Below are positions 1 through 64,000 of a stretch of DNA of 64,000 bases, piece after piece. The stretch is taken from positions 6,324,001 to 6,388,000 of the forward strand of contig NZ_LT629777.1 in the NCBI RefSeq assembly GCF_900105475.1, written 5' to 3'. A model generated the notes under the pieces. That model was not told where the DNA came from. It was given only the letters and a program-made list of their open reading frames with translations, and made no database searches. The stretch comes from Pseudomonas asplenii. GTDB taxonomy: Bacteria > Pseudomonadota > Gammaproteobacteria > Pseudomonadales > Pseudomonadaceae. Position 1 is the first letter of the stretch. Each line of letters begins with the position of its first letter. Made by a program: the position numbers and the translations under genes.

Positions 1-243
1 ATTGCCCTGAGCCCCCTTTGGGGTGATCCAGGTGACCTTGCCGGCGACCGGAATCTTCTCCAGCTCATCCATCAGGTTCAGCAGCATGAACACCTCGTCG
101 CCCAACTTGTAGCTCTTGTTGGTGGGGATGAACAGGCCACCATTCTTGATAAAGGGCATATAGGCCGCGTACAGCACCGACTTGTCTTTGATGGTCAGCG
201 ACAGAATGCCGTTGCGCGGGCCAGGACCAATAGGTTCGTTCAT
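1..243 (-). CDS. pilZ: PilZ domain protein, type IV pilus assembly (3' part beyond window)
   Basis: The N-terminal 81 residues are visible and the rest lies beyond the left edge. The protein begins MNEPIGPGPRNGIL and continues with a PilZ-like beta barrel (LYAAYMPFIKNGGLFIPT, then LGDEVFMLLNL and VAGKVTWITPKGAQGN). The short length before the barrel and the position directly downstream of holB match the stand-alone PilZ of pseudomonads, which is needed for type IV pilus biogenesis. That subgroup is known to lack the c-di-GMP-binding arginine motif, and none is visible here. The start ATG lies 38 nt after the holB stop, so the two are probably co-transcribed. Confidence 0.85.
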   Translation of the reverse strand, partial: MNEPIGPGPRNGILSLTIKDKSVLYAAYMPFIKNGGLFIPTNKSYKLGDEVFMLLNLMDELEKIPVAGKVTWITPKGAQGN

Positions 244-281
244 GCAGACTCCCGAAATGCAGATAAGCCGATTCTAGGGCA

Positions 282-1268
282 TCAGTTTTGGCTAGGCAAA
301 GCGGCCCACTGTACCAGCAGCGCTTCGAGCAGCAGCACCCGGTTGAGGTTGGCCTTGCTCAGCACCTTCTGGCGCTGGGCGAGGATCCAGTCCTGGATAT
401 TCAGAACCTTTTCCCGCGACGCCTTCTGCGCCAGGTACTGCACCACCTTGCGCATGTCCGGCAGGCCGAGACCCTCCTCGTCCTGGGTCAGCTGATAGCG
501 CAGGATCAGGTTCGACCAATCGCAGAACCAGTCGAACAACAGCAACAGCGGGATGGCGTTCCAGCCTTCGGCCAGTTGCGTCGCCGACAGCTGCTGCTTG
601 AGCAGCCTCTTCACCCCATCGACCACCTGCGCCCGCTGCTCGCGCACGCCCTGGGCCTGCAGGTTGGCCGCCATCAGTGGCGAGCCGGCCGCCAGGGTCA
701 GCAGCTCCACCCGCTCCTCTTCGCTGCAATCGGGCAAGGCCGTAGCCAGCCACTGCAGACTCATCGCCTCGCTCGGCAGCGGGCAGGCCTGCTGCACGCA
801 GCGGCTGCGCACGGTCGGCAACAAGCGGCTGGACTGATGGCTGACCAGCAGCAGCACGGTGTCGCCGGAGGGTTCTTCAAGGCTCTTGAGCAAGGCGTTG
901 GCGGCGTTGATGTTCATCGACTCCACCGGTTCGATCAGCACTACCTTGCGCCCGCCCAGTTGCGCGGTCTGGGCGACGAAACCGACCAGGTCACGGACCT
1001 GGTCGACCTTGATCGCCTTGTCCGCTTCCTCGGGTTCCAGGATGTAGTTGTCCGGGTGGCTGCCGGCTGCCAGCAACAGGCACGACTTGCACTGCCCGCA
1101 AGCCTCCAGGCCCGCCGGGCTCTTGCACAGCAGCAACGCCATCAGCCGCTCGGCCAACGCGCGCTTGCCGATCCCCGCCGGGCCATGCAGCAGGTAGGCA
1201 TGGGCATGCTGGGTACGCCCGGCCAGTTGCTGCCAGAGGGTATTCTGCCAGGGATAGGCTTCAGCCAT
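282..1268 (-). CDS. holB: DNA polymerase III delta' subunit
   Basis: Clamp-loader AAA+ subunit of 328 residues, which helps load the beta clamp at the replication fork. A P-loop-like GPAGIGKR is at residues 29-36. A four-cysteine zinc site follows (C48, C57, C60, C63 within the CGQCKSC region). NALLKSLEEP, the usual delta' sensor/SRC-region motif, is near residue 125. The start ATG (1266-1268) gives a normal-length protein. In most pseudomonads tmk lies directly upstream in the same operon. Here the upstream neighbour is a divergent dNMP kinase, so holB must have its own promoter in the 1269-1419 gap. Confidence 0.95.
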   Translation of the reverse strand: MAEAYPWQNTLWQQLAGRTQHAHAYLLHGPAGIGKRALAERLMALLLCKSPAGLEACGQCKSCLLLAAGSHPDNYILEPEEADKAIKVDQVRDLVGFVAQTAQLGGRKVVLIEPVESMNINAANALLKSLEEPSGDTVLLLVSHQSSRLLPTVRSRCVQQACPLPSEAMSLQWLATALPDCSEEERVELLTLAAGSPLMAANLQAQGVREQRAQVVDGVKRLLKQQLSATQLAEGWNAIPLLLLFDWFCDWSNLILRYQLTQDEEGLGLPDMRKVVQYLAQKASREKVLNIQDWILAQRQKVLSKANLNRVLLLEALLVQWAALPSQN

Positions 1269-1308
1269 GCTGCAACCCCATCACGCGCTGCGGCGCGCCA
1301 GCCGGTTG

Positions 1309-1324
1309 TTTTATCTTGATAAAA
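1309..1324. promoter_or_regulatory. Perfect inverted repeat between holB and dNMP kinase
   Basis: TTTTATC-TT-GATAAAA is a 16-bp perfect inverted repeat in an otherwise GC-rich 150-bp gap between two divergent genes. It sits about 40 bp upstream of holB and about 95 bp upstream of the kinase start. It overlaps an AT-rich stretch that could hold promoters for either gene. An operator function is inference from symmetry and position only. Confidence 0.4.
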
Positions 1325-1419
1325 AATCTAAACACAGCAGTATGGGTATCCTTTCGACAACAGGTAAACAGGGAGGCCGTCTGCGCCGGCTACCCTGGCA
1401 AGGCTCCAGGAGCAACAGT

Positions 1420-2235
1420 TTGAGAACCATCATCGGGCTCGCCGCACTCGCCAGATCCGGCAAAGACACGGTAGCGTCAATGCTGCTCACCCAAGCGGAG
1501 ATTGCCGCCTTTGCCCTGGCCGACCCACTCAAGGTCGGCTGCCAGGCCCTCTTCGGCCTGAGCGATGAACAAACCTGGGACGATACATTAAAAGAACAGA
1601 AGATTGATCGGTGGAACCGTTCCCCGCGCGAGTTCTTCCAGCAAGTCGGCACGGAGTGGATGCGCAATCATAACCCAGACCACTGGTTGCAGCGGGCGGA
1701 TCGCGAGATCAATCCGCCGCGCGACGACAGCGCCTGGTCGGGCACGGCCAACCTGTCTGCCGCCGACGCGCCCCTGCGCCTGGCGGCCCAAGCCTTCTTC
1801 GACTTCTCGAACGCGCAGATCTGGGACGCTGGGCATTACTCGCAGATCGATCCGAGCTGGAACATTTCCCCGCAGAATGCCGTCGCCCTGATCGAACGAC
1901 ATGCCCTGGCCTTCGACCCCGATTACGCCGCCAAACGCGCCCAACTGCCGCTGGCCCCACTCAAGCGCCGTCCGCCGCTGCCGGCCAGCGCTTCGACGAT
2001 CATCATCAAGGACATCCGCTTCGAAAACGAAGCGCAGTACCTGCGCGAGCATCATGGCGTCATCTGGCACATCACCCGCCCCAACCTGCAACAGGTCAAT
2101 GCCCACTCTTCGGAACTGGGCGTGGCACGCCAGCCCGGGGACGTGCTGATCGTCAACGACGGCAGCCTGGAGCAGTTGCAAGCGGTGGTGATGCAGGCGT
2201 GGCAACATCACCAAACCACCCAGCAGGCCCACTGA
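1420..2235 (+). CDS. Deoxynucleotide monophosphate kinase, phage T4 gp1-like
   Basis: Predicted P-loop kinase of 271 residues. The chosen start is TTG at 1420, because AGGAG sits 8 nt upstream and the protein then begins MRTIIGLAALARSGKDT, placing the P-loop (G6-T17) at the N-terminus as in the family; the open frame itself extends upstream to 1267. GTEWMRNHNPDHW in the middle and GDVLIVNDGSLEQL (about residues 240-253) match the recalled T4 dNMP kinase, whose end reads GDLVITNDGSLEEL. T4 gp1 phosphorylates dTMP, dGMP and hydroxymethyl-dCMP. An extra segment of about 80 residues (about 110-190) separates the conserved parts. The gene occupies the place where tmk normally lies, on the opposite strand. 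Family membership is well supported; its substrates here are inference. Confidence 0.85.
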   Translation: MRTIIGLAALARSGKDTVASMLLTQAEIAAFALADPLKVGCQALFGLSDEQTWDDTLKEQKIDRWNRSPREFFQQVGTEWMRNHNPDHWLQRADREINPPRDDSAWSGTANLSAADAPLRLAAQAFFDFSNAQIWDAGHYSQIDPSWNISPQNAVALIERHALAFDPDYAAKRAQLPLAPLKRRPPLPASASTIIIKDIRFENEAQYLREHHGVIWHITRPNLQQVNAHSSELGVARQPGDVLIVNDGSLEQLQAVVMQAWQHHQTTQQAH

Positions 2236-2248
2236 AAGATCCCACAGC

Positions 2249-2413
2249 CTAATCACCGCCAATCCGGCCATGCAGCCCTTGGGATACCCACTCTCGCACT
2301 GCATCCACGCGGAACATCCCGTCTCGCAGTTGCTCTGCTCTGGCGGCGCTAAGAGCTTTGGCCTCTGGAGACATTTTCTCACGCAAGGTCGAGAAAGGTT
2401 TCTTTACTGACAT
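2249..2413 (-). CDS. Small antitoxin-like protein (54 aa), possible remnant
   Basis: A 54-residue frame starts at ATG 2413 with AGGTGA 5 nt upstream, a convincing ribosome binding site. Its first half, MSVKKPFSTLREKMSPEAK followed by ALSAARAEQLR, resembles the N-terminal arm of HigA/XRE-type antitoxins, where an arm like LREKMSPEA precedes the helix-turn-helix. Here the HTH is missing: the protein continues DAVREWVSQGLHGRIGGD and stops. It lies between the dNMP kinase and mltG with no toxin gene alongside. It may be a truncated antitoxin or an unrelated small protein. Confidence 0.45.
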   Translation of the reverse strand: MSVKKPFSTLREKMSPEAKALSAARAEQLRDGMFRVDAVREWVSQGLHGRIGGD

Positions 2414-2576
2414 GGCGCTCACCTACTTTTTCAGTTCATCCAGTTCACCGCAGTGAGCCTCTGCAGGTGACAAGCCACAAACACAGTCGATGATCCAGCA
2501 CGAAACAGGCAGCCTCCATAGGAAGCTGCCTGGACTCAGAAGGAAATGTCGGTTTTCAGATCAGACTTTTCGGAGC

Positions 2577-2596
2577 GGGCCGAGCAAACTCGGCCC
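2577..2596 (-). terminator. Hairpin downstream of mltG
   Basis: GGGCCGAG-CAAA-CTCGGCCC is a perfect 8-bp stem with a 4-nt loop, starting 20 nt past the mltG stop. No strong T-run follows, so an intrinsic terminator is likely but not typical. It separates mltG from the dNMP kinase region. Confidence 0.5.
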
Positions 2597-2616
2597 AGAC
2601 CAGCTGACAACCAGAA

Positions 2617-3831
2617 TCACTGCGCCTCTTTCGGCTCAGGCTCAGTGGTTGACGGCACTTCTGTCGGTGCAGTGGCCGGTGCCGCCGCGGGCTCGCCGGC
2701 ATCCTGGGCTGGCGGAGCGTGCTTCACTTCAGCGTCCGGCGCAGGATTCGTCGTGGCCGCAGGAGCCTGAGTCGGTGCCGGACTGGAACGGTAATCCGCC
2801 CGACGCTTGAGCTGGAACTCGCGCACCGCATTGTTATGCGCATCCAGATCGTCGGAGAAGACGTGGCTGCCATCGCCACGGGCGACGAAGTACAGACTCT
2901 TGCCCTCCACCGGATTCAACGCCGCATGGATCGCCTCACGACCGACCATGGCAATCGGAGTCGGCGGCAGACCGGCGTTGAGGTAGGTGTTGTAGGGATT
3001 GGCCTCGCGCAGATGAGCGCGTGTCAGCTTGCCGGTATAACGCTCGCCCAAACCGTAGATCACCGTCGGGTCGGTCTGCAGCAGCATGCCAAGCTGCATC
3101 CGCCGGACGAAGACACCGGCAATCTGCCCGCGCTCCTGCGGCACACCGGTTTCCTTCTCCACCAGCGACGCCATGATCAGCGCCTGGTAAGGATCGGTAT
3201 ACGGCGCATCGGCCGAACGCTTTTCCCATTCCTGGGCCAGGACGTTCTGCAAGCGGTCGTAGGCCTTTTCCAGCAACTCGGCATCGGTCATCCCACGCAC
3301 GAAACGATAGGTATCCGGGAAGAAACGCCCTTCCGGAAACACATCCTTATGGCCGAGCCTGGTCATGACTTCGCTGTCGCTGAGCCCGGTCAGGGTCTGC
3401 TGGAGCTTTTCGTTCTTGGCCAGCGCAGCGCGCACCTGGCGGAAGTTCCAGCCTTCGACCAGGGTCAGGCTGTACTGCACCACTTCGCCACGCTGCCAGA
3501 GCCCGAGCAAGGTGCGGACATTCATCCCCGGCGTAAGGCGGTACTCGCCACTGTGCAGTTGCACCCCAGCCAGGTTGAAACGCCAGTACAGACGCAACCA
3601 GAACGCATCCCGCAGCGTGCCATCGGCCTCCATGCGGTTGAAGGTGCCGGTCGGCGTGGCGCCAGTCGGCACATCGAGCAGTTGCTCCTGCGTCAGGTTG
3701 AGGGACTGCTCCAGCGCCGAATGGATCTTCCAGGCCGATACGCCCAGCAACAATCCCGCCAGCACCAGAGCTGTCTGCAGCAGCAAGAAGAATTTACGTC
3801 TCAATTCAAACTTCCAATAATGCGCGGGCAA
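2617..3831 (-). CDS. mltG: Endolytic murein transglycosylase MltG
   Basis: Inner-membrane lytic transglycosylase that cleaves nascent glycan strands and so sets peptidoglycan strand length. One membrane segment lies at residues 13-33, followed by the YceG domain. The catalytic glutamate is E225 in ASLVEKETG, and downstream LQTDPTVIYGLG and NPYNTYLNAGLPPTPI are family hallmarks. The tail from about residue 345 is rich in Pro, Ala and Glu and is probably disordered. The start overlaps the end of pabC by 26 nt or less, so the two are translationally coupled. The usual downstream partner tmk is missing. Confidence 0.92.
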   Translation of the reverse strand: MPAHYWKFELRRKFFLLLQTALVLAGLLLGVSAWKIHSALEQSLNLTQEQLLDVPTGATPTGTFNRMEADGTLRDAFWLRLYWRFNLAGVQLHSGEYRLTPGMNVRTLLGLWQRGEVVQYSLTLVEGWNFRQVRAALAKNEKLQQTLTGLSDSEVMTRLGHKDVFPEGRFFPDTYRFVRGMTDAELLEKAYDRLQNVLAQEWEKRSADAPYTDPYQALIMASLVEKETGVPQERGQIAGVFVRRMQLGMLLQTDPTVIYGLGERYTGKLTRAHLREANPYNTYLNAGLPPTPIAMVGREAIHAALNPVEGKSLYFVARGDGSHVFSDDLDAHNNAVREFQLKRRADYRSSPAPTQAPAATTNPAPDAEVKHAPPAQDAGEPAAAPATAPTEVPSTTEPEPKEAQ

Positions 3832-4621
3832 TGCCTTGCAGTTTACGGGTGAGCGGACCCACCGACCAGCTCAGATCGGCCAAGGCACGAACCGGCCAGA
3901 CACCGTAAACACTATTACAAAGAAAGACCTCATCCGCCTGCCGAAGTTGCTCCAGGCTGATGTCTGAAATATCCACAGGGATGCCCAGAGCCCGGGCCTG
4001 ATCCAGTAGTTCGGCGCGCATGACCCCCGCTACGCCGCAACGGCTCAGATCAGCGGTACGCAATACGCCCTCACTGACCAGGAACAGGTTACTGAATACG
4101 CCTTCGATCACCCGCCCGGCACCGTCGAGCATCAGCCCTTCGGCATGCTCGGCATCCTGCCATTCGCTACGGGCCAGCACCTGCTCCAAACGGTTGAGAT
4201 GCTTGAGACCGGCCAGCAACGGCTGCTCCGACAAACGGGTGGTGCAGGGAAAGAGACGGATACCCAGGTTCTGCAGCGCCGGTGGATAACTCGGCAATGG
4301 ACTGCCTTGCAGGATGCGCCGCAGCTGCGCATCCGCCGCCGCCGCATAACCGCGCAGACTGTCACCACGAGTGAGGATCAGCTTGAGCACGCCCTCGCCC
4401 ATGGCGGCACTGTAGACCAGCATTTCGCTGCGGATCAACGCCTGATTGGCGTTCATCCCCAGGCGCCGACAGCCTTCGGCCAGGCGCTGCAGATGTCGCT
4501 CCAGCAGCACCGGCCGACCGCCCTTGACGGCGAGGGTCTCGAACAGGCCATCGCCATACGCCAGGCCACGGTCCTTGAGCGGCAGTGAATCAGCCGGCTG
4601 ACCGTCGACCCAGCTCTGCAT
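3806..4621 (-). CDS. pabC: Aminodeoxychorismate lyase
   Basis: PLP-dependent fold-type IV enzyme (271 aa) converting 4-amino-4-deoxychorismate to p-aminobenzoate and pyruvate for folate synthesis. The motifs RGLAYGDGLFETL near residue 18 and GLKHLNRLEQVLAR near residue 140 are diagnostic, and the second contains the PLP-binding lysine. I use ATG 4621, which overlaps the fabF stop as TGATG; a GTG one codon upstream is also possible. Its place between fabF and mltG is the conserved order in gammaproteobacteria. Confidence 0.93.
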   Translation of the reverse strand: MQSWVDGQPADSLPLKDRGLAYGDGLFETLAVKGGRPVLLERHLQRLAEGCRRLGMNANQALIRSEMLVYSAAMGEGVLKLILTRGDSLRGYAAAADAQLRRILQGSPLPSYPPALQNLGIRLFPCTTRLSEQPLLAGLKHLNRLEQVLARSEWQDAEHAEGLMLDGAGRVIEGVFSNLFLVSEGVLRTADLSRCGVAGVMRAELLDQARALGIPVDISDISLEQLRQADEVFLCNSVYGVWPVRALADLSWSVGPLTRKLQGIARALLEV

Positions 4622-5865
4622 CACTCGGCGAACCGACGGAACACCAGCGAACCGTTGGTGCCACCAAACCCGAAGGAGTTGGACAGCACCACGTCGATCG
4701 GCATGCGTCGCGCTTCGTGCGGCACGAAGTCGAGGTCGCAGCCTTCATCCGGCTCGTCGAGGTTGATGGTCGGCGGAGCCACCTGGTCGTTGATCGCCAG
4801 CACGCTGAAGATCGCCTCGATGGCACCAGCGGCTCCCAGCAGGTGACCGGTCATCGATTTGGTGGAACTGACCGCCAGCTTGTGCGCGTGCTCGCCAAAC
4901 ACGGTCTTGATCGCTGCGACTTCGGCGATGTCGCCGGCCGGGGTCGAAGTGCCGTGGGCGTTGATGTACTGCACCTGGTCGGGAGTAATCCCGGCATCAC
5001 GCAGGGCGTTGGCGATGCAACGTGCCGCGCCGGCGCCGTCGGCGGGTGGCGAGGTCATGTGGTACGCATCACCGCTCATGCCAAAACCGATCAGTTCGGC
5101 GTAGATGGTGGCCCCACGCGCCTTGGCGTGCTCCAGTTCTTCGAGCACCAGAGCACCGGCACCGTCGGACAGCACGAAACCGTCGCGGCCCTTGTCCCAC
5201 GGACGGCTGGCACGGGCCGGCTCGTCGTTACGGGTCGAGAGCGCACGCGAGGCGCCAAAGCCGCCCATGCCCAGGCCACAAGCGGCCATTTCGGCACCGC
5301 CGGCGATCATCACGTCAGCTTCGCCGTAGGCGATGTTGCGTGCGGCCATGCCGATACAGTGGGTACCGGTGGTGCAGGCGGTGGAGATGGCGTAGTTCGG
5401 CCCCTGTGCCCCCAGATGGATGGACAGGAAACCGGAAATCATGTTGATGATCGAGCCAGGCACGAAGAACGGCGAAATACGCCGAGGCCCGGAATCATGC
5501 AGGGTACGGCTGGTTTCCTCGATATTGGTCAAACCACCAATACCCGAGCCCATGGCCACACCGATACGCTCGCGGTTGGCATCGGTGACTTCCAGGCCCG
5601 CATCGCGGATCGCCTGAAAACCGGCTGCCAGGCCGTATTGAATGAACAGGTCGAGTTTGCGGGCTTCTTTGGCCGACAAGTATTCTTCGACATTGAAGCC
5701 TTTTACCGAGCCACCAAAACGGGTGGTATAGGCAGAAAGGTCTGTGTGTTCGATCAGACCAATGCCACTGCGGCCAGCCAGAATGCCCTGCCAGGTACTC
5801 GAAACATCCGTACCCAATGGCGACAACATCCCCATACCGGTGACTACGACGCGTCTACGCGACAC
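4621..5865 (-). CDS. fabF: Beta-ketoacyl-ACP synthase II
   Basis: Condensing enzyme (414 aa) that elongates acyl-ACP with malonyl-ACP. The active-site cysteine is C164 in STACTTGTH. The two catalytic histidines are in [12 protein letters not shown] and [13 protein letters not shown], and NSFGFGGTN closes the fold. The start is GTG at 5865, supported by AGGAG 6 nt upstream. It lies 109 bp downstream of acpP with a strong hairpin between them, so part of its expression may come from read-through or a separate promoter. Confidence 0.96.
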
Positions 5866-5910
5866 AGCACTCTCCTTTATCCTGTTGAGCAGTTTGCCTC
5901 ACACCTAAAG

Positions 5911-5946
5911 AAAAAACCGCACGCCACGATGGCAGTGCGGTTTTTC
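5911..5946. terminator. Intrinsic terminator between acpP and fabF
   Basis: AAAAACCGCAC and GTGCGGTTTTT form an 11-bp stem around a 12-nt loop, followed on the minus strand by a run of T. It is placed to end most acpP transcripts, which fits the high demand for ACP relative to the downstream genes. Confidence 0.85.
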
Positions 5947-5974
5947 CATGACAGCAGGCAACGATTACAAACTA

Positions 5975-6211
5975 TTACGCCTGGTGGGCGTTGATGTAAT
6001 CGATAGCAGCTTGTACGGTGGTGATTTTTTCAGCTTCTTCGTCAGGGATTTCGGTCTCGAATTCCTCTTCCAGAGCCATCACCAGCTCAACGGTGTCAAG
6101 GGAGTCGGCACCCAGGTCTTCAACGAAGGAAGCAGGGTTAGTCACTTCTTCTTCCTTGACACCCAGTTGCTCGGCGACGATTTTCTTGACGCGTTCTTCG
6201 ATGGTGCTCAT
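5975..6211 (-). CDS. acpP: Acyl carrier protein
   Basis: Small acidic carrier (78 aa) for growing fatty acyl chains. The phosphopantetheine attachment serine is S37 in [18 protein letters not shown], a textbook ACP motif. It sits between fabG and fabF as expected. It has its own promoter at 6264-6291 and is followed by a strong terminator, so it can be expressed far above its neighbours. Confidence 0.98.
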
Positions 6212-6263
6212 ACCTTGTTTTCACTCCTAATGGAAAAATTCAGGCAGCTGGCCGGTGGGTAAG

Positions 6264-6291
6264 TGTATAGAAAGGCTTTTCAGCTTTTCAA
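6264..6291 (-). promoter_or_regulatory. Sigma-70 promoter for acpP
   Basis: On the minus strand TTGAAA (6286-6291) and TATACA (6264-6269) are separated by 16 nt, about 50 nt upstream of the acpP ATG. Both hexamers are near consensus. Function is inferred from sequence. Confidence 0.6.
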
Positions 6292-6407
6292 CCGAAAGCT
6301 TACGCCTTCACCCGCCTTGTCCCTCTGCCCGTCAATAAGTTGCAGCTTTATAACGGATTTTAGACAGCTCGTATGACATTTTTTTGAAGCAATCCGTCAC
6401 ATTTGAA

Positions 6408-7148
6408 TTACATGTACATCCCGCCGTTCACCGGAATTGTAGCTCCGGTCACGTATGCCGCACCTTCCGAAGCCAGGAAAGCGACCACTTGCGCGATCTC
6501 CTGAGCCTGACCCAGACGGCCCAGCGGAATCTGTGTCAACAGGGCTTCGCGCTGTGCTTCCGGCAGTTCGCGGGTCATATCGGTGTCGATGAAGCCTGGC
6601 GCTACCGAGTTTACCGTAATCGACCGCGAGCCGACCTCACGCGCGAGTGCGCGACTGAAACCTTCGAGGCCTGCCTTGGCTGCCGCATAGTTTACTTGGC
6701 CTGCGTTGCCCATGGCACCCACCACCGAGCCGATATTGATAATTCGGCCCCAACGCGCCTTGGTCATACCACGCAGAACACCTTTGGAGAGGCGATACAG
6801 GCTGTTGAGGTTGGTGTCGACCACGTCGTACCACTCATCATCCTTCATGCGCATCATCAGGTTGTCACGGGTGATACCAGCGTTGTTGACCAGCACCGCT
6901 GGCGCACCGAACTGCTCGGTGATGCTCGCCAGTACGGCAGCGACCGACTCGTCGCTGGTGACGTTGAGTTCCAGGCCAGTGCCCTGGATACCGTGCTCCT
7001 TGAGGGTAGCGGCAATGCGCTCGGCACCCGAGGCGGACGTCGCGGTACCGATCACCACGGCACCCAGACGGCCCAACTCGAGGGCGATGGCTTGGCCGAT
7101 ACCACGGCTGGCGCCGGTGACCAGTGCAACTTTACCTTGCAGACTCAT
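6408..7148 (-). CDS. fabG: 3-oxoacyl-ACP reductase
   Basis: NADPH-dependent short-chain dehydrogenase (246 aa) reducing beta-ketoacyl-ACP. The nucleotide-binding TGASRGIG is near residue 12. The catalytic Ser-Tyr-Lys set is visible in INIGSVVGAMGNAGQ followed by VNYAAAKAGLEGF. The start ATG 7148 (MSLQGKVALVTG) is preceded by AGGAG; the open frame extends further upstream but without support. It lies 16 nt after fabD in the fab operon. Confidence 0.96.
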   Translation of the reverse strand: MSLQGKVALVTGASRGIGQAIALELGRLGAVVIGTATSASGAERIAATLKEHGIQGTGLELNVTSDESVAAVLASITEQFGAPAVLVNNAGITRDNLMMRMKDDEWYDVVDTNLNSLYRLSKGVLRGMTKARWGRIINIGSVVGAMGNAGQVNYAAAKAGLEGFSRALAREVGSRSITVNSVAPGFIDTDMTRELPEAQREALLTQIPLGRLGQAQEIAQVVAFLASEGAAYVTGATIPVNGGMYM

Positions 7149-7164
7149 GCAGGCTTCTCCTAAT

Positions 7165-8103
7165 TCAGGCCTGCGCCGCGCACGTGGCGGCGAAGGCATC
7201 CGGGGTATTCAGGTTGGAGGTGTTGACGCCATCGGCGCAACGCTTGTTCAGACCGGCCAGAACCTTGCCAGGACCGCACTCGACCAGTTCGGTCGCGCCC
7301 TGGGCCGCCAGGTACTGCACGCACTCGACCCAGCGAACCGGCTTGTAGAGCTGCTCCAGCAGGTCGCGCTTGAGGCTGTCGAGGTCGGCGGCAACGCCGG
7401 CGCTGACGTTCTGCACCAGTGGAATCTGCGGAGCCTGCCAGTCGATGGCGGCAACGGACTCGGCGAAACGCTCGGCAGCCGGGCGCATGAGCTCGCAGTG
7501 CGACGGCACGCTGACCGGCAGCGGCAGGGCACGCTTGGCGCCCTTGGCCTTGCAGGCTTCCATGGCACGCTCGACAGCGGCCTTGGCGCCGGCGATCACC
7601 ACCTGGCCAGGCGAGTTGAAGTTGACCGCGCTGACCACTTCGCCCTGGGCGGCGTCGGCACAGACCGCCACGACAACGGCATCGTCCAGACCGAGGATCG
7701 CCGCCATGGCACCCTGACCGGCCGGTACGGCTTCTTGCATCAGTTGGCCACGCCGTTCGACCAGACGAACGGCATCGGCCAGGCTCAGGCTGCCAGCGGC
7801 AACCAGTGCGCTGTATTCACCCAGGCTGTGGCCGGCAACATAGGCCGGACGCTGACCGCCTTCGGCCAGCCACAGGCGCCACAGGGCGACCGAGGCGGTG
7901 AGGATCGCCGGCTGGGTCTTGTCGGTCTGGTTGAGCTGTTCTTCCGGGCCCTGCTGGGTCAGTGCCCAGAGGTCATAACCCAGGGCCTGAGAGGCCTCGG
8001 CGAAGGTTTCCAGGATCAGCGGGTACTGCGCGCCCAGCTCGGCGAGCATGCCGAGGGACTGCGAGCCCTGCCCTGGAAAGACGAATGCGAGGGAGGTAGA
8101 CAT
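7165..8103 (-). CDS. fabD: Malonyl-CoA:ACP transacylase
   Basis: Transfers the malonyl group from CoA to ACP (312 aa). It begins MSTSLAFVFPGQGSQ. The nucleophile serine is in GHSLGEYSAL near residue 92, and the partner histidine is in PVSVPSHC near residue 200. Start ATG 8103 fits the family N-terminus, whereas the longer frame to 8169 does not. It is transcribed with fabG, and plsX lies about 140 bp upstream. Confidence 0.96.
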   Translation of the reverse strand: MSTSLAFVFPGQGSQSLGMLAELGAQYPLILETFAEASQALGYDLWALTQQGPEEQLNQTDKTQPAILTASVALWRLWLAEGGQRPAYVAGHSLGEYSALVAAGSLSLADAVRLVERRGQLMQEAVPAGQGAMAAILGLDDAVVVAVCADAAQGEVVSAVNFNSPGQVVIAGAKAAVERAMEACKAKGAKRALPLPVSVPSHCELMRPAAERFAESVAAIDWQAPQIPLVQNVSAGVAADLDSLKRDLLEQLYKPVRWVECVQYLAAQGATELVECGPGKVLAGLNKRCADGVNTSNLNTPDAFAATCAAQA

Positions 8104-8244
8104 GAAACAAGCCCCTAATGATCTTATCGTCGGAGAGTTGACGCTCCGCAACGGGAACGTAACCGGCAAAACGTAAATAAACTGTCAGTTGGATGGCCCA
8201 TTGAACCGGGCGGTCACATTGTAAGCGCCTGCCGAGCAAAACGC

Positions 8245-9255
8245 CTACGGTAAGAGCTCCCCCAGACGCCCATGCAGGCGCTCGGGAAGGTTTTCCTGAA
8301 TCTCGATCAACGCCCGCTGAATAGCGCTCTGCAAGCCCTGGACACCGGCCGAGCCATGGCTTTTGACCACGATACCCTGCAAGCCGAGAAAACTGGCGCC
8401 ATTGTGTCGCGCTGGGGCCAGATCGGCCCGCAGACGCCCCAGAAACGGCAGGGCCAGAGCCCCCACCAGCCGCGAAGCGAGGTTGCGCCGGAACAGCGTC
8501 TCGACCCGTTCGGCGATCATGGTCGCCAACCCTTCACTGGATTTGAGCAGGATATTGCCGACAAAACCGTCGCAGACTACAACGTCGGCTTCGCCACGAT
8601 ACAGGCCATCCCCCTCGATGAATCCGATGTAGTTCAAGCCACGCGCCTGCTGCAACAGGCCGGCCGCCAGCTTGACCTGCTGATTGCCCTTGATGTCCTC
8701 GGTACCGACGTTCAACAGGGCCACTCGCGGCCGCACCACACCCAACGCTTCGGCCGCCACCGACCCCATCACGGCGAACTGGAACAGGTGTTCGGCGCTG
8801 CAATCGACATTCGCCCCCAGGTCAAGCAACTGACAGTAGCCACGCTGGGTCGGGATCGCCGCGACCATCGCCGGCCGGTCGATACCGGGCAAGGTCTTGA
8901 GCACATGCCGCGACAGCGCCATCAGCGCTCCGGTATTACCGGCGCTGACCACCGCCTGGACACGATCGTCGCGCAGCAACTGCAAGGCCACCCGCATCGA
9001 CGAGTCCGGCTTGCCGCGCAAAGCCTGGGACGGGCGCTCATCCATGGTGATGACCTCGCTCGCCGGAAAAACCGTCAGGCGCGCACGATCAACCGCCGGA
9101 TAACCAGCAATCAGTTCTTCAAGAAGGGAGGGTTGACCGACGAGGGTCAGTTGCAGCGAGGGGGTAGCGCCAAGACAGGCAACACTGGCCTGAACAATGT
9201 TGCGGGGACCGAAGTCCCCGCCCATTGCGTCGATCGCGATGATCTGAGCGGACAA
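8245..9255 (-). CDS. plsX: Phosphate acyltransferase PlsX
   Basis: Makes acyl-phosphate from acyl-ACP, linking fatty-acid and phospholipid synthesis (336 aa). The protein begins with the signature [17 protein letters not shown] and carries [12 protein letters not shown] and [10 protein letters not shown] further on. The start codon is TTG at 9255: this is the only start that keeps the full N-terminal motif, and a weak GAG lies 6 nt upstream. It begins just 3 nt after rpmF, in the standard rpmF-plsX-fabD order. Confidence 0.95.
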
Positions 9256-9258
9256 GAT

Positions 9259-9441
9259 TTACTCGTCAGCGCCCTTGTCGATCACTTTACGGCCACGGTA
9301 TACGCCTTCTGGCGAAACGTGGTGACGCAGGTGAACTTCACCGGTAGTTTTTTCCACGGACAGAGCGCTGGCCTCGAGGGCATCGTGCGAACGACGCATG
9401 TCACGGGCAGAGCGGGATTTTTTGTTCTGCTGAACAGCCAT
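9259..9441 (-). CDS. rpmF: 50S ribosomal protein L32
   Basis: Full-length L32 (60 aa): [20 protein letters not shown] at the N-terminus, then [18 protein letters not shown]. No zinc-binding cysteines are present, as in the Zn-independent form of this protein. It lies 13 nt downstream of yceD, the conserved pair, and immediately upstream of plsX. Confidence 0.97.
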
Positions 9442-9454
9442 AATTGATTAACTC

Positions 9455-9982
9455 CTAAACGTTTGGGTCACGCTTTAACTGCGCCAATACACTGAACGGG
9501 TTGGACCGCGTTACCTCGTCCTCGGCTGGTTCGGGCTCATCGAGCCCCGCCGGCTGCTGGCATTCTTCCGGATGATGAGCAGGCACAATGGGCAAGGCGA
9601 GCAGAAGCTCTTCCTCGATCAATGCCTGCAGATCCAAAGGATCTTCGCCCAGTTCCAGCACGTCATAACCTTTCGGTAACGACTGGGTATTCGCACCCTC
9701 CTTCACCACAGCATAACTGCATTCGCTGTGAATCGGCAGGGTGACCAGCTCAAGACAACGCTGGCAAACCATCTTGACTTCGGTGTCGATAAAGCTGTGG
9801 ATAACCACAGACTTACGTTCATCTCGTTCAAAAACTAATTTAGCCTGCACCGTACCGACGGTGTCGGAAAGCGGGTCGCAGAGTCTCTCCAAATCGGCCA
9901 GCAGCAGTTCACCCTGAAGGGTGGTGCCACGATCAGCCAATTTGCGCGGGTCAACGTGAGGTGGAATCGGGTCATTCAACAT
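9455..9982 (-). CDS. yceD: YceD/DUF177 family protein
   Basis: Acidic protein of 175 residues beginning MLNDPIPPHVDPRKLADRG. The DUF177 core shows MVCQRCLELVTLPI, with a CxxC pair, and the usual acidic second half. In bacteria and plastids this family is tied to 23S rRNA accumulation, and its gene nearly always precedes rpmF. It is divergent from maf across a 105-bp gap. Confidence 0.9.
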   Translation of the reverse strand: MLNDPIPPHVDPRKLADRGTTLQGELLLADLERLCDPLSDTVGTVQAKLVFERDERKSVVIHSFIDTEVKMVCQRCLELVTLPIHSECSYAVVKEGANTQSLPKGYDVLELGEDPLDLQALIEEELLLALPIVPAHHPEECQQPAGLDEPEPAEDEVTRSNPFSVLAQLKRDPNV

Positions 9983-10087
9983 AGGCGCAGCATTATAGGG
10001 ATGCCCCCGCCCATGTCAAAGGAAATTCAGCCCTGTCCGTCGGCTTCGCCTCTGGATAGAATCGTCGACCACCTTCAGGAGAAGCGC

Positions 10088-10666
10088 ATGTTGCCGTTGT
10101 TACTCGCCTCAAGCTCCGTCTACCGCCGGGAACTGCTCGATCGCCTGCGCCTGCCCTTCACCTGCAGCTCGCCCGATATCGACGAAAGTCACCGCCCCGG
10201 GGAGCCTGCCGAAGCCCTGGTGCGGCGCCTGGCCGAAGAGAAGGCCCGAGCCTTGTCCGCCAGCCATCCGCAGCATCTGATCATCGGCTCGGACCAGGTC
10301 GCCGTGCTCGACGGGCGCATCCTCGGCAAGCCCCACAGCTTCGAAAAAGCCCGCGAGCAACTGCTGGCCGCCAGCGGTGCCAGCGTGAGCTTCCTGACCG
10401 GGCTGGCGCTGCTGAACAGCCAGAGCGGGCGCTGCCAGGTGGATTGCGTGGCCTTTACCGTGCACATGCGTCCGCTTGATTCAGCGCGCATTGAACGCTA
10501 CCTGCGCGCCGAGCAGCCCTATGACTGCGCCGGCAGTTTCAAGGCCGAGGGACTGGGTGTGAGCCTGTTCCAGAGCACAGAAGGCCCGGACGCCACCAGC
10601 CTGATCGGCCTGCCGCTGATTCGCCTGGTGGACATGCTGCTGGCCGAAGGCGTCGAGATTCCCTGA
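10088..10666 (+). CDS. maf: Maf/YceF nucleotide pyrophosphatase
   Basis: House-cleaning nucleoside triphosphate pyrophosphatase of the Maf fold (192 aa). It starts MLPLLLASSSVYRRELLDRL with an AGGAG 6 nt upstream; the longer open frame to 9956 overlaps yceD and is not supported. The SSSVYRRELL, DIDES and IIGSDQVAVLDG motifs are present. The order beside yceD-rpmF and the sequence favour the YceF (7-methyl-GTP) subgroup over YhdE, but substrate is inferred from subfamily. Confidence 0.9.
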   Translation: MLPLLLASSSVYRRELLDRLRLPFTCSSPDIDESHRPGEPAEALVRRLAEEKARALSASHPQHLIIGSDQVAVLDGRILGKPHSFEKAREQLLAASGASVSFLTGLALLNSQSGRCQVDCVAFTVHMRPLDSARIERYLRAEQPYDCAGSFKAEGLGVSLFQSTEGPDATSLIGLPLIRLVDMLLAEGVEIP

Positions 10667-10684
10667 GCCCAACCATCCGGCGCC

Positions 10685-10811
10685 CAACTGCAGGAGCCGG
10701 GCTAGCCCGCGAAGGCGTACCTGCTGGCGCGCCCATATCCCGGCTTGCCACAAATATTCCAGCGAATGGCCGCCCCTGGCGGTTCGCGGGCAAGCCCGAC
10801 ACCTACAGTTG
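10685..10811. repeat. REP/BIME palindromic repeat pair
   Basis: A 29-nt arm at 10685-10713 (CAACTGCAGGAGCCGGGCTA onward) recurs inverted at 10783-10811 with about 5 mismatches. The core GGGCTWGCCCGCGAA is typical of the repetitive extragenic palindromes of fluorescent pseudomonads. The pair lies between the convergent maf and sppA genes, where it may also act as a transcription barrier. Confidence 0.75.
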
Positions 10812-10821
10812 AGTGGGTGAT

Positions 10822-11808
10822 CTAGCGCAGGGTCGGCCCCTGGAAGCCCATCCACATGGCCAGTTGCTCAGCCATGCTGGCCCCCAGCTTTTTCGAGAAA
10901 CGATCGAACGGCGACTCCTCGACAGTGAAGTCCACCAGCTTCTTCTCGCCGATCACATCCCGCGCCACCGAACTGGCACTGCCCAGGCCGTCGATCAGCC
11001 CCAGCGGCAACGCCTGCTCGCCGGACCAGACCAGCCCGGAGAACAATTCGGGGTGCTCCTTGTCCTTCAGACGATCGCCGCGCCCTTTCTTGACGCTGGC
11101 GATGAACTGGTTGTGGGTGGTATCCAGCACACCCTGCCAGAAGCGCGTTTCATCAGCCTTCTCCGGCTGGAACGGATCGAGGAACGATTTGTGCTCACCC
11201 GAAGAATAGGCGCGACGCTCGACGCCGAGCTTTTCCATGGCACCGACAAACCCGTAGCCGGCCGCTGTCACGCCAATGGAACCGACCAGGCTGGCCTTGT
11301 CGGCATAGATCTGGTCCGCCGCACTGGCGATGTAGTACGCCCCTGACGCCCCCAGGTCGGAAATTACCGCATAGACCTTGGTATCAGGGTGCAGGCCGCG
11401 CAGACGACGGATCTCGTCATAGACGTAGCCCGACTGTACCGGACTGCCGCCCGGGCTGTTGATCCGCAGGATGATGCCCTTGACCTTGGGGTCTTCGAAG
11501 GCCGTACGCAGACTGCCGATGATATTGTCGGCACTGGCCGACTCCTTGTCCGCGATCACCCCGCGCACCTCAATCAACGCAGTGTAATGAGCGCCACGAC
11601 CGGCGCTCTTCTCCACGCTCATCAAGGGCGAAATCATCACCAACACGCCAATCAGGTAGGTAAAGGTCAGCAGCTTGAAAAAAATTCCCCAGCGCCGAGC
11701 CCGGCGCTGTTCAATCATCCCGGCCTGCAGCGTACGCTCCAGCAGCTTCCAGCTTTTATCGTCACCCTCGGCATTCGCCTTGGATGGTGCATTCCATTCA
11801 TCAGCCAT
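10822..11808 (-). CDS. sppA: Signal peptide peptidase SppA, short form
   Basis: Membrane-anchored serine protease (328 aa) that degrades cleaved signal peptides. One membrane segment lies near residues 46-66. The ClpP-like fold follows, with LRINSPGGSPVQSGYVYDEI and SDLGASGAYYIASAADQIYA. KASLVGSIGV contains the usual active-site serine region. This is the single-domain type of about 330 residues rather than the 618-residue E. coli form. The adjacent HAD gene ends up 20 nt upstream, so they probably form an operon with rluC. Confidence 0.9.
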   Translation of the reverse strand: MADEWNAPSKANAEGDDKSWKLLERTLQAGMIEQRRARRWGIFFKLLTFTYLIGVLVMISPLMSVEKSAGRGAHYTALIEVRGVIADKESASADNIIGSLRTAFEDPKVKGIILRINSPGGSPVQSGYVYDEIRRLRGLHPDTKVYAVISDLGASGAYYIASAADQIYADKASLVGSIGVTAAGYGFVGAMEKLGVERRAYSSGEHKSFLDPFQPEKADETRFWQGVLDTTHNQFIASVKKGRGDRLKDKEHPELFSGLVWSGEQALPLGLIDGLGSASSVARDVIGEKKLVDFTVEESPFDRFSKKLGASMAEQLAMWMGFQGPTLR

Positions 11809-11828
11809 ACGCGCTCACCCCAATAAAT

Positions 11829-12491
11829 TCAATTGGCCTGGCGATTCAACCAGGTGTGCAACTCAGGAAAACTGTCGATCGCCAAACGCGGCTCGAATAC
11901 CTGCAACTCATCCAGAGACAAGGCCCCGTAACCCACCGCGACGCTATCCATGCCGGCATTGCGGGCCATCTGCAGGTCAAAGGCAGAATCGCCGACCATC
12001 AACGCCTGAGAGGCCGGCACGCCGCAATGGGCGAGAATCTGCTCCAGCATCAGCGGATGCGGCTTGCTCGCGGTCTCGTCGGCGGCCCGGGTGATATCGA
12101 AATAATCCAGCCAGCCATGGGCCTTCAACACCCGATCCAGCCCGCGGCGAGCCTTGCCGGTTGCCACCGCCAAGTGGTAGCCAGCCTCTCGAAACGCCGC
12201 CATGGACTCGATGACCCCGGGAAACAACGGCGAAGGCACCGCCTCCAGAGCGATATAACTGTCCGCGTAGTGCTGGCGAAAAACCACCAGCTCTTCATCG
12301 GAAATTTCTGGATAGAGGGTACGAATGGCCTCTGGCAAGCCCAGACCGATAATCCCCTTGACCGCACGCTCGTCGCGCAAGGGAAAGCCGGACCGCTCGG
12401 CCGCCGCCCCCATCGCCTCGACGATCCGACCAATGGAGTCGGCCAAGGTGCCGTCCCAATCGAAAATCAGCAGTTTGTAATCAACCCGCAC
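11829..12491 (-). CDS. HAD-family hydrolase, phosphoglycolate phosphatase-like
   Basis: Haloacid dehalogenase-superfamily phosphatase (220 aa). Motif I is [10 protein letters not shown] with the nucleophile aspartate near residue 11. The [14 protein letters not shown] cap junction, [12 protein letters not shown] (motif II region) and [17 protein letters not shown] (motif IV) are all present. It starts at GTG 12491, overlapping the rluC stop by 11 nt. The natural substrate is unknown. The gene is found beside rluC and sppA across Pseudomonas. Confidence 0.85.
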
Positions 12492-13437
12492 TCAAGCGCT
12501 CCACGGTCTTGGCCCACATTTCGTCCACCGGTGCCTGCAACTTCAGCTCGCCACCATCGGGCAACGGCACCGTCAGCATGTAAGCATGCAGGAACAGACG
12601 CTTACCGCCCAGCTCGCGGATTTCACGGGTAAAGTCATCATCCCCATACTTGCTGTCGCCGGCGATGCAATGGCCAGCATGCAGGGTATGCACACGAATC
12701 TGGTGGGTCCGACCGGTCACCGGCTTGGCCTCGACCATGGTTGCGAAGTCGCCGAAACGGCGCAGCACCTTGAACACGGTCAACGCGTCCTTGCCTTCGT
12801 CATTGACTTCGACCATACGCTCGCCGGAACGCAGGTTGCTCTTGAGCAACGGTGCCCGTACCTGTTTGATCGAGGTGGCCCAATTACCGCGCACCAGCGC
12901 CATGTAGCGCTTGTCGACACCGTCGCCGCGCAGCGCTTCATGCAGATGGCGCAACATGCTGCGCTTCTTGGCGATCATCAGCAGCCCGGAAGTGTCGCGA
13001 TCCAGGCGATGCACCAGCTCCAGCTCCTTGGCGTCCGGGCGCATTTGGCGAAAGGCTTCGATCACGCCGAAGCTCAGGCCGCTGCCACCGTGCACGGCAA
13101 TGCCGGCCGGCTTGTTGATCACGATCAGCGCCTTGTCCTCGAACACGATCGAGTCTTCCAGGCGCTGCAACAGCCCCTGGGCCACGGGCACCGGCTCGTC
13201 GCGCTCGGGAACACGCACAGGAGGCACACGAACGATATCGCCGGCCTGCAGCTTGTATTCGGGCTTGATCCGCCCCTTGTTCACGCGCACTTCGCCTTTA
13301 CGCAAGATGCGATAAATCAGGGTCTTGGGCACGCCTTTGAGCCGGGCAAGCAGAAAATTGTCAATGCGTTGGCCGGCATATTCCGGCGCAACCTCGAGCA
13401 GTTGCACGCCAGAGGTCGGGGGGGTAGTCGTCGTCAT
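12481..13437 (-). CDS. rluC: 23S rRNA pseudouridine synthase RluC
   Basis: Makes pseudouridines at 955, 2504 and 2580 of 23S rRNA (E. coli numbering). It has an N-terminal S4 domain ([23 protein letters not shown] region, residues 21-80). The RluA-type catalytic motif [15 protein letters not shown] contains the catalytic aspartate, and [15 protein letters not shown] is the substrate-binding motif. It is 318 aa, normal for the family. It is divergent from rne, the same arrangement as in E. coli. Confidence 0.95.
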
Positions 13438-13466
13438 GCCGCGGATGATAACAATTTTTTATGGAA

Positions 13467-13495
13467 TTGAAGCACTTAATCATTGCTGCTATAGT
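13467..13495 (+). promoter_or_regulatory. Sigma-70 promoter for rne
   Basis: TTGAAG (13467-13472) and TATAGT (13490-13495) with an exact 17-nt spacer. It predicts transcription from about 13502 and hence a leader of roughly 645 nt before the rne ATG. It lies only 30 bp from the start of divergent rluC. Confidence 0.65.
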
Positions 13496-13501
13496 CGCGA
13501 A

Positions 13502-14147
13502 CGCCGCCAAAAGCGGCCGGGCAGCGGAACAACGGCAAACAGCCGACCCTGACCCACGCAATTCATCAGGACGCGAGGCCGTCCTACGGGGCTTTCGCTA
13601 CACTGGGCAGGTTCGTGACTGTAACGAGCGCAGGTGACATGAGGCCTGAAGCGAGCCGGGAAGCTGAGTAACCACTCGTCTCCCGAGCCGATATTCACGG
13701 ACAGTTCACAAAGTGCAGTCAGTCGCAGGACAAACCCGAGCGAAAGTGCCGGAAACAACGCCTGATTAGCCATGATGCGTGAACTCCCCTTTCGGCGTTC
13801 ACGGTAAATGCAACCCGCTGCGGATTCTGCGCGCGGCAGCACCCGAATTATCAGGGATACGTGTAGGGTGGAGATGCACAACCGTCGGACTGTGTAGCAT
13901 TAGGCTTGTTCAAGACGCTTCATATCGTCCACACCCGCGGTTGATTCCTCCTCCTGACTCAGTTTTGCTTAAAGCGGGGCTTATGCCACCACAGCAAGCA
14001 GGAAGCGTCGGTCGCGACTTCGCCACTCGGTCGAAATCTCGCCAGACACTGGAATGGCCCGCCACTCCATGACGCACCTGACACCGACCGTGAGAAGTCG
14101 TGTGTGCCGAACGCCGTTTCCGGCAGCCCGGAAACCGACGGTACTAC
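13502..14147 (+). ncRNA. Long rne 5' leader, likely rne-II autoregulatory element
   Basis: About 645 nt between the predicted rne promoter and its ATG hold no convincing gene. Established knowledge: Pseudomonadaceae carry a conserved structured RNA named rne-II in the 5' leader of rne, thought to let RNase E trim its own mRNA. Position and length fit that element here. I did not fold the RNA, so its exact limits are unknown. Confidence 0.55.
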
Positions 14148-17100
14148 ATGAAAAGAATGCTGATTAACGCAACTCAACCCGAAGAGTTGCGTGTTGCGCT
14201 GGTAGACGGCCAACGCCTCTACGACCTGGACATCGAATCCGGTGCGCGCGAACAGAAAAAGGCCAACATCTATAAAGGCCGCATCACCCGTATCGAACCC
14301 AGCCTCGAGGCTGCTTTCGTCGATTTCGGCTCCGAGCGCCATGGTTTCCTGCCCCTCAAGGAAATCTCCCGCGAATACTTCAAGAAAGCGCCGGAAGGCC
14401 GCGTCAACATCAAGGAAGTCCTGAGCGAAGGCCAGGAAGTCATCGTCCAGGTCGAGAAAGAAGAACGTGGCAACAAGGGCGCTGCCCTGACCACCTTCAT
14501 CAGCCTCGCCGGTCGCTACCTGGTGCTGATGCCGAACAACCCGCGTGCCGGCGGCATCTCCCGTCGCATCGAAGGCGAAGAGCGAAACGAACTGCGTGAA
14601 GCACTGAACGGCCTGGTCGCACCTGCCGACATGGGTCTGATCGTTCGCACCGCCGGCCTGGGCCGCAGCAGCGAAGAAATGCAGTGGGACCTCGACTACC
14701 TGCTGCAGCTGTGGACCGCCATCAAGGAAGCGTCCCTGGATCGTTCCGCACCTTTCCTGATCTACCAGGAAAGCAACGTGATCATCCGCGCGATCCGCGA
14801 CTACCTGCGCCAGGACATCGGCGAAGTACTGATCGACAGCGTCGAAGCCCAGGACGAAGCCCTGACCTTCATTCGCCAGGTCATGCCGCAGTACGCCAGC
14901 AAGATCAAGCTGTACGAAGACAGCGTACCGCTGTTCAACCGTTTCCAGATCGAAAGCCAGATCGAGACCGCCTTCCAGCGCGTCGTCGAGCTGCCGTCCG
15001 GCGGTTCCATCGTGATCGACCCGACCGAGGCCCTGGTGTCCATCGACATCAACTCGGCGCGCGCCACCAAAGGCAGCGACATCGAAGAGACCGCGCTGCA
15101 GACCAACCTGGAAGCCGCTGAAGAAATCGCCCGCCAGTTGCGCCTGCGCGACATCGGCGGCCTGATCGTGATCGACTTCATCGACATGACCCCGGCCAAG
15201 AACCAGCGCGCCGTGGAAGAGAAAGTCCGCGAATGCCTGGAAGCCGACCGCGCCCGCGTCCAGGTCGGTCGCATCTCGCGCTTCGGCCTGCTGGAAATGT
15301 CCCGTCAGCGCCTGCGTCCGTCCCTGGGCGAGAGCAGCGGCATCGTCTGCCCACGCTGCAGTGGCACCGGCATCATCCGTGACGTCGAGTCGCTGTCCCT
15401 GGCGATCCTGCGCCTGATCGAAGAAGAAGCCCTGAAAGACCGCACCGCCGAAGTCCGCGCCCAGGTGCCGATCCCGGTGGCCGCGTTCCTGCTCAACGAA
15501 AAACGCAACTCGATCACCAAGATCGAACTGCGTACCCGTGCCCGCATCGTGATCCTGCCGAACGATCACCTCGAGACGCCGCACTTCGAAGTGCAACGTC
15601 TGCGTGACGACAACCCGGAAGCCAGCAGCAGCCAGTCCAGCTACGAGATCGCTGCGGCCGCCGCCGAATCGGAAGAAGTTCAGCCAGCCGCAGCGACTCG
15701 CACCCTGGTTCGCCAGGAAGCCGCCGTCAAGACCGCTCCGGCCCGTGCCAACGCGCCAGTGCCGACCGAAGTGGCCGCTCCGGTTGCCGCAGCCCCTGCA
15801 CCGGCACCCGCTCCGGCTCCAGTCGCCGAGCCAAGCCTGTTCAAGGGCCTGGTGAAGTCGCTGGTCAGCCTGTTCGCCAGCAAGGAAGAACCGGTCGCAC
15901 CGGTCGTGGTCGAGAAACCGGCCGCCGAGCGTCCGGCTCGCAACGAAGAACGCCGTAACGGTCGCCAGCAGAGCCGCAACCGCAATGGTCGTCGCGACGA
16001 AGAGCGCAAGCCACGTGAAGAACGTGCACCTCGTGAAGAGCGCGCACCGCGCGAGCCTCGCGAAGAACGTGCGCCACGTGAGGAACGTGCACCGCGCGAA
16101 CCACGCGAAACCCGTGACGATGCGCCTGTTGCCCGTGAAGAGCGTGCCCCACGCCCTCCACGCGAAGAACGCGCACCGCGTGCTCCACGTGAAGATCGCA
16201 AGCCACGCGGCGAGCGCGAAGAGCGTGTCCGCGAGCTGCGCGAGCCACTGGACGCCACCCCGGCAGTTGGCGCCGTAGCCGCCACGGCTGCCGCTGCCGT
16301 CGCCGAGGAACGCCCAGCCCGCGCGCCACGCGAAGAACGCCAGCCACGTCCACCTCGTGAAGAACGTCAGCCACGCGCCGAACAGGCCGAAGCGACCCAC
16401 GAAGAAGAAGTGCAACAGGGTGAAGAGCAACTGCTCGATGATGGCCAGGACAACGCCGAAGGCGGCGAGCGTCCACGTCGTCGCTCCCGTGGTCAGCGTC
16501 GTCGTAGCAACCGTCGCGAGCGTCAGCGCGATGCCAACGGTAACGTGATCGAAGGCTCGGAAGAAGCCGGCGAAGGCCATCAGGCCGAAGCCAGCAGCGC
16601 CGACCTGGCTGCCGGCCTGGCCGTGACTGCCGTCGTTGCCAGCAGCGCGATCAGCGCCAGCGCCGAAGCCCAAGCCCACCAGCAGGCCGAGCACGCTACT
16701 GCGAGCACCCTGGAAACGGCGACAGCTGAAGCCCCTGTCGTGGAAGCGACCGGCCCGGTTGAAACGACCGCTGCACCGGAAGTGGAACTGGCTCCGACTC
16801 ATCAAGCCGAGCCAGTGGCTGAAGCCCCTGCTGAAACCGCTGCTGCCGAATTGCCAGTGTTCGTGGCTCCGGAGCCGGCTGTCGAGGCTCCTGTCGTGGA
16901 AACCCAGGCTCAGGAAACGCCAGCCGTTGAAGCACCGGTTGTAGAAGCTGCTCCGGCAGTTGAAGCACCGGTTGCCGAGAAGGCTGAGCAACCTGCCCAG
17001 GAAATCCAGGCCACCTTCCAGTGGACTGCCGAACCGGCCGCTGTCGAAGCGCCAGTTGCCGAGTCTGCGGCTGCTGAACCGGCCGCAGTAGAACCTGCAG

Positions 17101-17483
17101 CCGTCGCTGAGCCTGAGCCGGCTCCGGTTGTCGAAGCCACTCCGGTCGTCGCTGAAGAAGCTGCCCCGGTGGTTGAAGAGCCTGCCGTGGTCCTGAGCAG
17201 CAATGGTCGGGCACCGAACGATCCACGTGAAGTGCGTCGTCGCAAGCGTGAGGAAGAAGCGCGCAAGGCGGCCGAACTGGCTACCGCCGCCGCTGCTCCT
17301 GCCGAGGAAGCGGCCGTTGTCGCCGAACCGGCTGCGGTGGTGGTCGAAGCGGAACAGGCCCCTGCGGCACCTGTCGTTCACAACGAAGCGGTGACCGAGG
17401 AACACTCGCCATCCGCCGATGAAGTGGTCGAGCACGCGCCAAAAGCCGTAGAAGCAGACGAAGAGCATAAGCCTCACGCCTGA
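14148..17483 (+). CDS. rne: Ribonuclease E
   Basis: Essential endoribonuclease and degradosome scaffold (1111 aa). It starts [20 protein letters not shown]. The S1 domain lies near residues 35-125. Catalytic aspartates sit in [10 protein letters not shown] (about 302) and LIVIDFIDM (about 345). The zinc-link CPRCSGTG is near residue 400. The C-terminal half is long and low-complexity: an Arg/Glu/Pro-rich tract (about residues 620-700) that would bind RNA, then an Ala/Val/Pro/Glu-rich acidic stretch, ending with a conserved [14 protein letters not shown] patch. A huge antisense open frame across the gene is a by-product of its codon bias. Confidence 0.97.
16000..16250 (+). repeat. Tandem coding repeats in rne (REERAPRE units)
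   Basis: Imperfect repeats of roughly 18-30 nt encode successive [10 protein letters not shown] and PREERAPR blocks. They form the arginine-rich RNA-binding segment of RNase E. Such tracts vary in copy number between strains. Confidence 0.7.
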
Positions 17484-17498
17484 TTTCAATGGCCCATG

Positions 17499-17536
17499 AA
17501 AAAGCCCCGCCTGCAGTGATGCAGGCGGGGCTTTTT
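17499..17536 (+). terminator. Intrinsic terminator of rne
   Basis: AAAAAGCCCCGCCTGC pairs with GCAGGCGGGGCTTTTT, a 16-bp perfect stem with a 6-nt loop and T-run, 16 nt after the rne stop. Because both arms end in A/T runs, it can also stop transcription arriving from the opposite side. Confidence 0.92.
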
Positions 17537-17567
17537 CATGCTTCAAGGTTTGTAGTGTGTGGGCGGG

Positions 17568-17599
17568 CGCCTTTGCGAGCAAGCTCGGCTCCTACAGGG
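17568..17599. repeat. Single REP-like element
   Basis: The stretch around GCGAGCAAGCTCGGCTCCTA has the internal palindrome GAGCAAGCTC and the CTCCTACAGGG end typical of Pseudomonas REP sequences. It lies in the gap between rne and the molybdenum hydroxylase operon. Confidence 0.5.
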
Positions 17600-17661
17600 A
17601 CGCGTCGTTCATCCGTTTTGTATACGACTCATCCTGTATGCTCGCGAATAGGCCGCTACCC

Positions 17662-18261
17662 TCACCCCTGCCCCTCAAACACCAAGGCGGCAGGCACATC
17701 AACGTCCCAGACAATCCCACGATCCTCTACCGGCACCGGTTCGACCTGATGCGGGGCAAACAGCACCTTCGCCCCGCGATCACCCGACAACGCCTGCAGC
17801 GCCGCGCCGAACTCGCCACCAAAGCCCACCGGGTGACCATACTCGCCCGCCAGTACCGGCACGCAGATCCGCGCCCGGGTCATCCCAACCAGCACGCGCT
17901 CAAAGGTCTCCGGCAGGATGAACGGCATATCTCCCAGCACCATCAGCCAACCACTGGCCTCGGCGCTGGCAGAGACCCCAGCGGCAATGCTGTCGCCCAT
18001 GCCTGTGGACTCCAGCAACAGTACCTGGCAGCCATGGGCACGGCCCAGTTGAATCATCTCAGGTCGATCCGCCGTGGTAACCAGCACCCGCGCGTCCAGG
18101 CTGTCAGGCAGATTACGGAGTACCTGGTCCAACACCGGACGCCTCACACCGTCCCGTCCCCGGCAGGGTGCCAGCAACTTGTCCTGATCGGCCCCGGCCA
18201 CCTGCCGGAAACGACTGCCCTGCCCTGCCGCCAGGATGATCGCCGCAACCGCCTCATTCAC
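17662..18261 (-). CDS. MobA-like NTP transferase (molybdenum cofactor nucleotidyltransferase)
   Basis: Nucleotidyltransferase of 199 residues, last gene of the molybdenum hydroxylase operon. It starts at GTG 18261, overlapping the xdhC stop by 8 nt and giving MNEAVAAIILAAGQGSRFR, the NTP-binding motif of the MobA/MocA/GlmU group. GDMPFILPETF and YGHPVGFGGEF, the latter a typical MocA-type motif, follow. By family it would attach CMP to the molybdopterin cofactor for the neighbouring IorAB-type enzyme. The long open frame upstream to 18480 overlaps xdhC and is not used. Confidence 0.82.
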   Translation of the reverse strand: MNEAVAAIILAAGQGSRFRQVAGADQDKLLAPCRGRDGVRRPVLDQVLRNLPDSLDARVLVTTADRPEMIQLGRAHGCQVLLLESTGMGDSIAAGVSASAEASGWLMVLGDMPFILPETFERVLVGMTRARICVPVLAGEYGHPVGFGGEFGAALQALSGDRGAKVLFAPHQVEPVPVEDRGIVWDVDVPAALVFEGQG

Positions 18262-19240
18262 TGAGTGCCGGCTCCGCTTTCTTCTGCCGTGATTCCACGC
18301 CGTTCTTGATCGCGACGATCTCGGCCAGCAGCGACAAGGCGATCTCTGCCGGCGTATGACTGCCGATAGGCAAGCCGATCGGACCGTGCAGGCGCGCGAT
18401 GGCTTCACTGCCCAGCCCCAGCAACGCGAGGTTGTCGCGCCGCTTGCGGCTATTGACCCGCGAGCCCAGCGCACCAACATAAAAAGCGCTGGAGTTGAGA
18501 GCCGTCAGCAGAGCCATGTCATCCAGACGCGGGTCGTGAGTCAGCGCGACAATCGCCGTACGTTCGTCGGTCTGAATATTCAGCACGGCTTCATCGGGCA
18601 TACCCGGTACGAAACGGCCGTGCTGCTCCTCCCAGCCGTGAATGAACTCTTCCCGCGGATCACAGACCAGCACCTCGAAATCCAGCATCCGGGCCATTTG
18701 CGCCACATAGCGCGACAACTGCCCGGCGCCGATCAACAGCAGGCGCCAGCGCGGCCCGTAGATCGCCCGCAGGGTGCGCCCATCGAAGCTCAGCCCATCC
18801 TGTCGACCGGCTTCGTGCAGGGTTACCTGGCCGCTGACCAGGTCCAGCTCACGGGCGACGATTTCATGGGCCTCGCAACGCTGCAGCAATTGCTCGACCC
18901 AGGTGATATCGTCGACCCGCTCTTCGGTCAGGCGCAGCGTCCCACCACAAGGCAGGCCGAAACGCGCCGCCTCCTCGCGGCTCACGCCATAGGTCACCAG
19001 GCGCACCGGCGTCCCGTCCAAGAGCAAGCGCCCATCGTGCAGACGGGCAATCAGGTCGTCCTCGATACAGCCACCCGAGACCGAGCCGATCACCACGCCA
19101 TCCCCCCGCAGGGCCAGCATCGCCCCGGGCTGGCGGGGTGCGCTGCCCCAGGTCTGGACCACGCTGTACAGCATCACCGGCTGCCCGGCGCGGCGCCATT
19201 GCAGGACACTGCGCAAGACATTCAGATCGACGCTGTCCAT
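18254..19240 (-). CDS. XdhC-family molybdenum enzyme maturation factor
   Basis: Chaperone-like protein (328 aa) that binds and sulfurates molybdenum cofactor and inserts it into hydroxylases of the xanthine oxidase family. The N-terminal XdhC/CoxI domain shows GSAPRQPGAMLALRGDG and GSVSGGCIEDDL (residues 30-60). The C-terminal Rossmann domain contains LLIGAGQLSRYVAQMA, ALTHDPRLDDMALL and YVGALGSRVNSRKRR. It overlaps iorB by 1 nt (ATGA-type junction), so it is co-translated with the enzyme it probably matures. Confidence 0.9.
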   Translation of the reverse strand: MDSVDLNVLRSVLQWRRAGQPVMLYSVVQTWGSAPRQPGAMLALRGDGVVIGSVSGGCIEDDLIARLHDGRLLLDGTPVRLVTYGVSREEAARFGLPCGGTLRLTEERVDDITWVEQLLQRCEAHEIVARELDLVSGQVTLHEAGRQDGLSFDGRTLRAIYGPRWRLLLIGAGQLSRYVAQMARMLDFEVLVCDPREEFIHGWEEQHGRFVPGMPDEAVLNIQTDERTAIVALTHDPRLDDMALLTALNSSAFYVGALGSRVNSRKRRDNLALLGLGSEAIARLHGPIGLPIGSHTPAEIALSLLAEIVAIKNGVESRQKKAEPALSE

Positions 19241-21558
19241 CAGGCCTGCGCCTTGTTCCAGCCTTGCAGCTGATAGCGGACCGGCAGGTTGCGGATACGC
19301 TGGCCAGTGGCGGCGAAGATCGCATTACACAGCGCCGGGGCGATCGGTGGCACACCCGGTTCACCGACACCGCCCAACGGCACCTGGCCCGGCGGCGTGA
19401 CCAGGTGCACCGCGACCTCGCGGGGCGCCAGGGACATGCGTGCCACTTCATACATGTGGAAGTTGTCCTGTTGGACCTTGCCCTCCTTGAAGCTGATCTC
19501 GCCCAACACCGCGTTGCCCAGGCCCATCACGCAAGCGCCCTCGAACTGCGAACGGATCCGCTCCGGGTTGACCTGCGGCCCGCAATCCACGGCGATATCG
19601 GCCTTGTGCACGATCAAGGTGCCATCGTCCTTGACCTCGACTTCGATCACGGCCGCCACATAGGTGACGAAGCTGTAGTGCACTGCCAGGCCCAGGCCAC
19701 GCCCCTTGGGCAGCTTGCGCCCCCAGCCGGCCGCCTTGGCGGCGGTTTCCAGCACGGTGCGCATGCGCCCGGTGTCGATCGGGTAACGCTCCGGCGATTC
19801 CCCATAGTTCCACTGTTCACTCAAGGTACGGGGATCGATCTGACGATCCGGCCCGAGCAACTTGAGCTGATAGGCCAGTGGATCCTGCCCGGCCTTGTGG
19901 GCCAGTTCGTCGACAAAGCTCTGGATGGCGAAGCCGTGGGGAATGTTCGACACCGAACGGTACCAACCGACCCGGGTGTGAACCTTCGCCTCCGGGTTCT
20001 CCAGGCGGACGTTGGGAATGTTGTAGGCCATGTTGGTGAAACCCATGCCCAGCTCGAACGCCGCCTCGTTGTTCATGTTCGGCGCAAACAGCGCCGTGAT
20101 GCTCGGCGCCACGGTGCGGTGCAGCCAGCCGGAGGGCGTGCCGTCCTGGTTCAGGCTGGCCCGCAGGTATTCCGCCGACACGGTATGGAAATAGGAATGA
20201 TGGATATCGTCCTCGCGGGTCCACTGCACCCGCACCGCCGTGTCCGGCATTGCCTTGGCCAGGATCGCCGCCTCGATGACGTAGTCCGGCTTGGACTTGC
20301 GGCCAAAGCCACCGCCCAGCAGGCTGACATTGACGGTGACCTTGTCGAAACCGATGCCCAGCCGCTCGGCAATTCGCTCACGGGTGACCTGCGGCGCCTG
20401 GGTCGGTGCCCAGGCCTCGCATTGGCCGTCACTGAAACGGGCGATGGCGACCATCGGCTCCATCGGCGACTGGGACAGGTGCGGCAGGTAATAGCCGGCC
20501 TCGAAATGGCTGTCGGCGCTTTTGAGCGCCTCATCGACATCGCCGGTATTGCGTACCACCTTGCCCGGCTGGCGTGACGAGGCCTCCAGCTCCTGGCGAT
20601 AGGCAATCGAGTCGTAGCTGGCGTTGTCGCCATCGTCCCAGACGATATTCAGCGCCTCGCGCCCCTTGATCGCCGCCCAGGTGTTACTGGCAATCACCGC
20701 CACGCCACCCAGCGGCTGGAACTCGGACGGCAATGGACGAGGTTCGATTTCCACGACCTTGAGCACACCCGGCACCTTCAGGGCAGCCGCCGCATCGAAG
20801 GACTTGAGCTTGCCGCCATACACCTGCGGCCGCGCAACGGTGGCATAGACCATCTTGTCGAAATGGATATCGGCACCGTACACGGCCCGCCCGTTGACGA
20901 TATCGGCACCGTCGATGGCCCGCGTCGACTCCTTGCCGATATAGCGGAACTCCGAGGGTTGCTTGAGCCGCAAGCTCTCCCGGGCCGGCACCGCCAGGGC
21001 ACCGGCAGCGGCGGCCAGGGCTCCGTAACCGAGTTCGCGCCCACTCGGGCTGTGAACCACCTTGTGCAACTGCGCCCGACACTCGCTGGCCGGCACGTTC
21101 CATTGCTGCGCAGCCGCCTGTTCCAACATGGTCCGCGCCGACGCGCCACAGCGCCGCATCGGCTCGTACCAGTGACGCATGCTGCGCGAACCATCGGTGT
21201 CCTGGTTGCCGAAACGCACCTCATCGCCCGGTGCCTGACGGACCTTGACCAGCGCCCAGTCGGCCTCCAGCTCGTCAGCCACCACCATGCTCAGGCTGGT
21301 GCGCACGCCCTGGCCCATCTCCGAACGGTTGCAGATCACCGTCACGCTGCCATCGGCATCGATGCTGACATAGACCTTGGGGTCGTCGACCCAGCCATTG
21401 GGCATGCCGTCCGCACCGTACTTCTTCTCGCCTTCGGCGAAGGCATCGGGCATGCCCCAGGTCGCCGCCAGCACCAGCGCGCCGGTGGCGCCAACGCCCT
21501 TGAGAAAGCCACGCCGGCTGAGGTTGCTCAGGGCGAAATCGTTCAGGGACTGGCTCAT
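19240..21558 (-). CDS. iorB: Molybdenum hydroxylase large subunit, isoquinoline 1-oxidoreductase beta-like
   Basis: Molybdopterin-binding catalytic subunit (772 aa) of an aldehyde/N-heterocycle oxidoreductase. It has a twin-arginine signal peptide, SRRGFLKGVGATGALVLAAT, at residues 14-33, so the folded enzyme is exported to the periplasm. GGGFGRKSKPDYV and the ending GGVGEPGVPPIAPALCNAI, with the glutamate of the active site, identify the IorB/xanthine dehydrogenase family. The true substrate cannot be told from sequence. The small subunit iorA has no signal and probably rides along. No cytochrome c subunit gene is adjacent. Confidence 0.88.
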   Translation of the reverse strand: MSQSLNDFALSNLSRRGFLKGVGATGALVLAATWGMPDAFAEGEKKYGADGMPNGWVDDPKVYVSIDADGSVTVICNRSEMGQGVRTSLSMVVADELEADWALVKVRQAPGDEVRFGNQDTDGSRSMRHWYEPMRRCGASARTMLEQAAAQQWNVPASECRAQLHKVVHSPSGRELGYGALAAAAGALAVPARESLRLKQPSEFRYIGKESTRAIDGADIVNGRAVYGADIHFDKMVYATVARPQVYGGKLKSFDAAAALKVPGVLKVVEIEPRPLPSEFQPLGGVAVIASNTWAAIKGREALNIVWDDGDNASYDSIAYRQELEASSRQPGKVVRNTGDVDEALKSADSHFEAGYYLPHLSQSPMEPMVAIARFSDGQCEAWAPTQAPQVTRERIAERLGIGFDKVTVNVSLLGGGFGRKSKPDYVIEAAILAKAMPDTAVRVQWTREDDIHHSYFHTVSAEYLRASLNQDGTPSGWLHRTVAPSITALFAPNMNNEAAFELGMGFTNMAYNIPNVRLENPEAKVHTRVGWYRSVSNIPHGFAIQSFVDELAHKAGQDPLAYQLKLLGPDRQIDPRTLSEQWNYGESPERYPIDTGRMRTVLETAAKAAGWGRKLPKGRGLGLAVHYSFVTYVAAVIEVEVKDDGTLIVHKADIAVDCGPQVNPERIRSQFEGACVMGLGNAVLGEISFKEGKVQQDNFHMYEVARMSLAPREVAVHLVTPPGQVPLGGVGEPGVPPIAPALCNAIFAATGQRIRNLPVRYQLQGWNKAQA

Positions 21559-22025
21559 GCCTTGGCCTCCTGCAAGTGCGCGGCAGCGGCATGAATGGCC
21601 GTCTTGATGCGGTTATAGGTCCCGCACCGGCAGATATTGCCGAGCATCGCCTCTTCGATCTGCTCGTCGCTGGGCTTGGGGTTGACCTTGAGCAGGGCCG
21701 TGGCCGACATGATCTGCCCACCCTGGCAGAAGCCGCACTGCGCCACGCCGCCATCGAGCCAGGCCTGTTGTACCGCCTGGCCGACCGGATCGCTGTGCAG
21801 GTCGTCGATGGTATTGACGTTCTGGCCCACGACGGAGCCGATCGGGGTGATGCACGAACGGGCTGGCAAACCGTTGATATGCACGGTACAGGCACCACAC
21901 AGGCCCATGCCGCAGCCGAATTTGGTCCCGGTATAACCCGCCACATCGCGGATCGCCCATAGCAGCGGCATCTCTTCGGTGACGTCCAGGGAATGGTCTT
22001 GACCATTGAGTTTCAGGGTAATCAT
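21555..22025 (-). CDS. iorA: Molybdenum hydroxylase [2Fe-2S] subunit
   Basis: Iron-sulfur subunit (156 aa) passing electrons from the molybdenum site. It carries two [2Fe-2S] clusters: a plant-type N-terminal one (CGMGLCGACTVHINGLPARSC region, residues 41-62) and a C-terminal four-helix one (QCGFCQGGQ then ICRCGTY, residues 99-138). I choose ATG 22025; GTG 22031 would add two residues, and neither has a clear ribosome binding site. It overlaps iorB by 4 nt. Confidence 0.9.
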   Translation of the reverse strand: MITLKLNGQDHSLDVTEEMPLLWAIRDVAGYTGTKFGCGMGLCGACTVHINGLPARSCITPIGSVVGQNVNTIDDLHSDPVGQAVQQAWLDGGVAQCGFCQGGQIMSATALLKVNPKPSDEQIEEAMLGNICRCGTYNRIKTAIHAAAAHLQEAKA

Positions 22026-22207
22026 GGGCACGCCCGCATAGTTCAGTTTTATGGGGTCGAGCCATCTGCGAGCACCGCACGGACGGCTGCAGATCGACTC
22101 AGGCTAATTCGGCTCTCTTGAGAAGCAGGTGCTTCATCGGGCCGTTCTTGAGACTTTTTTACCGATTTGAGCGGCCAAGGGAAAGCCATTCATGCAAAAA
22201 GCCCCCG

Positions 22208-22220
22208 GCAGCCAGGCTGC
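22208..22220 (-). terminator. Weak hairpin with T-run between murB and iorA
   Basis: GCAGCC-A-GGCTGC forms a 6-bp stem; on the minus strand it is followed by CGGGGGC then TTTTT. It is placed to end transcripts coming from murB before iorA, but the stem is short and the T-run is displaced. Confidence 0.35.
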
Positions 22221-22232
22221 ATGGAGCGTTGA

Positions 22233-22320
22233 CGAGGGCCTTGAGAAGGCCCTGATTTAAGAGGGCCTCGATTAACAGAGCCTCGATCAAGAGTGCCTTG
22301 ATGATGAAGAGTGCCTTGGC
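22233..22320. repeat. Imperfect 15-bp tandem repeats
   Basis: Five to six degenerate copies of a 15-16 bp unit, clearest as GAGGGCCTCGATTAA (22261-22275), CAGAGCCTCGATCAA (22276-22290) and GAGTGCCTTGATGAT (22291-22305), with weaker copies on both sides. They fill the gap between iorA and murB. No spacers or protein-coding role are evident, so this is a degenerate minisatellite-like tract, and it is unlike the REP elements elsewhere in the window. Confidence 0.7.
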
Positions 22321-22344
22321 GCTTCAACCATCAGCATAGCCTCC

Positions 22345-23364
22345 TCAATAAAGGTTCGGCTCCATTTCCAACTCGACCGCAAAACGCTCGGCGATATCGG
22401 CCTGGATCCGGCGGGCCAACGCGAGCAGTTGGCCGCCCGTGGCCGTGCCATGGTTGACCAGCACCAGCGACTGCAAGCGGTGCACGCCGGCATCGCCGTC
22501 GCGAAAACCCTTCCAGCCGGCGGCTTCGATCAGCCAACCGGCTGCCAGCTTCACCTGCCCATCGGCCTGTGGATAACCGACCAGGCCGGGATGAGCCTGC
22601 TTCAGTTCGGCAGCGTGGGCGGCCGAGACCAGCGGGTTCTTGAAGAAGCTGCCGGCATTGCCGAGCACCGCCGGATCCGGCAGTTTCTCGCTGCGAATAC
22701 TGCAGATGGCCCGGCTGACATCACAGGCGCCCGGCTGGCTGACGCCCTGCTCTTTCAGGCGTTCGGCCACCGGACCGTAGCCCAGGTGCAACTGCTCGGC
22801 ACGGCTCAGGGCGAAGCGCACCCGCAGGATCAACCAGCGTCCCTGGGTATGCTTGAACAGGCTGTCGCGATAACCGAACTGACACTGTTCCAGAGAAAAC
22901 TCGCGCAACTCGCCCGTCTCTCGATCGAGGGCCGTCAGGCCAGCGAACACGTCCTTGATCTCGACCCCGTAGGCGCCGATGTTCTGCATCGGCGCAGCGC
23001 CTACCGTTCCGGGAATCAGGCTGAGATTCTCCAGGCCGTACCAACCCTGGTCCAGGGTCGACAGCACGAACGGATGCCAGGGTTCGCCGGCCTCGGCCTC
23101 GACCACCACCCGTTGGCCATCATCGCTGAGCAGGCGGATGCCACGGCTGCCCATGCGCAACACCAGCGCCTGGATATCAGCGGTCAGCAGCAGGTTGCTG
23201 CCCCCACCGACCACCAGCAGCGGCAACTGACGCTGCGCCGCGAAAGCCAGGGCCTCGCGCACATCGTCATCGTCCCGGGCCTCGGCGAACCACTGCGCGC
23301 GCACGTCGACACCAAAGCTGTTGTAGGGCTTGAGGGAAACATCGGCTTGCGGTTGCAGGCTCAT
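22345..23364 (-). CDS. murB: UDP-N-acetylenolpyruvoylglucosamine reductase
   Basis: FAD-dependent reductase (339 aa) for the second step of UDP-MurNAc synthesis in the cytoplasm. The N-terminal SLKPYNSFGVDVRA and LLVVGGGSNLLL form the FAD-binding part. PGTVGAAPMQNIGAYGVEI carries the conserved active-site arginine/tyrosine environment, and GNAGSFFKNP contains the catalytic serine. This is the type I (E. coli-like) form. It overlaps the phosphatase gene upstream by 4 nt. Confidence 0.96.
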   Translation of the reverse strand: MSLQPQADVSLKPYNSFGVDVRAQWFAEARDDDDVREALAFAAQRQLPLLVVGGGSNLLLTADIQALVLRMGSRGIRLLSDDGQRVVVEAEAGEPWHPFVLSTLDQGWYGLENLSLIPGTVGAAPMQNIGAYGVEIKDVFAGLTALDRETGELREFSLEQCQFGYRDSLFKHTQGRWLILRVRFALSRAEQLHLGYGPVAERLKEQGVSQPGACDVSRAICSIRSEKLPDPAVLGNAGSFFKNPLVSAAHAAELKQAHPGLVGYPQADGQVKLAAGWLIEAAGWKGFRDGDAGVHRLQSLVLVNHGTATGGQLLALARRIQADIAERFAVELEMEPNLY

Positions 23365-23825
23365 AGGCGCCCCTTGAGTTCGTTGACCAGGCGATCGCAG
23401 GCCTGCTCGATCAGGTCCAGCACCTGTTCGAAACCATGTTCTTCGTCGTAGTAAGGGTCCGGGACCTCGTCGACCACTGCGTCATAGCGGCGCAGGAACA
23501 GGTCCAGTTCGGCCTTGTCCTGAGCCGGTTGCAGCAACTTGAGGTTGCGCAGGTTGCTCTGGTCCATGGCCAGGATCAGATCGAAGCGATTGAAGTCCGC
23601 GCTACCGACCTGCCGGGCGCGCTGCGCCGACAGATCATAGCCACGCAGCCTTGCCGCGCGCTGGCTGCGAGTGTCCGGGGCCTTGCCGACATGCCAATGG
23701 CCGGTCCCGGCGGAATCGACTTCGATCAGTTCGGCCAGACCGGCCTCGCGCAACTTGTGGCGCAGCACGCCTTCCGCCGTGGGCGAACGACAGATGTTGC
23801 CCAGGCAGACAAACAGAACGCGCAT
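23361..23825 (-). CDS. Low molecular weight protein tyrosine phosphatase
   Basis: Phosphatase of 154 residues. It starts [20 protein letters not shown], with the catalytic loop CLGNICRS at residues 7-14 (C7 nucleophile, R13). The acid aspartate is in VPDPYYDEEHGFE near residue 120. The start ATG 23825 overlaps the kdsB stop by 1 nt. This gene sits between kdsB and murB throughout Pseudomonas. Its physiological substrate is not known; it resembles the Wzb/PtpA group by motif only. Confidence 0.93.
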   Translation of the reverse strand: MRVLFVCLGNICRSPTAEGVLRHKLREAGLAELIEVDSAGTGHWHVGKAPDTRSQRAARLRGYDLSAQRARQVGSADFNRFDLILAMDQSNLRNLKLLQPAQDKAELDLFLRRYDAVVDEVPDPYYDEEHGFEQVLDLIEQACDRLVNELKGRL

Positions 23826-24589
23826 CAGGCCTCCAGCAAGCGACGAACGCGTTCGAGGTCTTGTTGGGTGTCGACGCCAGTGGGAGGCGCCTCCAGGGCG
23901 TCGGCCACATGGATCCGCACGCCATGCCACAACGCCCGCAGTTGCTCCAGGCGCTCGGTGGTTTCCAGCCAGCACGGCCCCCAGTTGACGAAGTCCTGCA
24001 GGAAGCCGGCCCGGTAGGCATAGATACCGATGTGACGACGGTAGGGCACGCCTTCCGGCAGGTGCTCGCGGTCCTTGGCAAAATCGTCTCGGGCCCAGGG
24101 CAAGGTGGCACGGCTGAACGTCAGGGCAAGGCCGTTGACGTCGCTGACCACCTTGACCACGTTCGGGTTGAACAAGGCCTCAAGCTCTTCGATCGGCTCG
24201 GCCAGGGTGGCCATGCGCGCTTCGGTATGGGCCGCCAGGTTGGCGGCGACCTGGTCGATCACCACCGGCGGGATCAACGGTTCATCGCCCTGGACGTTGA
24301 CCACGATCGCCTCCGGCTCAAGACCCAGCAGGCTGGCGACTTCGGCCAGACGATCGGTGCCGGACTCATGGTCTTCACGGGTCAGCAGCACTTCGGCGCC
24401 GAAGGCCTGGCAGGCGGCGACGATCCGTGGATCGTCAGTGGCCACCACCACCCGTTGGGCGCTGCTTTTACGCGCCTGTTCCCAGGTGTGCTGGATCATC
24501 GGCTTGCCGGCGATCAGTTGCAGGGGCTTGGCCGGCAGGCGCGTGGAGGAAAACCGCGCCGGAATCACGACGATGAACGGCGTGCTCAT
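23825..24589 (-). CDS. kdsB: CMP-KDO synthetase
   Basis: 3-deoxy-manno-octulosonate cytidylyltransferase (254 aa), activating KDO for LPS inner core assembly. The CTP-binding motif [15 protein letters not shown] is at residues 9-23. [11 protein letters not shown] and [14 protein letters not shown] are family hallmarks. It overlaps the Trm112-like gene by 4 nt and the phosphatase gene by 1 nt, so it sits in a tightly packed lpxK-trm112-kdsB-ptp-murB operon. Confidence 0.97.
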
Positions 24590-24771
24590 TTGTCCAGGCG
24601 CTCATCGGTGCTCAGGGTACGCGCCTCGCTTTCCAGCATGACCGGAATGCCGTCGCGAATCGGAAACGCCAGGCCGGCGCCCTTGCTGATCAGCTCGGTC
24701 TTGTCGGCGCTGAGCTTGAGCGGCCCCTTGCAGATCGGGCAAGCGAGGATATCGAGCAGTTTGGTGTCCAT
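24586..24771 (-). CDS. Trm112/YcaR family small zinc-type protein
   Basis: Protein of 61 residues starting [18 protein letters not shown]. The CPICKG motif gives one CxxC pair; the second pair of eukaryotic Trm112 is not present. Eukaryotic Trm112 activates methyltransferases, but the bacterial YcaR role is unknown. It lies between lpxK and kdsB as in E. coli (ycaR). Start ATG 24771 was chosen because the frame upstream lacks family similarity. Confidence 0.9.
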
Positions 24772-24797
24772 GAGGAATTCCCTGGATAAAAAGGGGT

Positions 24798-25808
24798 TTA
24801 GGGCAAAAGACGATCGGGCAACAGGCGCAGCAATTGGGTGTCGAACCAGGTCACGAACGCCTCGGAAGGCACTGCATCGACCGCCAGGTACCACCAGTCG
24901 GCGGCGGCGAACGCCCGGCACTTCACCGCGTCCTTTTCGGTCATGACCAACGGCAGCGGCGGCCTGAAACTCAGGGCCTGGGCGCTGTATTGGGCATGAT
25001 CGGCAAACGCGTGGGGCACAGGCTGCCAGTGTAGCGTTTCGAGGGTATTGAAGAAACGTTGCGGGTTGCCGATACCGGCCACCGCGTGCAGCGCCTGCCC
25101 AGCGGCGAAATGTGCCAGCGGCTTGCGCTCGCCGCTCAGCAGGTTGACCAGTGAGCTCGGCTGCAGGCGAAAGGCGAAACCATCGTCACGATCGGCGTCG
25201 GCCCCGTTGTACATCAGCGCGTCGACACTCTGCAGTCGCTCCAGCGGCTCGCGCAGTGGCCCGGCGGGCAGGCAGCGGCCATTGCCCAAACCACGGGCGG
25301 CGTCGATCAGTACCAGTTCGAGGTCACGGGCCAAGCGATAATGCTGCATGCCGTCGTCGGAGAGGATCAGGTCGAGCTTTTCCTCGGCCAGCAGGGCCTG
25401 CACCGCGCGGCTGCGATCCGGGTCGATCATCAGCGGCACAGCGTTGCGTTGAACGATCAGCAGCGGTTCGTCACCTGCCACCGCCGCGTCCTGGTCGGCA
25501 CGCACCCGCCACGGCAGGCTCGGCGGCCTGGCGCCATAACCACGGCTGACCACACCGACGCGCAGGCCGCGGCGTCGGCAATGTTCGACCAGCCAGAGAA
25601 TCATCGGGGTCTTGCCGGTACCGCCCACCGTGATGTTCCCCACCACGATCACCGGCACTGGCGGCTGGTAGATAGCGCCTTCGCCTGCGACGAAGCGCGC
25701 CCGCTTGCCATCCACCACGCGGCGATACAGCCATTCCAGCGGACGCAGCAGAACCAGGGCCGGATGCCCCTCATACCAGGCGCGCAACAACCGATCCGAG
25801 AGAGCCAT
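24798..25808 (-). CDS. lpxK: Tetraacyldisaccharide 4'-kinase
   Basis: Phosphorylates the 4' position of the lipid A precursor at the inner membrane (336 aa). An N-terminal hydrophobic anchor precedes the Walker A motif [12 protein letters not shown] near residue 57. SRGYGARP and [21 protein letters not shown] follow, the second carrying the catalytic DDGxQH motif. Start ATG 25808 overlaps the exbD stop by 1 nt. Confidence 0.96.
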
Positions 25809-26236
25809 CAGGGCGCCGGCGCCGCCTCGACGGTGGTCATGCGCAAATGACTGAAGCCGAGCTTGCCGGCAGCATCCATCGCGGTGATCACGGCCTGGTG
25901 CTGGGTCTTGCCGTCGGCACTGATCGACAGCGGCATGTTGGTGTCGCCAGCGGACTCTTTCTGCAGCGCTTCCATGAGGGTCGACAGGTCATTCTTCGGC
26001 AGGATCTGGTTATTCACCGAGAACACCCCATCGGCGCTGATGGCGATATCCAGTTGCTTGACCAGTTGGTCCTCGGCCGGCGAACCACTGACCGCCTGTG
26101 GCAAGTCGACCCGCAGTTGGGTTTCGCGGGTAAAGGTGGTGGTGACCACAAAGAACAGCAGCAGGACAAAGACCACGTCGATCAGCGACGCGAGGTTGAT
26201 GTCGATGGTTTCCCGGGGTTTGCGGCGGAATTTCAC
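25808..26236 (-). CDS. exbD: ExbD/TolR-type biopolymer transport protein
   Basis: Single-pass inner-membrane protein (142 aa) using the proton gradient together with ExbB. Residues 14-36 form the membrane helix [23 protein letters not shown], with the key aspartate of the family at LIDVVF. The rest is the periplasmic peptidoglycan-binding-type domain. It overlaps exbB by 4 nt. Which outer-membrane process it powers is not shown by the sequence: no tonB gene is adjacent, so a link to LPS or DNA uptake genes nearby is only positional. Confidence 0.9.
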
Positions 26237-26868
26237 GCTTTGCCCTCAGGCATTTCCACATCACGGTCACCCTGGACCACCTCGACCAGCTTGATCGCCT
26301 GCTGCTCCATGCCGACCACCAGTTCATCGATCCGGCGTTGCAGGAAACGGTGGAAGAACACCGCCGGAATACCGACGATCAGGCCCGATGCGGTGGTGAT
26401 CAGCGCCTTGGAAATACCACCGGCGAGTACCGCCGCGTTGGTGGTCATGCCCGAGCCCATGAATGAGCTGAAGATATCGATCATGCCCAGCACCGTACCC
26501 AGCAGACCGAGCAGCGGCGACATGGCGGCGATGGTGCCGAGGGCATTGATGTAGCGCTCCAGTTCGTGGATCACCCGGGCAGCGGCTTCTTCGATGCACT
26601 CCTTCATGATCTCGCGACCGTGCTTGGAGTTCGCCAGGCCCGCAGCGAGGATTTCGCCCAAGGGCGAATCGGCGCGCAGCTGCTTGAGTTTTTCCTTGTC
26701 CAGTTGCTTGTCACGGATCCAGACCCAGACCTGCCCCAACAGATGCTCCGGGGTCACGCGGCTGGCGCGCAAGGTCCAGAGACGCTCGGCGACGATCCCC
26801 ACGGCCGCGATGGAACTCAGAATGATCGGCAACATCATCCAGCCGCCGGATTTGACCAATTCCCACAC
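26233..26868 (-). CDS. exbB: MotA/TolQ/ExbB proton channel protein
   Basis: Three-helix inner-membrane protein (211 aa) that forms the proton channel with ExbD. Membrane segments lie near residues 10-30, 110-140 and 150-175. GTVLGMIDIFSSFMGSG and GISKALITTASGLIVGIPAVFF carry the family motif. I choose GTG 26868 (MWELVKSGGWMMLPIILSS), preceded by GAGGGGG; another GTG at 26898 would add a non-conserved extension. Confidence 0.9.
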   Translation of the reverse strand: MWELVKSGGWMMLPIILSSIAAVGIVAERLWTLRASRVTPEHLLGQVWVWIRDKQLDKEKLKQLRADSPLGEILAAGLANSKHGREIMKECIEEAAARVIHELERYINALGTIAAMSPLLGLLGTVLGMIDIFSSFMGSGMTTNAAVLAGGISKALITTASGLIVGIPAVFFHRFLQRRIDELVVGMEQQAIKLVEVVQGDRDVEMPEGKA

Positions 26869-27066
26869 AGTGACAGCCCCCTCGAAAAAGTGCGCCACTC
26901 TAACATAGGGGTCGGCCGGGCCGAAGAACGTGATGTCGCATCAGGGGACGGTTTAATAACCCTGGGCTATTTGAATCGCGCAGGATCAGCATTTCTGCAC
27001 TGGCTCGCCACAAAGTCCCACCGCCACAAGGAACCGGCTCAGCCCGCTCCGCTCCCAACGCCTGGA

Positions 27067-29295
27067 TCAACGCCAGAAACGCTTCTCCTGGCGTTGTGAC
27101 TGCACACCGCCAAAAGCCCCCAACACCAGACGTACCGCCCCCTCTTCGGCGCTGTCATGCACCGTCATGCCCAATGCCCGATAACGGGCCATCACCTGTG
27201 AATGCGGGTGGCCGAAGCTGTTTCCACGACCGCGTGATATCAGCACGGCCTTGGGCTTGAGACGCTGGAGAAAGGCCATCGAGGAGGAACTGCGGCTGCC
27301 ATGATGGGGCGCCTGTAACCAGTCGGTACTGACCGCCAACGGACTCGCCAGCAAAGCCTGCTCGGCCTGGATGTCGATGTCCCCGGTCAGCAGCAGTCGC
27401 TCTCCGTGTGCCTCGATCTGCAGTACACAGGAGCGTTGGTTGCTGTCTTGCGCGTCTGTCCATTGCCAGAGCGCAAAACTCACTCCGTCCCACTGCCAAC
27501 GCTCACCATTGGGACAACCACCAGCACGCAATTGCGCCGGCAAGCCCTGGGCATCGCCACTCATCACTGAAGTCACCGGCAAACCGTTGAGGATCGCCAA
27601 GGCGCCACCGGCATGGTCGGCATCGGCATGGCTGATCAGCATCAGGTCAAGTTCGCGTACGCCCAGCTTGCGCAGCGACGGCAAGACCACCCGCTGCCCC
27701 AGGTCGAAATCGCCAAAGCGCGGCCCCGCGTCATACAGCAGGCTGTGATGGCGGGTACGGACCAGGATCGCCAGGCCCTGCCCGACGTCCAGTTGCCAGA
27801 TTTCGGCGTGCCCCTCGGGCACTCTGGACAATGGCGAAAACACTACCCATGCCACCAACGGCCAACCCAGGGGCCGCAACGGCACACCGGCGGGCAACAA
27901 CAGCAGCAGGACGCCCAGGCTGCTCAACCCCCAAGCCCAGGGTGCAAGGGTTTCCGGTAACCAGGCTGGCACCCATGTTGCCACCCGCGCCAATCCCTGA
28001 AAGAGGATTTCCAGCAGGCCGCCGGCCAGCCATAACAGCGACTCACCCACCCAGGGCAGCGGCAAGGTCAGGGTGCCCAGCAAGGCCAACGGCAACACCA
28101 TCAGGCTGATCCAGGGTACCGCCACCAGGTTGACCCACGGGCCACTGAGACTGATGGGCAGGCCAAGCGCCAGCAACCAAGGCAGCAGTCCAAGCGCGAT
28201 AGTCCATTGGGCACGGGTCCAGGTTTGCCAGACACTCCAGCGGCCCAGTCTCCCGGCGAAACAGAAGATCAGCACCGCCACGGCGGCAAAGGACAACCAG
28301 AAACCCGCCAGCAGGCTGGCCAGGGGCTCGAACAACAGCACCAGGTTCAGCGCCAACAGCAACGGCCAGGCGACCCCGAGGTGGCGATAACGCAGGCGCC
28401 AGAGCAGCACCAGGCCGATCATCGCGCAAGCCCGCCGCACCGGGATACCGAACCCCGCCAACAGGCCGTAAGCCAAGGCTGCAGTAAAGGCCAGACCACA
28501 GGCCCAGGGCAACCACGGTTGCTGTCGCGGCCACAGGCCGTAACGCGCCAGCCCCGCCACCAGGGCATAGACCAGCGCGGCGAACAGCCCGATATGCTGC
28601 CCGGAGATCACCAGCAGATGCACGGTGCCCGTGTCCTGCAGGATCCGCCAGGTCTCGGCCGCCAATCCCGAACCATCGCCCAGCACCAGCGCCACCAGGG
28701 TCGCCGACTGCCCCCAGGCATCGACTTCGCGCAGCCGCTGGCGAATACCGTCGCGCCAGGAGCCCGGGGAGCCAACCAGCAACCGGCCATCCTTGACCGT
28801 GCCGGTGGCGCCGATCCGTTGCGCCAGCAGCCAGGCCTCACGGTCGAACCCATGGGGATTGAGCAGGCCGCTCGGTGACTTGAGCTTGACCGCCAGCCGC
28901 CAGCGCTCACCGCCGCTGACGGGTGCCCCGCCGTACCAGGCCAGACGCAGGCGCGGCGGCAAGGCGGCGCGCCGGGAGGTTGCACCCTCCAACACGAAGC
29001 GTTGCACCGCCCCGTCGTTTTCCGGTAAGCCCACCACCCTCCCTTCCAGCCACAGCGTCTGCCCCTCCAATTCGGGTGCCAAGCGATCTGCCAAGGCCCA
29101 GTGTGCCTGCAGGCAGGCCCAACTGAAGCCGAACAGAAACAGCGCAACCGGGTAGCGCCACAGCGCAAAGCGGCGCAACGGCAACAGCATCAAGCCGCAC
29201 AGCACCAGCCCCGACAACAACCCAAGCGGCGGCAATTGCCCCAGAAAACGCAAACTCAGCAGTCCCAGCGCCAGCGCCAACATCCCTGTGCGCAT
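27067..29295 (-). CDS. comEC: DNA internalization protein ComEC/Rec2
   Basis: Large inner-membrane protein (742 aa) forming the DNA-uptake channel of natural transformation. The N-terminal soluble domain (DUF4131-like) follows two short hydrophobic segments. A competence domain with many membrane helices spans about 200-480. The C-terminal metallo-beta-lactamase-like domain begins near 500 and shows LMISHADADHAGGALAIL, the HxHxDH-like metal motif, then QAPHHGSRSSSS. Pseudomonas has this gene next to exbB and DUF2062. It need not mean that the strain is competent. Confidence 0.93.
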   Translation of the reverse strand: MRTGMLALALGLLSLRFLGQLPPLGLLSGLVLCGLMLLPLRRFALWRYPVALFLFGFSWACLQAHWALADRLAPELEGQTLWLEGRVVGLPENDGAVQRFVLEGATSRRAALPPRLRLAWYGGAPVSGGERWRLAVKLKSPSGLLNPHGFDREAWLLAQRIGATGTVKDGRLLVGSPGSWRDGIRQRLREVDAWGQSATLVALVLGDGSGLAAETWRILQDTGTVHLLVISGQHIGLFAALVYALVAGLARYGLWPRQQPWLPWACGLAFTAALAYGLLAGFGIPVRRACAMIGLVLLWRLRYRHLGVAWPLLLALNLVLLFEPLASLLAGFWLSFAAVAVLIFCFAGRLGRWSVWQTWTRAQWTIALGLLPWLLALGLPISLSGPWVNLVAVPWISLMVLPLALLGTLTLPLPWVGESLLWLAGGLLEILFQGLARVATWVPAWLPETLAPWAWGLSSLGVLLLLLPAGVPLRPLGWPLVAWVVFSPLSRVPEGHAEIWQLDVGQGLAILVRTRHHSLLYDAGPRFGDFDLGQRVVLPSLRKLGVRELDLMLISHADADHAGGALAILNGLPVTSVMSGDAQGLPAQLRAGGCPNGERWQWDGVSFALWQWTDAQDSNQRSCVLQIEAHGERLLLTGDIDIQAEQALLASPLAVSTDWLQAPHHGSRSSSSMAFLQRLKPKAVLISRGRGNSFGHPHSQVMARYRALGMTVHDSAEEGAVRLVLGAFGGVQSQRQEKRFWR

Positions 29296-29431
29296 CTCAC
29301 ACTCCGTGAACTCGTATAGTTCTCGGAATAGCCCGATTGACCGACAGGTGCTTTATCAATTGTCACAAAGTCTGAATCGGCCGTCGGTAGAATCCGGGCA
29401 TACTGCCCGCTTGAACCGACCGAGAAGCCTT

Positions 29432-29953
29432 ATGCCGCGTCGCCTATTCAAACGTTACATGCCCGACCCGCAGAGCATCCGGGAACACAAGCACTTACGA
29501 TTTTTCGGCCGGCTGCTCCATGATCCGAACCTCTGGCACCTCAATCGCCATTCGGTGTCACGGGCCATGGCGGTCGGGCTGTTCGCCGCATTGATGCCCA
29601 TCCCCCTGCAGATGTTGCTGGCGGCGTGCCTGGCGATTACCTGGCGGGGCAATCTGCCGATCGCCGTCAGCCTGGTATGGCTGACCAACCCGCTGACCAT
29701 GCCGCCGATCTTCTACTGCACCTACAAACTCGGAGCCTGGGTCATGCAGGTGCCGCCGCGCAGCCTGCCGGACGAACTGAGCTGGGACTGGATCAGCGGT
29801 CAGTTGTCGACACTGTGGCAGCCATTTCTGTTGGGTTCGGTGCTGTTGGGACTGCTACTGGCCGTCCTGGGTTACTGCCTGACCATGGGCTACTGGCGCT
29901 GGTGGGTAGCTCGGCAGTGGCAGCGGCGCCGGGAACAGCGCCGCAATAAGTGA
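29432..29953 (+). CDS. DUF2062 membrane protein
   Basis: Membrane protein of 173 residues. It starts MPRRLFKRYMPDPQSIREHK, the typical DUF2062 N-terminus. Hydrophobic segments near residues 40-65, 75-95 and 130-155 flank the conserved LVWLTNPLTMPPIFYCTYKLG motif. Function is unknown. It is divergent from comEC, the conserved neighbour. Start ATG 29432 was chosen over the longer frame because only this part is family-like. Confidence 0.88.
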   Translation: MPRRLFKRYMPDPQSIREHKHLRFFGRLLHDPNLWHLNRHSVSRAMAVGLFAALMPIPLQMLLAACLAITWRGNLPIAVSLVWLTNPLTMPPIFYCTYKLGAWVMQVPPRSLPDELSWDWISGQLSTLWQPFLLGSVLLGLLLAVLGYCLTMGYWRWWVARQWQRRREQRRNK

Positions 29954-29974
29954 AAACGTGCGGTTGAGTGCCGG

Positions 29975-30754
29975 TTACTGGCGCATGCCACGTCCGCTGA
30001 CCAGCAGTCGCGTGCAGCCGAAGTACAGCACCACAGTGGCCACCAACATGAAGCTGATCGCCACACTGATGCGGATATCCGATACCCCCAGAATGCCGTA
30101 GCGGAAGGCGTTGACCATGTGCAGTACCGGGTTGGCCAGCGACACGGTCTGCCAGAACGGTGGCAACAGGCTGATGGAGTAGAACACCCCGCCCAGGTAG
30201 GTCAGCGGCGTCAGCACGAAGGTCGGGATGATCGAGATGTCGTCGAAATTGCGCGCGAACACCGCGTTGATGAATCCCAGCAACGAGAAGATCGTTGCCG
30301 TCAACACCACCACCAGCACCGTCACGCCCAAATGATGAACTTGCAAGTGAGTGAAGAACAGCGACAGCAAGGTCACGATGATCCCCACCATCAAGCCACG
30401 CAGCACGCCGCCCAGAGCGTAGCCGATCAGGATGATATGCGGCGAAACCGGCGACACCATCAGTTCCTCGATGGAACGCTGGAACTTGCTGCCGAAGAAA
30501 CTCGAGACCACGTTGCCGTAGGAGTTGGTGATCACCGACATCATGATCAGACCCGGCACGATGTACTCCATATAGGTGAAACCACCCATATCGCCGATCT
30601 GCCGACCAATCAGATTACCGAAGATCACGAAGTACAGGACCATGGTGATGGCGGGTGGCAGCAGAGTCTGCGGCCAGATCCGGATAAAACGGCGGAACTC
30701 CCGATAGACGATGGTGTTGAGGGCGACCAGGTTGGCTTGCAGCTCCGAACTCAT
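29975..30754 (-). CDS. ABC-2 type exporter permease
   Basis: Membrane component (259 aa) with six predicted helices, of the YadH/NodJ type. The ABC-2 signature region GGVFYSISLLPPFWQTVSLANPVLHMVNAFRYGI lies near residues 185-220 (quoted in two parts: GGVFYSISLLPPFWQ and NPVLHMVNAFRYGI). It overlaps the ATPase gene upstream by 4 nt. The exported substrate is unknown; E. coli YadGH is likewise uncharacterised. Confidence 0.9.
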   Translation of the reverse strand: MSSELQANLVALNTIVYREFRRFIRIWPQTLLPPAITMVLYFVIFGNLIGRQIGDMGGFTYMEYIVPGLIMMSVITNSYGNVVSSFFGSKFQRSIEELMVSPVSPHIILIGYALGGVLRGLMVGIIVTLLSLFFTHLQVHHLGVTVLVVVLTATIFSLLGFINAVFARNFDDISIIPTFVLTPLTYLGGVFYSISLLPPFWQTVSLANPVLHMVNAFRYGILGVSDIRISVAISFMLVATVVLYFGCTRLLVSGRGMRQ

Positions 30755-31683
30755 ATCGCCACCTTCGACAGATTTTTTTCCACCAGGGACACGAACAACT
30801 CCTCGAGGCGATTGGTTTTGTTACGCAGGCTGAGGACTTCGATCTGCTGCGTGGCCAGTTGGCCGAACAATGCAGTGATGCCCACGGATTTATCGACCTG
30901 CACTTCCAGGGTGTGGCTGTCGAGCAGCCGGCTCGAATAGCCGATCAAGGTCGGCGCGACCGTCTGTGCGTGCTTGAGATCGAGCAGGAAGGTCTCGACA
31001 TGCAGTTGGCTGAGCAACTGGCGCATGCTGGTGTTCTGGACGATGGTGCCGTGATCGATGATGCCGATATTGCGGCACAGCTGCTCGGCCTCTTCCAGGT
31101 AATGGGTAGTGAGGATGATGGTGATGCCTTTCTCGTTCAGCTCGGTGAGGAAGGTCCACATCGAACGCCGCAGTTCGATGTCCACCCCGGCGGTCGGCTC
31201 ATCGAGGATCAGCAGACGCGGCTCGTGCACCAGCGCCCGGGCGATCATCAGTCGGCGCTTCATGCCGCCGGACAGCGAACGTGATGGCACGTCGCGCTTG
31301 TCCCATAGGCCCAGTTGGGTCAGGTACTGCTCGGCACGCTCCTTGGCGATTTTCGCCGGAATGCCGTAGTAGCCCGCCTGGGTCACGACGATGTCGAAAG
31401 TCTTCTCGAACTGGTTGAAGTTGAACTCCTGCGGCACCACGCCGATGCTGCGCTTGAGCGCGGCCGGTTGCCGGTCCAGGTCGTGGCCGAACACATTCAC
31501 CGTACCGCTGGTCTTGTTCACCAGGGTCGAGAGAATGCCGATAGTGGTGGATTTTCCGGCACCGTTGGGGCCGAGCAAGGCGAAGAAATCACCTTCGGCC
31601 ACGTCCAGATCAATACCACTCAGGGCCTGGAAACCGTTGCCGTAGGTTTTGGTTAGCTGCCGGATGGACAGAGCGGAACTCAT
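30751..31683 (-). CDS. ABC transporter ATP-binding protein, YadG-like
   Basis: ATPase of 310 residues. Walker A is GPNGAGKST near residue 40, the signature is LSGGMKRRLMIARAL near 138, Walker B is LLILDEPTAGVD near 160, and the switch histidine lies in TTHYLEEAEQL. An extension of about 90 residues follows the ATPase core. Start ATG 31683 gives MSSALSIRQLTKTYGNG; the frame upstream to 31776 is not similar to the family. It is paired with the permease gene by an ATGA overlap. Confidence 0.92.
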   Translation of the reverse strand: MSSALSIRQLTKTYGNGFQALSGIDLDVAEGDFFALLGPNGAGKSTTIGILSTLVNKTSGTVNVFGHDLDRQPAALKRSIGVVPQEFNFNQFEKTFDIVVTQAGYYGIPAKIAKERAEQYLTQLGLWDKRDVPSRSLSGGMKRRLMIARALVHEPRLLILDEPTAGVDIELRRSMWTFLTELNEKGITIILTTHYLEEAEQLCRNIGIIDHGTIVQNTSMRQLLSQLHVETFLLDLKHAQTVAPTLIGYSSRLLDSHTLEVQVDKSVGITALFGQLATQQIEVLSLRNKTNRLEELFVSLVEKNLSKVAI

Positions 31684-31862
31684 ATCGGACGATGCACCAA
31701 GAAGGAGGGGAAAAATCGGGAAACTGCACGAAAACCAACCGCATGGCCGGCCTTCCATAGCCCCGCATAAGGGCACGCCGGATCAGGAACAACAGCGGCG
31801 AGCCAGCGATATGGTGCTTGGCTACGCCGCACAAGTACAGCAACCGGCGTTAATAGTACTTA

Positions 31863-32486
31863 TCAGGTCAACGCGGTCATCACTGCACGCTGGTAGGCCG
31901 GGCGCTGTTTCAGCCGCTCGTACCAGGCACTCAAATGAGGCAGTGCTGGCCGTTCGATGGGCATTTCGAACCAGGCGTAGATAAAGCTGCCCAGGGGAAT
32001 GTCACCCATGCCGATTTCCTGGCCCGACAGGTAGGGTTGTTCAGCCAGAGTCCGCTCGACCATGGCCAGCAGCTCACCACAGGTTTTCAAGGCCGCGTTG
32101 ATGGCGGTCCAGTCCTGCTGCTCGACCGGCGTGCGCAAGACACCCAGGAACACCGTGCGAAACGGTGCAGCGAATGACGACGTGGTCCAGTCCATCCACT
32201 TCTCGGCGTGGGCCCGCACCTGCAAATCCGTCGGCGACCAGGCGGAGTGGGCGGCATGCTTGGCCGCCAGGTAGCGGACGATGGTGTTGGACTCCCACAG
32301 GACGAAGTCACCATCCTCGATCATCGGCACCAGGCCATTGGGATTCTTTTCAAGGTATTGCGCAGTGTTCACGACACCAAAGGCCCCACCGGCATCGATG
32401 GACTCGTAGGACAGCCCCAACTCTTCGGCAATCCACAGTACCTTCCTGACATTCGATGAATTCTTCCGACCCCAGATCTTCAGCAT
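31863..32486 (-). CDS. Glutathione S-transferase family protein
   Basis: Cytosolic GST-fold protein (207 aa). The N-terminal thioredoxin-like domain starts MLKIWGRKNSSNVRKVLWIAEELGL, with the glutathione-activating serine region SSNV. NGLVPMIEDGDFVLWESNTIVRYLA carries the cis-proline and the ES motif that binds glutathione. The all-helical domain follows. It is a single-gene unit, and the substrate is unknown. Confidence 0.9.
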   Translation of the reverse strand: MLKIWGRKNSSNVRKVLWIAEELGLSYESIDAGGAFGVVNTAQYLEKNPNGLVPMIEDGDFVLWESNTIVRYLAAKHAAHSAWSPTDLQVRAHAEKWMDWTTSSFAAPFRTVFLGVLRTPVEQQDWTAINAALKTCGELLAMVERTLAEQPYLSGQEIGMGDIPLGSFIYAWFEMPIERPALPHLSAWYERLKQRPAYQRAVMTALT

Positions 32487-32699
32487 GACGACCTCTCACA
32501 GGATAAATGCCGACGCAGTCTACGCCCAATCATCGTCGCTGGCGCGCAACGCGCTTTCGACGAACTCCACCACCGCCGGGTGGTCACTATCGATGAAGCG
32601 TCCTGAATGCAGTTAGCTGGATACACACCTCGACGTCCGACTCGCCGGATGCCGGCTAAGCTCTGAAGTGTTTTTGCCCTGTCTCACGGAGGATTGAAT

Positions 32700-35147
32700 A
32701 TGCTGCTGTTGTGGATACTGGTTCTGCTGCTCGGCGCCGCCTACCTGGCGCACCGGCGCATCGCCGCCCTGCCTGCCCTTGGCGTGGTGGCGCTGTATCT
32801 TCTCGCGATGGGGACCCTCGGTCATGCTCCTGGCGGCCTGATGCTGGTGCTCTGGCTGGTACTCGCGGCGGTCGCCGTACCACTCTTGCTACCCGACCTG
32901 CGGCGCCGGTTCTTCAGCGCCCCGCTGTTCGCCTGGTTCCGCAAGGTCCTGCCGCCGATGTCCGCGACCGAACGCGATGCCATCGACGCCGGCACCGTCT
33001 GGTGGGATGGCGAACTGTTCAGTGGCCGCCCGGACTGGGACAAGCTGCTGGCCTATCCCAAGGCGCAATTGACCGAGGAAGAACAGGCCTTCATCGACGG
33101 CCCGACCGAAGAACTCTGCGCCATGGTCAGCGACTGGCAGATCGGCCAGGACATGGATCTGCCCCCCGAAGCCTGGGCCCATATCAAGCAGCACGGTTTC
33201 TTTGCCTTGATCATCCCCAAGGAATATGGCGGCAAGGGTTTCTCCGCCTACGCCCACTCCCAGGTGGCGATGAAACTGGCGACCCGCAGCGGCGACCTGG
33301 CCTCTACCGTCATGGTCCCCAACTCCCTCGGCCCGGCGGAACTGCTGCTGCATTACGGCACCCAAGCCCAACGCGACCATTACCTGCCACGCCTGGCTCG
33401 CGGCGACGACATCCCCTGCTTCGCCCTGACCGGGCCACTGGCAGGTTCCGATGCGGGGGCGATGCCGGACACCGGGGTCATCTGCAAGGGCGAATGGAAC
33501 GGCGAGCAAGTGCTGGGCCTGCGCTTGAACTGGGAGAAGCGCTATATCACCCTCGGCCCCGTCGCCACCCTGCTTGGCCTGGCGTTCAAGGCCCATGACC
33601 CGGACCACCTGCTCGGTGAGCAGGAAGACCTGGGCATCAGCCTGGCGCTGATCCCCACCGATACCCCCGGCGTCGAGATCGGCCGGCGCCACCTGCCGCT
33701 GGGCGCCGCCTTCATGAATGGCCCGAACTCAGGCAAGGATGTGTTCATCCCCCTGGACTATCTCATCGGCGGCCGGGACATGCTCGGCAAGGGCTGGATG
33801 ATGCTGATGAACTGCCTGTCGGTGGGACGTTCGATCTCCCTGCCGGCGGTCGGTACCGGCGCGGCCAAGTTCACCAGCCTGGTGACCGGCCAGTACACGC
33901 AGATCCGCGAACAGTTCAACGTACCGCTGGCCGCCTTCGAAGGTATCCAGGAAGCCCTCGCGCGGATCGGCGGCAATGCCTGGCTGATGGACAGTGCACG
34001 CATGCTCACCGCCAATGCGGTGGATCTGGGTGAGAAGCCCTCGGTACTGTCAGCGATCCTCAAGTACCACCTGACCGAACGCGGCCGTGAATGCATCGGC
34101 CACGCCATGGATGTGCACGGTGGCAAGGGCATCATCATGGGCCCCAACAACTACCTGGGCCGCAGTTGGCAAGGCGCGCCGATCTTCATCACCGTGGAAG
34201 GCGCGAATATCCTCTCGCGCAACCTGATGATCTTCGGCCAGGGTGCGATTCGCTGCCATCCGTTTGTACTCAAGGAAATGTCCCTGGCCGCCCGCGAGGA
34301 CCACGACCAGGCGCTGCAGGAGTTCGACAGCCTGCTGCTGCGGCATATCGGTTTTGCCGTGGGCAATGCCGGCAGCACCCTGCTGCTCAACCTCGGGCTC
34401 GGGCATTTCGAGGCGCCGCCGGGCAATCGCCTGAGCCAGAAGTACTTCCGCGCCCTGAATCGCCAGGCAGCGGCCTTCGCCCTGCTGGCCGACCTGAGCA
34501 TGATGCTGCTCGGCGGCGAACTGAAACGCCGCGAGCGGCTGTCGGCCCGCCTGGGCGATGTGCTCAGCCACCTCTACCTGGCCTCGGCGGCGCTCAAGCG
34601 TTACCACGACCTGAACTCACCCGAGGCGCTCGACCCGCTGCTCGCCTGGGCCATGGAGGAAAGCCTCGGCCACGCGGAACGGGCCCTGGACGAACTGCTG
34701 CGCAACTTCCCCAGCCGGGTACTGGGTTGCCTGTTGCGGGTCATCGTGTTCCCGTTCGGTCGCCGACATACCGGACCTTCGGACGCCCTCGATGCCGAAG
34801 TCGCCGCCGTGCTGGGCCGGGCCAAGGGCGATCCGGCCCTGGAAGCGATCCTCGCCGGCTGCTACCGCCCGCAATCGGCGGACGATCCGGTGGGCGCCTT
34901 GCAGCATGCCCACGACCTGCTGCGTGCCAGCCACGACGCGCAGAAAAAACTGCACACGGCGCTCAAGAGCGGCCAGCTTGAGCCAGCGCCCGGGGCATCG
35001 GCAATTGACACCGCGCTGCAAGCCGGTGTCCTGCAACCGAGTGAGGCGCAAACCCTGCATGAGGCCGAGACGGCGCGACGCAAGGTGATCGACGTGGACG
35101 ACTTCAGCAAGGAGGAACTGAGCCCGAGCACCGGCAAGGTGCGCTAA
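32700..35147 (+). CDS. fadE: FadE-type acyl-CoA dehydrogenase
   Basis: Large acyl-CoA dehydrogenase (815 aa) for the first step of fatty-acid beta-oxidation. The N-terminus has two membrane helices (residues 1-20 and 35-60), characteristic of the FadE class. The dehydrogenase core (about 110-500) includes CFALTGPLAGSDAGAMPDTG and MDVHGGKGIIMGPNNYLGR. A FadE-specific C-terminal domain follows. Start ATG 32700 is chosen over TTG 32694 because GGAGG lies 7 nt upstream of the ATG. Its product feeds enoyl-CoA hydratase steps encoded elsewhere. Confidence 0.92.
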   Translation: MLLLWILVLLLGAAYLAHRRIAALPALGVVALYLLAMGTLGHAPGGLMLVLWLVLAAVAVPLLLPDLRRRFFSAPLFAWFRKVLPPMSATERDAIDAGTVWWDGELFSGRPDWDKLLAYPKAQLTEEEQAFIDGPTEELCAMVSDWQIGQDMDLPPEAWAHIKQHGFFALIIPKEYGGKGFSAYAHSQVAMKLATRSGDLASTVMVPNSLGPAELLLHYGTQAQRDHYLPRLARGDDIPCFALTGPLAGSDAGAMPDTGVICKGEWNGEQVLGLRLNWEKRYITLGPVATLLGLAFKAHDPDHLLGEQEDLGISLALIPTDTPGVEIGRRHLPLGAAFMNGPNSGKDVFIPLDYLIGGRDMLGKGWMMLMNCLSVGRSISLPAVGTGAAKFTSLVTGQYTQIREQFNVPLAAFEGIQEALARIGGNAWLMDSARMLTANAVDLGEKPSVLSAILKYHLTERGRECIGHAMDVHGGKGIIMGPNNYLGRSWQGAPIFITVEGANILSRNLMIFGQGAIRCHPFVLKEMSLAAREDHDQALQEFDSLLLRHIGFAVGNAGSTLLLNLGLGHFEAPPGNRLSQKYFRALNRQAAAFALLADLSMMLLGGELKRRERLSARLGDVLSHLYLASAALKRYHDLNSPEALDPLLAWAMEESLGHAERALDELLRNFPSRVLGCLLRVIVFPFGRRHTGPSDALDAEVAAVLGRAKGDPALEAILAGCYRPQSADDPVGALQHAHDLLRASHDAQKKLHTALKSGQLEPAPGASAIDTALQAGVLQPSEAQTLHEAETARRKVIDVDDFSKEELSPSTGKVR

Positions 35148-35258
35148 CGCTGCACAGGTCTGGCGACGTCCCGTCCGTCGCCGCACCGAGCCCAACGGGA
35201 CAACAGGCGTGCGGAGCTTTATACTCCCGCGCCTGTTTTTGTTCTTGAGGCCCCCGCC

Positions 35259-35666
35259 ATGTCCAACGTACTTGCCGATCACCTGGTCCTGCTCGACCAC
35301 CTGCGCAGCATCCTGGTCGCCGTCGGCGAAGCCGAACAGGTGCCCGAGGAAAGCCACGCATTGTTCCTGGAGCGCTTCGATGAACTGCGTGCACAATTGC
35401 CAGTCGACCCTATCGAAAGCCAGTACCTGGGCCAGGACCTGCTGTGCCAGGTGATCCAGCGCTACCCGCAGATCGCTCATCTGGTGCCACGCGACCTGCT
35501 GTGGTTTTTCGGCGGTGACTGCCTGCACTACATGCCCGACGAGGAACTGGAGCTGTACCAGACCCTGGAAGAGCGCCGCTACGAAGCCGAACAGAACGAC
35601 GAGCCCTTCGACTGGAACCAGGAAAAGCAGTTGCTGGCGCTGTCGGAACAGGGCAGCAAGCACTGA
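35259..35666 (+). CDS. Conserved hypothetical protein, PA2817-like
   Basis: Acidic protein of 135 residues, MSNVLADHLVLLDHLRSILV at the start and RDLLWFFGGDCLHYMPDEEL in the middle. It looks like the PA2817 family described in P. aeruginosa as quorum-sensing-associated; I recall the family from its sequence and its place after the acyl-CoA dehydrogenase gene. No enzymatic motif is visible. It lies 111 bp after fadE. Confidence 0.75.
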   Translation: MSNVLADHLVLLDHLRSILVAVGEAEQVPEESHALFLERFDELRAQLPVDPIESQYLGQDLLCQVIQRYPQIAHLVPRDLLWFFGGDCLHYMPDEELELYQTLEERRYEAEQNDEPFDWNQEKQLLALSEQGSKH

Positions 35667-35710
35667 TCCCGAGCCCCCGGTAAAACCCATTTCTGTGGTT
35701 TGACCCGCGC

Positions 35711-35801
35711 CTGCAGGAGCAGGGCTTGCCCGCGAAGAAAACACTGCGGTCTTTCAGGCAGATCGCATCATCGTTCTTCGCAGGCAAGCCCCGCGCCTAC
35801 A
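35711..35801. repeat. REP/BIME palindromic repeat pair
   Basis: CTGCAGGAGCAGGGCTTGCC onward (35711-35739) recurs inverted as TTCTTCGCAGGCAAGCCCCG onward (35774-35801) with a few mismatches. Same family as the pair at 10685-10811. It lies between the convergent PA2817-like gene and the LysR gene. Confidence 0.75.
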
Positions 35802-36759
35802 AAGTCTGGGACTGCGTTGACTTCAGCGTCGGCTCCCGCGCCAGGCACTCCACCAGGTAGTCGATGAACACCCGCAGTTTGGGCGACTGATAAGGTGTGG
35901 GTGGATACAGCAGCCACAAGCCGCCATGGTAGGACGCTAGAAAGGTCCAGGCTGGCAACACCTGCACCAGCAGCCCCTGCTCCAAGGCATGCCGCGCCGT
36001 GAAATACGGCAGGCTGCCAATCCCGATATGCTGCTGCACCGCGTCCAGTCGCACCCCCGTGTGATTGGCGGCATAACGACCGCGCACCGCGACCGTCAGC
36101 GTCTTGCCGCCCCGCCTGAATTTCCAGCGCGCATCGTTGGGCGTGTCCCCCACGTAGATACAGCTGTGGTCGAGCAGATCGTGGGGATGCTGCGGCGTGC
36201 CATGCTCGGCCAGGTAGTGCGGAGTCGCGCACAACAGGTGCTCGATGGGCATCAATTGACGCCCCACCAGACCGACGGGCGGGTGATCGGTGATGCGCAG
36301 AATCAGGTCGACATTATCCTCGATCAGATCGACGGGCCGGTCTTCGAGGATCATCTGCACATCGACCTGTGGATAACGTCGCAGGAACGCCGGCATGTAC
36401 GGGTGCACCACGAAGCGCCCTACTGCCTTGGGCACACTGACCCGCACCAGGCCTTGTGCCTCATCGGTGTACTGACCGCTGATTGCCATGACCGAGCGGG
36501 CGGCATTGACCATCTCCCGGCAACGCCTGAAGGTTTCCTCGCCACTGTCGCTCAGACGTAGTTTGCGCGTGGTGCGCTGTAACAGCCGGGTCGCCAGGGC
36601 CTTTTCCAGACGGGCAATCGAGCGGCTGACCGCCGACGGTGACGAACCCATCTGGCGGGCCGCTTCGGAAAAACTGCCTGTTTCGACCACCTTGACGAAA
36701 ATCGCCATTTCACCGAGCAATGCCAGCGGCGGATTGATGCTCATGACGCACAGGTCCAT
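35797..36759 (-). CDS. LysR-family transcriptional regulator
   Basis: Regulator of 320 residues. The N-terminal winged helix-turn-helix covers about residues 10-70 (MAIFVKVVETGSFSEAARQM then SPSAVSRSIARLEKAL), and the substrate-binding domain follows. It is divergent from the LysE gene, so it probably controls that exporter, although its effector is unknown. The start could be ATG 36759 or ATG 36744, five codons apart. The inducer-binding domain is of the CrgA/DsdC-like broad group. Confidence 0.9.
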   Translation of the reverse strand: MDLCVMSINPPLALLGEMAIFVKVVETGSFSEAARQMGSSPSAVSRSIARLEKALATRLLQRTTRKLRLSDSGEETFRRCREMVNAARSVMAISGQYTDEAQGLVRVSVPKAVGRFVVHPYMPAFLRRYPQVDVQMILEDRPVDLIEDNVDLILRITDHPPVGLVGRQLMPIEHLLCATPHYLAEHGTPQHPHDLLDHSCIYVGDTPNDARWKFRRGGKTLTVAVRGRYAANHTGVRLDAVQQHIGIGSLPYFTARHALEQGLLVQVLPAWTFLASYHGGLWLLYPPTPYQSPKLRVFIDYLVECLAREPTLKSTQSQTL

Positions 36760-36927
36760 TGAGATTTGAATGGATTATCACAGGTTCTGGCCATTTTTAT
36801 ACTGGCCATCGACAAGGTAGATCGCTGGCACAGCCCAACGCCACACCCTCTGACGACACAGAAGAAAGCCTGCCTATCGGTGATCTCAACCTCCGTCTCT
36901 CAATGACCTGCTCTCCTGGAAACCGTC

Positions 36928-37569
36928 ATGTATTCCCAGTACCTCCATGAATTCATCGCCCTGGCGACCATCCACTTTATCGCCGTGGTCGCTCCCGGCC
37001 CGGACTTTGCCGTGACCATCCGCCAGAGCGTGCGCTTCGGCCGGCTGGTCGGGCTACTGACCGCCGTCGGTATTGGCGCAGGCATCTCGGTGCACGTGCT
37101 GTACACGCTGCTCGGCGTCGGCGCACTGATGCACAGTGCGCCCTGGCTGCTGCCTGTCGCCAAGCTCATCGGTGGCGGTTACATCCTTTACCTGGGCATC
37201 AACCTGCTCAGAAGCAAACCGCAGGCAGCAACGACGGACATTGCCTTGCAACCAGCAGACAATGCGTCACGCCAGGGCCTGCTGAGAGCCTTCTCGACAG
37301 GCTTCCTGACCAACGCCACCAATCCCAAGGCCACGCTGTTCTTCCTGGCGATTTTTACCACGGTGGTCAGTGCCTCGACACCGCTGCCGATCCAGGCGTT
37401 CTATGGCCTGTGGATGTGCGGCGTCAATGCGCTCTGGTTCATTTTGGTCAGCCTGCTGTTTTCCAGCGAACGGGTGCGCCTGGCCTTTCTGAAAATGGGT
37501 CACTGGTTCGAACGCAGCATGGGTGTGGTGCTGATTCTGTTCGCCGGAAGACTGATGCTGTCGTTGTAG
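36928..37569 (+). CDS. LysE/RhtB family amino acid exporter
   Basis: Inner-membrane efflux protein of 213 residues with about six helices. HFIAVVAPGPDFAVTIRQSV near the N-terminus is the LysE/RhtB signature, and GFLTNATNPKATLFFLAIF lies in the middle. It is likely to export a neutral amino acid or homoserine-like compound, which cannot be decided from sequence. Divergent from the LysR gene with a 168-bp gap where the shared promoter region must be. Confidence 0.9.
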   Translation: MYSQYLHEFIALATIHFIAVVAPGPDFAVTIRQSVRFGRLVGLLTAVGIGAGISVHVLYTLLGVGALMHSAPWLLPVAKLIGGGYILYLGINLLRSKPQAATTDIALQPADNASRQGLLRAFSTGFLTNATNPKATLFFLAIFTTVVSASTPLPIQAFYGLWMCGVNALWFILVSLLFSSERVRLAFLKMGHWFERSMGVVLILFAGRLMLSL

Positions 37570-38053
37570 TCACTGCTCAACCGTTGTGGCAGGTCAGTGA
37601 TGCAGCCCGAAGCGACCAGCCGGGCGTTCACTCTCATTAGTTCCTTAAAGGCAGACAGTCTTTATCAACCACGATGATTTACCCGCTGCTTTTACTTTAT
37701 GTAATTTAAAATATTCAGAAATATTCGAAACCGAAAACTTAAAAAATATAATGATAACCTCGTCAAGACACGATAAGCCGATAAAGCCGAAAACATCCCC
37801 TACACCACTCTCTCGCCTGTATCTATACAGGACCTCAGCGCAACCCCGCGCCCGAGGATAAGACTCTGCAATTGGGCCGATCTGCTATATTCAGAGATCA
37901 GGCGTAGTTGAAGAAGTGCCAATGACCCTTATGCGGTATGAATACCGTGTTGAATCTGTTTACCAGATGTTCAACATTGCGTTCCTACACGTGCCGCAGA
38001 CAGTCAACGCTTTCTTGCAGAGATCAGAGCATCCATTAAAAGGAGCAATGAAC
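37570..38053. other. AT-rich intergenic region
   Basis: About 480 bp without a credible gene and clearly richer in A/T than the surroundings between 37640 and 37800. It contains the inverted repeat listed separately at 37816-37831 and a possible extended -10 (TGCTATATT, 37883-37891) upstream of the hydrolase gene. No -35 match was seen. Confidence 0.6.
37816..37831. promoter_or_regulatory. Inverted repeat upstream of the epoxide hydrolase gene
   Basis: CCTGTAT-CT-ATACAGG is a perfect 7-bp inverted repeat about 55 bp upstream of a possible extended -10 for the hydrolase gene. Its spacing fits an operator for a dimeric regulator such as TetR or MarR type. The regulator is not adjacent. Operator role is inference. 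Confidence 0.4.
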
Positions 38054-39010
38054 ATGTTTACGCTACACCTGCCCAAAACCGCCGCCCTGGCTGCCAGCCT
38101 GTTTTTCTGTGCTTTCAACACGGCTTACGCCACCGAGAGCAACAAATCTCAAGTCATAGAAGGCGAACGATTCAAACATGGATTTGCCGATATCAACGGT
38201 ATGCGAATGCATTATCTGATTGCAGGCGACGGGCGAAAGCCGGTGTTATTGATACACGGTTTTCCGGGAGACTGGAGAAACTGGAAGCTGCTGATGGGAC
38301 AGTTGGTCAGTCAAGGTTACACAGCCGTGGTTCCAGACTTTCGCGGTGCCGGTGAATCGTCCATTTCGCCCACCGGCTACGATAAGAAAACCATGGCCCA
38401 GGATATGCGCGCACTCATGAACAGTCTCGGCTTCAAGGAAACGGCGATCGTGGGTCACGATATAGGTACCAATATTGCCTATCTGTATGCAGCGCAGTTT
38501 CCGACCGAGGTCAAAAAACTGATACTCATGGACTCTTTCTTGCCCGGCATTCCTGGTTGGGAACAAGGCTATGATGGCCGCCCGGGCAAGTGGCACTTCC
38601 GATTCTTTGGCGATACGGCCTTGCAGTTGATAAAGGGCCGTGAGCGTATCTATGTGGATATGTTCTGGAATGACTTTGTCGTGCCTGGCAATCCCTCCGT
38701 CCCCGAAGTCGACAGGGACGCACTGGCCAAGGGTTACGCAAGACCAGGGCGGATGGAAGCGGCATTTGCGCTTTACTCGACATGGACGACAAATGACGCA
38801 CCTGACAATCAGGCATACGCCCGACAAAAACTCGAAATGCCAGTCCTGTCGATCGGTGGCGAGTATTCGCGCGGCAAAACCCTGGCAGAGCAGATGCCGC
38901 AGATTGCCGAACATCCTCAATCCCTGATCATAAAAAACAGTGCGCATTTTGTGCTGGAAGAGAAAACCGAAGAAACCCGCACGGCGATTCTCAACTTCTT
39001 GAAGGATTAG
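38054..39010 (+). CDS. Secreted alpha/beta hydrolase, Cif-like epoxide hydrolase family
   Basis: Hydrolase of 318 residues with an N-terminal signal peptide (residues 1-26, cleaved near TAYA-TES). LIHGFPGDWRNW gives the oxyanion-hole HG (69-70). The nucleophile is D136 in AIVGHDIGTNIAY. The base histidine is in IIKNSAHFVLEEK near residue 302. The WHFRFFGDTALQLIKGRERI cap segment resembles that of the P. aeruginosa epoxide hydrolase Cif. ATG 38054 is chosen as it lies 8 nt after AAGGAG; ATG 38048 lies only 2 nt after it. No regulator or partner gene is adjacent. Exact substrate unknown. Confidence 0.82.
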   Translation: MFTLHLPKTAALAASLFFCAFNTAYATESNKSQVIEGERFKHGFADINGMRMHYLIAGDGRKPVLLIHGFPGDWRNWKLLMGQLVSQGYTAVVPDFRGAGESSISPTGYDKKTMAQDMRALMNSLGFKETAIVGHDIGTNIAYLYAAQFPTEVKKLILMDSFLPGIPGWEQGYDGRPGKWHFRFFGDTALQLIKGRERIYVDMFWNDFVVPGNPSVPEVDRDALAKGYARPGRMEAAFALYSTWTTNDAPDNQAYARQKLEMPVLSIGGEYSRGKTLAEQMPQIAEHPQSLIIKNSAHFVLEEKTEETRTAILNFLKD

Positions 39011-39069
39011 CCTGAAGGCCTAGCCGACTGCCGGGTCGCGCGTTACGCCCTCAAATAACGCGCACGAAC

Positions 39070-39101
39070 AAAAACGCCGCTCATCATTGAGCGGCGTTTT
39101 C
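39070..39101. terminator. Intrinsic terminator shared by tRNA operon and hydrolase gene
   Basis: AAAACGCCGCTCA and TGAGCGGCGTTTT form a 13-bp stem with a 4-nt loop and A/T runs on both sides. It lies between the convergent hydrolase gene and the tRNA operon and can stop transcription in both directions. Confidence 0.85.
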
Positions 39102-39109
39102 ATTGAATA

Positions 39110-39185
<76 letters not shown>

Positions 39186-39188
39186 AAA

Positions 39189-39264
39189 TGGCGTCCCCTA
39201 GGGGACTCGAACCCCTGTTACCGCCGTGAAAGGGCGGTGTCCTAGGCCACTAGACGAAGGGGAC
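39189..39264 (-). tRNA. tRNA-Glu (TTC)
   Basis: A 76-nt tRNA on the minus strand, 5' GUCCCCUUCGUCUAGUGGCC, with encoded CCA. The anticodon loop CUUUCAC gives UUC. It lies 3 nt upstream of the Gly tRNA in transcription order. Confidence 0.97.
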
Positions 39265-39368
39265 ACGCTACCCGGAACACATGGTGTGTGTTTCGGTGTC
39301 CAGTATCACATCCGAAGACCTGACTCTGGTTTCACTCAGCCACGCCCGAAAGCAAGACTGTTTAAAAT

Positions 39369-39444
<76 letters not shown>

Positions 39445-39446
39445 AT

Positions 39447-39522
39447 TGGCGTCCCCTAGGGGACTCGAACCCCTGTTACCGCCGTGAAAGGGCGGTGTCC
39501 TAGGCCACTAGACGAAGGGGAC
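39447..39522 (-). tRNA. tRNA-Glu (TTC), second copy
   Basis: Same sequence as the copy at 39189-39264. It is the first gene of the tRNA transcript, about 60 nt downstream of the promoter at 39584-39612. Confidence 0.97.
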
Positions 39523-39583
39523 ACACTACAACATTCACTCCCGGCCGCGTTACGCTGTGTGCTTTACGCTGCAAGTGGCGCGC

Positions 39584-39612
39584 ATTCTAGGGACGGATCG
39601 GGAAGTCGTCAA
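39584..39612 (-). promoter_or_regulatory. Sigma-70 promoter for the tRNA-Glu/Gly operon
   Basis: On the minus strand TTGACG (39607-39612), an exact 17-nt spacer and TAGAAT (39584-39589), followed by the GC-rich discriminator GCGCGCC. A GC-rich discriminator is typical of stringently controlled stable-RNA promoters. The remaining part of this gap, 39613-39869, holds nothing else I recognise. Confidence 0.8.
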
Positions 39613-39869
39613 CCCCCAACGATAAATTTATTTAAATCAATGACTTCGCCCCGGTTCACGGCCCTTTTGGGGCCAACCTCGCGTCTCTGGATTGACGCCT
39701 GTATTCTGGCGCTCGACAAGACGCTATAGTCCACCGCCACAAATAGTGGCAATGTGCATATATCCTTGGAAAAGCACGTGGGCGCCGTGCAATACATCAA
39801 TCAACCCTATCAGCCCTAACGCCAAGCCACTACACTGATTATGCATTACACCTTGAAGAGGTCTTAACG

Positions 39870-40634
39870 GTGACACCACTCATGATCACCCTGCTGGTCG
39901 CAGCCGGGATCTTTCTCCTGATCGGCATTGGCTTCCTCAACCATATGGCTGAGAACAGCAAGCTGGAAAAGGCTCGTCTCAAGGTCGAACTCAGTGACCG
40001 CCTGCGTCGTTGCGGGGAACTGACCGAAACATTCCCAGGCCAGTTCATGAGTCCAGGACTCAAGCTGCTGCTCACGCGCCTGGAACTCAATGCCACCCAG
40101 CGCCTGCTGAACATGGATAAAGGCAACGACCGCCTCAAGGCCCGGGTCGCCGAACTCAGTGGCCTGGTTGCCCAGGGCGAATCGATCCCGGTCAATAATC
40201 CACCCGGCCCGATCCAGACCGAAGCCAAGGCCAAGGATGTACGTTTCCTGTTGGAAGCCCTGCATGGTCAGATCACCCGGGCGGCGCAGGAAGGTTTCCT
40301 GCCAGCCAACGAAGCCAAGCATTGGGTTCGTGAGGTTCGCCATATCCTGGTGCTGTTGCATATCGAGTTCTTCAATAACCTCGGTCAGCAGGCTCTGCAA
40401 CAGGAACAACCGGGACAAGCCCGCCTGGCCTTCGAGCGGGGCGCACAGTACCTGCGCAAACAGCCGGAACCGGCGGTTTATGCCGAACAACTGCAACTGA
40501 TGGAAAAACTGCTGGCTCGGGCCAATGCGCTGGTGCTGGCGACGACCAAACCGGCTGAAGATGATGTGAACGAACTGACCCAGGGGCTCAAGGAAGTAGA
40601 CGCTGACTGGAAGAAGAAGGCCATTTACGACTGA
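39870..40634 (+). CDS. Conserved membrane-anchored hypothetical protein
   Basis: Protein of 254 residues with one N-terminal membrane helix (MITLLVAAGIFLLIGIGFLN, residues 5-24), then a long, mainly helical, soluble region facing the cytoplasm or periplasm. The region around residues 115-200 (AKHWVREVRHILVLLHIEFF then PGQARLAFERGAQYL) looks TPR-like. GTG 39870 has GAGG 8 nt upstream; ATG 39882 is an alternative. I do not recognise a function. Confidence 0.65.
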   Translation: MTPLMITLLVAAGIFLLIGIGFLNHMAENSKLEKARLKVELSDRLRRCGELTETFPGQFMSPGLKLLLTRLELNATQRLLNMDKGNDRLKARVAELSGLVAQGESIPVNNPPGPIQTEAKAKDVRFLLEALHGQITRAAQEGFLPANEAKHWVREVRHILVLLHIEFFNNLGQQALQQEQPGQARLAFERGAQYLRKQPEPAVYAEQLQLMEKLLARANALVLATTKPAEDDVNELTQGLKEVDADWKKKAIYD

Positions 40635-40680
40635 GGCTGATTTCTGCGGGGCGGGGTCAGATTCAGAAAAATCAGCTCAT

Positions 40681-40712
40681 AAAAAAGGACACGCTTTGAC
40701 GTGTCCTTTTTT
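40681..40712. terminator. Bidirectional intrinsic terminator
   Basis: AAAAAAGGACACG and CGTGTCCTTTTTT form a 13-bp stem around a 6-nt loop, with T-runs on either strand. It separates the convergent hypothetical gene and yggL. Confidence 0.9.
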
Positions 40713-40739
40713 GTGCCTCGAGCAAATGCCCGAAAGGCA

Positions 40740-41084
40740 TCAGGCTACCGGATTCAGCGGCTTTTCCGGGTACCAGACGTCCAGCAGCGGGCTGACTTCA
40801 ACCGAGGTCAGTTCGCTACGGGACTTGAGCCATGCCTCAACGGCAGTGCGCTGCTCTTCGGAAACCGAGCCACGCTTGATCAGGCAGACCAGACCGAAGT
40901 CGTCGCCGCCGACGTAACCAAGACCGTTGGCTTCCATGGCTTCTTTCAGGAAAGCGTCGAGGAAAGTGTCGATAGCCTCTTCACTCAGGTCTTCTTTGAA
41001 ATCCAGGTTCAGCTCGAAACCCAGCTCCTGAAACTCATCAACGCACAGCTTTTTGCGCAGACGCCGGGAACGGTTGGTCGCCAT
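40740..41084 (-). CDS. yggL: YggL family protein (DUF469)
   Basis: Small acidic protein (114 aa) starting MATNRSRRLRKKLCVDEFQE. LGFELNLDFKEDLSEEAIDTF follows, the signature of YggL/DUF469. E. coli YggL associates with the 50S ribosomal subunit, so a ribosome-linked role is likely but not shown here. ATG 41084 is chosen over the upstream frame to 41117. Confidence 0.9.
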   Translation of the reverse strand: MATNRSRRLRKKLCVDEFQELGFELNLDFKEDLSEEAIDTFLDAFLKEAMEANGLGYVGGDDFGLVCLIKRGSVSEEQRTAVEAWLKSRSELTSVEVSPLLDVWYPEKPLNPVA

Positions 41085-41315
41085 GAAAAAATCCTCAAAA
41101 ATAATAACGGCCGGCACTTTAGCAGTTTAAGGGCACAATTGCCCGGATCTATGCGCAGCACCGACCGAACGGCAGGAAAAAATCGCGCAAACGCCATAAC
41201 CGGCTAGCCCCCACTGGCACCCGCCTGATGCATAATGCCGTCACTTTCATGAGCGTTGAGGGCTTTTTCATCCATGCCCTCGTATTTCCCCCTCGGATGT
41301 AGGGCTTTATTTCAT

Positions 41316-42773
41316 ATGATCAAATCTTTGCGCCCATTGGTACTCGCCAGTCTGCTGTTTCCTGTGGCACTCCCCACTTACGCCGCTCCCGTCAATACCA
41401 CCCTGTCCCCCAAAGTCCAACAAGCGATCAAGGCCAACAAGCTGCAGGATGACGCCTTGTCGCTGGTCATGCTACCCCTCGACGGTCCCGGCACACCGAC
41501 GGTGTTCAACGCCGACGTGTCGGTGAACCCGGCCTCGACCATGAAGCTGATCACCACCTACTCCGCCCTGGAAATGCTCGGCCCCAACCACCAGTGGAAA
41601 ACCGAGTTCTACACCGACGGAACCCTGAGCGACGGCATTCTCAACGGCAACCTGTACCTCAAGGGCGGCGGCGACCCCAAGTTGAACATGGAAAAACTCT
41701 GGCTGCTGATGCGCGACCTGCGGGCCAACGGCGTGACCCAGGTGACCGGCGACCTGGTGCTCGACCGCAGCTTCTTCGTGCCCCCGCAACAACTGCCGGA
41801 GTTCAACGACGACGGCAACGACGAAAACCGGCCGTTCCTGGTCAAGCCCGATGCATTGCTGGTCAACCTCAAGGCATTGCGCTTCGTGGCCCGCAACGAT
41901 TCGGGCAAGGTGCTGGTGTCGGTCGAGCCACCGATCGCCAGCATCCGCATCGACAACCAGGTCAAGGTAATCAATGCCAAGCAGTGCAGCGGCGACGTGC
42001 GCTACAACCCGGTACCGCAGGCCGACGGTTCGACCCTCGTTACCGTCAGCGGCCAGTTGGCCGAGGGCTGCAGTTCCCAGACCTACCTGTCGCTGCTCGA
42101 TCATCCGACCTATACCGCCGGTGCCGTGCGCGCCATCTGGCAGGAACTGGGCGGTAGCATCCAGGGCAAGGACCGTCAGGACGTGGTGCCCAAGAACGCC
42201 AAACTCCTCGCCCGCGCCTTCTCGCCGGACCTGACCGAAATCATCCGCGACATCAACAAGTACAGTAACAACACCATGGCCCAGCAGTTGTTCCTCAGCC
42301 TGGGCGCGAAGTTTCGCAACGAGGCCGACGGCGACGATGCCAAGGCCGCCCAGCGGGTCATCCGCCAGTGGCTGGCACAGAAGGGCATTACCGCGCCGCA
42401 CCTGGTGATGGAAAACGGTTCCGGGCTGTCCCGTGCCGAGCGCGTCAGTGCCCGGGAAATGGCGAGCATGCTACAGGCGGCCTGGAAAAGCCCTTATGCC
42501 GCAGAGTTCATCAGTTCGCTGCCGATCACCGGCCTGGACGGCACCATGCGCAAGCGCCTGAAGCACACGGCGATGTCGGGCGAGGCGCATATCAAGACCG
42601 GCACCCTGAACACGGTTCGGGCGATTGCCGGCTTCAGCCGCGACAGCAACGGCACGACCTGGGCGGTGGTGGCGATTCTCAACGATCCGAAGCCATGGGG
42701 CGCCTCATCGATACTCGACCAGGTGTTGCTTGACCTGTATCGCCAGCCACGGCCAGTCAGCTCCGCCGAATAA
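41316..42773 (+). CDS. dacB: D-alanyl-D-alanine carboxypeptidase/endopeptidase (PBP4 type)
   Basis: Periplasmic penicillin-binding protein of class C (485 aa) that trims and cleaves peptidoglycan peptides. A signal peptide spans residues 1-23 (ending TYAA). SxxK is S74-T-M-K77 in NPASTMKL, SxN is in YSNNTMAQQ near residue 315, and KTG is in HIKTGTLN near 430. A large PBP4-type insert separates SxxK and SxN. ATG 41316 gives the signal peptide directly at the N-terminus. Confidence 0.93.
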   Translation: MIKSLRPLVLASLLFPVALPTYAAPVNTTLSPKVQQAIKANKLQDDALSLVMLPLDGPGTPTVFNADVSVNPASTMKLITTYSALEMLGPNHQWKTEFYTDGTLSDGILNGNLYLKGGGDPKLNMEKLWLLMRDLRANGVTQVTGDLVLDRSFFVPPQQLPEFNDDGNDENRPFLVKPDALLVNLKALRFVARNDSGKVLVSVEPPIASIRIDNQVKVINAKQCSGDVRYNPVPQADGSTLVTVSGQLAEGCSSQTYLSLLDHPTYTAGAVRAIWQELGGSIQGKDRQDVVPKNAKLLARAFSPDLTEIIRDINKYSNNTMAQQLFLSLGAKFRNEADGDDAKAAQRVIRQWLAQKGITAPHLVMENGSGLSRAERVSAREMASMLQAAWKSPYAAEFISSLPITGLDGTMRKRLKHTAMSGEAHIKTGTLNTVRAIAGFSRDSNGTTWAVVAILNDPKPWGASSILDQVLLDLYRQPRPVSSAE

Positions 42774-42784
42774 CCGCCGCGCCC

Positions 42785-42811
42785 CTTGTGGGAGCACGCC
42801 GCTCCCACAAG
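42785..42811. repeat. Short palindrome between dacB and the diguanylate cyclase gene
   Basis: CTTGTGGGAGC-ACGCC-GCTCCCACAAG, an 11-bp perfect inverted repeat. The TGTGGGAGC motif is a common intergenic palindrome in Pseudomonas. It can also act as terminator for the two convergent genes, although no T-run follows. Confidence 0.65.
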
Positions 42812-42849
42812 CCTGACCGCCGCCAGGGCACAACATTCCAGGCGGATCG

Positions 42850-44799
42850 TCAGGCCTGCTCCAGCACCACCCGATCCCGGCCATTCTGCTTGGCCGAGTA
42901 CACCCCCGAGTCCGCGCGCAACAAGAGCGCATCCGCGCCTTCGTCCGCCCGCCAACCGGCGATACCAAAACTGGCCGTTACCTGCCCCACCCGCTCGAAC
43001 GGCGTGGCGCGCAGCTCGTGCCACAGTTCCAGCGCCAGGGTCGCGGCCTGGCCGGCGTTGGTGTCGGGGCACAGCACCATGAATTCTTCGCCACCCAGCC
43101 GGCAGAACACATCGGTGCGCCGCAGGCGATGATTGATCCGCAGGCACAATTCCTGAAGTACCCGATCACCCTCGGCGTGGCCGTATTGGTCGTTGATGCG
43201 TTTGAAATGATCGATATCGAGCATGATCACCGCCAGGCTCCCGCCCCCACGCTGGGCCCGCGCCAGCTCGGCCAGGAGCCGCTCCTGGAAATAGCGCCGG
43301 TTGTAGATGCCGGTCAGCGAATCGGTAACCGACAAGGCCCGTAGCTCCTCCTCGACCCGCTTGAGGTCGGAGATATCCGAGAGATAGCCGTGCCAGAGCA
43401 CCTCGCCCGTGGACAGTCGCTCGGGCGTGGCCTCCCCACGCAACCAGCGCAGGCCGCGCAAGGGCAACACCACGCGGAACTCCTCGCGCCAAGGGCTCAA
43501 CTGCGCGGCGGACATCTGGATCGATGCCCGCAACGACTGCAGGTCATCCGGATGCACGCGGGCGAACGCCGGTTCAGCATCCTCCCGCAGACGCTGGATA
43601 TCGACCTCGAAAATGTCTCTCGTGCCGGCGCTGGCGTAAACGAAATATGCGCTGCCATCGAGATTGAGCTGATACTGATAAATACTGCCGGGAATGTGCG
43701 CACCGAGCTTTTCCAACAGCCGGTCACGTACCTGCAACTGCGCGGTCCGCTGTTGCACCAGACGCAAGGCACGCTGGCGTTGACTGACCAGGTTGTACAG
43801 CAAGGCGCTGAGCATCAGGCTCAACAAACCACCCAGCACCACCAGACTGATCACCGAAGAGTGATTGGCCTGCATGAACGCCTCGCTGGGGCTGATGGTC
43901 ACCTCATAATCGCGGTCGGCCAGCCGCAACAGACGAACAGCAACCAGCGCACTGTCCACGGGCGGATTGGGCGACTGGTACAACAGCGCGTTTTCGCCTT
44001 CGGTCGACATGTCGAGGATACGCATCGACAGGTTGTCCTGGTCCGGCGTTGGTAAACCATCGGCCACCAGTTGCCGCATGCTGATCACCGCCAGTACATA
44101 ACCGAGCGGCCCCGGTTGCGGCTGCCCGACGGCTGCGGACATGACCACCGGCGCCACCAGCAACGCACCCCGATCATAACCCGGCTCGACGCCCACCAGA
44201 TTCAATGGCTGCGAAATAGCCATGACACCCGAATCGTGAGCACGCTCCAGGGCCTCCCGACGCAACGGTTGCGCCAACAGATCGTAGCCCAGCGGCGAGC
44301 CGAGAGGGCTCTGGGTCTCGCTGTAGAGCACCGGCACGTACTGGTCACGCACGCTCGCCAGACGCAGGTTCCCCTGGGCATCCAGCTCACGAATGGCAAA
44401 ATCATCCAGGCCCTCGGCCCGTACCCGTTGTTCGAACAGTGCCCGTGCGTTGCCACCGACCCGTGGCGCCCAGCCATAGGCCTGGGTACGCAACAGCAAC
44501 GGCCGGGCATAACCGGCGAACTCGCGACGCGAGACACTATCGGAATTGATGAAGAACCGTCGCAGGCTGTCGAGACGCTGTTCCTGATCCTCGAAACGCT
44601 CCTCGATACGGCTGAAACGCTCACTGGCAAGCAGTTCGAAACGCTGTTGCAACTGGCGCCGGGAAAGATCACGAGTGCCCACGGCCAGCAGCAGCGTCAA
44701 CAGCCCACCCAGCAGCAACACCAGCATGGCGACCAGCCAGGCAGAGGCCTCTTCGCTGATAAAGCCAAGAATCTTGGGGCGTACGGCATGCGACGACAT
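42850..44799 (-). CDS. Membrane diguanylate cyclase with CHASE-like sensor, PAS and GGDEF domains
   Basis: Predicted c-di-GMP synthase of 649 residues. It has a membrane helix near residues 25-45, an extracytoplasmic CHASE-type sensor (about 70-300, including QAYGWAPRV), a second helix near 330-350 and a PAS domain with PAC (about 370-480). The GGDEF domain has the active motif RLGGEEFMVL. An RxxD product-inhibition site (RRTD) lies exactly five residues before it, so it is probably feedback-controlled. No EAL domain. ATG 44799 is used; a TTG three codons upstream is possible. Confidence 0.9.
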   Translation of the reverse strand: MSSHAVRPKILGFISEEASAWLVAMLVLLLGGLLTLLLAVGTRDLSRRQLQQRFELLASERFSRIEERFEDQEQRLDSLRRFFINSDSVSRREFAGYARPLLLRTQAYGWAPRVGGNARALFEQRVRAEGLDDFAIRELDAQGNLRLASVRDQYVPVLYSETQSPLGSPLGYDLLAQPLRREALERAHDSGVMAISQPLNLVGVEPGYDRGALLVAPVVMSAAVGQPQPGPLGYVLAVISMRQLVADGLPTPDQDNLSMRILDMSTEGENALLYQSPNPPVDSALVAVRLLRLADRDYEVTISPSEAFMQANHSSVISLVVLGGLLSLMLSALLYNLVSQRQRALRLVQQRTAQLQVRDRLLEKLGAHIPGSIYQYQLNLDGSAYFVYASAGTRDIFEVDIQRLREDAEPAFARVHPDDLQSLRASIQMSAAQLSPWREEFRVVLPLRGLRWLRGEATPERLSTGEVLWHGYLSDISDLKRVEEELRALSVTDSLTGIYNRRYFQERLLAELARAQRGGGSLAVIMLDIDHFKRINDQYGHAEGDRVLQELCLRINHRLRRTDVFCRLGGEEFMVLCPDTNAGQAATLALELWHELRATPFERVGQVTASFGIAGWRADEGADALLLRADSGVYSAKQNGRDRVVLEQA

Positions 44800-44932
44800 A
44801 GGCGACAACTCATCACGCCGGTGTGTTTACATCACTTTGGCTTGGACTGAGTTATAGCTATTAGCCAGCAGATTAGCCAGTCCGAAAAACCTCGGAGCCC
44901 ACAAAAAACAGGACTCCGAGGCCACTGATGAA

Positions 44933-47149
44933 TCAGCGGGCGGTGATCTTCCAGGCGCGGTGGATTTTGCTGTTGCGGGCAAAGTCCGGGTCCAGGGTCT
45001 GGCCGCTGATTTCCTCGACGGCGTAACGTGCGGTGAGGTTCTCTTCCAACTGGAACTTGCGGAAGTTGTTGGAGAAGTACAGCACGCCACCCGGTGCCAG
45101 ACGGGCCATGGCCAGATCGAGCAGTTGCACATGATCACGCTGAACGTCGAATACCCCTTCCATACGCTTGGAGTTGGAGAAGGTCGGCGGATCGATAAAG
45201 ATCAGGTCGAACTCGTCGCGATTGCCTTCGAGCCAGGCCATCACATCACCCTGCTCCAGCCGGTTCTTGTCGGAGAAACCGTTCAGCGACAGGTTGCGTC
45301 GCGCCCAATCCAGGTAGGTTTTCGACAGGTCGACACTGGTGGTGGTGCGCGCACCGCCCTTGGCCGCGTGCACACTGGCGGTCGCGGTGTAGCAGAACAG
45401 GTTGAGGAAACGCTTGCCGGCCGCTTCCTTCTGAATCCGCAGGCGCATCGGCCGATGATCGAGGAACAGGCCGGTGTCGAGGTAGTCGGTCAGGTTGACC
45501 AGCAGCTTCACCCCGCCCTCATTGACCTCGGTGAACTTGCCCTGGGCGCCCTGACGCTCGTACTGGCGGGTGCCACTCTGGCGCTCGCGGCGCTTGATGA
45601 TCACCCGATTCTTGTCGACGTTGAGTGCCTGGGGAATCGCTGCCAGGGCATCGAACAGCCGGGCCTGGGCCTTTTCCGGATCGACCGACTTGGGCGCGGC
45701 ATATTCCTGGACGTGCACCCAGTCATGATACAGGTCGATCGCCAGGGCATATTCCGGCATGTCGGCATCGTAGATCCGGTAGCAGTCCACGCCTTCGCGC
45801 TTGGTCCACTTGCCCAACTGCTTGAGGTTCTTCTGCAGGCGATTGGCAAACATCTGCCCGCCTTCGCTCAAGCGCGCCGGTTCGCTGGCCGGTGCCGCGA
45901 TCGGGGCTTCTTCGCCAGCTTCGACCAGGTCACGCTCGGCCTGACGCTGCTCGGCCGTGCGGCGTTCGCCGGTGACAAACTGATCGGGGCTGACCTTGAT
46001 CAGCAGCAGCTTGCACGGCAAGGCGCCGTTCCAGAAGGCATACTGCTTGTGGCTGCGAATGCCCATGCGCTTGCCCAGGTCCGGGGCGCCGGTAAACACC
46101 GCCGCCTCCCAGTTCAAGCAGGCCTGACGCAGACGTTCGCCGAGGTTCTGATAGAGATACAGCAGGCTCGCCTCGTCACCCAGACGCTCGCCGTACGGCG
46201 GATTGCAGATCACCAGCCCCTTCTGGTTCTGGTCGGGACGCGGTTCGAAGGTTCCGACCTCGCCCTGGTAGATCTTGATCCAGTCGCTCAGGCCCGCGCG
46301 CTCGACGTTGTTGCGACCTGGCTGGATCAGCCGCGGGTCGGCTTCATAACCGCGAATCCACAGCGGTGGCTTGGCCAGGCCGGCTTCGGCACGGGCCTCG
46401 GCCTCGGCATGGACCTTTTTCCACACGGCCGGCACATGCCCCAGCCACGCGTCGAAGCCCCAATGGATACGGTTGAGGTTAGGTGCGATGTCGGCGGCGA
46501 TCATCGCCGCTTCCACCAGGAAGGTCCCCACACCGCACATCGGGTCGGCCAGGGCGCCGCCTTCGGCGGCAATGCGCGGCCAGCCGGCGCGGATCAGCAC
46601 GGCAGCCGCAAGGTTTTCCTTGAGCGGCGCCGCACCTTGCTGCAGGCGATAGCCGCGCTGGTGCAGGCTGTGCCCGGACAGGTCGAGCGAGAGGATCGCT
46701 TCGCCACGGTCCAGGCGCAGATGGATACGCAGGTCCGGACTGACCTTGTCGATGCTCGGACGGGCGCCGGACGGCGTGCGCAGCTTGTCGACAATGGCAT
46801 CCTTGACCTTGAGCGCGCCGAAATGAGTGTTATCGATACCCGAACCATGGCCGCTGAACTCCACCGCCAGGGTGCCATCGGCCAGCATATGGTCCTGCCA
46901 GTCGACATCCAGCACGCCATGGTAGAGGTCTTCGGCGTCCTTCATGGCAAAACGCTTGAGCACCAACAAGACGCGGTTAGCCAAACGTGACCAGAGGCAC
47001 AGCCGGTAGGCGGTCTCCATGGAAGCCTGGCCGCGAATGGCCGAGGTGTGCTCCCGCGCCTCCTCAAGGCCAAGCCCGATGGCTTCCTCAAGGAGCAGGC
47101 CTTCAAGACCTTTGGGACAAGTGAGGAAGAGTTCGTAACGATCCGACAT
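44933..47149 (-). CDS. rlmKL: 23S rRNA methyltransferase RlmKL
   Basis: Bifunctional enzyme (738 aa): the N-terminal half makes m2G2445 (RlmL) and the C-terminal half m7G2069 (RlmK). A THUMP domain covers about residues 40-150. The first methyltransferase domain has ADPMCGVGTFLVEAAM and CNPPYGERLG (NPPY). The second shows LNLFCYTATASVHAAKGGA and LIFIDPPTFSNS. Start ATG 47149 (MSDRYELFLTCPKG) is chosen over the upstream frame. Single-gene unit upstream of rmf, divergently transcribed from it. Confidence 0.95.
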   Translation of the reverse strand: MSDRYELFLTCPKGLEGLLLEEAIGLGLEEAREHTSAIRGQASMETAYRLCLWSRLANRVLLVLKRFAMKDAEDLYHGVLDVDWQDHMLADGTLAVEFSGHGSGIDNTHFGALKVKDAIVDKLRTPSGARPSIDKVSPDLRIHLRLDRGEAILSLDLSGHSLHQRGYRLQQGAAPLKENLAAAVLIRAGWPRIAAEGGALADPMCGVGTFLVEAAMIAADIAPNLNRIHWGFDAWLGHVPAVWKKVHAEAEARAEAGLAKPPLWIRGYEADPRLIQPGRNNVERAGLSDWIKIYQGEVGTFEPRPDQNQKGLVICNPPYGERLGDEASLLYLYQNLGERLRQACLNWEAAVFTGAPDLGKRMGIRSHKQYAFWNGALPCKLLLIKVSPDQFVTGERRTAEQRQAERDLVEAGEEAPIAAPASEPARLSEGGQMFANRLQKNLKQLGKWTKREGVDCYRIYDADMPEYALAIDLYHDWVHVQEYAAPKSVDPEKAQARLFDALAAIPQALNVDKNRVIIKRRERQSGTRQYERQGAQGKFTEVNEGGVKLLVNLTDYLDTGLFLDHRPMRLRIQKEAAGKRFLNLFCYTATASVHAAKGGARTTTSVDLSKTYLDWARRNLSLNGFSDKNRLEQGDVMAWLEGNRDEFDLIFIDPPTFSNSKRMEGVFDVQRDHVQLLDLAMARLAPGGVLYFSNNFRKFQLEENLTARYAVEEISGQTLDPDFARNSKIHRAWKITAR

Positions 47150-47758
47150 GGGAATTCCAGGGCCTTGAGCAGTCAATGAACGGGCGACGCATCGCCCGCT
47201 CGGTTTCGATCGAGCACTTTTCTCGAAGAGTGCTCGTGTGGCGCACCATTACGCCGTTCCACCCCGACTGATTCCATCGCCCGGATGCTTGAAAAAACAG
47301 GGGGCAAATGAAATTGAACGCCAGAGCAGTTCAATCTTTCCGTAACAAAAAGTCACATCGTGACCCTTCGTCGAATAATACCTGAGTGCAACGGGTCGGT
47401 ATTCGCAATGGCGAATTAAACCCACTGTTCATGCAAGGGCTGATCATAGCTGGATTTTCTGCCGATGACCGAGCAAATGACCAGCCAATCTTATGGCCTT
47501 AACATCCATATAGTTACGTTCTTATGACAAAACGATCATTCACATGCACCTGCGCATTGGTTAGAAATCAACTCAGGTTGACGTCGCAATGGCGTCAACA
47601 TCCCGCTCCTGACGGAACTCGCCCACCAACGTGCGCGGGTCGTTTCGTACGGAGCGGAGCCCGCCACGCCGGCAGCGGGCACCCGCAGATGAGATCTGCC
47701 CGGCCTCGACGAGAGGTCGACGGGACATATAACAGTCAACCAGTGAGGGCAACACCCT
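47150..47758. other. Long non-coding gap between rlmKL and rmf with inverted repeats
   Basis: About 600 bp with no convincing gene. It holds CGAGCACT...AGTGCTCG (47211-47236, 8-bp arms), GTCAC-ATC-GTGAC near 47351-47363 and ATTCGC-AATG-GCGAAT (47401-47416). The part nearer rmf, 47600-47740, is GC-rich and probably the rmf leader. rmf expression depends on growth phase in other bacteria, so several regulatory sites would be expected here. I could not assign a promoter with confidence. Confidence 0.5.
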
Positions 47759-47974
47759 ATGAGAAGACTTAAGCGTGATCCGTTGGAAAGAGCATTTTTA
47801 CGCGGATATCAATACGGCGTTAACGGCAAATCCCGCGAGCTTTGCCCTTTTACTCTACCGTCGGTACGCCAAGCCTGGATCAACGGCTGGCGAGAAGGAC
47901 GTGGCGACAACTGGGACGGTATGACCGGCACCGCGGGCATCCACAGACTCAACGAACTTCACGCTGTCGGCTGA
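47759..47974 (+). CDS. rmf: Ribosome modulation factor
   Basis: Small basic protein of 71 residues that dimerises 70S ribosomes into inactive 100S particles in stationary phase. It starts MRRLKRDPLERAFLRGYQYG, then RELCPFTLPSVRQAWINGWR, both diagnostic of RMF. It is slightly longer than the 55-residue E. coli protein, as usual in Pseudomonas. It lies between rlmKL and pyrD, the conserved order. Confidence 0.96.
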   Translation: MRRLKRDPLERAFLRGYQYGVNGKSRELCPFTLPSVRQAWINGWREGRGDNWDGMTGTAGIHRLNELHAVG

Positions 47975-48054
47975 TCAGGGCAGACTCCGACACCACAATT
48001 TGAGCATGACCATTTAACCAAGCACGCCCCATCCGGGCGGCGGGCTTCGGCCCA

Positions 48055-48079
48055 GGGGCTCCAGGTGGAGCCCTTTTTA
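48055..48079 (+). terminator. Intrinsic terminator of rmf
   Basis: GGGCTCC-AGGT-GGAGCCC stem of 7 bp followed by TTTTT, about 80 nt after the rmf stop. It lies between rmf and the convergent pyrD gene. Confidence 0.85.
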
Positions 48080-48104
48080 ATTCCCGCGATTCATCCGTCC
48101 CGTT

Positions 48105-49127
48105 TCAGCGACGATAGGCTGCGATGGCATCCACCGATTCGCGGATCAGCGCCGGGCCCTTGTAGATGAACCCCGAATACAACTGCACCAGGCTCGCACC
48201 GGCGGCGATTTTCTCGGCCGCGTGTTCGCCCTCGGTGATCCCGCCGGCGGCGATGATCGGTAGACGTCCAGCCAGCTCTGCCGCCAGGACCTTGACCGTG
48301 TGGGTGCTCTTCTCACGCACCGGCGCACCGGACAGACCACCGGCCTCGTCACCATGGGCCAGGCCTTCGACACCCACCCGGCTCAGGGTGGTGTTGGTGG
48401 CGATGACCGCATCCATCCCCGACTCCAGCAGCGCCTGGGCCACCAGCACGGTTTCCTCATCGGTCATGTCCGGGGCGATCTTGATCGCCAGGGGCACGTG
48501 CCTGCCGTGTTGCCCGGCCAGTTCCTGCTGGCGTCGCTGCAGTGCCTCGAGCAACTGCTTGAGCGAATCGCCGAACTGCAGGCTGCGCAGGCCCGGGGTG
48601 TTGGGCGAACTGACGTTGACCGTGACATAGCTGGCGTGGGCATAAACCTTGTCCAGGCAGATCAGGTAATCGTCGACCGCACGCTCCACCGGGGTATCGA
48701 AATTCTTGCCGATGTTGATCCCGAGGATGCCGCTGTAGCGTGCAGCACGAACCCGGGCCAGCAGGTTGTCCACCCCCAGGTTGTTGAAGCCCATGCGATT
48801 GATGATCGCCTCGGCCTCGGGCAGACGGAAGATCCGTGGCTTGGGGTTGCCCGGCTGCGGCCGTGGCGTCACCGTGCCGATTTCAACGAAACCGAATCCC
48901 AGTTGGGAGAAACCGTCGATGGCCGCGCCATTCTTGTCCAGGCCCGCAGCCAGACCCACCGGGTTCGGAAAATTCAGCCCCATGACGGTCACGGGGTTCG
49001 CGGCAGGCGCCTTGCACAGCAGGCCGTTGAGCCCCAACCGGCCACCCGCACCGATCAGGTCCAGGGACAAATCGTGAGAGGTTTCCGGGGAAAGTTTGAA
49101 CAGCAGCTGGCGGGCCAGGTTATACAT
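48105..49127 (-). CDS. pyrD: Dihydroorotate dehydrogenase (quinone), class 2
   Basis: Membrane-associated flavoenzyme (340 aa) for the fourth step of pyrimidine synthesis, using quinone. The N-terminal amphipathic helix ([20 protein letters not shown]) is class-2 specific. [19 protein letters not shown] and [16 protein letters not shown] bind FMN and orotate, with the catalytic serine in the second motif. ATG 49127 starts the family-conserved N-terminus. The orgC-like gene of the type III system ends only 71 bp upstream on the same strand. Confidence 0.96.
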
Positions 49128-49198
49128 GGGCGGACATGACTCGGATGGCGGCGAATTGAACCGGCGATTATAACCGGGCTGTTCCCTGACAAGCGAGG

Positions 49199-49618
49199 TC
49201 ACCAGTCCGCGTTTTCCCAACTATCGTCATCCGGTGGCTGGAATATCTGGTGCATGTACTGGTTGATGAACAGACTGCTGCCCAGCAGCCGGGTCATCAC
49301 CCCACGCAGCTCGCGTTCCTGGTCCGAGCCCGCCAGGCCTTCCTCCTTGAAACGCGCCAGGGCCTGTCCGACAACCTTCAATTGCTCATTGACGGTGTGA
49401 TAGTCAGGCTGGCCGTCGCCACTGCCACGATAAGTGCCGATGAATTGCAGGATCGCCTGTTCACCGCTACCTGAGCGCGCCAACAAGTGCTGATAGAAAT
49501 CCTCGAAGCCCTGTTCTGCGGGCTCGGCTGCGCTCACTCGCTGTTCCCTGGCGGGAGCGGCAAGCTCTGCCGGAGCTGCGATCAACGAATGTCCCGGGTT
49601 GTTTTCAATCCTCATCAT
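49199..49618 (-). CDS. OrgC-like type III secretion cluster protein
   Basis: Last gene of the prg/org-type operon (139 aa). ATG 49618 has AGGA 5 nt upstream; the open frame to 49702 overlaps orgB. I do not recognise it by sequence; the position after orgB is that of Salmonella orgC, whose product is secreted and helps needle assembly. It has a low-complexity N-terminus (residues 1-40), compatible with a secretion signal, and a helical C-terminal part ([15 protein letters not shown] and [16 protein letters not shown]). It overlaps orgB by 14 nt. Confidence 0.55.
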
Positions 49619-50315
49619 CGATTTCCTGGAGCGTTGCAGGGTTGCCGGTGAACGTCGTGACCAGTCTCGCCAAGGCGTGTCGAGCCTGCTCATCGAGTTC
49701 ACGCACGCTGTCGGGCAGGGCCGCCAGTTGGCTCAGTACACGCGGCGCCAACTGTTCGCGGGCCGGCTCGAGTTCGAACTCGAACAACTGCTCGCCGAGG
49801 CGCACGACATACCGCTCCTGTTCCGAAAACTCGAACGTGACCGAGGTCACCGCCGTTTGTGCCAGTTGCTCGCGCAAGACCGCCACCCGGCGCCGGCAAC
49901 GCTGCGGCAACAACACCTGCAAGGTCATCTGCGGGGGATCGACCTGCTCCGCCAACCAGTGTTCGAGCATTTCGTCGAACCAGCGCGGATCGTCCAACAA
50001 ATGTTTGAGCAATTGCCGGACCGCCTCAGCCATTTGCCTGTGCAACTGACCGGCCAGGCGTTGGGACTCGCACAACCCACGGGCCAGATCGACCGCCGCC
50101 TGAACCAGTCCCTGGCCATAACCTTCGGCAAAAGCCGCCTCCTGGATCGCCTCGACCTGGCCCTGGGCCTCGTCGAGCAACTCACGGGCACGGCGCTGCG
50201 CCTGGCGCTCCAACGCCCGGCAGCGGCGAGCCGTCACCAACTCTCGGCGACTGATATGCACCGTGTCGGTATCGTCCGCCGGTAGCTCGTCGAGACTACG
50301 AATGGTGTCGAGCAT
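49605..50315 (-). CDS. sctL: Type III secretion stator protein OrgB/SctL
   Basis: Sorting-platform protein (236 aa) that links the ATPase to the cytoplasmic ring, related to FliH. The N-terminal part (residues 25-70) is strongly helical and Arg/Ala/Glu-rich (RALERQAQRRARELLDEAQ), as in FliH/SctL coiled coils. FAEGYGQGLVQAAVDLARG follows, the usual conserved turn. It overlaps orgA by 20 nt and the downstream gene by 14 nt. Confidence 0.82.
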   Translation of the reverse strand: MLDTIRSLDELPADDTDTVHISRRELVTARRCRALERQAQRRARELLDEAQGQVEAIQEAAFAEGYGQGLVQAAVDLARGLCESQRLAGQLHRQMAEAVRQLLKHLLDDPRWFDEMLEHWLAEQVDPPQMTLQVLLPQRCRRRVAVLREQLAQTAVTSVTFEFSEQERYVVRLGEQLFEFELEPAREQLAPRVLSQLAALPDSVRELDEQARHALARLVTTFTGNPATLQEIDDED

Positions 50316-50850
50316 GCTGTACCGCCAGAAAAAACAGCGCAGGATCAGGCGCCAGTGTTGGCAACCGTACCTGCCAGGCGATCACCGTCTGGGGAAACAG
50401 CAACACCAGGCGCTCGTACAAGGCTGCCGGCAACACTTCGCCAAAGGCCAGCAGGTGGGCCAGCCCCACCCCATCCACCTGCGGCAACAACGCAGATTCA
50501 GGGCTCAGTTCCCAGGACAATCTCGGGCCGAGGGCACAACGGGCAAAATCCCGGACCTCGGTGGACAGCCGCGCCATTCGTGCCCCCCGCGCCAACTGCG
50601 GCCATAGCCGTTGTGCGCCGATCAAGCGGGCGATATGTGGCAGATGCCGCCAGTGGCGAATCCAGACGGCAGCGAATGCCCCCAAGGTCGGCATCGACAG
50701 GCGCAGTTGCAGCCCTTCCAGCAGCATACGATTGAGCACCTCTCGGGCCGGCTCCTCGTCGAACGCCGCAGGCAGCCCCAAACGGCCGCTTTCGAGATAG
50801 TCCAGCGGCTGCCAGAGAATCTGCCGCAGGCATTCGTCCAGTTCGCTCAT
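50296..50850 (-). CDS. sctK: Type III secretion sorting-platform protein OrgA/SctK
   Basis: Accessory protein of the sorting platform (184 aa), the pod connecting the inner-membrane ring to SctQ. It begins [21 protein letters not shown] and has [23 protein letters not shown], matching the OrgA/MxiK pattern of a conserved Trp-rich helical protein. ATG 50850 overlaps the prgK stop by 4 nt. Assignment rests on order between prgK and orgB and on this pattern. Confidence 0.78.
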
Positions 50851-51560
50851 GCGCGTCCCTGCTTCACCCACCAGGGGTAGAGCCAGCCAGCAGCGGCCAG
50901 CAGCCCGAGGATCGTGACAAGTATCGCTGCGCCCATCCACAAGCCATCGCCCTGCGGCTCGACGGCGGTCGGTGCCACGTGCTGAATGGGGGCTCGACGA
51001 CTGAGCACCACCGAAATGTGCTCGTATTCGAGTGCGGCGAAACTGTTCTTCAGCAAACGCTTGATATCGCTGATCAACAAGCCCGGCTCAACGTCACGTT
51101 CATGCACCGCCAGCGCGGACAGATGCACGGGCGAGGCCTTGCGACCGCCGTCCCCGGCATCCAGGTCGTAGCTGACGTGTACCCGCGCCGAGACCACGCC
51201 TTCGAGCAGCCTCAGGGACTGTTCCAACCGTTGCTCCAGCGCAGAATAGAGCCGGGCCTTTTCCGCCCGGGGAGAGGCGACCAGCGAGTCGGCGGGAAAC
51301 AGCTCGGCCACCTCCAGGCGCGGCCTGGACGGCAGGGAATAGAGGCTCAGCAGGTCCACCGCTGCCGGAAAATCCACCCGTGCCACCTTGACGCTGTAGC
51401 CGGACTTGCCGTTGTCCTGCTTGGTGATGCCGATGTTGTTGCGTTGCAGCACCGCCACCACCTCGTTGGCCTGTTGCTGGTCGAGCCCTTCGAGCAGGTC
51501 GGGCTGACGACACCCCACCAGGGCCACGCACAGCAGCATGAACCAGGCGTACGCTTTCAT
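50847..51560 (-). CDS. sctJ: Inner-membrane ring lipoprotein PrgK/SctJ
   Basis: Inner ring of the basal body (237 aa). A lipoprotein signal ends at C17 (lipobox LVGC). The YscJ/PrgK domain shows [19 protein letters not shown] and [33 protein letters not shown] and [25 protein letters not shown] complete the two ring-building domains. A C-terminal membrane helix lies near residues 205-227. Start overlaps prgJ by 4 nt. Confidence 0.93.
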
Positions 51561-51865
51561 GACGAACGCAGCAGGGTTTCTGCCGTGCCCACGGCCTTGC
51601 GTACCAGGGTATTGAGCAGGTTGATGTCGACGCTGTACTGCCCGAGCCGTTCCTGCAACAGCGCCAACCGCTCGGGATGGGTGACATCCGGCCCGTTGAG
51701 GATCTGCCAGATCCCGTCCACCTGCCCTGCCGAATCCACCACGGAACCGGCAAGCCCCGCGATCAGGCGCGACTCCAGGGAGATTGCCGAACTGTCCTGG
51801 GGACTGCGCAACTCGACCGCATCGATCTGTTCAAGCAGACCGACAGACTGGCTGGAATGGAACAT
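51557..51865 (-). CDS. sctI: Inner rod protein PrgJ/SctI
   Basis: Inner rod subunit of the injectisome (102 aa). The C-terminus ([18 protein letters not shown]) is nearly identical in pattern to Salmonella PrgJ (TLTRKGVGAVETLLRS, from memory), and [18 protein letters not shown] matches the central part. ATG 51865 is chosen, with GAG 8 nt upstream; ATG 51871 is a possible alternative. The much longer open frame in this reading frame (to 52321) runs over prgI and prgH and is not a gene. Confidence 0.9.
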
Positions 51866-51918
51866 GGTCATTACTCGCAATGGCCGGCGAGCGCCGCCGG
51901 CCGAATCGTGGCGAAGCG

Positions 51919-52176
51919 TCAGCGCGCCGCCTGGATGATGGTCTGACTGGTGTCCTTGAAGCCCTTGACCGTGTTGGTCTGGACATTGCGGAACACGGTG
52001 TAGGAGGAAAACGCCGACTGGTAACTGGCCAGCAACCCCGGATTCGAAGGATCGTCCTTCAACGTGGCCAGCGCTCTGTCGAGTATGTCCTTGAGGTCCT
52101 GGGCCCCCGACTCGAAAGCGGCGGCCTGCTTGCCGAGGAAATCGTCGGCAAATTCGATACGTTTTGGGACATCCAT
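51919..52176 (-). CDS. sctF: Needle subunit PrgI/SctF
   Basis: Needle filament subunit (85 aa). The C-terminal helix motif YQSAFSSYTVFRNVQTNTVK followed by GFKDTSQTIIQAAR matches the PrgI/MxiH needle family closely. DPSNPGLLASYQ corresponds to the helix-turn-helix loop with the P-S-D/N-P motif. Its very short intergenic distance from prgH (3 nt) and high-copy role suggest it is translated from the same mRNA at high efficiency. Confidence 0.94.
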   Translation of the reverse strand: MDVPKRIEFADDFLGKQAAAFESGAQDLKDILDRALATLKDDPSNPGLLASYQSAFSSYTVFRNVQTNTVKGFKDTSQTIIQAAR

Positions 52177-52179
52177 CCA

Positions 52180-53337
52180 TCACCTCACTTGTTGCGTCGT
52201 TGGAAAATGCCAGGACGATTGGCTCGTCTTGATGTAACCCTCGGGGCCAAGCTGAAACGAGCGGCCCTTGAACGGGTCGTCGCGAAGCTCGATGTTGAAG
52301 CGCACGTGGCGGCTGCCCCAACGTCGGTAGAACTCATCGACAAAGCGCCGAGCCTCTTCGCGCTCGGCATCACGCAGGTCGCCAGCGATCGTGAACAGCG
52401 TGCCATCGCCCTGTTCGATCCGCTCGAACGCCAGCCCCAATTGCTCCAGGCCCTGGGCTGCCTGGGTGTCGGGCAAGCGCTCATCGAGTCCTTCAAAATC
52501 CACCTGCCGCAGATAGGCGGCCTCGCCCAGCAGGAGTCGCGAGACCTGCTGCCTGAGTTCAGCATCGGGCGGCCCCTGCGCCGTACCATGAAGCACCCGC
52601 ACGCTGGTGGGCTGCGACAGGTCGATACGCCGAACCTTCAAGGCGGGAATCCGTTCGGCCAGCAACCCTTCCAGGCGCCGGCCCTCTTCCAGCACGTCCA
52701 GTACCGAGCTGGAAATACGCTGGCGCATCAGCACCTGACGGCTCCAGTCCGCATCGTATTGCGAGGTCACGAACACATAGATCCGCCCATCCCGCCCCTG
52801 CAACACGTTAGTCGCTGCGCGGGTACCGGCGACCAGGGCGGCGATATCCGTCCGGGAGTTCTCCATCGGCAGGGACGAAACCGCCGCGCAGACCGCCAGC
52901 AGGATGAACAGCAGAACCGTGACGACCATTCTCTTGAGCACGGGCCGCCTGTTGCGGGCGCTCTTTGTTGGCTCGGCAGGCGCCACGGCATTGAACAGTC
53001 CCGGCACCCAAGGCTCGCCCTCGGGCCGCAAGGCAATGACCAGCTCGCCGATCCGCTCGCTGCGCTGGAACACCACGGCGCGCTCTTCGATTTCCTCGCC
53101 GAGTATTCGCAGGCTCACGCCTTGTGGGCCAAGCAACACTTCGAAATTGCAGCCGCGTTGCTCCAGCGGGACGAAGATCGCCTCATCGGGAACGGCAGCA
53201 GCCAGTCCATCGTCGCCAAGCAGATCAGTGGTGCCGACGATGAACAGCGTGCGGCTGTTGCAAAGCCTGAACTCACAACCCTGTAACAGGCCACTGCCCA
53301 CTCTCAGCACACAAGGTAAAAAGGCGTTATCCGACAT
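52180..53337 (-). CDS. sctD: Inner-membrane ring protein PrgH/SctD
   Basis: Outer layer of the inner-membrane ring (385 aa). It has an N-terminal cytoplasmic FHA-like domain (about 1-125), one membrane helix (MVVTVLLFILLAVCAAVSSL near 137-156) and a large periplasmic part with ring-building motifs. The length and layout match PrgH/MxiG. ATG 53337 has AGAGGG 5 nt upstream; two GTG codons lie just before. First gene of the prgHIJK-orgABC-like operon. Confidence 0.9.
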   Translation of the reverse strand: MSDNAFLPCVLRVGSGLLQGCEFRLCNSRTLFIVGTTDLLGDDGLAAAVPDEAIFVPLEQRGCNFEVLLGPQGVSLRILGEEIEERAVVFQRSERIGELVIALRPEGEPWVPGLFNAVAPAEPTKSARNRRPVLKRMVVTVLLFILLAVCAAVSSLPMENSRTDIAALVAGTRAATNVLQGRDGRIYVFVTSQYDADWSRQVLMRQRISSSVLDVLEEGRRLEGLLAERIPALKVRRIDLSQPTSVRVLHGTAQGPPDAELRQQVSRLLLGEAAYLRQVDFEGLDERLPDTQAAQGLEQLGLAFERIEQGDGTLFTIAGDLRDAEREEARRFVDEFYRRWGSRHVRFNIELRDDPFKGRSFQLGPEGYIKTSQSSWHFPTTQQVR

Positions 53338-53376
53338 CACCACCCTCTTCGATAGGGAAAGCGTGCGCCGATGTTA

Positions 53377-53392
53377 GTCAGGCCAACCTGAC
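53377..53392. promoter_or_regulatory. Inverted repeat upstream of prgH
   Basis: GTCAGG-CCAA-CCTGAC, 6-bp perfect arms, in the 112-bp gap between iagB and prgH. It is in the place where the prg operon promoter is expected and could be a regulator site. In Salmonella the prgH promoter is HilA-controlled, but I do not see a clear HilA box consensus, so the role is inference. Confidence 0.35.
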
Positions 53393-53449
53393 CGATCCTG
53401 ATCGCCTACTCACTGCCTGGGCCATATTCCAATCAGAATCGTCCCAAAC

Positions 53450-53890
53450 TCACGGCACCAGTACCCGATAGAAACGCCAGACCTTGTGTGCATAACGCCG
53501 CCGCGTGCCATGGCGATCCTCGGCGCTACCGGCGTTATAGGCCCCCACGGCGGTCCAGCCGTAGCCATGGCGCACGATGAACCGCGCCAGGATCGAGGCA
53601 CCGACCCGTACGCTCAGACACGGGTCCTCCAGCAACCGTTGCTCGGTAATGCCCTGTGCGGCCAGGTGCGGCAGGTGCAGGCTGTTGATCTGCATCAGAC
53701 CGATGTCGCGGCTGCCATCCGGGTTATGGTTCATCGCCTGCGGCCGCAGGCCACTTTCGACATGGGCAATGGCATACAGCAGCGCAGGCTCGATGCCATG
53801 ATCGCGTCCGGCGCTGTCCCAGCAGAAAGCCGGCGCCGTCCCTGACCAGGCCAACAGTAACCAGGCCACGTTCCGGTATCGGCGGTTCAT
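53450..53890 (-). CDS. iagB: Type III secretion-associated lytic transglycosylase IagB
   Basis: Periplasmic SLT-fold enzyme (146 aa) that opens peptidoglycan locally for injectisome assembly. A signal peptide covers residues 1-23. The catalytic glutamate is E45 in AIAHVESGLRPQAMNHNPDG, and DIGLMQINSLHLPHL and AVGAYNAG are typical of the IagB/IpgF family. Start ATG overlaps the hilA stop by 4 nt, the same hilA-iagB pairing as in Salmonella. Confidence 0.92.
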   Translation of the reverse strand: MNRRYRNVAWLLLAWSGTAPAFCWDSAGRDHGIEPALLYAIAHVESGLRPQAMNHNPDGSRDIGLMQINSLHLPHLAAQGITEQRLLEDPCLSVRVGASILARFIVRHGYGWTAVGAYNAGSAEDRHGTRRRYAHKVWRFYRVLVP

Positions 53891-55311
53891 GCCTCGCCTG
53901 GGTGATGCTCGGCTGACGACTTCAGACAGGGGCCCAAGCGGGCACAGTGGGCCAGGATCGAGGCATACTGATCCCGCAACACCGGATGTTCATCGGCCTG
54001 CCCATCCAGCACCTCACGGGTCATCGCCAAAGCGGCACGGGGGTCGTGGGCCAAGGCGATCCGGATACGCATCAGTTGCGCGGGAATCGAGGAAGGATCC
54101 TGCCGCAGCACCGTATCCAGGCATTCCAGCGCCCGCTCATGACGACCGCCCGCCCAGTGATGCCAGGCGTGCAGATAATGAATGTCAGCCCGATCGCAAC
54201 CCAGCAGACAGCGCTGGAACAGTACCTGGGCAGCATCGTCGCAACCCTGCAAGCTGGTGACCAGGGCCAGCCGCGCCAGCGCCGCCACGTTTCCCGGCTC
54301 CAGGGACAGGGCCTGAACCACCGCATCACGCGCATGGTCCACGGCGCTCTGCCGATCGACCAACTCCAGCAGTGCCAGCGCCAGGTAGGCGTCGGCCACA
54401 CCGCACCAGGGCGGGACGTAGCTCGCATCCATTTGCACGCACTGGCGAAAATACAGCAGAGCCTCCCTCACGCTGTGTGGGGTGCACCGCTGCAAACCGT
54501 ACACACCCTTGAGAAAAGCCAAAGCCACAGGGTAGGACGAACACCCTCCGACGGCAGGACGCAGGTTGGGCAAATGGTGAGCCACCATCGACACCACCGA
54601 CTGGAGCAGGTCGTCGAACGTCCCCTTGACGGCCATCGGGCCATGGACCAGGTGGTGACGGTTTCCCCGGATCAGCTCCACCGACAGTTCCAACTGATCG
54701 CCCCAGGTATGAAAACGGCCACTCAGGTAGTAGTCAGGAGCCAGTTGCTCCATCAGTTGCCGGGTATCGACCGCGCCAGGCCCAGGCATCGTCAGCGCCG
54801 CCGGTAGAATCCTCAGGGCACCGTCGAAAGCCGCCTTCAGTTGCCGAATCATGGCCTCCTGAAGATTCGCCGCCGCCGACTCATCCGCGTGACGAAACGG
54901 CAACACCGCCAACGTGAGCGCCAGCGGAGATTCCTCAAGCGTGGGAGCCAATGGCACAACCCCCCCGGAAAAACGATAGCCCTTGCCGTAGACCGTCGTG
55001 ATATGACCACGACCCGGTCCGAGCAATTTGCGCAGGGCATAGATGCAGCGCGTCAACGACTCCTCGGCCGCATCGCTGCCCGCCCATGCGCAGTCCAGCA
55101 AATAGTCCTTGGTGACCAACCGACCAGCCCCCGCGAGCAACAGACGCAGAACCTGCAACTCTTTAGGTGGCAGATGAACGGTCTTTCCATTGCGCAACAG
55201 CACTCCATCGCCTTGCAGTATCCATTCGTCGAACGCGAACGATTGTTTCAGGAAGTTATCAGTGGCAAGACCCATATCAATCTTGAAATCTCTATGCAGA
55301 TGGACTGACAT
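53887..55311 (-). CDS. hilA: HilA-type transcriptional activator of the type III system
   Basis: Regulator of 474 residues with an N-terminal OmpR-type winged helix (about 24-118, including LPPKELQVLRLLLAGAGRLV and TRCIYALRKLLG followed by ITTVYGKGYRFSGG). The rest is a TPR-like C-terminal region, as in HilA and YgeH; there is no receiver domain. By homology it activates the prg/org and sic/sip operons. Start is tentative: ATG 55311, or ATG 55275 (MGLATDN), and neither has a strong ribosome binding site. It precedes iagB. HilD, HilC and RtsA homologues are not in the window. Confidence 0.85.
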   Translation of the reverse strand: MSVHLHRDFKIDMGLATDNFLKQSFAFDEWILQGDGVLLRNGKTVHLPPKELQVLRLLLAGAGRLVTKDYLLDCAWAGSDAAEESLTRCIYALRKLLGPGRGHITTVYGKGYRFSGGVVPLAPTLEESPLALTLAVLPFRHADESAAANLQEAMIRQLKAAFDGALRILPAALTMPGPGAVDTRQLMEQLAPDYYLSGRFHTWGDQLELSVELIRGNRHHLVHGPMAVKGTFDDLLQSVVSMVAHHLPNLRPAVGGCSSYPVALAFLKGVYGLQRCTPHSVREALLYFRQCVQMDASYVPPWCGVADAYLALALLELVDRQSAVDHARDAVVQALSLEPGNVAALARLALVTSLQGCDDAAQVLFQRCLLGCDRADIHYLHAWHHWAGGRHERALECLDTVLRQDPSSIPAQLMRIRIALAHDPRAALAMTREVLDGQADEHPVLRDQYASILAHCARLGPCLKSSAEHHPGEA

Positions 55312-55483
55312 TCAAAAACGAGCCTTGGGCAACCAGGACTCGTCACGAGGAACCCAACGACTATAGAAACTTGACCAACAACAATCCGTAGGACGTTTCT
55401 CCATAAAAACAAGAAAAACACCACAAGGTTTGAAGATTCAAAAAACTTCACGCAACGACGGACAGACAACAAAAGAAAAGTCT
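55312..55483. promoter_or_regulatory. AT-rich leader between iacP and hilA
   Basis: A 172-bp gap that is visibly richer in A/T than its surroundings (runs such as AAAAACAAGAAAAACACC around 55405). It is the only place for a hilA promoter. Low GC upstream of T3SS regulators is often linked to H-NS-type silencing (in pseudomonads MvaT/MvaU), which is inference here. Confidence 0.45.
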
Positions 55484-55780
55484 TTACCGCACGCAATCTA
55501 CTTCCCCAACTTTACTTTTCTGTTGGGTAATTCCTACAAGCCGACACACGTCCGCAACCGTGCGCCAGCCGGCCACGCCGCTCTCGGGCAAATCAATCTC
55601 GAAGGCGTCGTTAAGCAACATCGCCATCTCGATGATGCCCATCGAATTCAGGTACAGGTCCTCGATCAATCGTGAGTCGAGCAGAACCTTTCGCCGCTCC
55701 AGTTGAAAATAGCCCGCCAGCAGCACCATGACCTGTTGCTCGATGAAGTACTCGCAATTGCCCGGTATCAGATAGCTCAT
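55484..55780 (-). CDS. iacP: Acyl carrier protein IacP-like
   Basis: Carrier-like protein of 98 residues in the position of Salmonella iacP. RLIEDLYLNSMGIIEMAMLL aligns with the IacP/ACP motif LVEDLYADSLDLIDI, from memory, giving S46 as the phosphopantetheine serine; the usual D-S-L is N-S-M here. In Salmonella IacP supports secretion of translocators and is 82 aa, so this one is longer at both ends. ATG 55780 has GGAG 9 nt upstream. 172 bp separate its stop from hilA. Confidence 0.8.
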   Translation of the reverse strand: MSYLIPGNCEYFIEQQVMVLLAGYFQLERRKVLLDSRLIEDLYLNSMGIIEMAMLLNDAFEIDLPESGVAGWRTVADVCRLVGITQQKSKVGEVDCVR

Positions 55781-55868
55781 CGGTTGTTTCTCCAAGGCAG
55801 GACGAAGCCGACGGACAGTTCCGCAGGCTTCGTCTCAAAGCAGTAGTGAAAGGGTTCAGGCGGGTGAA

Positions 55869-57014
55869 TCAGAAATGGGCCATGGCCTTCAACATATCGG
55901 CGAACTGGTTGATATGGTTGGACAGAACCTTGATGAAGTTGTCGTAGGTAGAGTTGGCACTGGAATACTTCTGCGTGAATTCCTGGAGCTTGTTTTTCAG
56001 ACGATCGGTCTGAGCGTTGAAACCGGACTGCCAGGCCTGGAAGCTTGCGCTGTCGAGCACGACCTTACCCTGGTCATCGAGGTCAAATTTGTCCAGATCC
56101 TCGATCATCTGCTCGAGCGGGCTCAGGTCGATCATCACCGACCATGTTCCATCGGCATTTTCCTTCAGGCTAGTGGCCGGCAACCCCAACGCCTCGCACC
56201 AGTTTTTCGCATCCGCCTTGGAGCCGTTGAACAATACGCCGTCCAGATCCGCCATCAGCTCCTGCAGCGCCTTTTTCAGCTCGGCCACATCGAGTTCGAT
56301 GTCCTTGCCTTCATTGACCGCCGTCATCCACTGCTGGAGTTTGGAGGTAATCTTACTGTTGAACGTGTCGAAAAACGCCGAGTACTTGCGCACGATATTC
56401 TGGTGGACACTCAGATAGCCGTCGCCGATCAGATCGATCAACTCGATCAACTGGTCAAAAAACGCCGGCACCTGCACCTGCATCTTGTCCCCCTGCGCAC
56501 GAATCTCGCCCGGAAGCAGACCACTCAGTTGCTCGATGACCGATGCTTGCCAGGTGGCGATAGCCGCCCTGCCGTCGGTGCCTTCGATCATCGCGGTGGA
56601 TAACTGTTCAAGGACCTTCTGACGCTGGCCCAGCACCTTCTCGCCGTATTGGCGACTGTTGCTGTTCTCGTCCAGCAGCGCAATCACCTTGCGCATCGTG
56701 TCGCCCGACTGCAACAGATCATCCTGCCAGCGCTGGACCTGTTCGACACACGCCAGGTAAGGCGTCAGCTCCGATGCCTCGTGGGGTGATGCGCCCTGCG
56801 CTGCTTTCGCCGCCTCCAGCAATTGTCGCGCGCCGTGCAGGTTTTTCGGGCGCAGTCGTTCCAACTGCCCCTGGATGTCTCTCAACACGGCATCCAACGG
56901 TTCGTTCGGCGCCGCTACCGGAACCGGCTCTTGCGGCTCAGATGCCGCCTGCACGACGGCAGCATCGATATCCAGGTTGGCAATCGCGGTAGTGGTGTGG
57001 TTTGAAATTTCCAT
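55869..57014 (-). CDS. sipD: Needle-tip translocator SipD/IpaD-like
   Basis: Tip protein (381 aa) that caps the needle and gates translocator release. It has the predicted central coiled coil and mixed domain of the IpaD/SipD/BipD class; the motif NSTYDNFIKVLSNHINQFADM closes the C-terminal helix, matching the family end. Leading residues 1-50 are Pro/Ala-rich. It starts 1 nt within sipC's stop, so the two are translated together. Somewhat longer than SipD (about 340 aa). Confidence 0.85.
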   Translation of the reverse strand: MEISNHTTTAIANLDIDAAVVQAASEPQEPVPVAAPNEPLDAVLRDIQGQLERLRPKNLHGARQLLEAAKAAQGASPHEASELTPYLACVEQVQRWQDDLLQSGDTMRKVIALLDENSNSRQYGEKVLGQRQKVLEQLSTAMIEGTDGRAAIATWQASVIEQLSGLLPGEIRAQGDKMQVQVPAFFDQLIELIDLIGDGYLSVHQNIVRKYSAFFDTFNSKITSKLQQWMTAVNEGKDIELDVAELKKALQELMADLDGVLFNGSKADAKNWCEALGLPATSLKENADGTWSVMIDLSPLEQMIEDLDKFDLDDQGKVVLDSASFQAWQSGFNAQTDRLKNKLQEFTQKYSSANSTYDNFIKVLSNHINQFADMLKAMAHF

Positions 57015-58207
57015 CAGGCTCGCACCAGGGCTTCGATGACGCTGTTACGCGACTGGGTGATCTGCTGGATGATGTCCAGCAGCTTCTGCAGCAACGCCGT
57101 GTCCCTGGCATCGACCTGGTTTTCTTCATCCGCCAGGCTCTTCTGGACGTTCTGATTGCTCTGCTGCAGGACCTCACGCTCATGTTGAGCGATCTCGTCG
57201 AGACGAATGGCCGCGCTCAACACGTTGCTGATGACCATGGCCATCGAATTCATGCTGGTACCCATCGCGATCAATCGATCCGGTCGGCGCGAACCCAACT
57301 CACTCAGCCACAGCGCATTCTCCCGACGCTTGCCGGCATCGATGATCCGGTCCTCCAGCCAGCTTCGATAGGCCTGGCGATCTTCCGGCGTGGACACATT
57401 CAGCTTGTCGGACTCGCGCAACTGCCGGCGCAGATCGGTTTCCAGGCGCCCGGCGTTCAGGGCTTCACGCTTGTTGCTGACGATATCGGCGTGCTTGCCC
57501 TGATAGCTCTTGAGCGTCAGGGCCAGGCCCCCCACCGACAAGGCACCGGCAACCATCGCCCCACCGAGGGCCGCGTACAGGCTGGCATTACCGCCCTCGC
57601 GGATCGCCTTGCCCTGCTCTACTGCGGCATTCGCCGCCATCACACTGAAGTGCCCGCGCAACTGGGCGTTGGCCACCCGCGCGATATTCAAGGCGATGAT
57701 GGCCGTCAGCAGCACGCCGACATGCTGTTCCCAGACCCTCGGGTCAAAGCCCGACGACTCCAATTGCGCATCGCCGGCTTGCCGGGCGACTTCACGCCGC
57801 AAAATGTCCAGGTCGGCCTCGCTGAATTCGCTGACATCGGTCAGCCGTTGAAACGCCTGGTCGTCCAGTTGGCCGATCAGGCTGACCAATTCGGCATGCC
57901 CGAACGAGCCGAGTGTCCGCAACGTTTCAAGTTGCTGCTCATCTATCTGCCTGGTCAGGGCTGCCACCTGAACGTCGCTGAAACCCAAACCCTCCAACGA
58001 TCGTTTCAACTCGCCCATGACGCTCGACCGAAGGACACTCAGTTGGGCCACCCGACCGGGCGTGACCTGTCTATCGAGACTGTCCTGCAAAAGCGCGCCC
58101 TCCAGAGCAGACTTCGTCAGGGGCGAGGATGGCGTTGCGGGTGACTCGGGCGGGACCACCTCGGCGGTCACGGGTTGCATCAGCGGTCCAGCGGAAATTT
58201 CGAGCAT
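57014..58207 (-). CDS. sipC: Translocator SipC/IpaC-like
   Basis: Membrane translocon subunit (397 aa) with a hydrophobic region near residues 205-235 (SLYAALGGAMVAGALSVGGLAL), the expected single membrane-spanning domain of SipC/IpaC. The helical C-terminal region includes ENALWLSELGSRRPDRLIAM and QQSNQNVQKSLADEENQVDA. Identification depends mostly on position between sipB and sipD and on this layout, with length close to SipC (409 aa). Confidence 0.85.
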   Translation of the reverse strand: MLEISAGPLMQPVTAEVVPPESPATPSSPLTKSALEGALLQDSLDRQVTPGRVAQLSVLRSSVMGELKRSLEGLGFSDVQVAALTRQIDEQQLETLRTLGSFGHAELVSLIGQLDDQAFQRLTDVSEFSEADLDILRREVARQAGDAQLESSGFDPRVWEQHVGVLLTAIIALNIARVANAQLRGHFSVMAANAAVEQGKAIREGGNASLYAALGGAMVAGALSVGGLALTLKSYQGKHADIVSNKREALNAGRLETDLRRQLRESDKLNVSTPEDRQAYRSWLEDRIIDAGKRRENALWLSELGSRRPDRLIAMGTSMNSMAMVISNVLSAAIRLDEIAQHEREVLQQSNQNVQKSLADEENQVDARDTALLQKLLDIIQQITQSRNSVIEALVRA

Positions 58208-58222
58208 GGCGGCTACCTCCGT

Positions 58223-60004
58223 TCAAAGCCTGATATTGCGGGCGACCTGAAGGGCCGCGCCGTGACGGTGCTGCATATCGCTCATGAAGCGCCTCATCTG
58301 CTCGTCCTTGTGCTCGATCAACCGGGCGAATGCCCCCAGCGCTTCCTCGAGGTAGTCCCCCAGCGAGTCGACGATCGCCATGCTGACGCGGATATCGGCC
58401 AGATGCTCCGCCCCCTGTTGCTGATGCACGGCGCTCTTGACCTGCAGCCCGGCCTGGCTGGCGGTGCCTGCAGTCTGGACCGTCGCCAGGAGCACTTCGA
58501 GGCGGTTCTTCAACTGGCTCAGCGTGACGTCATCGCTGGCGGAGGCCACCAGCCCACGCAATTGTTCAACCAGCCGGGACAGGCCCCTGCCGACGCTGGT
58601 GGCCGCCTGTTTGAGCAGTTCCGGCACCAGCCGGGAGAAGGCGTCGCCGAGCTTTTCCATGACTTTGTTCATCACCGTGCCAAGCACCGGCCCTGCCGCC
58701 TGGATCCTCACGACCGCCGCCGCGATCACCGTGGCCACGGCGGCAATGGCGCCGATGATCGCACCGGCCATCTTGGCCTTTTCCTCGGCGACGCCCATCG
58801 TCATCAGGACCTGGGTGTACATATCGGCCATCACCTTGACCAGCTTCTGGAACACCTCCATCACCGGCTTCATCGCCTTCTCCATGTAGGAGTTTCCGGT
58901 CACCTCCTTGACGATCATGTCCGACAGCGAGGCCAGCACCCCGACCACGCCGATCGCCGCCCCGATCAACGCGCCGGCGGCCGGTGCCGCAGCGCCCAGC
59001 GTGGCGACGGTACTGACCACCGCCACCACCGCACTGACCGCCAGCACCAGCCAGCCAAGGATCTTGCCGATACAGCCCATGGCCTTCTGGGCCGCCTCGG
59101 CCTTGCGTACTTCCTCCTGATATTCCTCGGACTTGATCCGCATGAAATCCTGGCGGGTGGCCTGCATGGTCAGGAACAGCTCCTGGTCGGCCTGCAACTG
59201 CCTGTCGGCCGCATCGCCCAGCAGTTCGATCAATCTCGCCATCGCCAGGACCAGCGCTCCGGCGGCGTTCAGGTGTTCCTGGCCTGCCTCGTCGGTGGCC
59301 GGGTGCCTGACGGCCAGGTCCTGAATCTGCCTGACCAGCGCTTCGGCCTTGACGGCCGCAACCTTGGCGGTATCGAGCAACCGTACATGGGCCTCTGCGA
59401 CCGGCCTGAAGCCCTGTTGCAGAGTGTCGACAACGCCCATCGCCCGGTCGCGTCGGGCCAGCGCCCCGGCGTATTCCGGTGACGAGGGATCGAGGGACGC
59501 CAGGTGCGACTCAGCGGCTTCCAGCTCGAACTGGGCCTGGTCGAGCCGGGCCTTCAACGCCTCCAACCGCTCCTGGCTGCTATCGACCGCTCCCTGGGCC
59601 GCCGCCAGCTCGGCCAACGACTGTGCATAATCGGCCGACAGCCGCTGCAGCGACTGCTGGGAGGCCTGCGCCACGGAACGCAGCAGCGACAGCCGGTTTT
59701 TCAGGGTCTCAAGGCTGGTATTGCCCAGCAGTTCGACCAGCGAGGCGATCAAGCGCACGAACTCGCCTTCGGCATTCAGGCGATCTTCTCCCACTCGCGT
59801 GGGCGGCACCTGCAGCCTGGGTCGGGCATCGTTCCTGGCTCCGCCGGCAGACTCGTAGTCCACCGACTCCAGACTGGCCAGCAGCTCATGATTGAGCCGC
59901 TGGAAATCGTCGGTCCTGGCCGCCTTGCGGGCCGCTTCGGCGTAGGGGCTCGCGTCAGGAACAACCAGGGGAGCGGAGCCCAGAACTCCATTGATATCGG
60001 TCAT
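58223..60004 (-). CDS. sipB: Translocator SipB/IpaB-like
   Basis: Pore-forming translocator (593 aa, the same length as Salmonella SipB). Residues about 90-230 form a predicted coiled coil. Two hydrophobic segments, about 313-362 (including LGWLVLAVSAVVAVVSTVAT) and 412-434 (MAGAIIGAIAAVATVIAAAV), are the membrane-inserting hairpin. The C-terminus is helical. Start overlaps the chaperone gene stop by 4 nt. Confidence 0.92.
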   Translation of the reverse strand: MTDINGVLGSAPLVVPDASPYAEAARKAARTDDFQRLNHELLASLESVDYESAGGARNDARPRLQVPPTRVGEDRLNAEGEFVRLIASLVELLGNTSLETLKNRLSLLRSVAQASQQSLQRLSADYAQSLAELAAAQGAVDSSQERLEALKARLDQAQFELEAAESHLASLDPSSPEYAGALARRDRAMGVVDTLQQGFRPVAEAHVRLLDTAKVAAVKAEALVRQIQDLAVRHPATDEAGQEHLNAAGALVLAMARLIELLGDAADRQLQADQELFLTMQATRQDFMRIKSEEYQEEVRKAEAAQKAMGCIGKILGWLVLAVSAVVAVVSTVATLGAAAPAAGALIGAAIGVVGVLASLSDMIVKEVTGNSYMEKAMKPVMEVFQKLVKVMADMYTQVLMTMGVAEEKAKMAGAIIGAIAAVATVIAAAVVRIQAAGPVLGTVMNKVMEKLGDAFSRLVPELLKQAATSVGRGLSRLVEQLRGLVASASDDVTLSQLKNRLEVLLATVQTAGTASQAGLQVKSAVHQQQGAEHLADIRVSMAIVDSLGDYLEEALGAFARLIEHKDEQMRRFMSDMQHRHGAALQVARNIRL

Positions 60005-60492
60005 TGCTGATCCTCCGTTGCTCGGCTATCGAGATGACTCAAGGCATCGAGGTAAATCTCGGCCTGCCTGCGCAAGTCATCGTGGGTGACCCGTTCGAGT
60101 ACATACTCGAAACACAGCCTGGCCTTGCCACCCTGCCCGAGAGCGAGCTGGCACTGGCCGGTGTAGAACATCGGGCGGTAGTCGTCCTTGCTCTGGGCAA
60201 AGGCCACGGCATACAGCTCGATGGCTTTGTGGTGGTTGTTCCTGAGCTGATGCACCGCCGCCAGGCCCATCCAGTACTGGCTGTTGTAGAAGTCGTAGAT
60301 GCACAGGAAATGGAAGAACTTCTCCGCGTCATCCAGTCTCCCCTGCTCGTAGAACTCATAGGCATAGGCATAAAGGCTATCCATCTGCTCGTTGCTGATC
60401 CCGCGCACATCCTTGAGCGGCATGCCTTCCAGGACGGCCTGCACCGCCTCGAAAGCCATCTGTTCGTCCTCTCGCGTATCTTTGCGACTCAT
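60001..60492 (-). CDS. sicA: Translocator chaperone SicA/IpgC-like
   Basis: TPR chaperone (163 aa) of the translocators SipB and SipC, and by homology a co-activator of InvF-type regulators. Three tetratricopeptide-like repeats are visible (AYEFYEQGRLDDAEKFFHFL, then GLAAVHQLRNNHHKAIELYA, then YTGQCQLALGQGGKARLCFE). ATG 60492 has AGGAG 10 nt upstream. It leads the sic/sip operon, 113 bp after sctU. Confidence 0.92.
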   Translation of the reverse strand: MSRKDTREDEQMAFEAVQAVLEGMPLKDVRGISNEQMDSLYAYAYEFYEQGRLDDAEKFFHFLCIYDFYNSQYWMGLAAVHQLRNNHHKAIELYAVAFAQSKDDYRPMFYTGQCQLALGQGGKARLCFEYVLERVTHDDLRRQAEIYLDALSHLDSRATEDQQ

Positions 60493-60540
60493 CGGCCACA
60501 CTCCTGAAGATGGCGCCAGCCTGATTGACGCCCGCATTGA

Positions 60541-60571
60541 GCCAAAATCCCCACCCCGCCACCGCCAAAAT
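60541..60571. promoter_or_regulatory. Direct repeat upstream of sicA
   Basis: GCCAAAAT occurs twice, at 60541-60548 and 60564-60571, 23 bp apart, in the sctU-sicA gap. In Salmonella this gap holds an InvF/SicA-controlled promoter. The repeat could be a regulator site, but this is inference from position. Confidence 0.3.
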
Positions 60572-60605
60572 GCGCTCATGCCGGCCTGTGCGAGTCGAAA
60601 CCGGT

Positions 60606-61640
60606 TCAGGCCTGCTCGACCTGTTCAAGCCAGATCAGCAAACGCAGGACCTCCTCGATTTCCTCCAGTTGGATGAAGCTGTAGCGCTGGTGCGTGCGAT
60701 AGATCCGCCGCGCCAGGCGGATATCACTGACCACCGCAATGCCCATTTCCCGGGCGTAGGCACGCACTGCGAGAGCCCGCTGGTTGGTCTCGATCACACT
60801 GACCAGAGGGATGAAGCTGATGTCCGGACGGAAGTAGATGCCGATGGCGATATGCGTCGGGTTGGCGACGATGACCCGCGAACCCCGAATGTCCGAGCGG
60901 ACCTGCTCGGAAAGCAGCTCAAGGTGCAAGTGACGGCGCTTTTGCTTGATCTGCGGATCGCCGTCCTGTTCCTTGTGTTCGCGCTTGACCGAGTGCAGGT
61001 CCATCTTCAGGTCCTTGATATGCAGCCAGTACTCGCACAGGGCATCGAGCAGCACGATCAACGACGCACAGGCCATGAAGGACAACAACAGGGTCAGCAG
61101 CATGCGTCCCCATAGCGGGAACAGTTCAAGTGGCTCGACGAACAGTTGGGCGAACAACGCCTGGCGCTCCGAATGCCAGACCATCCAGAGGGCCACAGCG
61201 AAGCTGCCCAGGTAAAGCACCGCCTTGATGCTGTCCTTGAGGGTGCGCAGGCTGAACAGCTTCTTGAATCCGTTGAGCGGATTGAGCGCCCCCAGGTTCA
61301 ATTTCAGGGCCTCGCTGGCCAGGGCGAAACCGCTTTGCAACAGCGCCGGCAGCGCACTGCTCAACACGCAGACCAACGCCAGCGGCAGGATGCACAGCAA
61401 GGCCAGCTTGAGCAGTTGCGCGGTATACCCCTGGGTGTCGTCGGCAAGACCGGCAGCGATGATCCGCCGATAGACCTCCATCACTTCCAGCAACGACAAT
61501 CCGGAAACCAGAAACAGGATCGCGCACAACATCATGCAACTGATGACCAGATCCTTGGCCTTGAAGGTCTGGCCCTTGCGCGCCGAATCACGCAGGCGCT
61601 TGGGTGTGGGTTGCTCGGTCTTCGAGGCACTGGAAGACAT
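60606..61640 (-). CDS. sctU: Export switch protein SpaS/SctU
   Basis: Inner-membrane export apparatus protein (344 aa) that switches substrate class by self-cleavage. Four membrane helices lie in residues 28-205. The autocleavage site N260-P-T-H263 is in VIVANPTHIAIGIYF. The cytoplasmic tail is followed by a Glu/Leu-rich end. One base separates it from sctT. Clearly the virulence branch of the FlhB family, by the SctRST neighbours and SPI-1-type order. Confidence 0.95.
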   Translation of the reverse strand: MSSSASKTEQPTPKRLRDSARKGQTFKAKDLVISCMMLCAILFLVSGLSLLEVMEVYRRIIAAGLADDTQGYTAQLLKLALLCILPLALVCVLSSALPALLQSGFALASEALKLNLGALNPLNGFKKLFSLRTLKDSIKAVLYLGSFAVALWMVWHSERQALFAQLFVEPLELFPLWGRMLLTLLLSFMACASLIVLLDALCEYWLHIKDLKMDLHSVKREHKEQDGDPQIKQKRRHLHLELLSEQVRSDIRGSRVIVANPTHIAIGIYFRPDISFIPLVSVIETNQRALAVRAYAREMGIAVVSDIRLARRIYRTHQRYSFIQLEEIEEVLRLLIWLEQVEQA

Positions 61641-61641
61641 G

Positions 61642-62421
61642 TCAATGGCCCCCCGGATCGCCCAGGTGAGTCGTCACCCTGTCCAGCGATTGACTCATGC
61701 GCAGGATCTCATCCGGCACATAAGTGCCGAAGTACAGCATCAGCACACCCAGCGCCACCAGGCTCTTGATCGTCAGCGAAACGGAAAAGGCATTCATCTG
61801 CGGTGCGTAGCGCGACAACAAGCCCAGCAGCGCCTCACTGATCAGCAGGCTGGCGACCACCGGCGCACTGATGACCAGAATCTTGCCCAGCACATCATCG
61901 AGCAGTGCCATCAGCCGCGCCAGATTCACCTGGCAATCCAGACCCGGCGCGCACAACCTGTAGCTATGGGCCACGGTTTCGACCATCAGTCGCAGGCCGC
62001 CCCCTTCGAGATACACCGCCGCCGCAAACCACTGGAGAAAGTTCGCCAACTCCGAGGTGTCCACGCCGTTGGCCGGATCGACCGTGCTGCTGAGCAGCGC
62101 TCCGCGCTGGTTGTCGATCAGGTTGCCCATGCCGTGCAAGACCCAGAACGGCCAGCACAACAGGCAGCCCAGCAGCGTGCCGATCCCCACTTCACGTATC
62201 AGCAGGCCGAAGAAGGCCAGGCTGTCCAGCGCCGGCAGGGCCAGGCCGCTGCTGGGCCAGAACCCCAGGGCCACGATGATGATCACCGCCTGGCGCGGCG
62301 GCCCGCTCAGCAACCCACTGTTGAGAAACGGCAGCATGAAAAAGACCGGCGCCAGGCGGGCAAATCCGATGATCGCCGCCGCAAGCCAGCCGTGCAGATC
62401 GAAAAACCAGGCTATCGACAC
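61642..62421 (-). CDS. sctT: Export apparatus protein SpaR/SctT
   Basis: Polytopic inner-membrane protein (259 aa), FliR homologue, part of the export gate. It has six hydrophobic segments. LARLAPVFFMLPFLNSGLLSGPPR... is reported here only in part: FARLAPVFFMLPFLNSGLL at residues 20-38 and AVIIIVALGFWPS after it. GLLSRYAPQMNAFSVSLTIKSL is typical near the C-terminus. 7 nt downstream of sctS. Confidence 0.94.
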   Translation of the reverse strand: MSIAWFFDLHGWLAAAIIGFARLAPVFFMLPFLNSGLLSGPPRQAVIIIVALGFWPSSGLALPALDSLAFFGLLIREVGIGTLLGCLLCWPFWVLHGMGNLIDNQRGALLSSTVDPANGVDTSELANFLQWFAAAVYLEGGGLRLMVETVAHSYRLCAPGLDCQVNLARLMALLDDVLGKILVISAPVVASLLISEALLGLLSRYAPQMNAFSVSLTIKSLVALGVLMLYFGTYVPDEILRMSQSLDRVTTHLGDPGGH

Positions 62422-62428
62422 GAACGCC

Positions 62429-62683
62429 TCACCTCAACGCCAGGCGCATGATTTCCCGGCTGAAGCCCAACAGCGTTTCGCCGTACCACCCAGACAACAG
62501 GAACAGGCACGCCGCGACCGCCAGCAGCTTGAGGGCGAACGGCAAGGTCTGTTCCTGGAGTTGGGTAACGGTCTGGATCAGGCCAACCACCAGCCCGACC
62601 ACGGTCGCCACGGCAATCGGCCAGGCGACCATCAGCAGGATCAGGTACAGGGTCTTGTTGCCGGCATACACCAGGTCGCTCAT
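62429..62683 (-). CDS. sctS: Export apparatus protein SpaQ/SctS
   Basis: Small export gate protein (84 aa), FliQ homologue, with two membrane hairpins: [29 protein letters not shown] in part at residues 10-38 and [20 protein letters not shown] at 48-67. [14 protein letters not shown] between them is the hallmark loop. Located between sctR and sctT as in all such systems. Confidence 0.95.
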
Positions 62684-62690
62684 CCGCGGC

Positions 62691-63350
62691 TCATTCCAGC
62701 AACGTCAGGTATTGCCCGACCAGCCCGGTGGACAATAGCGCCCAGCCGTCGAGGGCGACAAACAGCACCAGCTTGATCGGCACCGAGATGATCATCGGGC
62801 TCATCATCATCATGCCCAACGCCAGCAGGATGCTGGAGATCACCAGGTCGACGATGACAAAGGGCAGGTACAGATAAAAACCGATCTTGAAGGCGCTCTT
62901 GATTTCACTCAGGGCGTAGGCCGGCAGCAAGGCGAACAGCGATGGCTCGATTTGCGCATCGGCCAGTTCCATCGACTCAGCCTCGCCGACCTGCTGGGCA
63001 CGCTCGAAAAACACCGCCAACTCGGGGTCGGTGTAGCGGCGCAGGTAGTCCTTGTAGCTGCCCAGACCGTTTTCGCTGAACTCGATGAGCGACCCGACAC
63101 TGTCCAGGCGCACCTGGTGGTCCTGATAGTAGTCATACCCCTGCTGCACCACCGGACTCATCACAAACACGGCCAGTAACAGCGCGATCGCATTAAGGCT
63201 CATATTCGACGGCACCTGCTGCAGCCCCAGCGCATTACGCACGATCACGAACACGATGGAGAACTTCAGATAACAGGTGCCTGCCGCCACCAGAAACGGC
63301 AGCAACGAGGCAAACGCCAGCAGCGCGATCAGCGAGACATCATTGTTCAT
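62691..63350 (-). CDS. sctR: Export apparatus protein SpaP/SctR
   Basis: Core of the export gate (219 aa), FliP homologue. Membrane helices flank a periplasmic stretch. [24 protein letters not shown] near residue 18 (in part: [18 protein letters not shown]) and [20 protein letters not shown] near 155 and [18 protein letters not shown] are diagnostic. ATG 63350 overlaps the sctQ stop by 11 nt; the longer open frame to 63476 lies over sctQ. Confidence 0.95.
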
Positions 63351-64000
63351 CCGGCTGCTCCCGGAAGATCTGCTGCAGCTCCACACCGAGGTTTTCACCC
63401 AATTGCACCAACTCACCCCGGGCCAGCGTCCGGCCGTTGGCGCGGATCTCGATAGCGCGCAGCACCGATGAATCAAGTGTCAGTACCTGGCCCTCGATCA
63501 ATGCCGCCAGCTCGGCCAGGCTGATACGTTGCTCATGCAACACGAACTCCAAGTGCACGGGCAGACTGCCCAGCGCCGCGACAGGCTCGACGTGCGGTGT
63601 ATCGGACGAAGGGGGTGACAGGGTCATCTGCAGGCCTTGTTCGGTGAAGGTGAATTCGCCGACCGGCTGGCCTGCGAGTTGCCATTGCCGGGTCAAGCGA
63701 CTGATCCGCAGCACGTCGCCCCTGGCGAGCGGGTGCAGGGCAACCGGCAGTATCCGGCTGTAGCCCAGTGTCAGCCGCAGGGACTGCGGCAGACTCAGCA
63801 GCCACGGGCTGCATGACAGGGGTGGCGGCCGACTCTCGGGCAGGCGTAACAGCCACAACGAGCCCCGGGGGGTCGCGATCCTGGGCAAGGGCTGAGCCAG
63901 CGCCGACGCGTTGCTCACCGCAACCGATGACAGCCGCTCGTAACCCAGCCCATCCAGCTCGACCTCGAGCGGGCGCGCCAGGGCCTGGAACAGTTCGGCG
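63340..64000 (-). CDS. sctQ: Cytoplasmic ring protein SpaO/SctQ, C-terminal part (start beyond window)
   Basis: The last 219 residues are visible and the frame stays open to the right edge, starting within ELFQALARPLEVELDGLGYE. The C-terminal SpoA domain (VLTLDSSVLRAIEIRANGRT, then LARGELVQLGENLGVELQQI) is typical of the SctQ/FliN family. This forms the sorting platform pods. A GTG inside the visible part (63918) could also serve as the internal start that gives the short SctQ C-terminal product known in other systems; this is inference. The operon continues upstream, outside the window. Confidence 0.88.
   Translation of the reverse strand, partial: AELFQALARPLEVELDGLGYERLSSVAVSNASALAQPLPRIATPRGSLWLLRLPESRPPPLSCSPWLLSLPQSLRLTLGYSRILPVALHPLARGDVLRISRLTRQWQLAGQPVGEFTFTEQGLQMTLSPPSSDTPHVEPVAALGSLPVHLEFVLHEQRISLAELAALIEGQVLTLDSSVLRAIEIRANGRTLARGELVQLGENLGVELQQIFREQPDEQ

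Follow-up and report, generated by a model that had tools for sequence, protein, structure and literature searches.

The mltG-holB interval of Pseudomonas asplenii raises the question of which enzyme phosphorylates dTMP in a cell that has lost tmk from its native slot, thymidylate kinase counting as essential in every domain of life (PMC10653934). The stretch of DNA analysed here (the window; 64,000 nucleotides, G000:C1:6324001-6388000) belongs to a genome of one contig (6,529,536 bases, or 6.53 Mb) that is 100% complete. Within it, holB, encoding the DNA polymerase III delta' subunit (282..1268, minus strand; PF13177 and PF09115), and mltG, the left border of the former tmk slot (2617..3831, minus strand; PF02618, E 3e-82), flank a slot at 1269-2616 that holds one plus-strand gene and, as the sequence-only reading had observed, no tmk; in the native relative G001 tmk occupies this slot. 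The gene (1420..2235, plus strand) encodes a long dNMP kinase of the phage T4 gp1 type, 271 aa in length, which we propose is the sole dTMP kinase of the cell. The listed open reading frame begins at 1267 and ends at 2235, the likelier start being the TTG at 1420, with an AGGAG at 1408-1412; the homologue P0002 (271 aa) starts at the same residue. Two minor elements fill the remainder of the slot. A hairpin following mltG is visible by eye at ~2507-2531 and has no T-run; it is not called as a terminator. A 54-aa open reading frame (2249..2413, minus strand) does exist and is of doubtful reality as a gene; it has no family in Pfam, PHROGs or PADLOC and no homologue among the loci compared, and the antitoxin-like label first attached to it is therefore unsupported, as is a role as island cargo.

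The absence of tmk extends to the whole genome. The sequence-only reading had proposed a genome-wide search for PF02223 and a comparison of the mltG-holB interval across related Pseudomonas, and both were carried out. PF02223 gave no match in the complete genome (37 of 37 candidates scored), while a control search found it in 13 of 14 control genomes, and querying it with a Pseudomonas Tmk protein returned chance matches only, the best at E 0.27. A first check among relatives gave a PF02223 match in 56 of 57 genomes, the exception being the window's own genome, with a weak match only in G003. We give practically no credence to a normal tmk overlooked elsewhere, the genome being a single complete contig, and the displaced tmk considered earlier is ruled out at the sensitivity used. 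No tmk half was found in the start of the window or in the genome, and protein searches for a tmk remnant gave nothing above chance in window positions 1-6000. The holB start codon overlaps the would-be tmk tail, the start region reading GGGGTTGCAGCATGGCTG in the window versus GAGCTGCAGCGTGGCTG in the native G001 locus, and the few codons that overlap this start are the only stretch in positions 1-6000 that resembles a tmk tail, a resemblance that may be enforced by the overlap itself. Thymidylate synthase is encoded in the genome (thyA, E 1e-84); dTMP is therefore made and needs to be phosphorylated.

The P-loop and C-terminal motif by which the kinase had first been likened to T4 dNMP kinase are both conserved, and profile searches bear out the assignment. 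The protein matches PF21448 in two stretches (75.1 bits, cut-off 27.1), both PF21448 matches of the genome falling in this same gene, and phrog_139 (deoxynucleoside monophosphate kinase) at E 4e-44; it has 390 homologues. A profile search of the PDB yields a single match, to T4 dNMP kinase (1DEK, E 1.7e-11), and this match covers the N and C ends and not the middle. An AlphaFold2 model (pLDDT 83.8) likewise returns 1dek as its first Foldseek match (E 1.3e-8), with a TM-score of only 0.40-0.48, an rmsd of ~15 and 16% identity. The window kinase shares the P-loop (RSGKDT, residues 12-17) and C-terminal motif of phage T4 gp1, but is a cellular, chromosomal gene. Its closest functional guide is PP_1964 of P. 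putida KT2440, where a 65-kb island splits tmk and the island's dNMP kinase is the sole, essential thymidylate kinase (PMC10653934). Fourteen PP_1964 residues given in Table 2 of that paper (R12, S13, G14, K15, D16, T17, K38, D198, R200, E204, R220, H229, E232 and N246) occur under the same numbers in the window kinase, while several listed base-pocket positions (152, 155, 161, 175, 227 and 248-250) differ, the comparison being made by number against the Table 2 list. The window kinase is under purifying selection, with dN/dS values of 0.125, 0.141 and 0.151 against three relatives, compared with 0.038, 0.050 and 0.061 for HolB and 0.088 and 0.097 for MltG (two relatives).

By analogy with PP_1964, the window kinase most likely uses ATP to turn dTMP into dTDP and provides the only such activity of the cell, and would accordingly be essential. 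The KT2440 protein replaces tmk in E. coli and can alone substitute for the whole KT2440 island (PMC10653934). The kinase could instead be accessory, with another nucleotide kinase, e.g. Cmk, covering dTMP; the T4 and T5 kinases do accept several dNMPs as substrates, and the reported presence of a dNMPK-like sequence alongside an intact tmk in P. parafulva NS96 illustrates that the two can coexist (PMC10653934). We consider this highly improbable, since a search of the genome for the PF02223 and PF21448 families brought up no further gene of either, PP_1964 resisted inactivation unless E. coli tmk was present in trans (PMC10653934), and every surveyed genome of the genus with the kinase beside holB is without an intact tmk (15 of 15, see below). 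The non-orthologous replacement of tmk suggested from the letters of this locus is consequently well supported, the absence of tmk, the presence of thyA and the essential KT2440 homologue all pointing the same way, with the function of this particular protein predicted from that homologue.

We surveyed a sample of 398 genomes of the larger genus, including that of the window. PF21448 occurs in 36 of them, as a short form (~190 aa) in 20, a 115-aa fragment in one (G314) and a long form in 15. The long kinase adjoins holB in all 15 long-form genomes (in the window it reads away from holB), and in none of them is tmk intact. In nine, tmk is in two pieces (G117, G193, G273, G283, G308, G344, G346, G403 and G407); both pieces lie on one contig in six genomes, from 12.6 kb (G346) to ~115 kb (G283) apart, and in six split genomes the N half directly follows mltG. 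In three others tmk is eroded or gone and the kinase still stands apart from mltG: G184 (~7.5 kb) keeps a 19-codon tmk remnant, G328 has no tmk and its kinase is 6.3 kb from mltG, and G106 has a degraded tmk C half, with mltG on a different contig. In the last three, G003, G336 and the window's genome, the bare kinase is directly beside mltG. Native, split, eroded and bare slots are thus all seen within the genus. A strong Tmk match (best E of 3.6e-45 or lower) is present in every one of the 21 genomes limited to the short form or the fragment, these carriers being counted by genome-level match irrespective of genomic context.

Of the 383 genomes without a long kinase, 380 have tmk, two of these genes (G160 and G200) apparently being cut only by contig ends, although one G200 piece also shows a stop. 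The three with no strong tmk match are G096 (87% complete), G261 (77% complete) and G129. The weak PF02223 matches of G003 (E 2.7e-7) and G184 (E 7.1e-9) extend over the greater part or the whole of the profile, and second matches of like strength recur in tmk-bearing genomes; we infer that they represent an unrelated PP_3363-like protein. PP_3363 itself was found to be dispensable in the KT2440 study (PMC10653934). Two genomes of the survey deserve separate mention. G129, which is absent from the 36 PF21448 genomes, has only ~0.1 kb between mltG and holB (L085:4689-4806) and encodes elsewhere a divergent 233-aa PF02223 protein (L078:5720-6421) whose best PDB match is a bifunctional thymidylate/uridylate kinase (E 1e-16); it exemplifies another type of tmk replacement. 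In G406, mltG and tmk adjoin each other in broken frames (C1:233851-235653) and a second, full-length Tmk is encoded on another contig (C2:268648-269217), for which sequencing error or contamination are possible explanations.

Where tmk is split, the islands enter it at one point, between Thr98 and Asp99 of the DRFTDATYAYQG motif (..CGCTTCACC|GATGC.. in the native gene). On the N side, tmk ends right after the ACC codon of Thr98 at all eight junctions examined. On the C side, foreign DNA reaches codon 99 in 18 distinct loci (22 rows, four genomes being present twice), including those of an Acinetobacter and a Kangiellaceae MAG, and the border reads AACAA|GAT in 10 of the 18. Residue 98/99 was also where the tmk query for the halves had been divided, and two of the N-side junctions were located with a motif that ends in that codon; the evidence for the junction is therefore the adjoining DNA itself. 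GTAAAC-like motifs are found near both island ends in many loci, and two further relicts, G184 and UBA4617, keep 19 tmk codons at the insertion point. A scan of six island or relict loci located the RgsA sRNA (RF00628) on the slot's holB side in every one (e.g. L082:1869-2061).

Behind the kinase, P. protegens FD6 (G346) encodes proteins of 615, 357 and 457 aa, the first and last of them tyrosine recombinases with a Pfam integrase domain, which was not detected in the 357-aa protein. In nine other loci the similarity to the 615-aa protein is divided over two separate segments. In P. rubra two open reading frames, of 727 and up to 791 aa, follow the kinase, with matches to the 357- and 457-aa proteins next in the row; the 727-aa protein has no NCBIfam match. 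An insert in the first recombinase gene, considered as the source of the split matches, is rejected for P. rubra by these two separate frames, and the FD6 615-aa frame (L105:10867-12711) looks like a fusion of two genes that stand apart in P. rubra. This conserved run of tyrosine-recombinase genes and the single exact target site recall the GInt, RIT and SE islands with several tyrosine recombinases (PMC5385486, PMC10214605), of which GInt carries a four-gene operon (ginABCD) with three tyrosine recombinases at one end. The tmk islands differ in that the kinase separates the recombinase genes from the island end, and in the window recombinases of this kind were not found.

Phylogenetic analysis of 24 long kinases with three distant, long-branch outgroups places the bare kinases among those of islands. 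The window clade (four rows, 99/99) sits inside a set of 14 rows (88/98), eight of which have the tmk C half beside the kinase; both halves were found in seven of these eight. (The tree label GI_split_tmk denotes a C half beside the kinase, the N half not having been found for L099, the degraded locus of G106, or for L102.) The other bare kinases, of P. cremoricolorata and G003, group with two island kinases (100/99), and the kinases of G184 and UBA4617, with their tmk remnants, adjoin the island of strain BP8 (93/98). The starred branches thus place bare kinases in at least two separate positions among island kinases. Because six of the 24 branches are open and the outgroup branches are long, we rely on these local groupings and not on the root. 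In a class-wide sample of 369 genomes, eight others gave matches, all weak and distant, and three of these served as the outgroups.

These groupings bear on a further explanation of the locus, in which the kinase stood alone between mltG and holB before islands took it up, so that there never was an island here. The 2023 paper retains this ancestral option for bare kinases (PMC10653934), and no recombinase is found in the window clade, as such a history would have it. Against it, tmk is present in 380 of the 383 genomes without the long kinase, the bare kinases are scattered over the tree among island kinases, and the relicts G184 and UBA4617 keep their tmk codons at the insertion point. The flank of the window and the slots of its closest relatives also argue for a former island.

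In the window, a probable relic of the island right end lies between holB and the kinase (1306..1370), with the terminus TTGTTTT at 1306 followed by TAAACA and GTAAAC motifs. An nhmmer model built from 10 related right ends, with the window clade left out and two of the 10 rows taken from the relicts G184 and UBA4617, gave its best match at 1307-1369 (11.8 bits, E 0.007 over 64 kb and both strands), the next match having an E of 3.9, and the window having been viewed in the right-end alignment beforehand. A 16-locus model found the same place at E 0.026, and the reversed model gave no match in the window. The terminus TTGTTTT itself has five copies in the 64 kb, both strands taken together. 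We regard the hit at 1307-1369 as a weak, well-placed match to an island right end. In the right-end alignment no island end can be recognised at the other bare kinases, those of G003 and G336. Compared with a tmk-integrated island, the window retains a kinase beside holB and reading away from it, together with this putative right end, and has neither tmk halves nor recombinase genes beside the kinase.

The closest relatives found, G328 and the two P. fuscovaginae strains SE-1 (L094) and IRRI 6609 (L095), have kinases 88-91% and HolB proteins about 97% identical to those of the window, and hold other genes in the slot. The distance between kinase and mltG is 0.38 kb in the window, ~1 kb in SE-1, 6.3 kb in G328 and ~10.3 kb in IRRI 6609, the last value assuming shared contig numbering. 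Complete PrfH and RtcB matches lie right behind the kinase in G328 (L082:5461-7226) and IRRI 6609 (L095:10899-12664), only pieces of both are present in SE-1 (L094:7744-8661), and no PrfH-RtcB remains were found in the first 8 kb of the window. The IRRI 6609 slot also contains what, by eye, resembles an aldoxime/nitrile-degradation cluster (L095:13075-20812; AraC-type regulator, aldoxime dehydratase, amidase, nitrile hydratase and CobW-type protein). PF02223 is absent from SE-1 and matches only weakly in IRRI 6609 (E 8.9e-7). No tblastn match to an FD6-type recombinase was obtained in the first 8 kb of the window or in the three relatives (for IRRI 6609 apart from ~0.3 kb before mltG), and it is for this reason that the island of the window clade is deduced from flank, cargo and phylogeny. 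Taken together, the tree groupings, the match to the island end and the series of cargo stages favour, for Pseudomonas, the decay of islands over the ancestry of a bare kinase, and we regard the latter as improbable.

It is therefore very probable that the kinase at 1420-2235 is the last remnant of an island once inserted in tmk, and now the sole thymidylate kinase of the cell. In the proposed course of events, a genomic island present at one time in the lineage of the window would have entered tmk between the codons of Thr98 and Asp99, its own T4 gp1-type dNMP kinase rescuing the host by turning dTMP into dTDP. With tmk broken, the kinase could no longer be lost, and recombinases, cargo and both tmk halves would have eroded around it until it alone was left between mltG and holB. 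The insertion scar that the sequence-only reading had offered as an alternative, along with a displaced tmk, would then be partly right, the gene being a probable remnant of a tmk-inserting island.

Tmk-disrupting islands with such a kinase have been described in Pseudomonas, Halomonas, Acinetobacter and Psychrobacter, and certain beta-proteobacteria and Methylomicrobium are reported to have a bare kinase next to holB and no tmk (PMC10653934). A literature search by titles and abstract openings gave nothing further on a tmk-replacing kinase, and the introduction and selected sections of that paper name no bare kinase without tmk in Pseudomonas. The KT2440 island and the window share the mltG-tmk-holB slot, the kinase type at its holB side and the loss of a functional tmk, but KT2440 keeps its 65-kb island and both tmk halves, whereas the window has no island, recombinases or tmk. 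The nearest laboratory equivalent is the engineered strain SEM11, in which PP_1964 replaces the island, although there the kinase is coupled to holB and in the window it is divergent. Alcaligenes faecalis, Parapusillimonas granuli and Methylomicrobium lacus resemble the window in having the kinase beside holB, no detected tmk and no mobile genes nearby (PMC10653934); these kinases lie outside Pseudomonas and leave the direction of change undecided, whereas the near relatives of the window show intermediates.

In view of the beta-proteobacterial bare kinases (PMC10653934), the kind of event is already known, and the window is a new and advanced case of it, useful since its relatives show intermediate stages. 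Here a near-universal, essential gene has given way to a phage-type enzyme from a different family, which explains why tmk can seem absent from an annotated complete genome. The KT2440 study showed the first step, in which an island breaks tmk and its kinase takes over, and left the choice between decay and ancestry open (PMC10653934). The end and the middle of the path are supplied by the window together with its close relatives and two other relict lineages in Pseudomonas, and these favour decay. The tmk islands would probably act as one-way ratchets, entering an essential gene at a conserved motif, bringing in a foreign kinase to rescue the cell and so making that kinase impossible to lose while the rest decays, a course that in this genus would have ended at least twice independently in permanent replacement, with the intermediates still visible.
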